From the IMG/VR virus record IMGVR_UViG_3300037193_000252, positions 1-34,563 of that record: a DNA stretch of 34,563 bases; one strand, 5' to 3'. Under the pieces are notes generated by a model. That model searched no databases, had not been told where the DNA came from, and saw only the letters and a list, made by a program, of their open reading frames with translations. Within the stretch, counting starts at the first letter, position 1. Each line of letters begins with the position of its first letter. A program made the translations under genes and the position numbers. The stretch is from a virus. This document shows, one piece after another, positions 1-34,563 of this stretch.

Positions 1-279
1 CAGCACCGGCAGGTCGATCTCTGACCCCGGCGCGATGACCAACGTCAGCGGGTAGTCACGAGTCGCACCGACCGGGACCGACCGAAGCGCCCACTTGTTG
101 TGCCGGACATCGTAGGCCGTGTGACCCGCGTTCGGCCCCGCCACCCGCACGTTCACCTGCGGCACCGGCCGGTGGAACATCGCGTCGTGCTCGTACTGGT
201 GGTCCAGCAGCCGCGCCGTAACGTGGCCCTTCGCCTCGGACCCGTACTGCGCGCCGACGACTACCTTGATCGACTTCAT
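1..279 (-). CDS. purZ: PurZ-type N6-succino-2-amino-2'-deoxyadenylate synthase, N-terminal part (cut by window edge)
   Basis: Only the first 93 residues are in the window. The start is the ATG at 279, overlapping the upstream stop by 4 bp (ATGA). The N-terminus reads KVVVGAQYGSEAKGH, the nucleotide-binding loop of the adenylosuccinate synthetase family, followed by VRVAGPNAGHT, the family's GNNAGHT-like motif. Housekeeping PurA has GDEGKGK; here the catalytic Asp is Ser (residue 14), the substitution described for phage PurZ. PurZ joins aspartate to dGMP, giving the succino precursor of 2-aminoadenine deoxynucleotide (dZMP). The second Gly of the loop is Ala and the final Lys is His. It is the last visible gene of a polymerase-led operon. 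A plain PurA is less likely because of the Ser. The C-terminal part cannot be checked here. Confidence 0.9.
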   Translation of the reverse strand, partial: MKSIKVVVGAQYGSEAKGHVTARLLDHQYEHDAMFHRPVPQVNVRVAGPNAGHTAYDVRHNKWALRSVPVGATRDYPLTLVIAPGSEIDLPVL

Positions 280-446
280 TTGTCCTGCTTCTCCTCAGGG
301 TGAGAGTTGAACACGTCCTGGTCGGTGTCGAACGACTTCTTAACCGGGTTGTTCTTGAACGTTGCGACCGCTGCAATCACGCACAGCGCCGCGAACCCGG
401 TTGCTGCGATCACAGCCGCGACCGCGAGGATTTGGCCAGTGCTCAT
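276..446 (-). CDS. Small single-pass membrane protein (56 aa) just upstream of purZ
   Basis: Not recognised as a known family. The ATG at 446 follows a strong AGGAGG ribosome site and overlaps the stop of the preceding gene by 4 bp; the stop overlaps the purZ start by 4 bp, so it is translationally coupled on both sides. Residues about 5-28 (from QILAVAA to AVATF) form one hydrophobic segment, and the C-terminal half is charged (KKSFDTDQDVFNSHPEEKQ). With its short N-terminus it probably crosses the inner membrane once with the charged tail on one side. Its role is unknown; location in the polymerase-purZ operon suggests early expression. Confidence 0.75.
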   Translation of the reverse strand: MSTGQILAVAAVIAATGFAALCVIAAVATFKNNPVKKSFDTDQDVFNSHPEEKQDK

Positions 447-622
447 CGCTTGTGCCTCCTGTTGATCTGGCGCGACTTGCGTGCGACCCGGTTCTTGGCC
501 CGGTTCTTCCGCTTGACCTTCTCCCTGCGAACCGCGTTGTTCGCAGCGGTGATCGCGCGCTTGTGTCGCAGTCTCCGACGCTCCCGCTCCGGAGTTAGCA
601 CCTTGCGCTTCAGCTTGACCAC
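443..622 (-). CDS. Very basic 59-aa protein between DNA polymerase and purZ
   Basis: Starts at a GTG at 622, with GGAG six bases upstream, 9 bp after the polymerase stop; it ends in a 4-bp overlap with the next gene. By my count 27 of 59 residues are Lys or Arg (for example RERRRLRHKR and KVKRKNRAKNR) against three Glu, and the whole is probably one long helix. Such composition is typical of nucleic-acid or ribosome-binding peptides. No family is recognised. The coupling to DNA polymerase upstream and purZ downstream makes a replication-linked DNA-binding role plausible, but this is inference. Confidence 0.75.
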   Translation of the reverse strand: MVKLKRKVLTPERERRRLRHKRAITAANNAVRREKVKRKNRAKNRVARKSRQINRRHKR

Positions 623-631
623 ATTACTCTC

Positions 632-2692
632 CTACGCCTTGAAGTCCACGCCGCCTGGCACCTGCGGGAACCAGTCCTTCCACAGCTTGTTCCCGAAGTC
701 CGCGCACGTCTTGGCCATTTGCTCCCCGTGCAACGTATCAGGGAGCAGCAGAACCTGCGAGTCGTGGACTGTCAACACGAGGCCAGCCCCGTATTCGTCC
801 ATTCCCTGACCCCGCAGGTACGTATCCGTCGCGTAGATCCAGTCCAACCCGAACTGAGCCAGGTTCCCCTGAACTCGCTGGTTGAACGCCTTGTGCGTCT
901 CCTCGTGCTTGCCGAACCAACGCCGCTCGCCGTTGATCAGCTCCACCCAGCCCTCGCCGTACCGCGCCTGACGGAGCGCCACCCTGCGTGAGGTCTTGTC
1001 GATCGCACGACTCCACGCCGGGAACAGGAAGTTCCAGTCCCGCGTGATTCGGATCGACTCCGGCTCAGTCAGCCGGATCCCCGTTTCCTTGCTCACCATC
1101 TTGCGGAACGTGTCCGGTCCAGCGCCGAACCCGAGGCTGAAGTTGCCTCGCTTACCAACCTGCCTCCACTTGTCGTGGAAGAGCTTGCTGTCGGGATCCA
1201 CGTCCGGGAACAGGTTCTTGGTGGTGTAAGTGTGGAGGTCCTCGCCGTTGCGGATCATCTCCAACATCTTCTCGTCGTGCGCAAACAGCGCGCCAACCCG
1301 TAGCTCCGCCTGTTGCAAGTCCAGCTCCCACAACTTCCAGCGAACGCCACCCATCTCCAGGCGGGAGACCGCAAGCGCGATCAGGTCGCGTGGCGTCAAG
1401 ATCCCCGCGAGGATCCCGTGGTCCGACAGCCGGTAGTCCTGCGGGATCGCCTGCAAGTTGACTCGCTCCACCGAAAACCGGCCGGAGACCGTGCCGGTCA
1501 CCCGGAACCGCGTCCGGAGTCGGCCGTCCGTGCCCATCGCGTTGGCGTAACCGTTGTACCACATGCTGGCAGCGGTCGTTACCTTGTTGTACTCGGCCCA
1601 ACGCTCCGCGTACGGAACCCGGTCCTCCACCATCCGACCCAAGATCTCCGCCGTCAGGCTAGGAGCGCCACCATCCGTGAGCTGGTAAGCCGGGATATTC
1701 GGGTGCTCGACCCCGCGCTTGCTCACTCCCTCCGTGAAGAAGAACGCGTTAGCCGCGTCCCGTGTCGGCGGTTCGAACGGCAGGTTCCGCTCCACTTCAC
1801 CGGCCCGACGCATGCACTCGTCGCCAGCCTCCCGCGACTCGACCTCAGCATATGGCAACCCCCGCCACTCCATCCGCGTGGTCGGCTTGATCGCCTTCTC
1901 CAGACGTCGCAGGATCGCCGCGTAATCCGCGTCCGCAGTCGGCCGGTTGTCGATCTCGTGCACCTGCCACGCCTTGAGCCGGATCGTCAACCGCGCGTCG
2001 ATGTCGGCGTATTCACCGATCACGTCCCACGGCATCAGGTCCCAGCGACCCTTAGGTAGCTTCGCCTTTTGCAGGTACTTCTTCACCTTCGCCTGCTCGT
2101 CGGCCACATCCTCGCCGGTGAGAATGTGCATGACCTCCTTCAATCTAGTAGTCGGCTTGATGCTGTTGCCCAGCGTCATTAACGGCCACAGGTAGTTGGT
2201 CACGTTCATGGTGTCCCAAGTCAGGTGCTCCAGCGCTTCCTCGACATGGAACCCACAATCCGGCCACAGACGCGGAGCCTTGGCCCACATCAGGCAGTCG
2301 AACGGCCCGTTGTGCATGACCAGGCTACCGACCCGCCGCAGCCAGTCATCCAGCGACCTCCATTCGAACGAGTCCAGGTTGTCCGCCTCGGGCCACAACG
2401 CCTCTTGCCCGTTGTCCTCCGGCTTCCCGGCCTTGCCCTGGTCGAACGGCCACGCCACAGATGCGACGTATTCGATCCGGCCGGATGCGTCGATCACTTC
2501 TTCCTGGTACGTCAGCCGGTCACTGAACTCGGCCCATTCGCCTTCGTAGTCGATCCACGCCACCGAGGCTGTCGACGCACGTGCGCCGTCGTCTGGGAAC
2601 AGCCCACTCGTTTCGGTGTCGAAACTCGCCTCGTCCGGCACCAGACCGGTCTTAGCCAGCGCGACGAGATCGCTGGGTCGAAGTCGCTCCAT
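632..2692 (-). CDS. Family A DNA polymerase with 3'-5' exonuclease (DpoZ candidate)
   Basis: A 686-residue replicative polymerase. The proofreading domain has Exo I DTET (D25, E27), Exo II HNGPFD (N128, D132) and Exo III YADID (Y228, D232), so it looks active. The polymerase domain has the T-x-S-G-R and NLQAIP block (about 399-417), motif A DLQQAELR (D458, E463), motif B R510-x3-K514-x3-F518-x3-F522, and motif C VHDS (H643, D644). In E. coli Pol I motif C is HDE and the last O-helix aromatic is Tyr; here these are Ser645 and Phe522. There is no 5' nuclease domain. PolA-type polymerases named DpoZ accompany purZ in aminoadenine phages and prefer dZTP; the shared operon with purZ supports that role. 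AGGAG precedes the ATG. Confidence 0.93.
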   Translation of the reverse strand: MERLRPSDLVALAKTGLVPDEASFDTETSGLFPDDGARASTASVAWIDYEGEWAEFSDRLTYQEEVIDASGRIEYVASVAWPFDQGKAGKPEDNGQEALWPEADNLDSFEWRSLDDWLRRVGSLVMHNGPFDCLMWAKAPRLWPDCGFHVEEALEHLTWDTMNVTNYLWPLMTLGNSIKPTTRLKEVMHILTGEDVADEQAKVKKYLQKAKLPKGRWDLMPWDVIGEYADIDARLTIRLKAWQVHEIDNRPTADADYAAILRRLEKAIKPTTRMEWRGLPYAEVESREAGDECMRRAGEVERNLPFEPPTRDAANAFFFTEGVSKRGVEHPNIPAYQLTDGGAPSLTAEILGRMVEDRVPYAERWAEYNKVTTAASMWYNGYANAMGTDGRLRTRFRVTGTVSGRFSVERVNLQAIPQDYRLSDHGILAGILTPRDLIALAVSRLEMGGVRWKLWELDLQQAELRVGALFAHDEKMLEMIRNGEDLHTYTTKNLFPDVDPDSKLFHDKWRQVGKRGNFSLGFGAGPDTFRKMVSKETGIRLTEPESIRITRDWNFLFPAWSRAIDKTSRRVALRQARYGEGWVELINGERRWFGKHEETHKAFNQRVQGNLAQFGLDWIYATDTYLRGQGMDEYGAGLVLTVHDSQVLLLPDTLHGEQMAKTCADFGNKLWKDWFPQVPGGVDFKA

Positions 2693-2716
2693 TGGTTGCT
2701 CCTCAGGGGAAAGGGA

Positions 2717-3010
2717 TCAGCCCTGGTAGGCGCTGAGCTTGATGTATTCCTCCAGCTTGGCCGGGTCCTTGAAGTCCGGCTCTTCGAACTCGACCGGCGG
2801 AAAGCCCAGATCCATCAAGGCCGCCTGGAGCTCCGCGACCTTCTTGGTCTGTTGCGCCATGATCGCGACACCATAGTTGTGCTTGTGCGTGATCTCACGT
2901 ACCAGCTTTCCGGCTCGCTGCTTCTGGTTGTAGCTGAACCGCTCGATGAACTCGGGGTCCGCGAGCGGTTTGTAGCCGCTGATGTCCGTAGCGTTCGCCT
3001 TCACCGACAT
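2717..3010 (-). CDS. Conserved-looking 97-aa protein of unknown function upstream of DNA polymerase
   Basis: First gene of the polymerase-purZ operon, 24 bp before the polymerase start. The ATG at 3010 has an AGGAG ribosome site and lies about 40-50 bp below a predicted promoter. The protein is soluble, with a basic helical middle (YNQKQRAGKLVREITHKH) and an acidic, proline-containing C-terminal part (GFPPVEFEEPDFKDP). No motif or family is recognised. Its position between the putative origin and the polymerase makes a replication accessory role conceivable. Confidence 0.8.
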   Translation of the reverse strand: MSVKANATDISGYKPLADPEFIERFSYNQKQRAGKLVREITHKHNYGVAIMAQQTKKVAELQAALMDLGFPPVEFEEPDFKDPAKLEEYIKLSAYQG

Positions 3011-3052
3011 CTTGTGTCTCCTTTCATGTGGGCAGGCCGCGCCTGCACCGCC

Positions 3053-3082
3053 AGCCTACCATACCCATTGCCACTCGTCATA
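3053..3082 (-). promoter_or_regulatory. Predicted promoter P1 for the polymerase-purZ operon
   Basis: On the minus strand TATGAC (3082-3077), an 18-base spacer and TAGGCT (3058-3053) preceded by TGG. The spacer carries GGCAATG at the place where the predicted promoters at 11665, 14506 and 18011 carry GCAA. The first start codon (3010) is about 43 bases downstream. The -35 is poor compared with TTGTCT, so the call rests on the shared architecture. Confidence 0.5.
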
Positions 3083-3200
3083 GCTACCCACCCCTGTGCT
3101 GCCCGTTCTGACTCTCCGGAAGATCGCACCTCGGGCACGTGACGTGTGCCCGTGTGTGTGCCCCCGCACACGCGTGCGAGGTGCGCTATATCCGGAGCAT

Positions 3201-3409
3201 CAGAACATACAGAACAAGATATTTTTCTACGCGGAAGAAGAAGAAGAAGAGCATCAGAACAGAGACCAGAACAGAGACCAGAACAAGCACCAGAACAAGA
3301 TGGTGTCGTCTAGTCGCTGCCACCTACTCCCCTAATATAACTGAGAGGGTGCTGTTCTGCCCGCTGTACTGGGCCGCTGTTCTGGGCTCTGTAACATGCA
3401 TCCAGAACA
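3201..3409. repeat. Iteron-like array: nine copies of CAGAACA in both orientations
   Basis: CAGAACA occurs at 3201, 3210, 3255, 3267, 3279, 3291 and 3403, and as its complement TGTTCTG at 3353 and 3378. The four copies from 3255 to 3297 are spaced exactly 12 bp apart, slightly more than one helical turn. An AT-rich stretch (about 3216-3230) lies between the first two and the next four copies. The array is in the only long noncoding region of the window, between primase/helicase and polymerase genes, as expected for a replication origin or a multi-site regulator target. Confidence 0.75.
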
Positions 3410-3432
3410 GCTCCCTGACACAGCACCCTCTC
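3343..3432. other. Nested inverted repeats next to the iterons (possible origin structure or primase terminator)
   Basis: A perfect 12-bp inverted repeat has arms at 3343-3354 (GAGAGGGTGCTG) and 3421-3432. Inside it a second perfect 10-bp pair (GCTGTTCTGG, 3376-3385 with 3402-3411) encloses a 16-base loop and contains two of the CAGAACA sites. The structure begins 15 bp past the primase stop, so it could end that transcript. The rest of the noncoding stretch 3011-3447 holds promoter P1, a 7-bp inverted repeat (CGGGCAC, 3132-3138 with 3146-3152), a GAA-rich purine run (about 3232-3250) and no credible gene. Confidence 0.55.
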
Positions 3433-3447
3433 TCGTGTTACCAAACT

Positions 3448-6090
3448 TTACTTTGAGCCCTGCGCTCTCTCGATTACCAACTCAGCCACCTCGCCAGTCA
3501 GCTTCTTGTAGTACGCGAGCCCGCCGTTCTGGACCCGGACCCGCTTAGACCGAGCCCCGAGAACCTCCGCCTGGTCGGTTAGAGCGATCGCCGTCTGGGT
3601 CCTCTTCTCAATCCGGCCGCCTTGTTCCCGTGTCCAGGCCTGCGCCAACAGGTCCGTGTTGAAATAGACCTCCAGCTCCCGCTCCCCGAACAACGCCTGC
3701 TTAGCCGACCCGCGAGCGTAGTTCTTGACATACGCCGGTGTCGCGATCCCACGCTCGTCGGCCGCAGCCGTCGCCTTGTCCGGGTAGTTCCACTGACGCA
3801 AAGCCCACGGCAAGATCTCCAGCGTCAGAGCGTTGTCACCTTGAACACCGGATTGGGATCCTGCGTCACCGGCAACCCACGCATCAATCCGACTACCGTG
3901 TACCCCGGATCCCTCCCAGGCACTTCGAAGATCGGCAGGAGACGTCGCCAGGAGGGCATCCAGAAGTCGGCCTCCCGTTCTAAGGATAGCGAACTTGTCA
4001 CCGCTTCGTCCAGACCCCACGCGAAGTGCTGGGAGGAGTGACACCGCGTCGTCAGCGTAAAGCAGAGCCGACTTAACGAGCCAGCCTGCAACAGCTGAGA
4101 GACCGTCTGGGTACTTTTCCCGCAGTTGAAGCACATCGTCCCACTGGGGTCGAGAAGCATCCCTAAGCGACATTCGTCCGGTCGGACTTCCAGCCTTGAG
4201 AATAACGGCTCGGTCGAGTAGAGCCTTCTGCGTACCGAGTCCAAGAGCCTCACCGCTGATGACGATAGGCGAGACGATGGTGGCGCTTCTGATTGATTCA
4301 CGGTCTTCCGCCATTTTGGCTAGCGTGCCGCCGGACGTCGCAGCCCGGATCAGCTCCATCAGGTTGGACGGGTCGTCCAGGTCGTCGACCCAGACGATCC
4401 CGTTACGGTGACTCGCCGCGATGTTCCGCAGCGAAGCCATGGTCGGGTTCATCTCCCCGCTCGTGTTGCCGTTGAGCTCGATCATCTGAGCGAAGAACCC
4501 GTTCGTCTTGCCGGACTCGCTCGGAGCCTCGACCGCCATGAACGGGAACAGCGCCGTCCGGCGCTCGATCTGCGGTTTGATCAGACACGCGGCCCACCAC
4601 GCGCCGAACACCGCCGTGACGTCCTCGAAGTGGAAGGTCATGACCTCCGCCAGGACCCGCCGCGCCTCGTCCTCATCCGCACCGAACCCGTAGCGGTGCG
4701 GCGCAACGCCACCAGTCAGCAGTGTGGGGTTCGCGATCACGCCGCACTGGCTGGATTCGAAGACCTCGTCGCCGGTGATCACGCCGTCATGCGTGATGAA
4801 CCCGCCTTCACCGCCGATGATCTCCTCGTCCCAACCCAGCGTCTTCGCTACCTTCACGATCGGCGGGTGCTGAGACTCGAGGTAACGCTGCAACCGCAGG
4901 CCAGGGCTGCCGTCCTTCGGCGACATCTTCACTGGCGGCAGGATCGTGCATGCCATTGCCGAGAAGAAAGACCGGAGCTTCCGGTCGTCACCGAACGTCG
5001 CGCCAGGGATGACCGTGTCGATCTCTTCGACGTCCCCGACACCACGACGCTTACGCCGGATCTTCACCCAATACGTCCGCGCCGCACCTTCCTCGACCAT
5101 CACGCCTTTCGCTACGAGATCGAAATCAGCGTATTCCTCCAAATCGTAGCTGGTCGTGCCGGTCTCGTCCTTGGTAGCGACCTGTGTCATGATCACGGTG
5201 TTGCCGGACTTCAACCAGCCGCACGACGCGTCGAGCGCACGCTCCGGATTGCGTGTGTGCTCACCCCGCCACACCGACCTGACGACCTTGTCGAACTCCG
5301 CGTCGTCCAGCGGGTCACCCATCAACAGGTTGGCCTGGTGGCAGTGCGCCGTGTACAGGTCTTCCATGTTGTGGTAGGTCTTGGCGTAGTGACCGGCCAC
5401 CCGCGTCAGCCAGTCGTTGCGTCCCGTGCCCTCACCGCCAGGCGGCCGTGACAGCAGCGTGGTGAGCATGCTCCTGGTAGCCGCACTGGCCTGCCCAGCA
5501 TCGTCCGTGCCCGCTCCTGACTTAGGCGCGTGCGCACGCAGGGACCCGTCCAGCAGGGCTGGTGGCGCGTCGGCCGCACTGGAAAGCGGCTTTTCCCACG
5601 TGTAAATGTGGCCGGACTCGTGGGTTGACGGTGGCGCTATTACGCCGGTGCCGTCCGCACGCACATCGAAGCTGATCCCGTTTGGGTCGTCCTCCTTGTC
5701 GGGGTGTACTGACCATGAGTGGACCGGATGATCGTCCGGCCAACTGTCAGGGATCTTGAACCAGTAGTGCGTGCCTTTGCTCGTCTTGACCTGAGCGGCC
5801 GAGTCCAGAACTTCGTCGCTGAGCTGTTCCCGCCACCAGGCATCGCCAGCCTCCGTGTCGCAGTCGATGACAATCACTCGCGACATCAGACCTGTCATGA
5901 CCCAATAATTGCGCTGTCCCGAGCCTCCGAACCACTGGGACAGCATCGATTCGGTCTTGACCTTCTGATAGTTCTGCCACTTGACAATCGGCGCTTTCTG
6001 CTTGTACCGCGCCGGTAGGACGTTCAGGCCCCACCCAGCCAGACTTTGTGCCGTAGCCAATGAGTCGACTGGATTGGACAGTTTCGCCAT
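3448..6090 (-). CDS. Primase-polymerase / helicase fusion
   Basis: An 880-residue replication protein. The N-terminal ~185 residues match bifunctional Prim-Pol (archaeo-eukaryotic primase) domains: VIVIDCD (D76, D78), KGTHYWF (H108) and FDVRADGTGVIAPPS (D142), ending in HIYTW. A linker leads to an ATPase with Walker A EAPSESGKTNG (about 521-531) and Walker B GIVWVDDLDD (about 564-573). It should make primers and unwind DNA at the fork, beside the polymerase genes. I chose the ATG at 6090 with an AGGGATGGGG ribosome site instead of a TTG seven codons upstream. It lies 80 bp after the SSB-like gene and is followed by the iteron region. Confidence 0.9.
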   Translation of the reverse strand: MAKLSNPVDSLATAQSLAGWGLNVLPARYKQKAPIVKWQNYQKVKTESMLSQWFGGSGQRNYWVMTGLMSRVIVIDCDTEAGDAWWREQLSDEVLDSAAQVKTSKGTHYWFKIPDSWPDDHPVHSWSVHPDKEDDPNGISFDVRADGTGVIAPPSTHESGHIYTWEKPLSSAADAPPALLDGSLRAHAPKSGAGTDDAGQASAATRSMLTTLLSRPPGGEGTGRNDWLTRVAGHYAKTYHNMEDLYTAHCHQANLLMGDPLDDAEFDKVVRSVWRGEHTRNPERALDASCGWLKSGNTVIMTQVATKDETGTTSYDLEEYADFDLVAKGVMVEEGAARTYWVKIRRKRRGVGDVEEIDTVIPGATFGDDRKLRSFFSAMACTILPPVKMSPKDGSPGLRLQRYLESQHPPIVKVAKTLGWDEEIIGGEGGFITHDGVITGDEVFESSQCGVIANPTLLTGGVAPHRYGFGADEDEARRVLAEVMTFHFEDVTAVFGAWWAACLIKPQIERRTALFPFMAVEAPSESGKTNGFFAQMIELNGNTSGEMNPTMASLRNIAASHRNGIVWVDDLDDPSNLMELIRAATSGGTLAKMAEDRESIRSATIVSPIVISGEALGLGTQKALLDRAVILKAGSPTGRMSLRDASRPQWDDVLQLREKYPDGLSAVAGWLVKSALLYADDAVSLLPALRVGSGRSGDKFAILRTGGRLLDALLATSPADLRSAWEGSGVHGSRIDAWVAGDAGSQSGVQGDNALTLEILPWALRQWNYPDKATAAADERGIATPAYVKNYARGSAKQALFGERELEVYFNTDLLAQAWTREQGGRIEKRTQTAIALTDQAEVLGARSKRVRVQNGGLAYYKKLTGEVAELVIERAQGSK

Positions 6091-6170
6091 GTTCACCCCA
6101 TCCCTGTTCAAAGACGCCGATGGGGACGGACCGCGTCTGCGATCCGCCCCCGCCGGTCAGTAGGCCGACG

Positions 6171-6713
6171 TCAGAAGTCGTCGTCCGGGTCTTCCGCATC
6201 TTCGTGGTCCACCGAGTCGAGCGTGTAGAAGCCGGTGATCTGGTTGCCCAGTTGGCCCTTGCGTTTCCCGGCGTTGATGGTCTCGACGGACAGCGCGATG
6301 ATGCACCGTTCGCCGATCATCTCGTCGGTGTCCGAGTCCGTGGTGTAGCCGAACGCCTCGAAGAACTGCTTGATCTTCCCAGCGAGGAACTCGTTCCGGG
6401 CAGCCCAGGCCTCTTCGAGGGTCTGCCCCTTCTTGAGGCCCTTGGCCGGACCCTTGTAGTCGTCCGGGACCTTCTTGTCGTCGCCGGGGAGGACGAGGTT
6501 GGTGAACTGCCGACCCGGCTGGACGTTGCCCTCCAGGTCGGTGATGTCCTCCATCTCGACACCCCACATCGCCGCACCGCTGGACTGCGCGATGCGGTCC
6601 TCGACACCGGCCAACGTGGCGACATACTTCCCGGCCGGGAGCGGCTCGAACCCTTCGGTCGGCTCCGGGGCCTCGTTCGCCTTCTTGGCCATTTTCTTAT
6701 CGAGCTTCGGCAT
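6171..6713 (-). CDS. SSB-like single-stranded DNA-binding protein (DUF669-like)
   Basis: A 180-residue protein with a central beta-rich region (about 22-165), a GPAKGLKKG basic segment, and an acidic C-terminus ending DAEDPDDDF. An acidic tail with terminal Phe is the hallmark of phage and bacterial SSBs, where it recruits partner proteins. The start is the ATG at 6713 with a GA-rich leader (AGAGAAGAGA). It lies between a Sak4-like ATPase and the primase/helicase, the usual order of a phage recombination-replication module. The assignment rests on size, tail and context, not on a clear fold motif. Confidence 0.7.
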   Translation of the reverse strand: MPKLDKKMAKKANEAPEPTEGFEPLPAGKYVATLAGVEDRIAQSSGAAMWGVEMEDITDLEGNVQPGRQFTNLVLPGDDKKVPDDYKGPAKGLKKGQTLEEAWAARNEFLAGKIKQFFEAFGYTTDSDTDEMIGERCIIALSVETINAGKRKGQLGNQITGFYTLDSVDHEDAEDPDDDF

Positions 6714-6731
6714 TTCGTTCTCTTCTCTGCG

Positions 6732-6771
6732 AGTTGTTACAGTTGATGAAGTTGTTGAGTTGTGTCAGTTG
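6732..6771. repeat. Five direct repeats of AGTTG (CAACT on the coding strand)
   Basis: AGTTG begins at 6732, 6741, 6750, 6758 and 6767, that is with 9, 9, 8 and 9 bp spacing, over the gap between the Sak4-like and SSB-like genes; the last copy overlaps the stop codon of the former. The regular spacing is unlike the neighbouring sequence. It could bind a protein or be chance low complexity in a translated leader. Confidence 0.5.
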
Positions 6772-7769
6772 TCGTTGTCCTGCTCGTCCTCCTCGTCATC
6801 CTCCGGCTCGTCCTTCGCCGTCTTGACGTCGAGCGACGTCTTGACCGCGTCGTCCAAGTCGTCCTGGAACGGGTCCTCCTCCTCGGTCAGCTCGCCGTGG
6901 AGGTAGGCGATGATCCGGTCACCCATCGGCTCCGCCATGATGCGGGGCAAGATGTCGAACCGGTCCTTGACCCGGAAGCGCTTCGACCCCTTGGTCATCG
7001 CGCGGAACGGGCCGTCCTCGTCTCCAGCCTTCATGTATAGCGACATGTCGACGTAGCCGAGGATGTCCTGTTGGAGCGCCGGTGTGATGGACGGGCCGAC
7101 GATCAGCTTCTTGGTCTCGTCGTCCTTGTCCCGGCGTTCGAGGGCCGTGACGAAGAAGTGGCACGGCAGGTCACGGAACTTCCGCAACAGATCGCGGACC
7201 ATCTTCGACATCGTGCCATAGTCGGCGCGATCGACGAAGTCAGGGTCCGGATCCTTGCCCTGGCGCTGAAGCGCCTTGACGCGCTTCTCCTGAACGCCAC
7301 CCAGGATGGTCTGGTGAATCTCCGACGCGGAGTCCCAGGAAGTGGCGAACCACGACGTGGGGTCCTTGAGCAGGTCCGCGTGGACGGTGCGGTAGACCTT
7401 CTCCAGTGACAGCCGGGTGAGGCGCTGACCCTTCGCGGGGTCCGGCCACAGCATCAGCTTGCTGGTGTCGACGCCACGCTTCTCCAGGGCCTTCCGCTTG
7501 ACGCCACCCTCAGCGTTGATGATCAGGACCTTGCTGCCCTGCGGCGCGATGTTGGCGAGCCGGGCAATCGACGTCGTCTTGCCCGCACCCTCCCGCCCCC
7601 ACAGCAGCACGTTGGCGAAATCGGTCGAGTCATCGATCGCGGTGAACCAGTCGCCGGTGTCCGGCTCTTCGCCGGGGTTGACGACCTCCTCGTCGTTGAC
7701 GAGCGTGTCCTGCTCCGCCGCAGCGGTCTTCTTCGCGACCGACTTCTTGGCGGTCGTTGCTCTGGGCAA
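6765..7769 (-). CDS. RecA-fold ATPase, Sak4-like (AAA_24)
   Basis: A 334-residue P-loop ATPase with Walker A GREGAGKT (58-65), a Walker B-like WFATSWDSASE (D146) and a very acidic C-terminus (EPEDDEEDEQDNDN). Sak4-type proteins are single-strand annealing recombinases that work with an SSB; the SSB-like gene follows directly. The N-terminal ~45 residues are Lys/Ala/Asp-rich and probably disordered. The start is TTG at 7769, with AGGAG five bases upstream; the reading frame runs open above it, but that part would read through a strong stem-loop and has no ribosome site. Confidence 0.82.
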   Translation of the reverse strand: MPRATTAKKSVAKKTAAAEQDTLVNDEEVVNPGEEPDTGDWFTAIDDSTDFANVLLWGREGAGKTTSIARLANIAPQGSKVLIINAEGGVKRKALEKRGVDTSKLMLWPDPAKGQRLTRLSLEKVYRTVHADLLKDPTSWFATSWDSASEIHQTILGGVQEKRVKALQRQGKDPDPDFVDRADYGTMSKMVRDLLRKFRDLPCHFFVTALERRDKDDETKKLIVGPSITPALQQDILGYVDMSLYMKAGDEDGPFRAMTKGSKRFRVKDRFDILPRIMAEPMGDRIIAYLHGELTEEEDPFQDDLDDAVKTSLDVKTAKDEPEDDEEDEQDNDN

Positions 7770-7812
7770 TGCTGCTCCTAATGGTCTGCCTGGGTCGCCA
7801 GGTCGTTTGGGA

Positions 7813-7859
7813 TCCGGCCCCCGCTTGTGGGCTTCCCCTCCGCACGCGCGGGGGCCGGA
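7813..7859 (-). terminator. Strong stem-loop, probable transcription terminator
   Basis: A perfect 12-bp inverted repeat: TCCGGCCCCCGC at 7813-7824 with its complement at 7848-7859, and a 23-base loop. It lies in the gap between the exported-protein gene (ends 7911) and the ATPase gene. No U-tract follows, as is common in actinobacterial terminators. A weaker hairpin (7873-7899, with TTGAC/GTCAA arms) precedes it. Confidence 0.6.
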
Positions 7860-7910
7860 CGACCAGTGGATCACGCACTTTGACGGGGTGTCAAGCGTGC
7901 GTTTGGAAGG

Positions 7911-8522
7911 CTACCGGATCGGGATCAGCGTGACCGAGGCCCAGCCGACCGACAGTTCCGGCTCACCGGCGTAGCCCGAGCCGTCCGCCGCGTACGCGAA
8001 CGCGATCAGCTTGGTGTGACAGGCCTTGTAGACCGAGTACTTCACCGAGCCGTTGATGGTCACCGAGCGGTCCTTCGCGTCCGGAATGGTGGCGTTCGGA
8101 CTCATCGCGCCTTCGCCGGTCTTCCACTCGAAGATGCCGTCGTTGTCGCAGTCGCGCCACAGGGACAACTGCGGCTGAACCTGCTTGCCCGCGACCGGCG
8201 CGGCGAGCGTCCGATCGACCTGGCCGGAGACGGTGGCGATGAAGGTGCCGGAGAAGCCGGTCAGGTCGATGCCGTCGAGGACAGTGCCGTTGTCGGTGAT
8301 CGGGCCGCCCTGCTTGACGATCGCCTGGCCCGCGTCGGCGTTCGCGGCAAACGCACGGGTGTTGTCGACCTTCTGCTTGGTCGCGGTGTCGAACGAGTTG
8401 TACGAGATCAGCGCCGCGCCGACCGCCTTCGGACCGCCGGTGAGGATGAACGCCAGGGCGAGGCCGAGCACGAGCAGCCAGAGAAACGGGTTATTGTGGA
8501 GCTGGGTTCTGGTCTTGATCAT
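7911..8522 (-). CDS. Exported or membrane-anchored protein of unknown function (203 aa)
   Basis: The N-terminus MIKTRTQLHNNP is followed by a hydrophobic segment (FLWLLVLGLALAFIL, about 13-28), a signal peptide or anchor. The rest looks like a beta-sandwich: alternating hydrophobics, two cysteines (WRDCDNDG and KACHTK) that could form a disulfide outside the cytoplasm, and a DCDNDGIFEW segment resembling a calcium-binding loop. No family is recognised. The ATG at 8522 has an AGAAAGAA leader. It lies among replication genes, not in the virion genes, so it may act on the host envelope during infection, for example in superinfection exclusion (inference). Confidence 0.75.
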   Translation of the reverse strand: MIKTRTQLHNNPFLWLLVLGLALAFILTGGPKAVGAALISYNSFDTATKQKVDNTRAFAANADAGQAIVKQGGPITDNGTVLDGIDLTGFSGTFIATVSGQVDRTLAAPVAGKQVQPQLSLWRDCDNDGIFEWKTGEGAMSPNATIPDAKDRSVTINGSVKYSVYKACHTKLIAFAYAADGSGYAGEPELSVGWASVTLIPIR

Positions 8523-8622
8523 TGAAGTTCTTTCTGTAGTTGGTGCGTGAACGCGGGGTACCCTCCCGCTCCCGGTCTTGCGTACTAACATAGCAGGCTG
8601 GGCGAGTGACCCCCTGCCAGTG

Positions 8623-8640
8623 ACCGGCCCGCTCGCCGGT
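8623..8640 (-). terminator. Short stem-loop after the 112-aa gene
   Basis: ACCGGC (8623-8628) pairs with GCCGGT (8635-8640), directly at the stop codon of the upstream gene, and a larger GGCGAG/CTCGCC pair surrounds it. A weak terminator candidate. The gap 8523-8639 otherwise holds a possible -10 (TGCTATGTT near 8597-8589 on the minus strand) without a convincing -35. Confidence 0.35.
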
Positions 8641-8978
8641 TACAGGAGCTCGTATCCGGTAGCGTGCCAGACCTCGCCGTCCTCGTTACCGTCGAGGATC
8701 CACTGGATCAGGTCACTCCACTCGAACCCCTTCGGGCTGGCCGGACCGGTCGTGTACCACAGGCCGTCCGATGCGCGAACCGCCGCGTAGGTGTAGCTGG
8801 CCGACTGGTTCGAGCTGAACAACTTGTCGAACCAGATCACGTTCGGCTCGCCGTCCTCGACCTCCGGCTCCGGAGGCAGCGCCTCCAGCATCGCGATCCG
8901 CTGCTCCAGTCGTTCCGCCTCCTTGCGGTGGCGCGCGGCAACGCGTTCCAGCTGCTCGCGATTGTGATACTTAGCCAT
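8640..8978 (-). CDS. Hypothetical 112-aa protein with N-terminal coiled coil
   Basis: Not recognised. Residues about 6-33 (REQLERVAARHRKEAERLEQ and on) are a charged amphipathic helix suited to a coiled coil; an acidic Pro/Glu linker follows, then a Trp/Tyr-rich C-terminal part (VIWFDKLF, GLWYTTG, WSDLIQWILDG). Two adjacent ATG codons exist; the second (8978) is preferred because AAGGA is five bases upstream of it. It overlaps the end of the preceding gene by 8 bp. The last part of an early operon of small genes. Confidence 0.65.
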   Translation of the reverse strand: MAKYHNREQLERVAARHRKEAERLEQRIAMLEALPPEPEVEDGEPNVIWFDKLFSSNQSASYTYAAVRASDGLWYTTGPASPKGFEWSDLIQWILDGNEDGEVWHATGYELL

Positions 8979-9171
8979 CATTTTCCTTAGCTGTGCGCTG
9001 GTTCTGGAGGATGGTTTGACAGGGCTCGCATTTCACGCGGCCCTTGGGGGTGACCGGCTCAGGGTCCAGCACCCGCCCACAGAGCGATTCGTTGGGGAAC
9101 CGCTTTTTCGCGACGTGGGTCGTCATGGCGCGCTTGCCGGTGACGACGCGAATGAACGGGTCCTCGGTCAT
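8971..9171 (-). CDS. Small zinc-finger-like protein (66 aa)
   Basis: The ATG at 9171 overlaps the upstream stop as ATGA. The protein has H19, C31, and a C48-x2-C51 pair (KCEPCQ), a pattern that could hold one zinc ion, in a basic background (TGKRAMTTHVAKKRF). Small proteins of this kind are common in actinophage early regions and may bind DNA or host proteins. No specific family is recognised. Confidence 0.65.
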   Translation of the reverse strand: MTEDPFIRVVTGKRAMTTHVAKKRFPNESLCGRVLDPEPVTPKGRVKCEPCQTILQNQRTAKENDG

Positions 9172-9551
9172 TCCCACAACCCACATTGCAGCGACTTCAG
9201 GAAGAACTTGCGGGTGGCCTGCGCGCCGACCTTCACCTTCGCGTTGGAGTAGTTGCCCTTCTTGACGAGGTGGTACACACCCTCCGCGTCGAAGTAGTAC
9301 AGCGTCCACCGGCAGTTCTGGACGTCCGACGGTTTCTGCTTGTGCGCGTTGTACGTCCGGTCGAACTTGAGCTTGCCGGACGCTCCCTGATTGGCGTAGT
9401 TCTTCGGCCCATTGGGATCGCCGAATTGGGTGATGCCGTCACCCGCGTGGGTGGCCGACCGTGCCGGTCCACCTTCACCGCCGCAACCACCGGCCTGCGT
9501 CAGCGGGAGCGCCACCAGGGCTACGGCGGCGATGGACTTGTACGTGTTCAC
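9168..9551 (-). CDS. Putative exported lipoprotein-like protein (127 aa)
   Basis: Starts with GTG at 9551 (AAGGAA five bases upstream; GTGA overlap with the previous stop). The N-terminus has a short basic part, a hydrophobic core (SIAAVALVALPL) and AGGC at residues 20-23, resembling a lipobox but with Ala instead of Leu at -3. Two further cysteines (QNCRW, LQCGLWE) could pair in an oxidising compartment. The mature part is basic, with WTLYYFDAEGVYHLVKKG suggesting a small beta fold. It could be lipidated or simply secreted; its role is unknown. Confidence 0.65.
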   Translation of the reverse strand: MNTYKSIAAVALVALPLTQAGGCGGEGGPARSATHAGDGITQFGDPNGPKNYANQGASGKLKFDRTYNAHKQKPSDVQNCRWTLYYFDAEGVYHLVKKGNYSNAKVKVGAQATRKFFLKSLQCGLWE

Positions 9552-9946
9552 TCGGGTTCCTTAGGTTCGAGGTCCGCTGCGGCGGCCCATTGTTCCCATC
9601 GATCTTGCCACGGCGGCTCGTGCTTGGCGGCCCACTGGTCGAACGCCTTCTTCTCGCGGCCGGACGGCTCGTCACTGATCTGCATCGTCAGGTGCGTCCA
9701 ACAGTACAACCCGCTGACCGCGTCCGACTTCGCCAGCGCCACGAACTTGAACTGGGCCTTGTGCTTGCACTGACGCTTGTGGCGCGTGTTCCTGCCGGTG
9801 CCGACCAGCGGACCAGCCCCGGCGTCGCACGATAGCGCGTAGTTGCGACCCAAGTAGGTCAGACGCGGGTGCGACCCGATCCACTGCTTGCGCTCTTCGT
9901 TGCCGACGAAGTCGCTGATCTTCGGTTGACGTTCCAGCTTCGGCAT
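9548..9946 (-). CDS. Hypothetical 132-aa Cys/His-containing protein
   Basis: Not recognised. C40, C60-x-H62 and C82-x2-H85 could form a zinc site, within a basic region (GTGRNTRHKRQCKHK). The C-terminal 35 residues are Trp-rich and acidic (WAAKHEPPWQDRWEQWAAA). The ATG at 9946 is one base beyond the stop of the nuclease gene, so the two are co-translated. The basic, zinc-finger-like body next to a nuclease suggests nucleic-acid binding, without proof. Confidence 0.65.
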   Translation of the reverse strand: MPKLERQPKISDFVGNEERKQWIGSHPRLTYLGRNYALSCDAGAGPLVGTGRNTRHKRQCKHKAQFKFVALAKSDAVSGLYCWTHLTMQISDEPSGREKKAFDQWAAKHEPPWQDRWEQWAAAADLEPKEPE

Positions 9947-9947
9947 A

Positions 9948-10916
9948 TCAGTGCCTCGTCCTGTTCACGGTGAACCCGTACTCGACCATGACCTCGTCCG
10001 GGTTCCGGCCGGTCCGCATCAGCAGATGCGGTTCCTTCACGTCGCACTTCCAGCCGCAGGAGCGCGGGTCCGGCGCGGAGTACCGAGCCGCATAAGACGG
10101 GTCATCCGGATACGCCGCACGCGCCGCGTAATATGCGTCGAGTGCGAGGTTGTCCAGTTCCTTGTCCATCCGGTTTAGGTACGTCCGGCTCATCCGCGTG
10201 TCCAGCGGCATGAACGACTTGTTGCGCTGCGTCCGGTTCGCGTTGTGCAGCGAACCCTGCACCTTGCGGCCGATTGAGCGCATCCCCCACGTGTACAGCC
10301 CGAACTGGTCGTCGATTTCGAGATCCATCTTCGACGGCAGGTTCGCGCCGGACTTGTGGTCGATCACCCACAGGTTGCCGGTCGACCACTCGCGCACGAG
10401 CAGGTCGATCTTCATCTTGAGATGGTAGCGGCTGGGGTTGCCGTACGCGTCCGGCAGCGGCTGGATGATCTGGTGTTCGACACCGACGACCCGCCAGTCT
10501 TCATCGACGCCGTAGTACTCGACGTAGCCGTCGTACATCCACTCGATGAGCTCCTGGACCTCGGACTGCTCGCCGGTGGTCGGATGCACCAAGTACGCCA
10601 TGACCTCGTCCCGTGCCCGCTTAAGCGTCTCCGCGACAAGCTTCTTCGGGACCCGGCCCCGGTGCGCGTCCTGTACCTCCTTGATAACGCGGTAGTGCGC
10701 CTCCATCACCAGGTGGTACAGCGAGCCCTTATCGAGCGCGCTGCCCGGTTTGGTCGGCTTGGTCCACCGGCGCTGGTACAGCAGGTGATGTTTGAGCGGG
10801 CACTGCCGGAAAGTGTCCAGCTCCGAGTACGACACGATCTGAATCGAGTCCGGCGGGATGATGTCGTACGGCTTCGCCACCCGCTTGGCGACCTTCTTCG
10901 TCGCGGCCTTGGGCAT
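9948..10916 (-). CDS. Cas4/RecB-like PD-(D/E)XK exonuclease
   Basis: A 322-residue nuclease. The family signature is clear: SYSELDTFRQCPLKHHL (C39), KGSLYHLVMEAH, MKIDLLV, the catalytic VIDHKSG, and DDQFGLYTW (the QxxxYxW-type motif). Near the C-terminus SCGWKCD supplies C287 and C291. Cas4/AddB enzymes use four cysteines for a 4Fe-4S cluster; I see only three in suitable places, so the cluster may be altered or lost. It probably processes DNA ends for recombination with the Sak4-like and SSB-like proteins. The N-terminal ~15 residues are Lys/Ala-rich. ATG at 10916 with GGAG upstream, in the tail of the previous gene. Confidence 0.87.
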   Translation of the reverse strand: MPKAATKKVAKRVAKPYDIIPPDSIQIVSYSELDTFRQCPLKHHLLYQRRWTKPTKPGSALDKGSLYHLVMEAHYRVIKEVQDAHRGRVPKKLVAETLKRARDEVMAYLVHPTTGEQSEVQELIEWMYDGYVEYYGVDEDWRVVGVEHQIIQPLPDAYGNPSRYHLKMKIDLLVREWSTGNLWVIDHKSGANLPSKMDLEIDDQFGLYTWGMRSIGRKVQGSLHNANRTQRNKSFMPLDTRMSRTYLNRMDKELDNLALDAYYAARAAYPDDPSYAARYSAPDPRSCGWKCDVKEPHLLMRTGRNPDEVMVEYGFTVNRTRH

Positions 10917-10920
10917 CAGG

Positions 10921-11613
10921 TCACTCCGGCAGCGCGTCGTCGTTGATCAGGCCCCAGAAGTTGCCGCCGTTGGGGTTGGCGAACACCTGAAAGGTCTTCT
11001 CGTCGGATACGTATCGTTCGCCGACGTACCGGGTGCTGGGGTCCGGCAACTTGGCCGCCTTGATCTCTGCCCACTCGACGGGGGTCGGCCAGTCCGGCTT
11101 GGCCTCATTCTCCGCGTCGGTCTGACCGCCGGACAGGTCCGACTCTTCGAGCATTCCCGGCAGGCCGTCCGGGGTCGCCAGCCGTTCCGACCCGTGTGAC
11201 TCGTGCTCCCACGGGACGTCGAAGGACGACTTCGCGTCCTCCGGGTTGAGGTCCTTCGCCTCGCGCGTCGGCGCGTGGATCGGGCAGTCCGGGTGGCCGC
11301 AGTCCTCCGAATTGCGGCCGAGCCACTCGAATAAGCTCGGGACCTGCTCCCTCGGAATCTCCAACGCTGAAGCGAACCCAGGGATTCTTCCCGGCTGGTC
11401 GTCGCCGAGGATCCAGTCCGCCGTCTTCAGCAGGTCGTCGACTCCCTGGATCTCAGTCGGCGGCTTCTTGATGTTCCACAGCGCCTGCGAGGCCGACAAC
11501 ACAGCGGCAGCCGACTGGAGCGCCTTCTCCCGCGCCTGCTGATACGGGCTCAGCGGCGAGTTGCCGTAGTTCCACTCCGGACGCGGGTTGGTGGCGTCGT
11601 TGCTCTTGGTCAT
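10921..11613 (-). CDS. Hypothetical 230-aa protein with CHCH cluster
   Basis: Not recognised. It has a helical, Ala-rich N-terminal part (residues 24-48), then C105-x-H107-x2-C110-x2-H113 (EDCGHPDCPIH), a possible zinc site, then a long acidic, probably flexible region and a C-terminal YVGERYVSDEKTFQVF segment. The ATG at 11613 has AGGAAGGA upstream and follows predicted promoter P3. It is the first gene of the unit that runs into the nuclease and small exported proteins. Confidence 0.7.
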   Translation of the reverse strand: MTKSNDATNPRPEWNYGNSPLSPYQQAREKALQSAAAVLSASQALWNIKKPPTEIQGVDDLLKTADWILGDDQPGRIPGFASALEIPREQVPSLFEWLGRNSEDCGHPDCPIHAPTREAKDLNPEDAKSSFDVPWEHESHGSERLATPDGLPGMLEESDLSGGQTDAENEAKPDWPTPVEWAEIKAAKLPDPSTRYVGERYVSDEKTFQVFANPNGGNFWGLINDDALPE

Positions 11614-11637
11614 TGCGATCCTTCCTGGTGCGGGTTA

Positions 11638-11651
11638 CCGGCACATGCCGG
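11638..11651. promoter_or_regulatory. Palindrome CCGGCA-CA-TGCCGG between promoter P3 and its gene
   Basis: Two 6-bp arms separated by two bases sit in the leader between P3 (-10 at 11665-11670) and the start at 11613. It could be an operator or an mRNA hairpin. The flank AGGGTA..ACCTGCAACC is repeated near 13358-13375. Confidence 0.35.
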
Positions 11652-11664
11652 GGTTGCAGGTACT

Positions 11665-11694
11665 ACCCTATCATGGGGGTTGCTCGTGGGACAA
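11665..11694 (-). promoter_or_regulatory. Predicted promoter P3
   Basis: Minus strand TTGTCC (11694-11689), 18-base spacer, TAGGGT (11670-11665), with an extended ATGA directly before the -10 and GCAA in the spacer. The start codon at 11613 is about 52 bases downstream. It matches the pattern of the promoter at 18011-18040 almost exactly. Confidence 0.6.
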
Positions 11695-11695
11695 G

Positions 11696-12295
11696 CTACT
11701 CGTTGCCGTAGATCACCTTCGATAGACGGCCCGATTCCGAACCTTCGAGGATGTAATACCAGCCGTGGAGCTCCGCCGACACGACATGACCTCTACCGCC
11801 GTAGAGCTCCCGGTCGATCGGCTTCGCGACCGACTTGATGCCCTTCCCTCGGAGGATCCCGGCAGTCGGCTTCTGGATGTCCGCCGGTTGCTCGATCATC
11901 AACGTCGGTAGCCAGCCGATGTCTTTGTCCTGGCAAGACGCGCCACGCAGCTCGCAGGTCGTCATCTGACCCGCGTTCAACGCGCGCGTGTGGAGGTAAC
12001 AGTGCTCGTTGTGCCGCCGGACCACGAACTTCATCTGGCCGATCAGCTGCACCGCCTCGAACTCCGACCCGGTCTTCTCCAGCGCCTTGTCGTTGTAGAG
12101 ACGCCACTTTTCGTAGACCAGGATCGGGACCTCGTTGTCCATAACCGACTCCGCCAGTGAGTCGATGAACCCGGCATTGTCGTTGTCGAACTCGACCGCG
12201 CCGACACACTCCCACCCCCATTTGTTGTCGGCCGGGTCGAAGAACGCCACGCCGGTCCAGCGGTCGCCGGGGTCAATCGCCGTCAGCACCGACAC
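11696..12295 (-). CDS. RuvC/RNase H-fold nuclease (Holliday-junction resolvase-like)
   Basis: A 199-residue protein beginning TAIDPGDRWTGVAFFD, the first strand and catalytic Asp (D8) of RuvC-type enzymes, with the second acidic residue in LVYEKW (E62). The C-terminal motif, normally HxxDAxxH, reads HVVSAELHG (H170, S173, E175), so the last acid is replaced or shifted. It would resolve branched DNA during replication or packaging. The start is GTG at 12295, with GGAGG upstream inside the preceding gene (23-bp overlap); a longer open frame to 12370 is Arg-rich shadow sequence. The family assignment is fairly safe, activity less so. Confidence 0.75.
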   Translation of the reverse strand: MSVLTAIDPGDRWTGVAFFDPADNKWGWECVGAVEFDNDNAGFIDSLAESVMDNEVPILVYEKWRLYNDKALEKTGSEFEAVQLIGQMKFVVRRHNEHCYLHTRALNAGQMTTCELRGASCQDKDIGWLPTLMIEQPADIQKPTAGILRGKGIKSVAKPIDRELYGGRGHVVSAELHGWYYILEGSESGRLSKVIYGNE

Positions 12296-12710
12296 AGTCG
12301 TCCTCCTCCGCCTCGGCCGCCAGCCTCGCCGCCTCCGCAGCCTCGTAAGCGTGCCAGCGCCGGTGCGCATGGGCGAAATCCTCCGAATTCGCGAAGATCT
12401 CGTACGACAGGATGTTGCGCCAGGTCCAGATGATCCGGCCTGTGGGAGTCGACACCAACAGACCCGAGCCGATCGGACGCCAGCCCCTCGGCATGTCCCG
12501 GTTCAGGTACGTGTGCTGAGTTCCGTGGATCGTGGTGATCACCAACCAGCCGTCCGGGATCGGCTTCTGTACTGGTGGCGTTTTGCGCGGCGGGAAGACG
12601 CTTGCCGGGGTGACGGGAACGCCACCCACCCGGAGCGGGCTCCCTTTGGGGATGTTCTCCCCCGCAACGTACTCCGGTGGTTTTCGCAACGGTACATCAT
12701 CAATCGGCAT
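12273..12710 (-). CDS. Hypothetical 145-aa protein
   Basis: Not recognised. The ATG at 12710 has AGGAAGGAAG upstream. The N-terminal third is proline-rich and probably flexible (KTPPVQKPIPDG); the middle is beta-rich (WLVITTIHGTQHTYL, LLVSTPTGRIIWTW); the C-terminus is an Ala/Glu-rich helix (YEAAEAARLAAEAEEDD). It overlaps the RuvC-like gene by 23 bp and the preceding gene by 11 bp. Confidence 0.65.
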   Translation of the reverse strand: MPIDDVPLRKPPEYVAGENIPKGSPLRVGGVPVTPASVFPPRKTPPVQKPIPDGWLVITTIHGTQHTYLNRDMPRGWRPIGSGLLVSTPTGRIIWTWRNILSYEIFANSEDFAHAHRRWHAYEAAEAARLAAEAEEDDCVGADGD

Positions 12711-12900
12711 GGTGCTTCCTTCCTGGGAATCTTGAACGTCGACAACTCTGGTCGGCGTGGACCCACTCATCGTAGTAGGCCGATTTGGTATCGCGCTCAA
12801 GCGCGAACCCGCGAATCCCGCCGCAGCGGCATGGAGGCGGGCCGTTCTCGTGTTCATCAATGGCCTCGAAGATATCGATCTGGCCGGGGATCTGCTTCAC
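12700..12900 (-). CDS. Small zinc-ribbon-like protein (66 aa)
   Basis: Starts at GTG 12900 in a GTGA overlap with the preceding stop. It begins MKQIPGQIDIFEAI, a short motif seen at the start of several small phage proteins, then PPPCRCGG (C24, C26), and HADQSC near the C-terminus, which together could bind zinc. Function unknown. Confidence 0.6.
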   Translation of the reverse strand: MKQIPGQIDIFEAIDEHENGPPPCRCGGIRGFALERDTKSAYYDEWVHADQSCRRSRFPGRKHHAD

Positions 12901-13115
12901 ACGCCGTTCGGCTTCATGTAGACGGAGTGCTTCGTCTCGTTGTAGGAGATCTCCTCCGACGCGTGGATAGTCACCGAGCCGGACGGGGATTTTACCCGCA
13001 GGAACATGAACGTCTTACCGTTGATACGGCGCCTGTGCGTCTCCAACGTGAACCCCAGCCCGACGTCCGTAGGGCCTTCGACGTCGTAGCGTGGGCCGAT
13101 CTTGATCTTGCGCAT
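12897..13115 (-). CDS. Hypothetical 72-aa beta-rich protein
   Basis: Not recognised. Basic N-terminus (MRKIKIGPRY), then alternating hydrophobic strands (TFMFLRVKSPSGSVTIHA). The ATG at 13115 overlaps the previous stop by one base (TGATG) and its own stop overlaps the next GTG, so it is part of a coupled chain of small genes. Confidence 0.6.
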   Translation of the reverse strand: MRKIKIGPRYDVEGPTDVGLGFTLETHRRRINGKTFMFLRVKSPSGSVTIHASEEISYNETKHSVYMKPNGV

Positions 13116-13288
13116 CAGACGACGGCGTTCGGGGTGAGCCGCAGCCAGTCCAGCACGTCTCCCATGACACGGGAGACGATCGCGGCGACGTCGTCCTGCA
13201 CCTCCGTGCGCTGGAACCGGCTCAGCGCGCGGAAGATTCCCCAGCCCCGCCAGTCCGGGAGCTTGCCCAACAGCTTCGTGATCTTCAT
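13115..13288 (-). CDS. Small hypothetical protein (57 aa)
   Basis: A short gene starting at the ATG at 13288 (AGGGACAGAGA leader) and ending in a TGATG overlap with the next gene. The product begins MKITKLLGKLPDWRGWGIF and is helical and amphipathic (VQDDVAAIVSRVMGDVLDWL). No family recognised. It is the first gene after a stem-loop at 13319-13353. Confidence 0.6.
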   Translation of the reverse strand: MKITKLLGKLPDWRGWGIFRALSRFQRTEVQDDVAAIVSRVMGDVLDWLRLTPNAVV

Positions 13289-13318
13289 TCTCTGTCCCTA
13301 AGGTGCGGTGATATGGAT

Positions 13319-13353
13319 CCGGCCCCTGCTCGACGGAGGGGAGCAGGGGCCGG
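13319..13353 (-). terminator. Strong stem-loop, probable terminator
   Basis: A perfect 13-bp inverted repeat, CCGGCCCCTGCTC (13319-13331) with its complement at 13341-13353, and a 9-base loop. It follows the zinc-finger/coiled-coil gene. Like the stem-loop at 7813-7859, the coding strand reads GGGGCCGGATCC at its 3' arm and lacks a U-tract. Confidence 0.6.
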
Positions 13354-13386
13354 TTGCAGGTTACCCTGCCAGGGGAACGAGGTTGG

Positions 13387-14100
13387 TCAGGCCTCGTCGT
13401 CCGCGTCGGCGGCGGTCGCCTTGTTCTTGGCCGGGGCCTTGGCCTTCTCGGCCTTGGCCTTCGCCTTCTCGGCCTCGGCCTCCTTGGCCTTCTCGACGCG
13501 GGCCTGGGCGAGGCCGACGGCCTTCTCGAACTTCGCGACCAGCTTGTCGCTGACGCCGTCCGTACGCATCTTCTTGATCGCCGCGTCCTGGGCCTTCTTG
13601 GTGAACTTGGCCTCCTGGACCTCGGCCACCAGCAGGCTGACGTACTTGGCGTCCATGCCGGGGGCGAACAGGCCGCCCTTGGTCGGCTTGCCGGTGACCA
13701 GGCAGGTGCCGGTCTTCTCGACCTTCTCGCGCTTGGCCTTGGTTTCGGTGGCGGTAGCCATTGATGCTCTCTCCCTTGCTTGGATCATGGCCTGGTACTG
13801 GGGGTCAGCTTCCAGGCGCGCCCGAACACGTCCGTCGCATTCGGACCCGGAGAGGCAGAGCCAGCTTTCGCCGATCTCGTCCTCACGCCGGTTGTAACAC
13901 TTGAGGCAACGCTTCGTGCCGCAGCGTTCCCCTTCCTCGCAGGGACAGATCCGAACTCCCTTGCGGCCGGATCGCGTTCCGCCGGGACAGCGGCTGTGTG
14001 TTCCGGTCGCGCAAAACCCGCAGACGCGTGAGCTCAACATCACCATGTCAAGATCGCTTTTCGTGCCGGGTGTGACGCGGGGAATTGCTGGTGCGGTCAT
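13387..14100 (-). CDS. Cys-rich zinc-binding protein with Lys/Ala coiled-coil tail (237 aa)
   Basis: The N-terminal ~110 residues carry many cysteines (CGFC, SRCPGG, ICPC, ERCGTKRCLKC, WLCLSGSEC), consistent with two or more zinc sites. From about residue 114 a second domain begins (MATATETKAKRE), containing CLVTGKPTKGGLFAPG and ending in a long Lys/Ala/Glu helix and acidic tail. The second domain has its own ATG (13761) with a strong AAGGGAGAGAG site, so a 124-aa product may also be made. The main start is the ATG at 14100 with AGGAGAG. A zinc-binding nucleic-acid protein is the best guess; no precise family. Confidence 0.7.
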   Translation of the reverse strand: MTAPAIPRVTPGTKSDLDMVMLSSRVCGFCATGTHSRCPGGTRSGRKGVRICPCEEGERCGTKRCLKCYNRREDEIGESWLCLSGSECDGRVRARLEADPQYQAMIQARERASMATATETKAKREKVEKTGTCLVTGKPTKGGLFAPGMDAKYVSLLVAEVQEAKFTKKAQDAAIKKMRTDGVSDKLVAKFEKAVGLAQARVEKAKEAEAEKAKAKAEKAKAPAKNKATAADADDEA

Positions 14101-14126
14101 TCGGTTCTCTCCTGCTGTGAGGTTGT

Positions 14127-14156
14127 ATCGTATCGTACGAGTTGGGTCTCGCACAA
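14127..14156 (-). promoter_or_regulatory. Predicted promoter P5
   Basis: Minus strand TTGTGC (14156-14151), 18-base spacer, TACGAT (14132-14127), preceded by ACGA. The spacer has CAA in the position conserved in the other promoters. The ATG at 14100 lies about 27 bases downstream. TACGAT is tandemly repeated here. Confidence 0.5.
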
Positions 14157-14158
14157 TT

Positions 14159-14232
14159 CCCTGTCTCCGGACAGGTGGCACGGGCTTCGAGGACAGGAGG
14201 ACTCGAAACCCGCGCGACCTAGCCGGGTCGCG
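14159..14232 (-). terminator. Cluster of short stem-loops, probable terminator
   Basis: Five bases below the stop of the 75-aa gene, CGCGACC (14213-14219) pairs with GGTCGCG (14226-14232). Further on, CGGGCTTCGAG/CTCGAAACCCG (about 14181-14212) pairs with one wobble, and CCTGTC/GACAGG (14159-14174) forms a third hairpin. Together they separate the unit from promoter P5. Confidence 0.5.
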
Positions 14233-14237
14233 GCCGG

Positions 14238-14465
14238 TCAGTTTGTGGGTTCGCCGCCCTCGGCGTTGCCGGGGTCGGCCGGGACGTTCTGCTCCGGGTT
14301 CGCCGTCGCGTCCTCCGGGTCCGGCCCCTCGCCGGTCCCGACGACCCGCGCGGCCTTGACCTCGCCGTACTCGGTGATGGAGTTGATGACGTCCTGCTGG
14401 TTGCCGTCGTCGTAGACGTCGAAGTCGTCGTCGAACCGGATCTCGATGGTAAGGTACTTCGCCAT
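14238..14465 (-). CDS. Acidic hypothetical protein (75 aa)
   Basis: Starts at the ATG at 14465 with AGGAGG upstream. The first 45 residues look like a small alpha/beta domain (KYLTIEIRFDDDFDVYDDG, DVINSITEYGEVKAARVVG); the rest is a Pro/Glu/Asn-rich flexible tail. It stands alone between promoter P4 and the stem-loops at 14159-14232, so it is a single-gene unit. No family recognised. Confidence 0.65.
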   Translation of the reverse strand: MAKYLTIEIRFDDDFDVYDDGNQQDVINSITEYGEVKAARVVGTGEGPDPEDATANPEQNVPADPGNAEGGEPTN

Positions 14466-14505
14466 GTGTTGCCTCCTAGCTGGGGTGCAGTGCGTTACAG
14501 GGACC

Positions 14506-14535
14506 ACCCTATCATAGGCATTGCCTATGACACCA
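14506..14535 (-). promoter_or_regulatory. Predicted promoter P4 with internal palindromic operator
   Basis: Minus strand TGGTGT (14535-14530), 18-base spacer, TAGGGT (14511-14506) with ATGA before it. The spacer is itself a dyad: CATAGGCA, one base, TGCCTATG (14513-14529), which contains the GGCAA shared with other promoters. A regulator bound here would block the polymerase. The start at 14465 is about 41 bases downstream. Confidence 0.6.
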
Positions 14536-14553
14536 GTACCGGCGCGTCGTCCG

Positions 14554-15975
14554 TTAGATGATCTCCATGAACTCTGCTGCCGTCAAGGCGCGCATCTGCC
14601 GGTCGGTCTTGGTGGCGAGAAGCCGTTGCTTCTTCATGTCCACCGAGTTGGGAGTGCGGTAGCGCCGGACCGTAACCGGCCGCTCCTGACCCATGCGATG
14701 CACGCGGAATACCGCCTGCTCGTTGCGGTAGCTCTTGAAGCTGTCCTCCACGAAAATCGCCATGTCCGCTTCGACCAGCGTGTGGCCCTCCGCCAGCGTG
14801 TCCAGCGAGCCGACCAGCACTGGTAACTTACCAGACTTGAACGATCTGATCGCAGTCATCCTCTCCCCGGAAGGAATGTCGCCATGGACAATACCGACAC
14901 CAAGCCCCAAGCTCCTGGCCACGTCCGCACACGCCTCCACCGTATCTTTGTAATGGGCAAACACCAACGTCGGCCGGGATCGGTTTTCGAGGTCGTACCG
15001 CAGCTGCTCCAGCTTCCCTCCTCTCGCGTTCCCTTGCATAGTAAGCAACCAAGGACTCGTCGTGATCTTGTGAAGCTGAACGTTCTTGCTTCCCTGGTTC
15101 CACGCGACGACCTCCTGACCTTCGTACTGAGCGTAGAACTCGTTCTTGAGACCGAGGTAGAGCTTCTTGGTAGCGGCATCCATCGGCGTCTTGACGTCCT
15201 GGAAGGTGACTTCAGGCAGGTCGAGGCAATCCTCGCGCCACCGACGCAAGTACTTGCCGTCCAAGTTCTTGCTGGCGAACTCAAGGTAATGTTCACATGG
15301 ATCAGCGGCCGGCCGTGCCAAACATTCCTTAAGCTGCTTCGGCGTACGCGAACACATGAGCAACTCGCCAGCAACCGGCGAGCCGTTACTCCAGCGCGTC
15401 GGCCGACAATCGAACCATTCCTCCGCCCAACGCCAGAACGAGCCAAGATCGCCGCCAGGGTGCGACTCCTGTGGCGAGATCAGCTGAAGTACGCGGAAGA
15501 TCTCGTGAGCCCAGTTCGGAAACGGCGTGCCGGACATCGCCAGCATCTGGTCCGAGTGGCGCGCGATCTCCAGCGCTGCCCACGACTTCATGTTCGGCCG
15601 CTTCGGCGTGTCGCGGCCCTTGACCACGTGGACCTCGTCGAATACGACCGCGTCCCAGCGGCCCTTGACCTTCGGCCGCAGGACCTTGACGGGGGCCATG
15701 CCCTTGCCCTTCGACCGGAAGTCGTTTAGTTGGGAGTAGGGGACGACGGTCCACTTGCTGGGGTCGGCGGACCACTTTTCGAGCTCGTCTTCCCAGGTGC
15801 CGCCTTCAATGACGAGTCCGGGGGCAACGACCAGATTCCGACCTCCGTCGAAAGCCTCGATCGCTTGACGCGTCTTACCCAGACCCGGTTCGTCAGCCAA
15901 AAGCCCGCGTCGAGCGCGTCGGATCCACTCGATTCCTTCACGCTGGTGTTCCTTCAGCGGCAGGCTGCTCGTCAT
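14554..15975 (-). CDS. SNF2/DEAD-box superfamily II helicase
   Basis: A 473-residue ATPase: Walker A DEPGLGKT (28-35), motif II DEVH (113-116), motif III SGTPF (148-152), and motif VI QAVFRVHRMGQERPV (from about 420), the SNF2-type Q-x2-x-R-x2-R-x-GQ. The C-terminal RecA lobe includes TLVFAHYKDTVEA and VGIVHGDIPSGER. Such phage helicases remodel or unwind DNA in replication or recombination. The ATG at 15975 lies inside the end of the XRE gene (38-bp overlap) behind GGAAGGGAAG, so the two are coupled. Length is typical of the small phage members. Confidence 0.9.
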   Translation of the reverse strand: MTSSLPLKEHQREGIEWIRRARRGLLADEPGLGKTRQAIEAFDGGRNLVVAPGLVIEGGTWEDELEKWSADPSKWTVVPYSQLNDFRSKGKGMAPVKVLRPKVKGRWDAVVFDEVHVVKGRDTPKRPNMKSWAALEIARHSDQMLAMSGTPFPNWAHEIFRVLQLISPQESHPGGDLGSFWRWAEEWFDCRPTRWSNGSPVAGELLMCSRTPKQLKECLARPAADPCEHYLEFASKNLDGKYLRRWREDCLDLPEVTFQDVKTPMDAATKKLYLGLKNEFYAQYEGQEVVAWNQGSKNVQLHKITTSPWLLTMQGNARGGKLEQLRYDLENRSRPTLVFAHYKDTVEACADVARSLGLGVGIVHGDIPSGERMTAIRSFKSGKLPVLVGSLDTLAEGHTLVEADMAIFVEDSFKSYRNEQAVFRVHRMGQERPVTVRRYRTPNSVDMKKQRLLATKTDRQMRALTAAEFMEII

Positions 15976-16201
15976 CGTCTTCCCTTCCGTACGCAGCGAC
16001 GAGGAACTTCTCGAAGTCTTGATGGTACTGACCGATCTTCCACGACATCGCTTGAGCTATCAGTTCCCAGCCCATGGTCTCCGAGATCTTGAGCATCTGA
16101 GCCAGGCTCGGCGTGCGATCGCCAGAACGCCACCGGCTCACGGTCGTGTGCTGGACATCAAGCTTCTTAGCGATGTCCACGTTTGAAATCTTCGCGCGCA
16201 T
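15938..16201 (-). CDS. XRE/Cro-type helix-turn-helix regulator (87 aa)
   Basis: Residues about 8-40 (DIAKKLDVQHTTVSRWRSGD) are a clear helix-turn-helix, followed by SLAQMLKISETMGWEL and an acidic tail. It may repress or activate phage promoters. The start chosen is the ATG at 16201 with AGGTG upstream; an ATG ten codons earlier (16231) is possible but lacks a ribosome site. An AT-rich GATATTAAAA (16237-16246) just upstream could be its -10. It is coupled to the helicase gene. Confidence 0.8.
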   Translation of the reverse strand: MRAKISNVDIAKKLDVQHTTVSRWRSGDRTPSLAQMLKISETMGWELIAQAMSWKIGQYHQDFEKFLVAAYGREDDDEQPAAEGTPA

Positions 16202-16305
16202 TTCGCACCTGTCTTGTGTAGTAGGTGACATTCGTGTTTTAATATCCTTGTGCGACCTTCGGGGCTCCGTTGGTGCGGCGTGGGATGGGTTGCCACCTCA
16301 GGGGA

Positions 16306-16345
16306 AAGGACCCCGGCGAGATTTTGGGACTCGCCGGGGTTCCTT
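16306..16345 (-). terminator. Terminator after purB
   Basis: A perfect 10-bp stem CCCCGGCGAG (16311-16320) with CTCGCCGGGG (16330-16339), 9-base loop, extended by AAGGA/TCCTT flanks. On the minus strand the 3' side reads GGGGTCCTTTCC. It sits 6 bp past the purB stop and ends that unit. Confidence 0.75.
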
Positions 16346-16350
16346 CATGT

Positions 16351-17613
16351 TCAGCCGTCGAGCTCCCGCCGGAGGGCTTCCCGGTCGTTGAACAGCGACA
16401 GACCACGTTCGTAGCGGAAGTTGTTCACCAACCCCAAGATCCGCGTGTAATCCCAACCATCGCTGCGAGCCCACAGACCCGCTTCAACTTGCGCCACCGC
16501 GTACGGAAGACCGAGGCCTTGTAGTCGATACTGCATCAGCGCCGAGTCCTGTGACACATCGACGTGCTTGACCATCTGCGCCGTGTTGACCTCCAGGCCT
16601 TCAAGGATCTTGATCGCCTCGCTGGTCATGAACGCCACTAGATGCGACAGGTCCGGCACGGCGACTCGCTCGACAGACGAGTTCGAAATGTCGCGCTCAT
16701 GATGCAGCGCACCGGCGGACTCTGCGACCGCCGCGAAGTTCGAGCGCACCAAGCGTCCCATTCCGCTGAGGCGTTCCGAGCCGATTGGATTGCGCTTATG
16801 CGGGATAGCGCTGCTGCCAACCCGATCACGTGCCGCTCCCTCCGCGAGCTCTCCGACTTCCGTCCGGCTGCTCAGCCGAACCTCCAGCGCGATCTCTTCG
16901 ACCAGCGAGGCCACCGCGACCAGCCAGCCCGCCCACAAGACCATCCGCTGTCGCGGGATGACCTGTGTGGACGGCAGCATGACAACAGAGTCGCTGGCCC
17001 ACTGCCTAGCCGCTGCCAACCCGACTTCCCGGCCGAGCAGCCGCATGCTGCCGGTCGCACCGGGAGTCTTGAACACAGCCAACTCGTTTTGTAGGATCCC
17101 AGCTTGGTGGCGCAGCGCTGAAATCGTCCCGTTCCAGACAAAGAAACGCCACCCTGCCCGCGTCGGCTCCGCTGCCTGGCCATGTGTCCGGCCGACACGT
17201 GGCGTGTCCTTGTATTGCAGATGTAGGCGGGACAACACCTTTGCCAGCGCGATCAACCGCCGTTCGACCAGTTCGACCACCGTCCGTAGCTGGAGGAACA
17301 GCACGTTGTCGACCAGGTCGGACGAGGTCAGTCCGCGATGGATCACCGACTGCGCGTGGCTGTCCATGTTCTTGGTCCATGTGTACAGGAACGCCACCAC
17401 ATCGTGGCCGGTCGCCTCCTCCTGCTCCGCGATCTCGGGCATCGTCGGAACGCGGAACTGCCGGATGTGCCGGAGTACCTGGTCGGTTACCGTCTCGTCG
17501 CCGAGCTCCCGCCGCGCTTCAAGATACGCCAGCTCGATGTCGCGGTAGTGCTGGAGCCGGTAGTCGTCGCTGAACAGCGTTGTGATGAATGGGTCGCGGT
17601 ATCGCTCGATCAC
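16351..17613 (-). CDS. purB: Adenylosuccinate lyase (phage PurB)
   Basis: A 420-residue member of the fumarase/aspartase superfamily, slightly shorter than typical bacterial PurB. Visible family motifs: GHDVVAFL (H70), HRGLTSSDLVDN (H92), RTHGQAAEPT (H144, the general acid), GSSAIPHKRNP (S267/S268, the catalytic serine loop) and HERDISNSSVER. It removes fumarate from succino-purine nucleotides. In a PurZ phage the expected substrate is N6-succino-2-amino-dAMP, yielding dZMP, a step usually left to host PurB. The start is GTG at 17613 with GGAGG upstream, overlapping the previous stop by 4 bp. It is last in a three-gene operon from promoter P2 and ends at a strong terminator. All catalytic motifs look intact. 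Confidence 0.95.
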   Translation of the reverse strand: MIERYRDPFITTLFSDDYRLQHYRDIELAYLEARRELGDETVTDQVLRHIRQFRVPTMPEIAEQEEATGHDVVAFLYTWTKNMDSHAQSVIHRGLTSSDLVDNVLFLQLRTVVELVERRLIALAKVLSRLHLQYKDTPRVGRTHGQAAEPTRAGWRFFVWNGTISALRHQAGILQNELAVFKTPGATGSMRLLGREVGLAAARQWASDSVVMLPSTQVIPRQRMVLWAGWLVAVASLVEEIALEVRLSSRTEVGELAEGAARDRVGSSAIPHKRNPIGSERLSGMGRLVRSNFAAVAESAGALHHERDISNSSVERVAVPDLSHLVAFMTSEAIKILEGLEVNTAQMVKHVDVSQDSALMQYRLQGLGLPYAVAQVEAGLWARSDGWDYTRILGLVNNFRYERGLSLFNDREALRRELDG

Positions 17614-17795
17614 AGCGCCTCCGTCGACAGGATCACCGTCGGGTTGTCGGCCTCCAGGCCGTCGCGGATCGATGCGACATCGTCCTGCGCGAGGCCGGAG
17701 TCGATCAGCATCTCCAGTTTGACCTGCTTGTCACCAGCCTCCGGGTTGTCATAGATGTGTTCGCCGATCATGTTGAACAGCTCAACCAGCGTCAT
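17610..17795 (-). CDS. Small acidic protein co-transcribed with purB (61 aa)
   Basis: Not recognised. Starts at the ATG at 17795 with GGGGAGGAG. The sequence (MTLVELFNMIGEHIYDNPEA, then KLEMLIDSGL and a DGLEADNPTVIL C-terminus) looks like a compact helical/beta domain. It overlaps purB by 4 bp and lies one base after the stop of the 60-aa gene, so the three are one operon. Confidence 0.7.
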   Translation of the reverse strand: MTLVELFNMIGEHIYDNPEAGDKQVKLEMLIDSGLAQDDVASIRDGLEADNPTVILSTEAL

Positions 17796-17796
17796 G

Positions 17797-17979
17797 TCAC
17801 TCCTCCCCGGAGATGATGAGGTCGCCGCGCTCGACGCGGATGCTCTGTACCGTCTGGGTGTGGACAGCCCCGTCGCCGCCGACCTCCAACACGACGCGCT
17901 TGTCGCCATGCGCGTCCATCATCAGCTTGAGTCCCTGCTCAAACTGATCGCCTCTACCGTCAATACCGCGAATTTCCAT
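17797..17979 (-). CDS. Small protein, first gene of the purB operon (60 aa)
   Basis: Not recognised. The ATG at 17979 has CGGAGGAG and follows promoter P2. The sequence has a helical FEQGLKLMMDAHGD segment and beta-like RVVLEVGGDGAVHTQTVQSI and DLIISGEE. Its position upstream of purB makes a link to nucleotide metabolism possible but unproven. Confidence 0.7.
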   Translation of the reverse strand: MEIRGIDGRGDQFEQGLKLMMDAHGDKRVVLEVGGDGAVHTQTVQSIRVERGDLIISGEE

Positions 17980-18010
17980 TGCTCCTCCGTAGGTGCGGGT
18001 TGGAGGCACC

Positions 18011-18040
18011 AGCCTATCACCACCCTTGCCACATAGACAA
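18011..18040 (-). promoter_or_regulatory. Predicted promoter P2 for the purB operon
   Basis: Minus strand TTGTCT (18040-18035), 18-base spacer with GGCAA, TGA then TAGGCT (18016-18011). The first start codon (17979) is about 32 bases downstream. The best example of the shared promoter pattern in this window. It begins right at the arm of the upstream terminator. Confidence 0.65.
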
Positions 18041-18080
18041 GCCCCCGGCATCCTTACGGGGGATCGGATGCCAGGGGCTT
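18039..18080 (-). terminator. Terminator at the end of the late/lysis genes
   Basis: A 15-bp stem with one mismatch: AAGCCCCCGGCATCC (18039-18053) against GGATGCCAGGGGCTT (18066-18080), 12-base loop. It lies 9 bp past the stop of the 37-aa membrane peptide and separates the structural/lysis transcript from the purB operon. Confidence 0.75.
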
Positions 18081-18089
18081 GCCGCTTTA

Positions 18090-18203
18090 TTACTTCTCTT
18101 TCCTCCCGCGAATCATCGCGGTGATGAACCAGCCGATGACGACAGTCGCGCCGACGCCGTACATGATCCACCCGAACCAGTTAACCGCCAGCGGGAGGGT
18201 CAT
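18090..18203 (-). CDS. Small membrane peptide (37 aa) after the holin candidate
   Basis: The ATG at 18203 is inside the end of the holin-like gene (23-bp overlap). The product is essentially one membrane segment (WIMYGVGATVVIGWFITAMI) with a basic end (RGRKEK). It may be a second holin or holin regulator, as often found after holin genes; the ribosome site is weak, so the gene is less certain. Confidence 0.5.
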   Translation of the reverse strand: MTLPLAVNWFGWIMYGVGATVVIGWFITAMIRGRKEK

Positions 18204-18573
18204 CGAGTGGCTGTTTTCGCGCCGACCCCGGACTGGTGGCGTTCTCGATCGCGGGTGCGATCTTGGTCGGTTGCGCGAACCCGTGGTAGGTCACGATCGC
18301 CACCGTAAACACCGTCACGATGGACTGTGCGACGTTCGCCAGGTCGAGGTCACCGGCCGCCCAGGTCGTGATGACGCCGAGGATGATCGAGTAGACGAAC
18401 GTGATCGCCGCGCGAACCTTGGTCGAGAAGCTCGGCCGCTGGATCAGCGGGATGATGAACGTCGCCGAGACGAACGCCAGGATCGCGTTCAGCGCGTCGA
18501 GGTTCACGAGATCGTTCGTGGTGTCGACCTCGTTCGCCAGCCGGATCATGTCCGGCATGACCTGGATAATCAC
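18181..18573 (-). CDS. Putative holin (130 aa, three membrane segments)
   Basis: Starts at GTG 18573, overlapping the endolysin stop by 4 bp (GTGA). Three hydrophobic helices (LNAILAFVSATFIIPLIQ, AAITFVYSIILGVITTWAAG, VAQSIVTVFTVAIVTY) and a polar C-terminal tail ending in PPAGG. Size, topology and position directly behind the amidase fit a holin, which permeabilises the inner membrane to release the endolysin. Internal ATG codons (18558, 18549) could give shorter forms. Confidence 0.75.
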   Translation of the reverse strand: MIIQVMPDMIRLANEVDTTNDLVNLDALNAILAFVSATFIIPLIQRPSFSTKVRAAITFVYSIILGVITTWAAGDLDLANVAQSIVTVFTVAIVTYHGFAQPTKIAPAIENATSPGSARKQPLDDPPAGG

Positions 18574-19391
18574 GCCGACGTCTCCGGCTTCGTGTTCTCC
18601 GCGATCTGCGAGAGCAGCGCGTTGGCCGACTTGTCGTTCGCGGCCTCAGCCGCGTAGAACGCGCGCATGTCGTCCAGCATTGTGTCGCCGGTGCCCGCCT
18701 CGTTCTTGAAGAACGCGGCCCAGTACCGGTAGTTGCCGTCGTACACGCCCTTGGCGACGGACGCCTCGAACTCTTCCTTGGTGTTGAACAGTGCCATGAT
18801 CGCTTCCCAATCATCGAGTGTGGGTGGGGGAGTGGGCGGGGTGACGGTGACACCGGCGTCGAACTTGCCCGCCCGAATCGCCGCGATGGTGAGCTTGCCA
18901 GGGCAGCTCGTAGACGGATCCGACGCGGTACCACCCGGCCGGATCGCTCCGTGCCAGGTCGGCCGCTTCGGCATCCGGTAATAGCGCTTGCGGTAGTCGG
19001 CCACGACAGCGCGCGACGTTCGCATCATCGCTTCGCTCGGGGCCTCGTTGTTACCGAGGATGAGCAAGATCGCGCCGTATTCCTTGTTGACGACCTGGTC
19101 GCCGTTCGCCGCCGACTGGACGTTGATACCACGCAACGTGTAGGCGCGACCGACCTGGTCAACGCCGACCTGGTACGCGATGTCAGACCACCCGCGCGTC
19201 TTCATGTGGTAGTCCTGCCAGCCGCGCAGCGCCGACTTGACGCGTCGGAGCCCCGCGTCGCCGGTGGCGTTGATCGGTGCCGCCATGCCGGGGTAGTGGA
19301 ACGCGACGTTCAGGACGTTGGAGACGATGAGCGCGCGGTTGCCATTGGCAGGGTCGAGGCCGATCTCAGCGCGCGAGATGTAATCAACCAT
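18570..19391 (-). CDS. Endolysin, N-acetylmuramoyl-L-alanine amidase (Amidase_2/PGRP-like)
   Basis: A 273-residue lysin. The catalytic domain (about 18-175) has the zinc ligands H32 (NVAFHYPG), H147 (TWHGAI) and C163 (TSCPGKL), and an ILLILGNNEAPSEA core strand. A Pro/Thr linker (VTPPTPPPT) leads to a C-terminal ~85-residue region without a recognised cell-wall-binding motif. It cuts the peptide from the glycan in host peptidoglycan. The start is the ATG at 19391, overlapping the preceding gene by 8 bp; the longer open frame to 19484 is Thr/Arg-rich shadow. Followed at once by the holin candidate. Confidence 0.9.
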   Translation of the reverse strand: MVDYISRAEIGLDPANGNRALIVSNVLNVAFHYPGMAAPINATGDAGLRRVKSALRGWQDYHMKTRGWSDIAYQVGVDQVGRAYTLRGINVQSAANGDQVVNKEYGAILLILGNNEAPSEAMMRTSRAVVADYRKRYYRMPKRPTWHGAIRPGGTASDPSTSCPGKLTIAAIRAGKFDAGVTVTPPTPPPTLDDWEAIMALFNTKEEFEASVAKGVYDGNYRYWAAFFKNEAGTGDTMLDDMRAFYAAEAANDKSANALLSQIAENTKPETSA

Positions 19392-19545
19392 CGTCGCCCT
19401 CCTCGTCGTCCTTGTACCACGGCTCGTCGCCGGTGTCGTTGACCCCCGCGTCGCCTTCCTCGATCGGGAAGTCGTCGCTGTCAACGATCGGCTGTGTGCC
19501 GTCCGGAACCTCGTCAGGCGTAGGTTCCGGCGCTGGATATGTCAT
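19384..19545 (-). CDS. Small acidic protein (53 aa)
   Basis: Starts at the ATG at 19545 behind a strong AGGAGGAGG. The product is very acidic and proline-rich (PAPEPTPDEVPDG, DEPWYKDDEEGDDG), probably disordered. It lies between the collagen-like gene and the endolysin. No family recognised. Confidence 0.6.
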   Translation of the reverse strand: MTYPAPEPTPDEVPDGTQPIVDSDDFPIEEGDAGVNDTGDEPWYKDDEEGDDG

Positions 19546-19580
19546 CTTACCTCCTCCTTGCCGGGTGATTCCAGTTAACA

Positions 19581-20330
19581 CTACTGGTCAGTTGCCACAC
19601 AAGCCCATATGGTCTTCGAGGCCGGTGGCGTTTCGCTCGTGTCCGCGATCGTTACTTTCTGGGCGGCAAATCCGGTCGGGCAGGTGGCGGGATCGCCAGG
19701 CGGACCCTGCGGGCCAGCTGGTCCCGCTGGACCTGTCGGGCCAACCTCGCCTTGCGGACCCGCAGGACCAGCAGATCCCGCCGGACCAGCCTCGCCCGTT
19801 GCTCCCGTAGCTCCGGTGTCCCCAGTGTCACCTTGTGCACCTTTCTCGCCCTGTTCTCCCTGAGGCCCTGCCGGTCCCTGCGGCCCGGTAGCGCCGATGC
19901 AGCGCGTGGGTTCCAGGAGGCACCGGGGAGAGTTACCGGGAAGCCCCTGCGGACCGCGCGGCCCCTGCGGTCCAGGCGGGCCGACCGGTCCCTCCGGCCC
20001 GCGTTCACCCTGGAGGCCCGGAATACCTTGGATTCCCTGCGGTCCTTGAACCACCTTCTCCGCCGGTTGTGACACCGGCTCCTGGCACTTCGGGTCGTTC
20101 TTCGGAGCCGTCTTGCAGTATTCGAACTGATTGATCTGCTTATCGTTCGACTGCGCCAGCTTGGTTACGTCGCCGCGCGACTCGATCCAGAACACCGTCG
20201 AAACTACGGCGAGCAGCAGAATCGCCACCGCCGCGACAGTTCCGAAAATCCACGCGCGCCGCACGTATTTCGTGCGGTCCAGGTGGCGCGCAACGTCATC
20301 CTGGATCGGCCGCTCGTTCTCGTCGCTCAT
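19581..20330 (-). CDS. Membrane-anchored collagen-like protein (249 aa)
   Basis: Residues 1-25 are charged, about 26-48 ([20 protein letters not shown]) form one membrane segment, then a short Cys-containing spacer ([11 protein letters not shown]). Two collagen blocks follow: 13 Gly-X-Y triplets, a break with CLLEPTRC, then 23 triplets (GAT GPQ GPA and on). A 35-residue C-terminal end has two more cysteines. Collagen-like repeats are common in phage tail fibres and trimerise; the N-terminal membrane anchor is unusual for a virion fibre and suggests a type II membrane protein facing outward. ATG at 20330 overlaps the previous stop (ATGA). Confidence 0.85.
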
Positions 20331-20644
20331 GGCTCCAACACCTTCGGAGTTCCCGTGTCCCAGAGTTCTTCCATGTCGTCCGGATCAACATCCGAATCCC
20401 GAACCACCTGTCGGCGGTACCGGAACGCCTGCGTCATCCACAGTTGCTCAAACCTCTGATGCGTGGCGTTCTTCGCTGCGAGGTCCCGGTTTTCCGCGTT
20501 GAGACGCTCGATCAGCGTCCCGTCGTCCTCGATCTTGCCCTTCTTGTGAGCTCGCCATGCATTGACAGCCAACCCGATGCCACCAACTCCGCCACCCCCC
20601 AGGAGAAGCATCAAGACGGCAACAAGGATGTTGTCATTCTGCAT
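20327..20644 (-). CDS. Small membrane protein with coiled coil (105 aa)
   Basis: Starts at the ATG at 20644 behind CGGAGGAG. Residues about 6-28 ([22 protein letters not shown]) span the membrane; then a basic stretch (WRAHKKGK) and a helical, charged region ([20 protein letters not shown]) suited to a coiled coil. Resembles the small one-span proteins often placed in phage lysis clusters, but the role is unproven. It overlaps its neighbours on both sides. Confidence 0.7.
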
Positions 20645-21047
20645 CGCTTCTCCTCCGCTCAAATGCGTCGGCGACCCGTATCTTGTGGATCCAGATCGCC
20701 AAACCCTTGCCCAGGAACAACACCCCCGCACCGACAAACACGGTGCCTAACCCCGCGATCGCACCAGGTTGTGCTGATTCCCCAACGCGAGAGTAGAAGT
20801 AACCTCCATAAACGACAAGCCCCGAAAACAGCAGCGGCGTTCCGATGATTTCAACCCGGAAAAGCCTTTTCCACGCTCCAACGCCACTGACCAGGCCGCC
20901 GGTGATCAGGAACATGTTCCAAACGTACAGCCCAGCGTCACCCAACAGAGTCCTCACACCAAGATTCGGACCCCAGAACAGGAAGAACATGCCCGCCAGG
21001 GCAAATAGAAGGTACGAAACCGTCAAGACACTGCGCGGCGGCCTCAC
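20634..21047 (-). CDS. Membrane protein with four predicted spans (137 aa)
   Basis: Starts at GTG 21047, five bases after the previous stop, with GAGAGG upstream; longer frames would overlap that gene by about 100 bp. Four hydrophobic segments are visible (VSYLLFALAGMFFLFW, LYVWNMFLITGGLVSG, IIGTPLLFSGLVVYGGYFY, LGTVFVGAGVLFLGKGLAIW). The C-terminus is charged ([12 protein letters not shown]). A holin-like or host-membrane role is possible from context; no family is recognised. Confidence 0.7.
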   Translation of the reverse strand: MRPPRSVLTVSYLLFALAGMFFLFWGPNLGVRTLLGDAGLYVWNMFLITGGLVSGVGAWKRLFRVEIIGTPLLFSGLVVYGGYFYSRVGESAQPGAIAGLGTVFVGAGVLFLGKGLAIWIHKIRVADAFERRRSDAE

Positions 21048-21052
21048 ATCTT

Positions 21053-21292
21053 CTACCTCTCGATCTGCTCCTCCGGGACGGGCAAATACCTTACGATACC
21101 AGCGTAAGGGCCTTCCGTCAGCGGAGGCAGGTGAGGATGATTCTTCCCAGGTAACCATTCGCCCACGTATTTCTGCTCAGGAGAAGATTGAAGGGACGTG
21201 GCTTGAATGGTTTCACCATTCGGGAGTTTGACGCGGTCAGAATTGCCGACGCGCTCCACCCCACCTTTACCGTCAAACTTCTTGATCGTCAT
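21053..21292 (-). CDS. Hypothetical 79-aa protein
   Basis: Starts at the ATG at 21292 in an ATGA overlap with the tail gene. A soluble, basic protein with short beta-like segments (GGVERVGNSDRVKLPNGETI) and a proline-rich C-terminal half. Not recognised; it may belong with the tail proteins, whose operon it follows. Confidence 0.65.
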   Translation of the reverse strand: MTIKKFDGKGGVERVGNSDRVKLPNGETIQATSLQSSPEQKYVGEWLPGKNHPHLPPLTEGPYAGIVRYLPVPEEQIER

Positions 21293-22074
21293 GATTGGAC
21301 TCCGTGCGCCGACCAAATGCGGCTGGTGATGTTGCCGGTGCCAGACGTGCGGCGAGTCTGGACGTAGAAATATTGATGTGTCCACATCGTGAGGTTCTGC
21401 GGGATCTGGAACGTGTAGAACGGTGCGATCTGCGTACCGGCCGGAATCGCGGTTGGACCGGCGACAACCTCGCCAGTACCCGCGAACACGATCTGGACCT
21501 CACCCGCGCCGGTAGCCGGGGCGATCGCGGTCACCGGCACCGACATCTTGATGTTCTGGAGGAACCCCGCGATCGTGTGTACGGTCTGGAACGCGGCAGT
21601 CGAGGTTGGCGTGACGTCGTCCTTGCCGTTATCGTTGCTGATCGCGTAGGCCATGTAAGGCCGCGCCAGCCCGACGCCAGAGTTCGCGTCATCCGCCAGG
21701 ATCGTATTGCCACTACGGTCGAACCAAGCCCAGAACTGTTGATACCCGTCCTGAAAGGGCAACGGATCCCACATATAGAACGCCACCGACCCATCGGCCC
21801 GATACATCCGGACCTCCGGTTGGGGGTCGCCGTCCGGCTCCGGCTCGCCAGTCTGGCCCTTGACCGAGAAGATCGGGACGCCAGCGGACGACACCATCGT
21901 CAAACCGCCGTCGCCACGGATCGTCATCGACCCGCCGTTGATCTCGAAGTCACCAGACGAGATCCCGAGTTGGGGGCGAGTGGCGGCCCTGGAGAGCGCT
22001 TCCCGCAGTCGACGCTCGACGGACTTCTTCCACTCGGTAAAGTCGTCGTGCTCCGCGCCGACTGGGACCGGCAT
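21289..22074 (-). CDS. Minor tail protein (261 aa)
   Basis: N-terminal helical region (residues 11-32), then beta-rich repeats typical of tail-tip or fibre proteins (GDFEINGGSMTIRGDGGLTM, the kind of strand-turn motif found in phage fibres). The C-terminal part has QNLTMWTHQYFYVQTRRTSG. Start ATG at 22074 behind GGAGG, overlapping the Gp37-like stop (TAATG). Position after Gp37-like and fibre genes supports a tail-tip role, but no exact family is claimed. Confidence 0.7.
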   Translation of the reverse strand: MPVPVGAEHDDFTEWKKSVERRLREALSRAATRPQLGISSGDFEINGGSMTIRGDGGLTMVSSAGVPIFSVKGQTGEPEPDGDPQPEVRMYRADGSVAFYMWDPLPFQDGYQQFWAWFDRSGNTILADDANSGVGLARPYMAYAISNDNGKDDVTPTSTAAFQTVHTIAGFLQNIKMSVPVTAIAPATGAGEVQIVFAGTGEVVAGPTAIPAGTQIAPFYTFQIPQNLTMWTHQYFYVQTRRTSGTGNITSRIWSAHGVQS

Positions 22075-23279
22075 TAGCCCTCCTCCGCTCCGTCAATAGT
22101 GAACTTAACCCGTTCAGCAGCACCGCGTTCCGGCGCGGTAAATTCTACCACAACCGGCGTGATCGTGGAAGTTTCGCCCGGACGCCATAGATCCTTCTTC
22201 GACCTCTTGATGATGACGTTCTGGCCGATCAGGTTGGGGTGCCACTGCGACGTACCGAGGTCCACGTCGAACGTGACGATGTCTTTGATGCCGGAGTAGC
22301 GCGCTCGCAACGCGCGGGCCTGCGCATCCAGGCGAGCCTGGTAGCCGGTCTGCGGAAGTTCCCCGATGTCTGCGGAGACGTCGAGGCGGGGCCACCCCGC
22401 GTCCAGCAGGTCCTGAGCCAGCATGTAGTTCGAAGACACCGGTAAGACCTCGGCGCCAGCATTACCATCCTGCGGGTCGCCCCACACCCGGAAGTAGGTC
22501 CCACCCTTGGTGGCGTCCCGCTCGAATGTCCACGCCGGAAGCCGGTAACCCGAAATGGTGTACTTGCTGGCCGGTTGAACCAAAGCGAAGCTGCCCGCCG
22601 TCCGCAACTTTTTGATACGTGATCCGTCGGTGTCCTGGAATACGTCGATCGTATAGTCGCAGCCGTTTTCCGCATCGGTGTACAACCTGATCGCGTCGTT
22701 GTAGGTCTTCTGATCCGATTCCGCCAACACCACCAACGCCGGGAGGCCGGAGCCAGCCAGGTTCGCCGGAGAGTCCGTGGTGATGACCCCGATATCGCTG
22801 TAGGTGAAGGCCTGGACGGTGTCCCAAACATCGATCGGGCCGTACGCAAGGTCCTCCTCGACCAGCCCCTCCCAGTCATTGTCGAGGAATCGGTGGTCCA
22901 GATATGAGTCGAACGTCGCCGCCTGGATTCCGACCGTGTCGTAGCCTCGCGTGGCGATCGACCCGGAACAGTTCCAGATGATCCCGCCCCACCAGACAAC
23001 CTTGTCGCGCATGACCCAGAGTGCGTACCGGCCGCCGTTCTTGCTGATATCATCCGCAAGAATCGCCTGCTCCCGATTCGGGATGTTCCACGTCCCGTTG
23101 AACGAGCCGACGCGGGATACGCGCCGGTCGAACGTGACCCCGGTGAGCGGGATATTGGCCAGGAGCTGGTCGGTCAACAGATCCGCCACCAGATACGTAT
23201 AGACCGGCGTCTTGACCGGGACCGCAAGCTGGTCCTTCGGCTCAAGCAGCGCGGCCCGCATCAGATGAGGTTCGGTCAT
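22074..23279 (-). CDS. Gp37-like minor tail protein (ReqiPepy6 Gp37-like family)
   Basis: A 401-residue protein with the features of the Gp37-like tail proteins of actinophages: an N-terminal YLVADLLTDQLLANIPLTGV segment, WVMRDKVVWWGGIIW, and a C-terminal NLIGQNVIIKRSKKD. These correspond to baseplate hub-like proteins placed after the distal tail protein. The ATG at 23279 overlaps the stop of the fibre-like gene by one base (TGATG). Confidence is high for a tail role, moderate for the family name. Confidence 0.78.
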   Translation of the reverse strand: MTEPHLMRAALLEPKDQLAVPVKTPVYTYLVADLLTDQLLANIPLTGVTFDRRVSRVGSFNGTWNIPNREQAILADDISKNGGRYALWVMRDKVVWWGGIIWNCSGSIATRGYDTVGIQAATFDSYLDHRFLDNDWEGLVEEDLAYGPIDVWDTVQAFTYSDIGVITTDSPANLAGSGLPALVVLAESDQKTYNDAIRLYTDAENGCDYTIDVFQDTDGSRIKKLRTAGSFALVQPASKYTISGYRLPAWTFERDATKGGTYFRVWGDPQDGNAGAEVLPVSSNYMLAQDLLDAGWPRLDVSADIGELPQTGYQARLDAQARALRARYSGIKDIVTFDVDLGTSQWHPNLIGQNVIIKRSKKDLWRPGETSTITPVVVEFTAPERGAAERVKFTIDGAEEG

Positions 23280-24541
23280 CAGAAGTAGTTCTCCGCCACG
23301 ACGTAACCGTTGGCACCGGCACCGCCGTTCTGGTCGGTAGTGGCGCTGAACCCGCCGGTCCCGCCGCCTCCAGGGAAATTACCGGTCGAACCGCCGCTGG
23401 CCGACGAGAATTGCGTGGTCCGGATGCCGCCACCCATCGCACCGTTACCGCCGTAGTTGGCGAACAGTGCGATACCGTTGATGGTCCGGCCGCGACCACC
23501 GTCGCCACCTCGGAAGTTGTAGTTGCCGCCGGAGCCGACGCCACCAGTACCACCGAACACCAACTGGCTGGTCGTGTTCGCTTGCATGATGACGCCACCC
23601 GTCCCGCCGGTGGCGCTCGCACTGCCGATCGAAGAGGAACCGCCGGTCGGGCCAGGCGACCCGAGGCCCGCAGCGCCACCAACCCCGACGGTGACGCCAA
23701 GGGAGGCCGCCAGCGCTGACGCGTCACCAACGAGCTCGGCGTAACCGCCGCCTCCACCGCCACCGCCCTCGCCCTGCCCGGTGTTGCCGTCGACCGGCCC
23801 ACCGCCGCCCCCGGCTCCCCAAACCAAGTGGCGGAATGTCTTGATGTCGGCGGGCTTGTTCCAGGTCCCGTTCGAGAAGAAGGTGTTGACGGTGATGAAG
23901 ACGTCCTTGCGGATCGCCTTCCAAACCGCGCCGGTCCACACCCGCAGCAAACCGGTGTCGGTCTCGTAGATCCACTGGCCGGTGAACGGCTGACCCGGCC
24001 GACCCGTCGACAGCGTAGGCAGAACGCCACCGATTGCGACCGTGTAGACGCGCAGGTCCGTGCCAAGGTCGGTCGCGAGCAGACCGCCGGATCCCGCGCT
24101 GACACCGGCGCGGAGGTTGATCGACCGTAGCGGGATCACGCCGGAGTTAACCGGCGGACCACCGGCGGTTGCGTACGCCACCACCCGTGCGCGCTGCTGA
24201 CCCGACAGGTCGAACGCCGAATCTTCCAGCAGCAACGCGATCGTGTACGGCGTATCCGCCCCACCGCCGTTCGGCAACGCGATGGTCTCGGTGGCGTCGA
24301 TGACGACCGGGTAACCGCCCTGTGCGGCCGACACGGTTCCCTGGATGATGCCCCGGCACGCGGTCACTTGGACGTTCATCGTACCGGCGACCACGGACAC
24401 CACACCGCCGCCGTCGTTGATCAGACCGGACGTCACCTTCAGCGGGACGTCGCGGGCCGGAGTCCACAAACTTGAAAGCGCGAGGCGGCCTCGGGTGGCG
24501 GTATCCACCCCAGGCTTTTGCGCAAAAGGCCAAACCGCCAT
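23279..24541 (-). CDS. Tail fibre-like protein with glycine-rich C-terminus (420 aa)
   Basis: The N-terminal ~200 residues are beta-rich (TSGLINDGGGVVSVVAGTMN); after TFFSNGTWNKPADIKTFRHL the protein turns strongly glycine-rich (GAGGGGGPVDG, GEGGGGGGGGYAEL, GGTGGVGSGGNY). This pattern, a GTWNKP-like entry followed by glycine loops, is seen in phage adhesins that bind the host surface. The ATG at 24541 follows AGGAGG. It sits between the distal tail and Gp37-like genes. A receptor-binding role is inferred. Confidence 0.75.
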   Translation of the reverse strand: MAVWPFAQKPGVDTATRGRLALSSLWTPARDVPLKVTSGLINDGGGVVSVVAGTMNVQVTACRGIIQGTVSAAQGGYPVVIDATETIALPNGGGADTPYTIALLLEDSAFDLSGQQRARVVAYATAGGPPVNSGVIPLRSINLRAGVSAGSGGLLATDLGTDLRVYTVAIGGVLPTLSTGRPGQPFTGQWIYETDTGLLRVWTGAVWKAIRKDVFITVNTFFSNGTWNKPADIKTFRHLVWGAGGGGGPVDGNTGQGEGGGGGGGGYAELVGDASALAASLGVTVGVGGAAGLGSPGPTGGSSSIGSASATGGTGGVIMQANTTSQLVFGGTGGVGSGGNYNFRGGDGGRGRTINGIALFANYGGNGAMGGGIRTTQFSSASGGSTGNFPGGGGTGGFSATTDQNGGAGANGYVVAENYF

Positions 24542-24550
24542 TACTTCCTC

Positions 24551-25453
24551 CTACATCTGCGCATCGCGCCAGAAAATGTTGACGAATCCAGTGTCTGCAA
24601 CGGAACTTGGGGCAAATTGTACAGAAGTAGACCCACTCTGCGCAAGACAATCTTCCGGAAGGTCGGAGTTGAGCGCCAGCGTGTAGTACCGGTCGATACC
24701 CGCGAGCGTCACCGTGCCCGTCCGAGCGTCAGCGATGAGTACCTCTCCGGCAGCCAGGTTCAGCGTGAAGCCCAGCGTCCAGTTCCCGAACGCGTTGACG
24801 TAGTAGGGGCCGGTCAGCGGCCCGTTAAATTCAAACCGGAGCGGCGTGTCCACCAATCCGGCGTTGACGATCGACCCGGACCCTGGGACGCCAACCCCCC
24901 AGTCCAGGCCGACGTCCCAGGTCAGGCCCGGAGCCCAGGTCAGACCGCCGGACGAGCTCGGGACGTTGAGCGTGATCTCGGACTCGTTGACCGAGTACTT
25001 GCGCGGGTCGGTCGCCTTCCACTGGATGCTCGCCTCGGGGTAACCGCCGAAGTAAGGCCGCTTGATCGGCCAGGTTCGACCCACGATCCGCGCGAATGCC
25101 ATCATCGTCTCGCCGTGTTGACGGATCGTCAGCGGCAACTCAGCCTGCTGGATCTGCGTCCGACGCAAGAACTCCTGGCGAAGCGTCGGGAACAAGTCCT
25201 TCGGCGACCAGATCTGCGTGTCGAACGTGATGATGCGCGGCTGGCCGTACGCCGTGCCGGGGAAATCCCCGTGAGCGTGCGGCTTCGGCGTGTCCGACAA
25301 GTCGACGCCAGGGAGATCGTCCCAGCCGGTGAGACCCTTGTAGCCGAAGTACGTGTCGATACCCATCACAAGGCCGTCCCATTGGATCTGGGTGTCGGCG
25401 TAGATCAACTCATCAGGGCCGACCGTCCCCTGCGGCGCGTAGATCAGGCTCAT
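24551..25453 (-). CDS. Distal tail protein (Dit-like, 300 aa)
   Basis: Starts at the ATG at 25453, overlapping the tape-measure stop (TGATG). The N-terminal half has the usual Dit layout (TQIQWDGLVMGIDTYFGYKG, PRIITFDTQIWS, FARIVGRTWPIKRPYFGGY), and the second half contains LRFEFNGPLTGPYYVNAFGN and a galectin-like C-terminal beta domain. It would form the ring at the end of the tail tube. Position directly after the tape measure supports this. Confidence 0.82.
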   Translation of the reverse strand: MSLIYAPQGTVGPDELIYADTQIQWDGLVMGIDTYFGYKGLTGWDDLPGVDLSDTPKPHAHGDFPGTAYGQPRIITFDTQIWSPKDLFPTLRQEFLRRTQIQQAELPLTIRQHGETMMAFARIVGRTWPIKRPYFGGYPEASIQWKATDPRKYSVNESEITLNVPSSSGGLTWAPGLTWDVGLDWGVGVPGSGSIVNAGLVDTPLRFEFNGPLTGPYYVNAFGNWTLGFTLNLAAGEVLIADARTGTVTLAGIDRYYTLALNSDLPEDCLAQSGSTSVQFAPSSVADTGFVNIFWRDAQM

Positions 25454-28167
25454 CAGCCCCGTCCCTTCGTGATAAGCCACCACTCCTCGGCGATTTCCTT
25501 CGGGTCCTTGTCGTTCGCGTGGTACTCACCGATCAGCGGTTGCGTGTTGTTCTGGATCTGTCGGATCAGCTCGCTCATCAGCGCGATGAATTCGTCCCGC
25601 GACAAAGCGCCACCAGCACCGGTGACGCGCGATGCGACGTTCGGGGTCAGCGCGAGCTGGCTGTCGGCCTGCGCAACCGTCGGAATCTGGCCGGTGAACC
25701 CGCCCAGCGTGGACAGGGCCTGGTCGATGCCCTTCTCCAATTCGGAGTTGAAGCCTTCCATGATCCACTGACCGGCCGGACGGAGCAGCTTCTTATCGAC
25801 TTCTTCCGGACCCTTGACCTTCGGAATCTTGTCGGTCAGTTCCTTCAGCTTGGCGGTGACCTTGCCGATCATGCCCTGAATGCCGTCGATCAGACCCTGG
25901 ATGATCGCGCGACCGGCGCTAATCAGCCACGACCCCGCGCCGGAGAAGATACCCTTGATGCTGTCGACCACCGAGCTGACCTTGCTCTTGGCCGCGTCGA
26001 TCGCCTTCCCGATCACGTCCTTCAGCGAGTTCCACACCGACGAGGTCGTGCTCTTGATGCTGTTCCAGATGCTGGTGACCTTATCCTTGACCGCGTTTAC
26101 GGCCGAGCTAACCGGACCCTTCACCGCGTTGATCGCTGTGGTTACCGCGCTCTTGATAGCGTTCCAAACCGACGTGGCTGCCGACTTCAAGGCATTCCAG
26201 GATCCGATCACAAATCCTTGGATCGCACCCCAAACCGCCCTTGCGACCCCGGAGATAGCATTCCAAGTTCCGACTAGGAAGCCCTTAATAGCGGCCCAGG
26301 TTGCCGTTACCACCTGCATCGTGATCTTCAGCCAGCCCTGGATGAGAGCGAGCGCCACCCCCACGCCAAACTGGATGACGGCGGCGACCAGCCCCCACGC
26401 CGCCTTGATCAGTTCACCGAACACACCCCAGAACGCTCCCCAAATCGCCGTCACCACGTTGATGAACAGCTTGATCGGGGCGAGGAAAATCTGGATCCCG
26501 GTCGAGATGATACCGGCGATGATGTTGACCGCTGCCGAGACCGTCGATGTGATGAAGTTCCACACCGATACGAAGAAGTTGCCGACCGCCTGGACTCCGG
26601 TCTTAATGCCGTTCCAGATCGTGGTGAAGAAGTTGGCAACCGCCCGCACTCCGGTCATCAGACCGTTGAACCCAGCGACGAAGAAGCCAGCGAAGGGACC
26701 GGCAAACCACGCGCCGACTGCCTTCATGAACCCCCAGATCGCGTTCCAGGTGTTGATGAAGAAGTTGCGGAATCCTTCGTTGGTCTTCCACAAGTAGACA
26801 AAGGCCGCCACCAACGCGATGATCGCAAGCGCGATCGCGACAAACGGGTTCAGAGCCGCAACCGCGTCGAACGCCGCCATAGCTGCCGTCGCCGCGATCA
26901 CCGCGACCGTGAATGTCCCGATGCCGACCACCAAGGCACCCAGCACCGACGTGTTCATGTTGCCGAGGAAGTCGAAGAACCTGATCAGCGCGTCCAGGAC
27001 CGGCCCGCCAATCGGAGCCAGCGCCGCACCGATGTTCCCGAGCGCGTTGCTGACCGCCCGGAACAGGTCAATCACCTTCGGGCCGGTCTCGCGGACGTAG
27101 TTCAGGAAGTCTTGGAACTTCTTCGACGTCGACAGGCTCTTCGCCCAGTTGGCCCAAGCCGCAGTGATGTGTTCGATCCCGCCGAGGAACTCTTGCGCGA
27201 ACGGCGCAAACGCGCCAGTTATCCCGCCGATGAACTGGATCAGGTTCCCCATGATTTGGGTAACCAGCTTGAACACCGGAATGAAGTTCGCGGTCAGGAA
27301 CGCCACCACCTGCTTAAACGCAGGCGACTGTGCGAATAGGATCATCTGGGTAACGAGTTGCGATACCGCAATCGTAACGACGTCGACCAGCGGCTTGATC
27401 TGCTGAAGCACGGTTGCAATCAACCGCATGCCGCCGCCGATGACGGCATAGATGCGGTTGTTCGACCCAAAACTCTTGAACGCGTCGCTGAGGTTATCCT
27501 GCTCGGCCTTCAACGCACGCATCTGCGGCGATAGCTTACTCATATCGCCGCCAGCTTCCTTCACAGCCTTGGTATAGTTCTTCCAGGCCGGGATCGCAAT
27601 CAGCGCAAACGCACCGAGGCCCGCCGCGAGAATGCTGGTGGCGCTCACTAATGCGCCGACCGCAGCGGCCGCCGAAAGCGCCACCGGCACAACCGCCGGT
27701 AGGATCGCAATCAACGCGCCGATAGCGAGGGTCGAGCCCTGGATGTGGTTGCGTTCGCCCGCCAACCGTCGCAGCGCCGACACGCCTTCGTCGGTGTCTA
27801 CCTCGACCGTGACCGTCTCGTCCGGAATCGCCTTGAGCTCAGCTTCGAGCCTGCCGATGGAGGCGTCATCAATATCGACCTCGATGGTGACGGTCTCGTC
27901 GCGGATCTCGTCCAGACGAGCCTGAAGCTCGCTGATCGCGTCTGCATTGTCGACGTCCAGCTCGATGTTGACCGTCTCGTCACCGATAGCGTCGAGCTTG
28001 GCCTTCAGCTCGTCCAGCTTCTCCAGGCCCTCGATTTCGAGCGGGATCTTGATCTTCTCCTGCTCGAACTTCTTGGCCATTGCCATGGCCTCTTTGAGGT
28101 CCTTATTGAAAGGCGAGCGGTCCAGGGTAAGCGTACCCTCAATAGCGCCAGCGTTGAAGTTCGCCAC
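25453..28167 (-). CDS. Tape measure protein (904 aa)
   Basis: The longest gene of the window. Residues about 45-130 hold three 27-residue repeats with DETV at 63, 90 and 117. Hydrophobic stretches lie near 145-195 and 410-465 (VAIALAIIALVAAFVYLW). From about 460 the protein has many Trp-centred repeats about 11 residues apart (SVWNAIKS, SIWNSIKS, SVWNSLKD), typical of tape measures. It sets tail length and takes part in DNA injection; at about 1.5 angstrom per residue the tail would be near 135 nm. Starts at GTG 28167 behind GGAAGGGTGG. Confidence 0.93.
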   Translation of the reverse strand: MANFNAGAIEGTLTLDRSPFNKDLKEAMAMAKKFEQEKIKIPLEIEGLEKLDELKAKLDAIGDETVNIELDVDNADAISELQARLDEIRDETVTIEVDIDDASIGRLEAELKAIPDETVTVEVDTDEGVSALRRLAGERNHIQGSTLAIGALIAILPAVVPVALSAAAAVGALVSATSILAAGLGAFALIAIPAWKNYTKAVKEAGGDMSKLSPQMRALKAEQDNLSDAFKSFGSNNRIYAVIGGGMRLIATVLQQIKPLVDVVTIAVSQLVTQMILFAQSPAFKQVVAFLTANFIPVFKLVTQIMGNLIQFIGGITGAFAPFAQEFLGGIEHITAAWANWAKSLSTSKKFQDFLNYVRETGPKVIDLFRAVSNALGNIGAALAPIGGPVLDALIRFFDFLGNMNTSVLGALVVGIGTFTVAVIAATAAMAAFDAVAALNPFVAIALAIIALVAAFVYLWKTNEGFRNFFINTWNAIWGFMKAVGAWFAGPFAGFFVAGFNGLMTGVRAVANFFTTIWNGIKTGVQAVGNFFVSVWNFITSTVSAAVNIIAGIISTGIQIFLAPIKLFINVVTAIWGAFWGVFGELIKAAWGLVAAVIQFGVGVALALIQGWLKITMQVVTATWAAIKGFLVGTWNAISGVARAVWGAIQGFVIGSWNALKSAATSVWNAIKSAVTTAINAVKGPVSSAVNAVKDKVTSIWNSIKSTTSSVWNSLKDVIGKAIDAAKSKVSSVVDSIKGIFSGAGSWLISAGRAIIQGLIDGIQGMIGKVTAKLKELTDKIPKVKGPEEVDKKLLRPAGQWIMEGFNSELEKGIDQALSTLGGFTGQIPTVAQADSQLALTPNVASRVTGAGGALSRDEFIALMSELIRQIQNNTQPLIGEYHANDKDPKEIAEEWWLITKGRG

Positions 28168-28185
28168 CCTGGACCACCCTTCCTC

Positions 28186-28847
28186 TCACCCGGCACGGCG
28201 GACCGTGAATGAATCGCCCAACTCACTCAGATCCGCACTGGTGAGGTCTATTTTCCTGCCGCCTCCGCTGGAGGGAACCGGCGATCGCGTCGTCGGACCC
28301 GGCTCGCTGCCGTCACCCTTCGACAAGATGCCTTCCTCTCGGAAGCCGTTAAGGTAGATCTGCTGTTGATACCAGGGGAGGCTGTCCCATTCTTCGAACG
28401 ACATCCCCAGGTACCGTCGTGCCAGGTAAAGCTCGATGTGTCTGCTGTGGTGGTTGGTCAGTCGCTCGCTTTTGGGTTCAGCTCACCGACGAGCCACTTG
28501 AAGAACGCACCCCAGACCCGAGGCGATAGTTTCTCCAGCATGTCGGCGGCCAAGAAGTTCGAGGTCAGCTCGTCGACCCAAACGAACATCTGCTTGGACT
28601 CCGCCTTGAGCTCGTCGTCGGGGATGGACTCAACCCACTTGTCCATCGCTTCCTCATCGCCGGACTCCTCCACCGCCTTACCCTCGCGGAGCAGGTTGCT
28701 CCGCTTCTTGCGGTAGTCCTTGAGCCGGTCCATGAACAGCTCGACCTGCGGACCGGACGGCTCCGGGATGGTGCCGACCGGCCCGCCGAACTTGCTGAAG
28801 TCGACCTCCATCGGGTCGACTGCTGTACCTGCATCGAATTTCGCCAT
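28186..28847 (-). CDS. Tail assembly chaperone fusion (G-T type), made by -1 frameshift
   Basis: The upstream protein (28458-28847, see next entry) can shift -1 at CCCAAAA (28476-28470) and continue through 28186 instead of stopping at 28458. The second part then reads SERLTNHHSRHIELYLARRY and on into GMSFEEWDSLPWYQQQIY, with no stop between; the fusion is 220 residues. The reading frame after the slip matches the 72-residue frame starting at 28404 exactly. The long form binds the tape measure during tail assembly. The C-terminal part is Ser/Gly/Pro-rich (TTRSPVPSSGGG). Confidence 0.8.
28458..28847 (-). CDS. Tail assembly chaperone, short form (129 aa)
   Basis: Starts at the ATG at 28847 with GAGGAA upstream, after the major tail protein gene. 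Acidic and helical (MDRLKDYRKKRSNLLREG, DEEAMDKWVESIPDDELKAE), ending LVGELNPKASD, just past the slippery CCCAAAA. Short and frameshifted chaperones ahead of the tape measure are standard in siphoviruses. No sequence motif defines the family; the assignment rests on position, size and the frameshift. Confidence 0.82.
   Translation of the reverse strand: MAKFDAGTAVDPMEVDFSKFGGPVGTIPEPSGPQVELFMDRLKDYRKKRSNLLREGKAVEESGDEEAMDKWVESIPDDELKAESKQMFVWVDELTSNFLAADMLEKLSPRVWGAFFKWLVGELNPKASD
28470..28476 (-). promoter_or_regulatory. -1 ribosomal slippery heptamer C-CCA-AAA
   Basis: On the coding strand CCCAAAA lies four codons before the short-form stop. After slippage the tRNAs re-pair as CCC and AAA, and reading resumes at AGC GAG CGA, in the frame of the downstream chaperone segment. 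Confidence 0.75.
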
Positions 28848-28884
28848 TTCAGTTCCTCACTGTGCCGGGTGAGTGGTGGTTGGG

Positions 28885-29484
28885 TTACGGGAGCGCCGGA
28901 GCGGTGATGTCCACGATCTGGATGTCGGACGGGCGGCAGAGCGTGGTCAGCCGGACCGGGTACATCCGCTTGTCGGACGCGCGGCGGAAGCTGGTCTCGC
29001 CGGAGCCGATCATCGATGCCTTGGGGACGTAGATCCGGCGGGCGAGGCCGAACTTGTTCTGCATCTCCAGGCAGTAGGTCCAGTACGCGACGTCGTCCGC
29101 CAGCACCATCTTGCTCGTGCCGGGGGTGCCGGAGGCCGCAGCCGTGACCGTGATCGCGGAACCACCCCACGCGTACTTGACCGACAGAAGCGTGTCCTCC
29201 GCGAGCTCGGCCTCCAGGCCCAGCGTCTTGGACTCCTGACGCTCGTCCACCGGGGTCGACTGCTCCTCGATGGTGATCTGTGTCGTGGAGACATCCACGT
29301 TCATCTTGAAGCCCTCGTTCGTGGCTCCGGCCGACACCCAGTCAGCCCACGCGGTGTCGGCGGGGGTGAACAGCGGGGTCACGTCGGCCACGATCGGCGC
29401 GACGTCGCCGAGGATCCACGGAGTCAGCATCAGAACGGCGTTGCCGACCTTGACGTTGTCCGGGTCGTACAGCACACCAGTCAT
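28885..29484 (-). CDS. Major tail protein (tail tube, 199 aa)
   Basis: Start ATG at 29484 behind GAGGAG. Beta-rich sequence with FKMNVDVSTTQITIEEQSTP, the strand typical of tail-tube proteins, and KSKTLG-like EAELAEDTLL. It should form the hexameric tail tube. Gene order (tail terminator, small protein, tail tube, chaperones, tape measure) is the standard siphovirus order, which supports the call strongly. Confidence 0.85.
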   Translation of the reverse strand: MTGVLYDPDNVKVGNAVLMLTPWILGDVAPIVADVTPLFTPADTAWADWVSAGATNEGFKMNVDVSTTQITIEEQSTPVDERQESKTLGLEAELAEDTLLSVKYAWGGSAITVTAAASGTPGTSKMVLADDVAYWTYCLEMQNKFGLARRIYVPKASMIGSGETSFRRASDKRMYPVRLTTLCRPSDIQIVDITAPALP

Positions 29485-29487
29485 GGG

Positions 29488-29727
29488 TTACAGCTCCTCT
29501 TCGTCCGGGACCTCCGCGACCTGGACGTAGTCCGGGTGCTTGGTCATGATCTTCCTGGCGTCGGCCGCCGACACCTTGTAGACCTCGCCGTCCTTCATGT
29601 CGAGGTCCATGTTGTCGTCCACCAGGTTGTACCCCGGCCGAGTCCGCATCAGGACGTCTCCGGTCTTCGCCAACACGTCCGCCGGGGGATCCACGGCAGG
29701 CGGGGTGGCGTTCGGTTCGTTTGCCAC
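29488..29727 (-). CDS. Small protein between tail terminator and tail tube genes (79 aa)
   Basis: Starts at GTG 29727 behind AGGAGG. Proline-rich N-terminus (ATPPAVDPPADVLAKTG), then DDNMDLDMKDGEVYKVSAAD and an acidic end (EVPDEEEL). It ends 3 bp before the tail-tube start. Not recognised; position suggests a tail assembly or head-tail accessory role. Confidence 0.7.
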   Translation of the reverse strand: MANEPNATPPAVDPPADVLAKTGDVLMRTRPGYNLVDDNMDLDMKDGEVYKVSAADARKIMTKHPDYVQVAEVPDEEEL

Positions 29728-29739
29728 GGTTCCTCCTAG

Positions 29740-30162
29740 CTAGATGGGCTGTAGCCCAGATTCTACATCAAGAAAGTAACTGCACACAAAATAGGTGCGT
29801 TCCGCGTCGTCCACTTCGAACTGCTGTGGCCTTCCTCCGACGCGGTAGATCGAAACCACCAGGAAGTTGTCCGCGCCGTACCGCCGACCCGGCCGCGAGT
29901 TGAGCAGCGCCTTGTCGATGTCGTTGGCCAGAGCCTCCGCCTCCGCATAGAGGTTCTGAGGTCCGGACACCTTCACCTGCCAGGAGACGTTGTCCAATAC
30001 GCCGTCGAACTGCAGCCCCAGACCACCGTCGATCGACAAGTTCACGACGTAGTCCACCGGCTGATCCGGCATGTTCGGCCCTGGCTCAAACCAAACGTTA
30101 CGGTCGTTCCACTCGACCGGCCAGTTGGTCGTGATCACGTCGCGCATATTTTCAAACTTCAT
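29740..30162 (-). CDS. Tail terminator-like protein (140 aa)
   Basis: Start ATG at 30162 in an ATGA overlap with the neck gene. The mix of strands and one long helix (YAEAEALANDIDKALLNSRPG) with VSIYRVGGRPQQFEVDDAER and YFVCSYFLDVES matches phage tail-terminator (gpU-like) proteins, which cap the tail tube and join it to the head. The gene order fits. Confidence 0.75.
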   Translation of the reverse strand: MKFENMRDVITTNWPVEWNDRNVWFEPGPNMPDQPVDYVVNLSIDGGLGLQFDGVLDNVSWQVKVSGPQNLYAEAEALANDIDKALLNSRPGRRYGADNFLVVSIYRVGGRPQQFEVDDAERTYFVCSYFLDVESGLQPI

Positions 30163-30593
30163 CGACGGCCCCTCGCTCTGTCTTTAGCTCTCAACTGAGA
30201 CTTGGTCAAGCGCTTCACGACGGGTGGGCGGTTGTAAATGAACCGTCCACGGTCCTTGACAGACGGCGCGCCGGAGTTGCGCAGGTCGTTGAACTCGTGC
30301 GGCGCGTTCTGATAAACGCCACGCACTACTCGCTCCATGCCGACAATCATCGCGGAGTTCAGGCCATAGACCTGGTAAGCGTCTCGCGCCAGCCCCCGCA
30401 TGATCCCACGGTGCTCCTTGAACAGCGCGCGAGTCAGGAACTTCCCGCCGCCGCCGTGCGGATGCTTAAGATCCAGCGACTCGTGCTGGAACTTGGCGTA
30501 GACCTGGTCGACAACGACCTTGCCTTCAAGCTTCTTGTCGCCGACGATCTTGAGCAGCCGCTGACAGCCCTTGTTGAATTCGCCCTTAGGCAT
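30159..30593 (-). CDS. Neck/tail-completion protein (HK97 gp10-like, 144 aa)
   Basis: Start ATG at 30593 behind GGGAGG, overlapping the lectin-like gene by 8 bp. A basic protein with LKIVGDKKLEGKVVVDQVYA, HGGGGKFLTRALF and a C-terminal Arg/Lys tail (LTKSQLRAKDRARGRR). Small basic proteins of this kind between adaptor and tail terminator are usually head-closure or tail-completion (gp10-like) proteins. Moderately sure. Confidence 0.65.
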   Translation of the reverse strand: MPKGEFNKGCQRLLKIVGDKKLEGKVVVDQVYAKFQHESLDLKHPHGGGGKFLTRALFKEHRGIMRGLARDAYQVYGLNSAMIVGMERVVRGVYQNAPHEFNDLRNSGAPSVKDRGRFIYNRPPVVKRLTKSQLRAKDRARGRR

Positions 30594-31701
30594 CGCCACT
30601 AACCTCCCAATGTGTGGAAGGTACGAATACGCCATTTCGGATAATGCCGACCTGCACTGGCGTCAATACCTGCCCGCGATGCTGAACCTTGATCACCGGG
30701 TTGTCGCCGACGAATGGCCGAGCCGCGTCCGTCTCGGAGACACGACCGAACATAGACAAACCTGACGACCCGAGGACGCGGGCAATGCCCGCCTCGACCG
30801 CGCGACGGAACGCCACCAGCCCCGTGGGAACCGCTGCCCTTGCCGATGAGGTTTCGACAGCGCGTCCAAATACATGCGTGGCGCTCGGGGCCAGGCCACG
30901 GGCGGTCTCCGTTGACGCTGAGAGACCTAGGGGGGTGCTCGCTGCCGCAGCCAGGGGCCGTGCGGTCTCCGAAGATACCGCCCGCGTCAACGGCGTGGGG
31001 CCGGAAGCGAACTGGAATCCCGGCGGGTCGTCGCTACTGATCGACGTCCCGCTAATCGCCGTCTGGTTGGCCGTCCCGCTGGTCGATAGATCCAGCAACG
31101 GGTCCGACGTCGACGTCTGGTTGTACAGATGGAAGACCGACGGATCCAGCGCTGCCCAGTTACTCGCGGCGAGCTCCAGACCGGCCGCCTCGATCGCGGC
31201 ATCGCTGGTGTTGTCGGCCGACCACAGCGCGTTGTTGGTCCAATAGGCCCGCGCAGCCATTCGCCCGCCGAAGAAACTGCTTGACCCACCCTGGAACGCG
31301 TGCTGGATGGTACCGCCAGCACCGGCGGCCGGGAAATCAGAGATCGAAGCGTTGCCCTGGACGTGCACCCAGACGTCGTCCGTGAAATTGTAAGCCGACA
31401 GCCGAGGCGCGTTCGTCCCCGTTTCCTTGCGCCAGACCAGCAGATACCAAACATCTACGACCGGACCGGCCCCGACAAAGTTGCTGCCGCCCGGGTCGCT
31501 CGTCCACAAGTTGAAGTTCGCGATGCCGAGCGGGTTCGACACCCAACCGCCGCCGGAGCCGTGGAAGTAGCCCAAAGCCTGGAAGTCGTTGGCCTTGAGA
31601 GTCTTGACCAACATCGCAATGGTCCCATACTGAAAACCAGCTGCGTCGCCTACATCGACAGTCAGCTGGTCAGAAGTGCCGTTGAACTCACGGACACTCA
31701 C
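30586..31701 (-). CDS. Lectin-like (LamG/concanavalin fold) structural protein with 20-aa repeats (371 aa)
   Basis: Starts at GTG 31701 behind GGGGTGAC. Residues about 1-205 resemble a concanavalin-like/LamG beta-sandwich (FNGTSDQLTV, YGTIAMLVKT, VVDVWYLLVWRKE, GGRMAARAYWTNNALW, DPSVFHLYN). Residues 240-332 hold 4.6 copies of an exact 20-residue repeat (R-A-V-x-x-E-T-A-R at each start). The C-terminal 35 residues (IKVQHRGQVLTPVQVGIIRNG) look like an attachment domain. It lies between head and neck genes, so it may decorate the head or neck and bind sugars. Confidence 0.72.
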   Translation of the reverse strand: MSVREFNGTSDQLTVDVGDAAGFQYGTIAMLVKTLKANDFQALGYFHGSGGGWVSNPLGIANFNLWTSDPGGSNFVGAGPVVDVWYLLVWRKETGTNAPRLSAYNFTDDVWVHVQGNASISDFPAAGAGGTIQHAFQGGSSSFFGGRMAARAYWTNNALWSADNTSDAAIEAAGLELAASNWAALDPSVFHLYNQTSTSDPLLDLSTSGTANQTAISGTSISSDDPPGFQFASGPTPLTRAVSSETARPLAAAASTPLGLSASTETARGLAPSATHVFGRAVETSSARAAVPTGLVAFRRAVEAGIARVLGSSGLSMFGRVSETDAARPFVGDNPVIKVQHRGQVLTPVQVGIIRNGVFVPSTHWEVSGDA

Positions 31702-31704
31702 ACG

Positions 31705-32175
31705 TCACCCCTGCGCCGCAAGGAACCCGAGCGGGTCGAACGCAAACGACTGCGGGGAGCCGACGTCGAAGCTGACCGGGTTCTCCAGGATCTGCCCGAG
31801 CGGGATGATGTCCGCGTCCGTGCCGGTGCCGGTCGCCGGGTCGTAACAGACGAAACACGCACCGGCGATCTGAGCCGCTCCGCCCGTGTTGGTCAGCGAG
31901 GCCGGGTCGTCCCCGTTGGCGTTCATGGTGTTGGTGGCGTCATCCACCGACGCGGTCACGTTGGCGATGACCAGCCGCGAGTAGCCAGGGAAGTCGCACT
32001 CGTCGTTCGAGGCCGCCAGCATCGCAGCGAGCGTGTCGTAGTCGCGGAGGGTGGCGTCCGCTTCGAGGCCAGTCGCCTTGAGGAAGACCAGCAGCAACGC
32101 GTCGGCCGCGTTGGGGAGCTCGGCGTAGTACTTGATCTTGCCGAGTGCGATGTTCTGAACGAAGATGCCGGACAT
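31705..32175 (-). CDS. Structural protein of unknown role (156 aa)
   Basis: Start ATG at 32175 behind GGAGGG. Contains YYAELPNAADALLLVFLKATG, then ANVTASVDDATNTMNANGDD and two cysteines (ACFVCYDPATG). Position between the head-tail adaptor and the lectin-like gene suggests a virion protein; beta-rich with low charge. The family is not recognised with certainty. Confidence 0.7.
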   Translation of the reverse strand: MSGIFVQNIALGKIKYYAELPNAADALLLVFLKATGLEADATLRDYDTLAAMLAASNDECDFPGYSRLVIANVTASVDDATNTMNANGDDPASLTNTGGAAQIAGACFVCYDPATGTGTDADIIPLGQILENPVSFDVGSPQSFAFDPLGFLAAQG

Positions 32176-32184
32176 CTGGCCCTC

Positions 32185-32811
32185 CTAAACGAAAATGATG
32201 AGCGTGTCGTCGGGAAGGCCAGCCGGAATCGGCTGTCCCGCGTCCAGCACCAAGACCTCGCCGTAGCCGAAGCCTTGAAGCGCGAGTTCCGAGAGCGCGA
32301 TGTCGCCGTACCGGTGCTCCTGGATCCACGAGTATCCGCGACCAGGCGGGCAGAACACGTCGGCCGGGGTGAACAGCTTGCCGCTGTACTGGTTGTAAAC
32401 GAACGCACCCTGCGGGCCGTAGCCGTCCGGCGGAGCCGGGGGTTGCGGGAGGTTGGGGGTCAGGATGCCTTCGGCGATCTTCTCCAGGATCCCGATGACC
32501 CACAGGAAGCGGAGCCGGATCGGGTCGTCCGGCTGAAGATCTTTGGACTTGCGGTAGGTCAACGTTACCAGGTACGCGGCGATGTCACGCGACCAGGCCC
32601 GGACCGGGTAGATTGCGACCGAGTCGGCGGGAGTGGCGTCGGGATCGGTCGGAATCCCGTACTTCCCGGACAGGTAAGTGTCGATGTTGCCGTCTGCTTC
32701 CTTGATCGCGTCTTCGATCTGCGCGTCGGCAAAGGAAGCAGCCGTGGTCTGGTCTGCGTCATCCGCGCCGGGGGTCAACGCGTTACGAACATCAGCAGGG
32801 GAGCTGTACAC
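32185..32811 (-). CDS. Head-tail adaptor (gp6-like, 208 aa)
   Basis: Starts at GTG 32811 behind GGAGG. The N-terminal ~110 residues are the helical pattern of adaptor proteins: YSSPADVRNALTPG, FADAQIEDAIKEADGNIDTY, RDIAAYLVTLTYRKSKDLQP. Such proteins form the ring below the portal. The C-terminal half is longer than usual and Pro/Gly-rich (PPAPPDGYGPQGAF), ending in a beta segment (EVLVLDAGQPIPAG). Confidence 0.78.
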   Translation of the reverse strand: MYSSPADVRNALTPGADDADQTTAASFADAQIEDAIKEADGNIDTYLSGKYGIPTDPDATPADSVAIYPVRAWSRDIAAYLVTLTYRKSKDLQPDDPIRLRFLWVIGILEKIAEGILTPNLPQPPAPPDGYGPQGAFVYNQYSGKLFTPADVFCPPGRGYSWIQEHRYGDIALSELALQGFGYGEVLVLDAGQPIPAGLPDDTLIIFV

Positions 32812-32843
32812 GTTGACCTCCGACGGGATAACTGAGGGGCAGG

Positions 32844-33458
32844 TTACTGCTGAGCGAAGTGCTCGTCCAAGCGAGCGACGATCTCATCCTTGCCACCGGC
32901 ACCCGAGCCGGTGACCTTCTTCGCGTACTGCTGAAGAGCCGGGTAGTCCATGTTGTGGTAGTCCTCCGGCGGTTCACCGGTGGACTCGTTGGACAGGTCG
33001 GCCAGGCTCTCGTCGTCGTTGCCGTCGCCACCGCTGCCGGGATCGACGTCCTCGACCTTGATGCCGTCGACCGTGTAGCCGGAGTCCGTCAGCTTCGCCG
33101 GAGCATCGGCGTCGGGGAGACCGACCTCGCGCATACCGGCCGCCTGCCGGTTCTTCGCCATGGTGAACTCCAGGAGCGCCGTCGAGGCCGCACCCTGGTC
33201 GTACATGAGACGCTTGCGCAGCTTCTCCGTCGCCAGCGCCTCCGGGTCGTACTCGTCTTCCGGCACTGCGTGGCCGAGCTTGGCCAGCTTCCGCAGGTTC
33301 GCCTCGGGTACGCCGGTGATCGCGTCGCCACGGTTGATCCGCTTGCGGTCCACGACCATGCGGTTTCCCATCGGGGTGTGCCAGGTCACGTAGCAGCGGG
33401 TCGCCGTCAAGACGTAGGTCTTGCCGTCGAGTTCGTCGACCAGTTCGGGAGCATCCAT
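32844..33458 (-). CDS. Head protein with C-terminal SAP/HeH-like motif (204 aa)
   Basis: Start ATG at 33458 behind AGGAAA. A folded N-terminal part (YVLTATRCYVTWHTPMGNRM), a helical middle, a long acidic linker (DPGSGGDGNDDESLADLS), then a 35-residue helix-extension-helix end (MDYPALQQYAKKVTGSGAG, KDEIVARLDEHF). SAP/HeH modules bind DNA or partner proteins and often occur in small phage head proteins placed after the capsid gene. Exact role unknown. Confidence 0.7.
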   Translation of the reverse strand: MDAPELVDELDGKTYVLTATRCYVTWHTPMGNRMVVDRKRINRGDAITGVPEANLRKLAKLGHAVPEDEYDPEALATEKLRKRLMYDQGAASTALLEFTMAKNRQAAGMREVGLPDADAPAKLTDSGYTVDGIKVEDVDPGSGGDGNDDESLADLSNESTGEPPEDYHNMDYPALQQYAKKVTGSGAGGKDEIVARLDEHFAQQ

Positions 33459-33519
33459 TTCCAGGTTTCCTTTCTCCGATCCCCGCGTGCCGAGCGGGGA
33501 CGACGAGATGAACGGTTGA

Positions 33520-34452
33520 TCAGCTGTTGACGCCGTCGAGCCAGACGGCGGCGAGCGGCTGGTCGATCACGACCGCCGACTGGCGGAGCGTGTCGGAGCG
33601 CCAGGTTTCGGCCGAGCGCTTCTCTTCGTACAGCGGGGTCGAGCGGAGAGCCCGCTCGTCACCGATGCCGCCGACGACCTTCTTCTGGAGCAGAAGGGCC
33701 TTGTTCGGAGCGATCAGGTCGAGCTGGCGGCTGACCATGATCTGAAGGCCGTAGAAGTCGACCGGCAGCGTGCCCTTGTACTCCGGCGACTGCGCCGCGA
33801 GCGGGTTGTTGCGGTAGACCTCGTTGAAGTCGTCGGACGTGATCAGGTCGGTCTTGGTCGACTTGCCGATGACCAGCGTGTCGGCCTCGAACTCGAAGAA
33901 GTCCTCCGGCGCGTCGGAGGGTGCCGCGTCGGAGATCTGCTCCATCGCCCCCGCGATGTCGGCCCGGATGGTGCCGGTCGCGCCGGACCACGGGTTGGTC
34001 ACCGGGATGGTGTCGACGTCGGGGTGGTTCAGCAGCGCCAGCAGGAACGTCCGCTCCCACGTGCGGATCATCGTGTTCTTGATCTGCTGCTGCTGGGTGT
34101 TGACACGATCGACCTGGTTGCGGTTGATCATCTCCTGCGAGACCTTCAGACCGAGGGCCTTCTTGACCGTGTACGCGACCTTCCGCGCACCGACCTTCCC
34201 GCCCACGACCGGGATCTCGCCGAACTCCTCGACGTCCTCCGCGTTCGCCGCGTCGGAGAACAGCGGCGTGCTCTCCTCGTAGACGTACACACCGGACTGC
34301 GTCGGCGGCAGCTTGCGGAGCAGCGCGTCCACGATGAACTGCTGGCTCATCAGCGACATGATCCGCTTGGGGATCAGGGTCGGCTGCTTCACCATCGCGG
34401 AGACGGTGAGCTTCGGGCCGTCGTACACGCTGGTGGCGCTGTAGCTAACCAT
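33520..34452 (-). CDS. Major capsid protein (HK97 fold, 310 aa)
   Basis: Start ATG at 34452 behind AGAGAGG. Typical features: a long helix with VNTQQQQIKNTMIRTWERTF (spine helix), a P-loop/A-domain region (LVIGKSTKTDLI, PEYKGTLPVDFYGLQIMVSR), and the C-terminal AVVIDQPLAAVWLDG strand. No separate protease or scaffold was seen in this part of the window, and no long delta-domain precedes the fold. It builds the icosahedral head and is expected to be the most abundant protein. Confidence 0.88.
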   Translation of the reverse strand: MVSYSATSVYDGPKLTVSAMVKQPTLIPKRIMSLMSQQFIVDALLRKLPPTQSGVYVYEESTPLFSDAANAEDVEEFGEIPVVGGKVGARKVAYTVKKALGLKVSQEMINRNQVDRVNTQQQQIKNTMIRTWERTFLLALLNHPDVDTIPVTNPWSGATGTIRADIAGAMEQISDAAPSDAPEDFFEFEADTLVIGKSTKTDLITSDDFNEVYRNNPLAAQSPEYKGTLPVDFYGLQIMVSRQLDLIAPNKALLLQKKVVGGIGDERALRSTPLYEEKRSAETWRSDTLRQSAVVIDQPLAAVWLDGVNS

Positions 34453-34491
34453 CAGGCTTTACCTCTCTCTCGTTTGAACTGACGGCCCGCG

Positions 34492-34563
34492 TCAGTTGAC
34501 CCAGGCGAGGCCGACCGGGTTGGTGGCCACGACGACCCCCAGCGGCTCCCGGCACTCGCCGAC
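34492..34563 (-). CDS. C-terminal end of a gene upstream of the capsid gene (cut by window edge)
   Basis: An open frame enters from the right edge and stops at 34492; only 23 residues are visible (ECREPLGVVVATNPVGLAWV). Its place directly before the major capsid gene suits a scaffold, protease or decoration protein. The short beta-like end with a Gly-Val-rich segment would fit a decoration protein, but this is a guess. Confidence 0.55.
   Translation of the reverse strand, partial: VGECREPLGVVVATNPVGLAWVN

Follow-up and report, generated by a model that had tools for sequence, protein, structure and literature searches.

The virus record analysed here very likely comes from a tailed, probably actinobacterial phage that makes 2-aminoadenine (Z) DNA by the PurZ0 pathway, with a PurB-like lyase of its own included. 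The window is the entire record, a linear and probably incomplete stretch of 34,563 bases that ends inside purZ. The initial annotation had proposed that the phage probably builds Z DNA, and at the level of sequence this is supported by a PurZ N-terminus, the adjacent DpoZ and a Wayne-like replication module. Adenine in the phage DNA would thus very probably be replaced by 2-aminoadenine. The features used in the argument are listed below, with the basis of each assignment in brackets.

1..279, minus strand: purZ (PurZ0 type), N-terminal 93 aa, edge-cut; Ser14 in GSEAKGH, GPNAGHT (NF038379)
276..446, minus strand: small ORF, 56 aa, hydrophobic N-terminus (ORF list only)
443..622, minus strand: small ORF, 59 aa, Lys/Arg-rich (very basic), GTG start (ORF list only)
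632..2692, minus strand: dpoZ, DNA polymerase of family A; FDTET motif of a 3'-5' exonuclease, steric-gate Phe in NFSLGFG (NF038381)
2717..3010, minus strand: small ORF upstream of dpoZ, 97 aa, placed as Wayne gp46 (position only)
3448..6096, minus strand: primase/polymerase-helicase, Prim-Pol, PriCT-1 (PF09250 77.5 bits, PF08708 36.6 bits)
6171..6713, minus strand: DUF669-like protein, placed as Wayne gp44 (PF05037 20.9 bits, just under the cut-off of 21)
6765..7874, minus strand: RecA-like AAA ATPase; true start may be downstream of the listed one (PF13479 44.8 bits)
9948..10916, minus strand: Cas4-type PD-(D/E)XK exonuclease (PF12705 79.8 bits)
14554..15975, minus strand: SNF2-type DNA helicase (PF00176, PF00271)
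15938..16231, minus strand: HTH DNA-binding protein (phrog_5414 45 bits)
16351..17613, minus strand: purB-like adenylosuccinate lyase, 420 aa, catalytic residues conserved (TIGR00928, PDB 1c3u, tree, residues)

The purZ fragment at the left edge

The ORF at 1..279 (minus strand) encodes 93 residues from an ATG start and is open at the window edge; its protein reads MKSIKVVVGAQYGSEAKGHVTARL...RVAGPNAGHTAYD...EIDLPVL. A Shine-Dalgarno-like GAGGAG (complement of 291-296) lies 11 bases before the ATG. About a quarter of the gene is present (93 of about 340-390 residues), and the C-terminal three quarters, including the dGMP pocket, lie beyond the end of the record. Positions 1-622 had been assigned to a PurZ gene carrying two motifs, GSEAKGH, in which Ser14 replaces the Asp of PurA, and GPNAGHT. 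Both motifs were read in the ORF, and the assignment held for 1-279 but not for 280-622, which belongs to two unrelated small ORFs. The fragment matched PF00709 in Pfam (E 5e-7) and 136 phage records by tblastn, the best of them 64.5% identical across the full 93 residues (E 4e-25). As judged from these profile and tblastn matches, which exclude chance, the homology is real.

The fragment was assigned to PurZ by model score, by residue and by tree. The NCBIfam PurZ model NF038379 gave 91.5 bits (5e-26), a partial score because the fragment covers 80 of the 293 positions of a model whose full-length cut-off is 300 bits, and PurA models gave only 40, 25 and 23 bits. All viral PurZ homologues with a readable loop had Ser in the first glycine-rich loop, at the position of PurA Asp13, whereas Asp stood there in every cellular PurA read and in about 32 viral contigs that pair PurA with PurB. 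In a 55-protein tree the fragment fell inside the Ser (PurZ) clade with support of 100/100. A PurA placement was rejected by the AU test in this set (p = 0.012) and with the further references SH-Ab 15497, VP5 and Wayne (p = 0.025); these trees and tests use about 86 columns from the 93-residue fragment. As far as a fragment of this length allows, the PurA/PurZ tree therefore groups the edge gene with PurZ and not with PurA, which bears out its earlier identification together with the model scores and the AU tests. Among solved structures the best match was 7vf6 (E 3e-14), which also has GSEAKG and is labelled a PurA-like adenylosuccinate synthetase, followed at a wide distance by 7odx, the PurZ of S-2L (E 0.007), and 6fm1, the enzyme of phiVC8 (E 0.04), the phage sources of these two being taken from PMC8342488.

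Within PurZ, the tree and identity values indicate that the edge gene belongs with Arthrobacter phage Wayne in the PurZ0 branch and not in the phiVC8/SH-Ab branch. Wayne PurZ0 was the nearest tree row, identity to Wayne-type PurZ0 was 65-67%, and placement in the canonical PurZ clade (phiVC8/SH-Ab type) was rejected (AU p 0.027). Canonical systems (Vibrio phages phiVC8 and VP5, Acinetobacter phage SH-Ab 15497, cyanophage S-2L) share the Ser for Asp replacement and the proposed dGMP-to-dSMP chemistry, but form a separate PurZ clade with a separate DpoZ subfamily and have DatZ/MazZ, not DutZ/DmtZ (PMC12884076, PMC8342488). The dutZ gene is present in all 98 PurZ0 genomes (PMC12884076), and in 35 of 35 PurZ0-type loci (L002-L036) we found that a dUTPase/DutZ homologue follows purZ at a distance of no more than about 2.5 kb. 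In the window, an incomplete record, Wayne, Ghobes and Hiyaa proteins as queries gave no match for DutZ, DmtZ or DUF5664, and comparison with PHROGs and Pfam showed no nucleotide hydrolase among the ORFs that were scanned. Because a DutZ-like gene follows purZ in all 35 loci, dutZ is expected, by analogy, just beyond the cut left edge.

DpoZ and the replication module

The polymerase adjacent to purZ scored 599.6 bits on the NCBIfam DpoZ model NF038381, above the cut-off of 350, and is 44% identical over its length to an Arthrobacter phage DNA polymerase I. The helix O steric gate is Phe in this polymerase and in those of Wayne and Ghobes, and Tyr in T7 and D29; Phe is the only mutation that characterises the two DpoZ clades alike (PMC8599892). 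Wayne polymerase scored 1144 bits on the NCBI 'DpoZ_2' model, so that 'DpoZ_2' denotes the Wayne-like kind, and the PurZ0-linked DpoZ group is named DpoZ-1 in PMC12884076. By sequence the window polymerase is a Wayne-like DpoZ, with a predicted preference for dZTP over dATP.

From the lysis genes onward the order is PurB, HTH, helicase, Cas4, RecA-like, DUF669-like, primase, small ORF, DpoZ and PurZ. This is the order of Wayne (Arthrobacter phage, Korravirus; PMC12884076), with which the window shares PurZ0 (65% over the fragment), DpoZ (44%) and same-order counterparts (gp43 for the RecA-like ATPase, gp29 for the SNF2-type helicase), except at PurB and an HNH gene. PurB lies between the lysis genes and the HTH/helicase pair in the window and is absent from Wayne, whereas the HNH gene between dpoZ and purZ is absent from the window; the DUF5664 and DmtZ-DutZ region of Wayne is absent from the record. 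The 97-residue ORF at 2717..3010 had no family match, and tblastn with Wayne gp46 gave none. The Cas4-type gene matched Microbacterium phage Cas4 exonucleases at the DNA level, and the capsid protein had distant matches only (42%), to Streptomyces and Gordonia phages. The record probably represents part of the genome of a tailed phage that infects an actinobacterium.

Two further genes were observed: one for a collagen-like protein of Gly-X-Y repeats, close to the endolysin gene (19581-20330, minus strand), and one near Cas4 that matches phrog_5202, a family of unknown function (11696-12370, minus strand), at a place occupied in Gordonia phage Archimedes by a RuvC-like resolvase. The nearest relative was contig G061, in which the PurB-HTH-helicase order is kept and head and tail genes are related; it lacks purZ because it ends before the polymerase region.

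A phage PurB-like lyase

Published accounts give the dSMP-to-dZMP step to a host enzyme, and we found no paper on a phage PurB in Z-DNA phages among the open-access papers searched, although several database records are already named 'PurB-like adenylosuccinate lyase'. The window protein scored 267 bits on TIGR00928, under the cut-off of 326 and with its divergent C-terminus unmatched, and is therefore named PurB-like. It is matched by the adenylosuccinate lyase structure 1c3u (E 4e-49) and retains the catalytic set, namely His92 with the GLTSSD loop, His144 and the SSxxPHKxNP loop. It departs from its relatives at Ile270, a conservative change from the Met found in nearly all, and at Ala186, where PurZ-linked relatives have Pro.

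We examined how such lyases are distributed and related. PurB was carried by 15 of the 49 PurZ-related records, and the numbers of annotated actinophage PurB-like genes in Gordonia (6) and Streptomyces (5) equal those of PurZ records in these hosts. An adenylosuccinate synthetase homologue was present in 59 of the 80 viral contigs found by PurB alone, with a loop residue of Ser in 23 (the loop of G081 being odd) and Asp in 32; four were not read. In the PurB tree the window protein fell in a set of 25 (SH-aLRT 96), comprising 19 PurZ-linked proteins, six on records without a synthetase and none linked to PurA. A careful tree placed it in a 15-row clade of PurZ-linked phage PurBs (98/92). The support of this clade was no longer strong in a smaller tree, and we accordingly grade it as probable; placement of the window protein with cellular PurB was rejected with that smaller set as well (AU p 0.002). 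The trees suggest that the window PurB probably belongs to a phage lineage that is distinct from cellular PurB and that, among resolved contigs, is seen only with PurZ.

Two more PurZ-linked PurB lineages were found, one in six DpoZ-less contigs and one in Ghobes and Archimedes. The six are viral contigs of 37-43 kb (L023, L024, L026, L027, L028 and L031; records G022, G023, G025, G026, G027 and G030) with PurZ, a divergent adjacent PurB, a DmtZ-DutZ-like gene and Prim-Pol; they have no family A DNA polymerase, an arrangement that recalls S-2L. Gordonia phage Ghobes and Streptomyces phage Hiyaa resemble the window in carrying PurZ0, polymerase I and PurB together, and in Ghobes PurB also adjoins the helicase. 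The window PurB is, however, only 30% identical to that of Ghobes, which is of a separate lineage, and 39% identical to that of Hiyaa, which is located downstream of the dUTPase, unlike the window gene.

Other PurB-bearing records were noted. About 32 viral contigs (L278-L282, L308-L331, L334, L336, L337) have PurA (Asp) with PurB, an AMP-branch module distinct from the one built on PurZ. L299 (record G081) has a synthetase homologue with the odd loop GSCGKG and a PurB in the same contig. In L070 and L071 (records G042 and G041) a divergent PurB lies beside a PurZ homologue and the model match crosses one TGA, at which the 379-residue ORF probably simply ends. PurB matches were also seen in 'phage' records of Listeria, Staphylococcus and Enterococcus that carry no annotation (OR846755, OR845001, OR846592 and similar); these are possibly bacterial contamination.

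The predicted pathway and its meaning

In the pathway that we propose, PurZ would join aspartate to dGMP to give dSMP, which the phage PurB-like lyase, with or instead of that of the host, would convert to dZMP and fumarate. Host kinases would then yield dZTP, to be placed opposite T by the phage DpoZ in preference to dATP, and a DutZ/DmtZ-type enzyme, expected past the left edge, would clear dATP and supply dGMP. Activity, dGMP use, Z in virions, DutZ and the role of PurB are what we infer here and do not read from the sequence. The simplest reading of the lyase is that it performs or boosts the dSMP step, and the phage-borne enzyme likely completes the Z pathway.

The active site and fold of PurB would equally serve SAMP, and the phage might make Z-DNA with a PurB that acts in general purine supply (SAMP to AMP, and the AICAR step). 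Cellular PurB is bifunctional, and SAMP and dSMP cleavage are the same chemistry; PurA-linked viral PurBs exist, and most Arthrobacter and Microbacterium PurZ phages do without PurB. The PurBs of PurZ phages nevertheless form lineages apart from the PurA-linked ones, purB and purZ are adjacent and divergent in the six contigs, and AMP made in this way would feed the dATP pool that these phages deplete. We consider general supply possible but doubtful. The chances are about even that there is a large group of PurZ0 phages, the window phage included, whose own PurB is distinct from cellular and PurA-linked viral PurB and specialised for dSMP to dZMP.

A decaying locus, in a virus that itself has a broken or degenerate purZ and has gone back to A-DNA, is very unlikely. 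The gene is indeed cut at the record edge with its remainder outside, but purZ is intact over its 93 visible codons, as are DpoZ and PurB, and the cut falls where a linear and probably incomplete record stops. An ordinary PurA making AMP precursors in a phage with normal adenine is also very unlikely. By superfamily the edge gene is an adenylosuccinate synthetase, and PurA (Asp) does occur with PurB in about 32 other viral contigs, but that reading is largely refuted by Ser14, the model scores, the tree and the AU tests, and DpoZ lies next door.

The preferred reading, a Z-DNA phage of the PurZ0 type, concerns a system that is already known and uncommon, which the window phage extends by one uncultivated and divergent lineage; what specialists may find new is the PurB lineage linked to PurZ. 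The existence of contigs with PurZ and PurB but no family A polymerase suggests that phages other than S-2L, too, may be able to live with Z-DNA and no DpoZ. A phage PurB dedicated to dSMP would supply the missing phage step and give a fuller Z-DNA gene set, with the pathway phage-encoded through dZMP and no reliance on host PurB. Why some Z phages need a lyase of their own, and Wayne-type phages do not, would then become testable.

Follow-up and report, generated by a model that had tools for sequence, protein, structure and literature searches.

A candidate iteron origin of replication 3' of a PrimPol-helicase gene in a phage encoding DpoZ and PurZ

Results

Gene neighbourhood of the noncoding gap

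The window analysed in this study is an entire virus record of 34.6 kb (IMG/VR IMGVR_UViG_3300037193_000252, 34,563 nucleotides). Its replication genes are arranged on the minus strand in the order Sak4-like gene, SSB-like gene (DUF669), PrimPol-helicase gene, noncoding gap from 3447 to 3011, 97-aa ORF, dpoZ and purZ (Table 1). The gap had originally been placed between primase/helicase and polymerase; the primase side stands, and the other boundary is the 97-aa ORF, with the polymerase gene beyond it. The identity of DpoZ was confirmed by its profile score, and the presence of both DpoZ and PurZ provides the genes of a Z genome. A PurB-like adenylosuccinate lyase is encoded at 16351-17613 on the minus strand (TIGR00928, E 2.5e-79, under the curated cut-off; PF00206), and such a phage lyase together with PurZ and DpoZ would give the phage one more step of the Z pathway.

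Within positions 2600-3700 no sigma-70-like promoter was found, and a terminator search there gave a match at chance level only. A repressor-like HTH ORF lies at 15938-16231. A 904-aa ORF (25453-28167) resembles a tape measure protein, as judged by eye and not by profile. An ORF at 19581-20330 (minus strand) possesses collagen-like Gly-X-Y repeats.

Table 1. Coordinates of the replication genes and of the elements of the proposed origin region in the window
Feature	Position	Strand	Details
PurZ	1..279	-	3' part lost at contig end; phrog_1211, E 2.2e-22, 93-aa fragment
DpoZ, aminoadenine-incorporating DNA polymerase	632..2692	-	NF038381, 599.6 bits, cut-off 350
97-aa ORF	2717..3010	-	context, without conservation
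Proposed origin region	3011..3447	.	entire noncoding gap
Iteron set D	3095..3110	-	two one-mismatch copies, TGTGCTG and CGTTCTG
Hairpin 2	3114..3196	.	z -3.2; with alternating purine-pyrimidine tract (3165-3178, CGCACACGCGTGCG)
Iteron set C	3201..3216	+	two copies 9 bp apart, adjoins AT-rich stretch
AT-rich stretch, candidate melting site	3217..3251	.	AGATATTTTTCTA, then GAA purine run
Iteron set B	3255..3297	+	four copies, exact 12-bp period
Hairpin 1	3343..3432	.	z -5.9; 13-bp perfect arms, encloses set A; about 15 nt beyond primase stop
Iteron set A	3353..3409		3353 (-), 3365 (-, one mismatch), 3378 (-), 3403 (+)
PrimPol-helicase, putative initiator	3448..6111	-	887 aa; PrimPol (residues 22-184), PriCT-1, SaPI-Rep/Cch-type AAA+ helicase, C-terminal winged helix

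Iterons, AT-rich stretch and hairpins

A total of nine exact and three one-mismatch copies of CAGAACA are found in the gap, the latter at 3095, 3104 and 3365 (TGTACTG). The word occurs 16 times in the whole window, where 2.9 occurrences are expected; nine of these fall within 3201-3409 and the remaining seven are isolated and outside the gap, where alone the word is clustered. Four copies follow an exact 12-bp period (3255, 3267, 3279 and 3291). When the gap was dinucleotide-shuffled 2000 times, no 7-mer reached more than four copies. The 40-mer with the lowest GC content of the window (3187-3226) is inside the gap as well. A 13-bp perfect inverted repeat (3343-3355 and 3420-3432) forms the arms of hairpin 1. 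No match was obtained in the Rfam search. The second-strongest k-mer repeat of the window probably comes from an ORF at 13387-14181 (minus strand), whose C-terminal half is lysine/alanine-rich and repetitive.

The original prediction of a repeat feature, with nine CAGAACA sites, four of them at 12-bp spacing, an AT-rich stretch and inverted repeats, is borne out by these counts. Its limits, given as 3195-3432, are too narrow, since the degenerate repeat pair of set D and hairpin 2 sit to the left of 3195 and the feature really spans about 3090-3432. Read in gene direction, the array begins about 40 bp beyond the PrimPol-helicase stop, immediately 3' of the gene, and proceeds from set A within hairpin 1 through set B, the purine run, the AT-rich stretch, set C and hairpin 2 to set D. 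Sets A/B and C/D thus flank the AT-rich positions 3217-3229.

Place and layout of the array in related phages

An alignment query built from ten primases retrieved 77 IMG/VR loci, and the comparison set comprised 50 non-redundant loci, window included. Single-protein pattern scans of viral contigs with DpoZ and primase queries had found no relatives, and the same ten-primase alignment query found nothing in bacterial genomes. A scan of viral contigs for paired CAGAACA returned noise only. The DNA of the gap itself is not conserved, because BLASTN against phage records found no homologue. The SSB-like gene is present in 72 and the Sak4-like gene in 75 of the related loci; the HTH ORF has a homologue in L157 only. 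Homologues of the 97-aa protein were found in none of the fetched related loci, and this protein, earlier suggested for a binding test, is therefore an unlikely binder or initiator.

The module is also present in complete phage records. Arthrobacter phage Wayne and its relatives share the gene order of the window, and their gap, about 380 bp long, is in the matching place; in Wayne it contains ten copies of GTTACA in an arrangement similar to that of the window. The 350 bp past the primase stop are the top window of 7-mer repetition of the locus in 23 of the 50 non-redundant loci, and the strongest array spans or adjoins the 3' end of the PrimPol-helicase gene in 30. In the closest relative, L139, the top array begins 300 bp further on; L150 has its strongest array ahead of the polymerase, and L197 and L205 have theirs on the 5' side of the primase gene. 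No clear array was seen after the primase gene in several relatives, e.g. L141, L147, L164, L181, L186, L189, L196, L207 and L211. In L129, L130 and L131, which are Microbacterium and Micrococcus phages, an inserted reverse-strand gene, of unrelated kinds in different phages, separates the array from the primase stop.

About 20 different repeat words were found among the relatives, including CAGAACA, TAGAACA, TGGAACA, GTTACA, GTAACA, GCTACA, GATTACA, GGATACA, GGGTACA, GGGGTAAC, CATATGAC, GCCACATA, GAAGACC and TGCTAGAAC. Same-orientation neighbours are mostly spaced by 8-9 or 11-12 bp. Oriented site maps of phages with different words gave 1287 matches, compared with 1141 +/- 13 for maps with shuffled gaps and orientations. 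Conservation of the repeats in related phages, a check suggested at the outset, thus holds for place and layout and fails for the word. In phage FireCastle nine exact copies are found in the array and none elsewhere in 43 kb, and the copies of L213 are likewise restricted to the array. The arrays are found beside differing downstream genes and are absent from other promoters of FireCastle and L213. A scatter over several promoters, as in stoperators, was seen neither in the window nor in FireCastle.

Hairpins are only marginal across the relatives and not significant (p 0.07). A GTG/CAC tract was considered as a priming site because ORF904 starts at GTG, and was rejected when GTG/CAC density proved not significant across relatives (p 0.19). 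About one third of the 50 loci are enriched in alternating purine-pyrimidine tracts at p < 0.05; near the array, 3' of the primase, such tracts reach up to 43 nt in L147, L160, L170, L179 and others. In L168, L169, L171 and L172 the first 700 bp or so 3' of the primase contain tandem repeats whose period, 18 bp, departs from that of the 8-12 bp arrays elsewhere; these may be either long iterons or repeats within coding sequence.

Word change and the C-terminal wing

The gaps of the Arthrobacter Korravirus phages can be aligned, and many homologous sites switch their word in concert to GTTACA, GTAACA or GCTACA. GTTACA goes with the C-terminal wing VGGS(S/T/A)QRF, GTAACA (with some GATACA) with VEGKAQRY or VAGHVQRF, and GCTACA with VNGKSQRF; some sites and phage L153 are exceptions to this match. 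From residue 145 onward, the primases of these phages vary most in their C-terminal part. Over 31 phages, iteron similarity tracks winged-helix identity after correction for helicase-core identity (partial r 0.26, p 0.002, partial Mantel test), a kind of test that is liberal and whose signal comes mainly from close Korravirus pairs, being weak below 60% core identity (r 0.07). The reverse test on the same 31 phages, core identity given winged-helix identity, gave p 0.94.

Streptomyces phage Hiyaa carries a second array 43 kb away; the two are 92% identical in their iteron columns against 61% outside them, and the duplicated array is probably under selection. No primase gene adjoins this second array (L216, NC_048139.1, 79.8-80.2 kb; compare L133). 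The same layout with a different word in each phage is expected if the enzyme and its docking site evolve together. An evolving enzyme-site pairing, in which each lineage would keep the layout and change the word, is the best explanation of these sequence comparisons.

Domains and predicted fold of the PrimPol-helicase

The N-terminus belongs to the PF09250 Prim-Pol family (E 2.1e-21), and matches to PF08708 and phrog_5177 were also found. A weak profile match to pRN1 ORF904 was obtained (E 0.014). DUF927 is present in 12 of the 50 relatives, and the protein of the window is without a DUF927 match. The AlphaFold2 model of residues 300-887 (50 sequences; pLDDT 91.6, pTM 0.86) resembles SCCmec Cch (5dgk, Z 20.7) and SaPIbov1 Rep (8tch, Z 18.4; VIA, model residues 1-585), and the next fold family is MCM at Z 12.1. 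Taken in isolation, the C-terminal 198 residues (pLDDT 89.5) finish with the order strand-helix-helix-strand-strand-helix. They align with winged helices such as PadR/LmrR at a Z score of about 5, and with SaPIbov1 Rep at Z 4.5 across 151 residues. By its predicted fold, with a C-terminal winged helix, the protein is an initiator helicase of the SaPIbov1 Rep/Cch type.

Discussion

The noncoding gap is very probably a cis-acting origin of phage replication, with the PrimPol-helicase encoded upstream as the putative initiator that would act through its winged helix on the iterons. The original prediction of an origin with an initiator protein is strengthened by the conserved position and geometry of the arrays, the concerted word change, the duplicate array of Hiyaa and the SaPI Rep/Cch fold, which join the anatomy and statistics of the gap as observations. 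In the best reading, the initiator would be a PrimPol-fused, SaPI-Rep-like, self-loading protein of tailed phages that mostly carry a PurZ/PurA-family gene.

If the array is an origin, its iterons might still be read by another protein, DUF669/SSB-like, Sak4-like or a host factor, which would then load the helicase. A dedicated initiator is the usual reader of iterons, and the SSB-like and Sak4-like genes recur in 72 and 75 of the related loci; neither product, however, resembles a sequence-specific binder of double-stranded DNA, whereas the PrimPol-helicase has a terminal winged helix and matches SaPI Rep and Cch in both core and C-terminus. Word similarity also tracks the winged helix, not the core. 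We consider a separate reader quite unlikely. Still less probable is a transcriptional role, in which the array would be an operator for the 97-aa/dpoZ/purZ operon or would end the primase transcript. The array does lie between two co-directional genes and upstream of the replication operon, hairpin 1 comes just past the primase stop, and the HTH ORF could supply a repressor. Against this, the promoter and terminator searches gave nothing above chance, the arrays accompany varied downstream genes and spare the other promoters of FireCastle and L213, the HTH protein recurs in a single related locus, and 8-12 copies across about 300 bp around an AT-rich stretch would make an unusual operator.

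The two long hairpins would suit a site for packaging, partition or recombination, or a hairpin element to which no initiator binds. Among the relatives, however, it is the iterons that are conserved and not the hairpins as a class, and the location of the array follows the primase gene, which leaves such a role extremely improbable.

For the origin with the PrimPol-helicase as its initiator, we infer the following course from binding to DpoZ handover. The winged helix would bind the CAGAACA iterons, and the AAA+ domain would form hexamers at both flanks of the AT-rich stretch, on sets A/B and on sets C/D. These hexamers may melt the stretch and then unwind outward, while the PrimPol domain would lay primers that DpoZ extends.

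We give an even chance to a broader proposal, that a fast-evolving specificity code operates in the SaPI-like origins of a large clade of actinophage-like tailed phages, mostly with a PurZ/PurA-family gene, in which the layout is fixed and each of about 20 words is matched by its own winged helix. Under such a code the replicons of neighbouring phages would be mutually exclusive, since each word would answer to its own initiator, Hiyaa would have two origins, and the initiators of those members that do carry Z would open Z-containing DNA with three hydrogen bonds. The natural word changes among close relatives offer a ready test set for the reading of iterons by the winged helix.

PurZ/PurA-family genes are present in 25 of 35 related records, many of which are fragments, and such a match is no proof of PurZ because the profile also matches bacterial PurA. 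Loci without purZ in the 4-kb flank had suggested an array unrelated to Z genes, an idea dropped on this whole-record count. The same count suggests that this type of origin is common in phages that probably carry a Z genome. No Z-specific feature was found in the origin. From the gene content, the relevance of a Z genome to the opening of the CAGAACA origin, raised in the original prediction, is plausible, and the system would permit origin opening in Z-DNA to be measured under defined conditions.

Comparison with known replicons

The origin of the window would, in the best reading by analogy, work like that of a SaPI. The C-terminal domain of SaPI Rep is reported to recognise a multi-iteron origin directly downstream of rep (PMC7581432), and PICI origins, which lie 3' of the initiator gene, consist of two iteron sets around an AT-rich region (PMC6092414). 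The window shares with the SaPI/PICI pri-rep-ori the helicase fold, the C-terminal domain of DNA-binding type, the place of the origin directly 3' of the gene and the iteron sets on either side of an AT-rich stretch. It differs in the archaeo-eukaryotic-type PrimPol fused to a Cch/SaPIbov1-Rep-type helicase and in its four distinguishable iteron sets. The carrier is also a tailed phage, which encodes a polymerase and structural genes of its own, rather than a helper-dependent satellite island; DpoZ and the 904-aa ORF, tape-measure-like by eye, are on the record, and the window is not a PICI because the carrier has its own polymerase.

SCCmec Cch provides the nearest solved fold, although it is a stand-alone helicase encoded by a chromosomal cassette. 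Cch2 uses its C-terminal domain to bind direct repeats that follow its gene (PMC7581432), as proposed here, but has only three iterons. ORF904 of pRN1 is likewise a single protein that comprises a PrimPol, a helicase and a winged helix, with a putative origin just 3' of the gene (PMC4234260), and the PF09250 domain agrees with its N-terminus; the pRN1 origin, however, is a 100-nt stem-loop without iterons and the helicase is SF3, whereas the gap has nine iterons and hairpins that are not conserved as a class. The alpha protein of P4 resembles the proposed initiator as a single protein that places a winged helix on origin repeats, unwinds and primes (PMC4234260), and differs in its TOPRIM-type primase, the N-terminus here being Prim-Pol. 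A SaPI-fold initiator would thus be found here in tailed phages that use a PrimPol, many of them probably with a Z genome.
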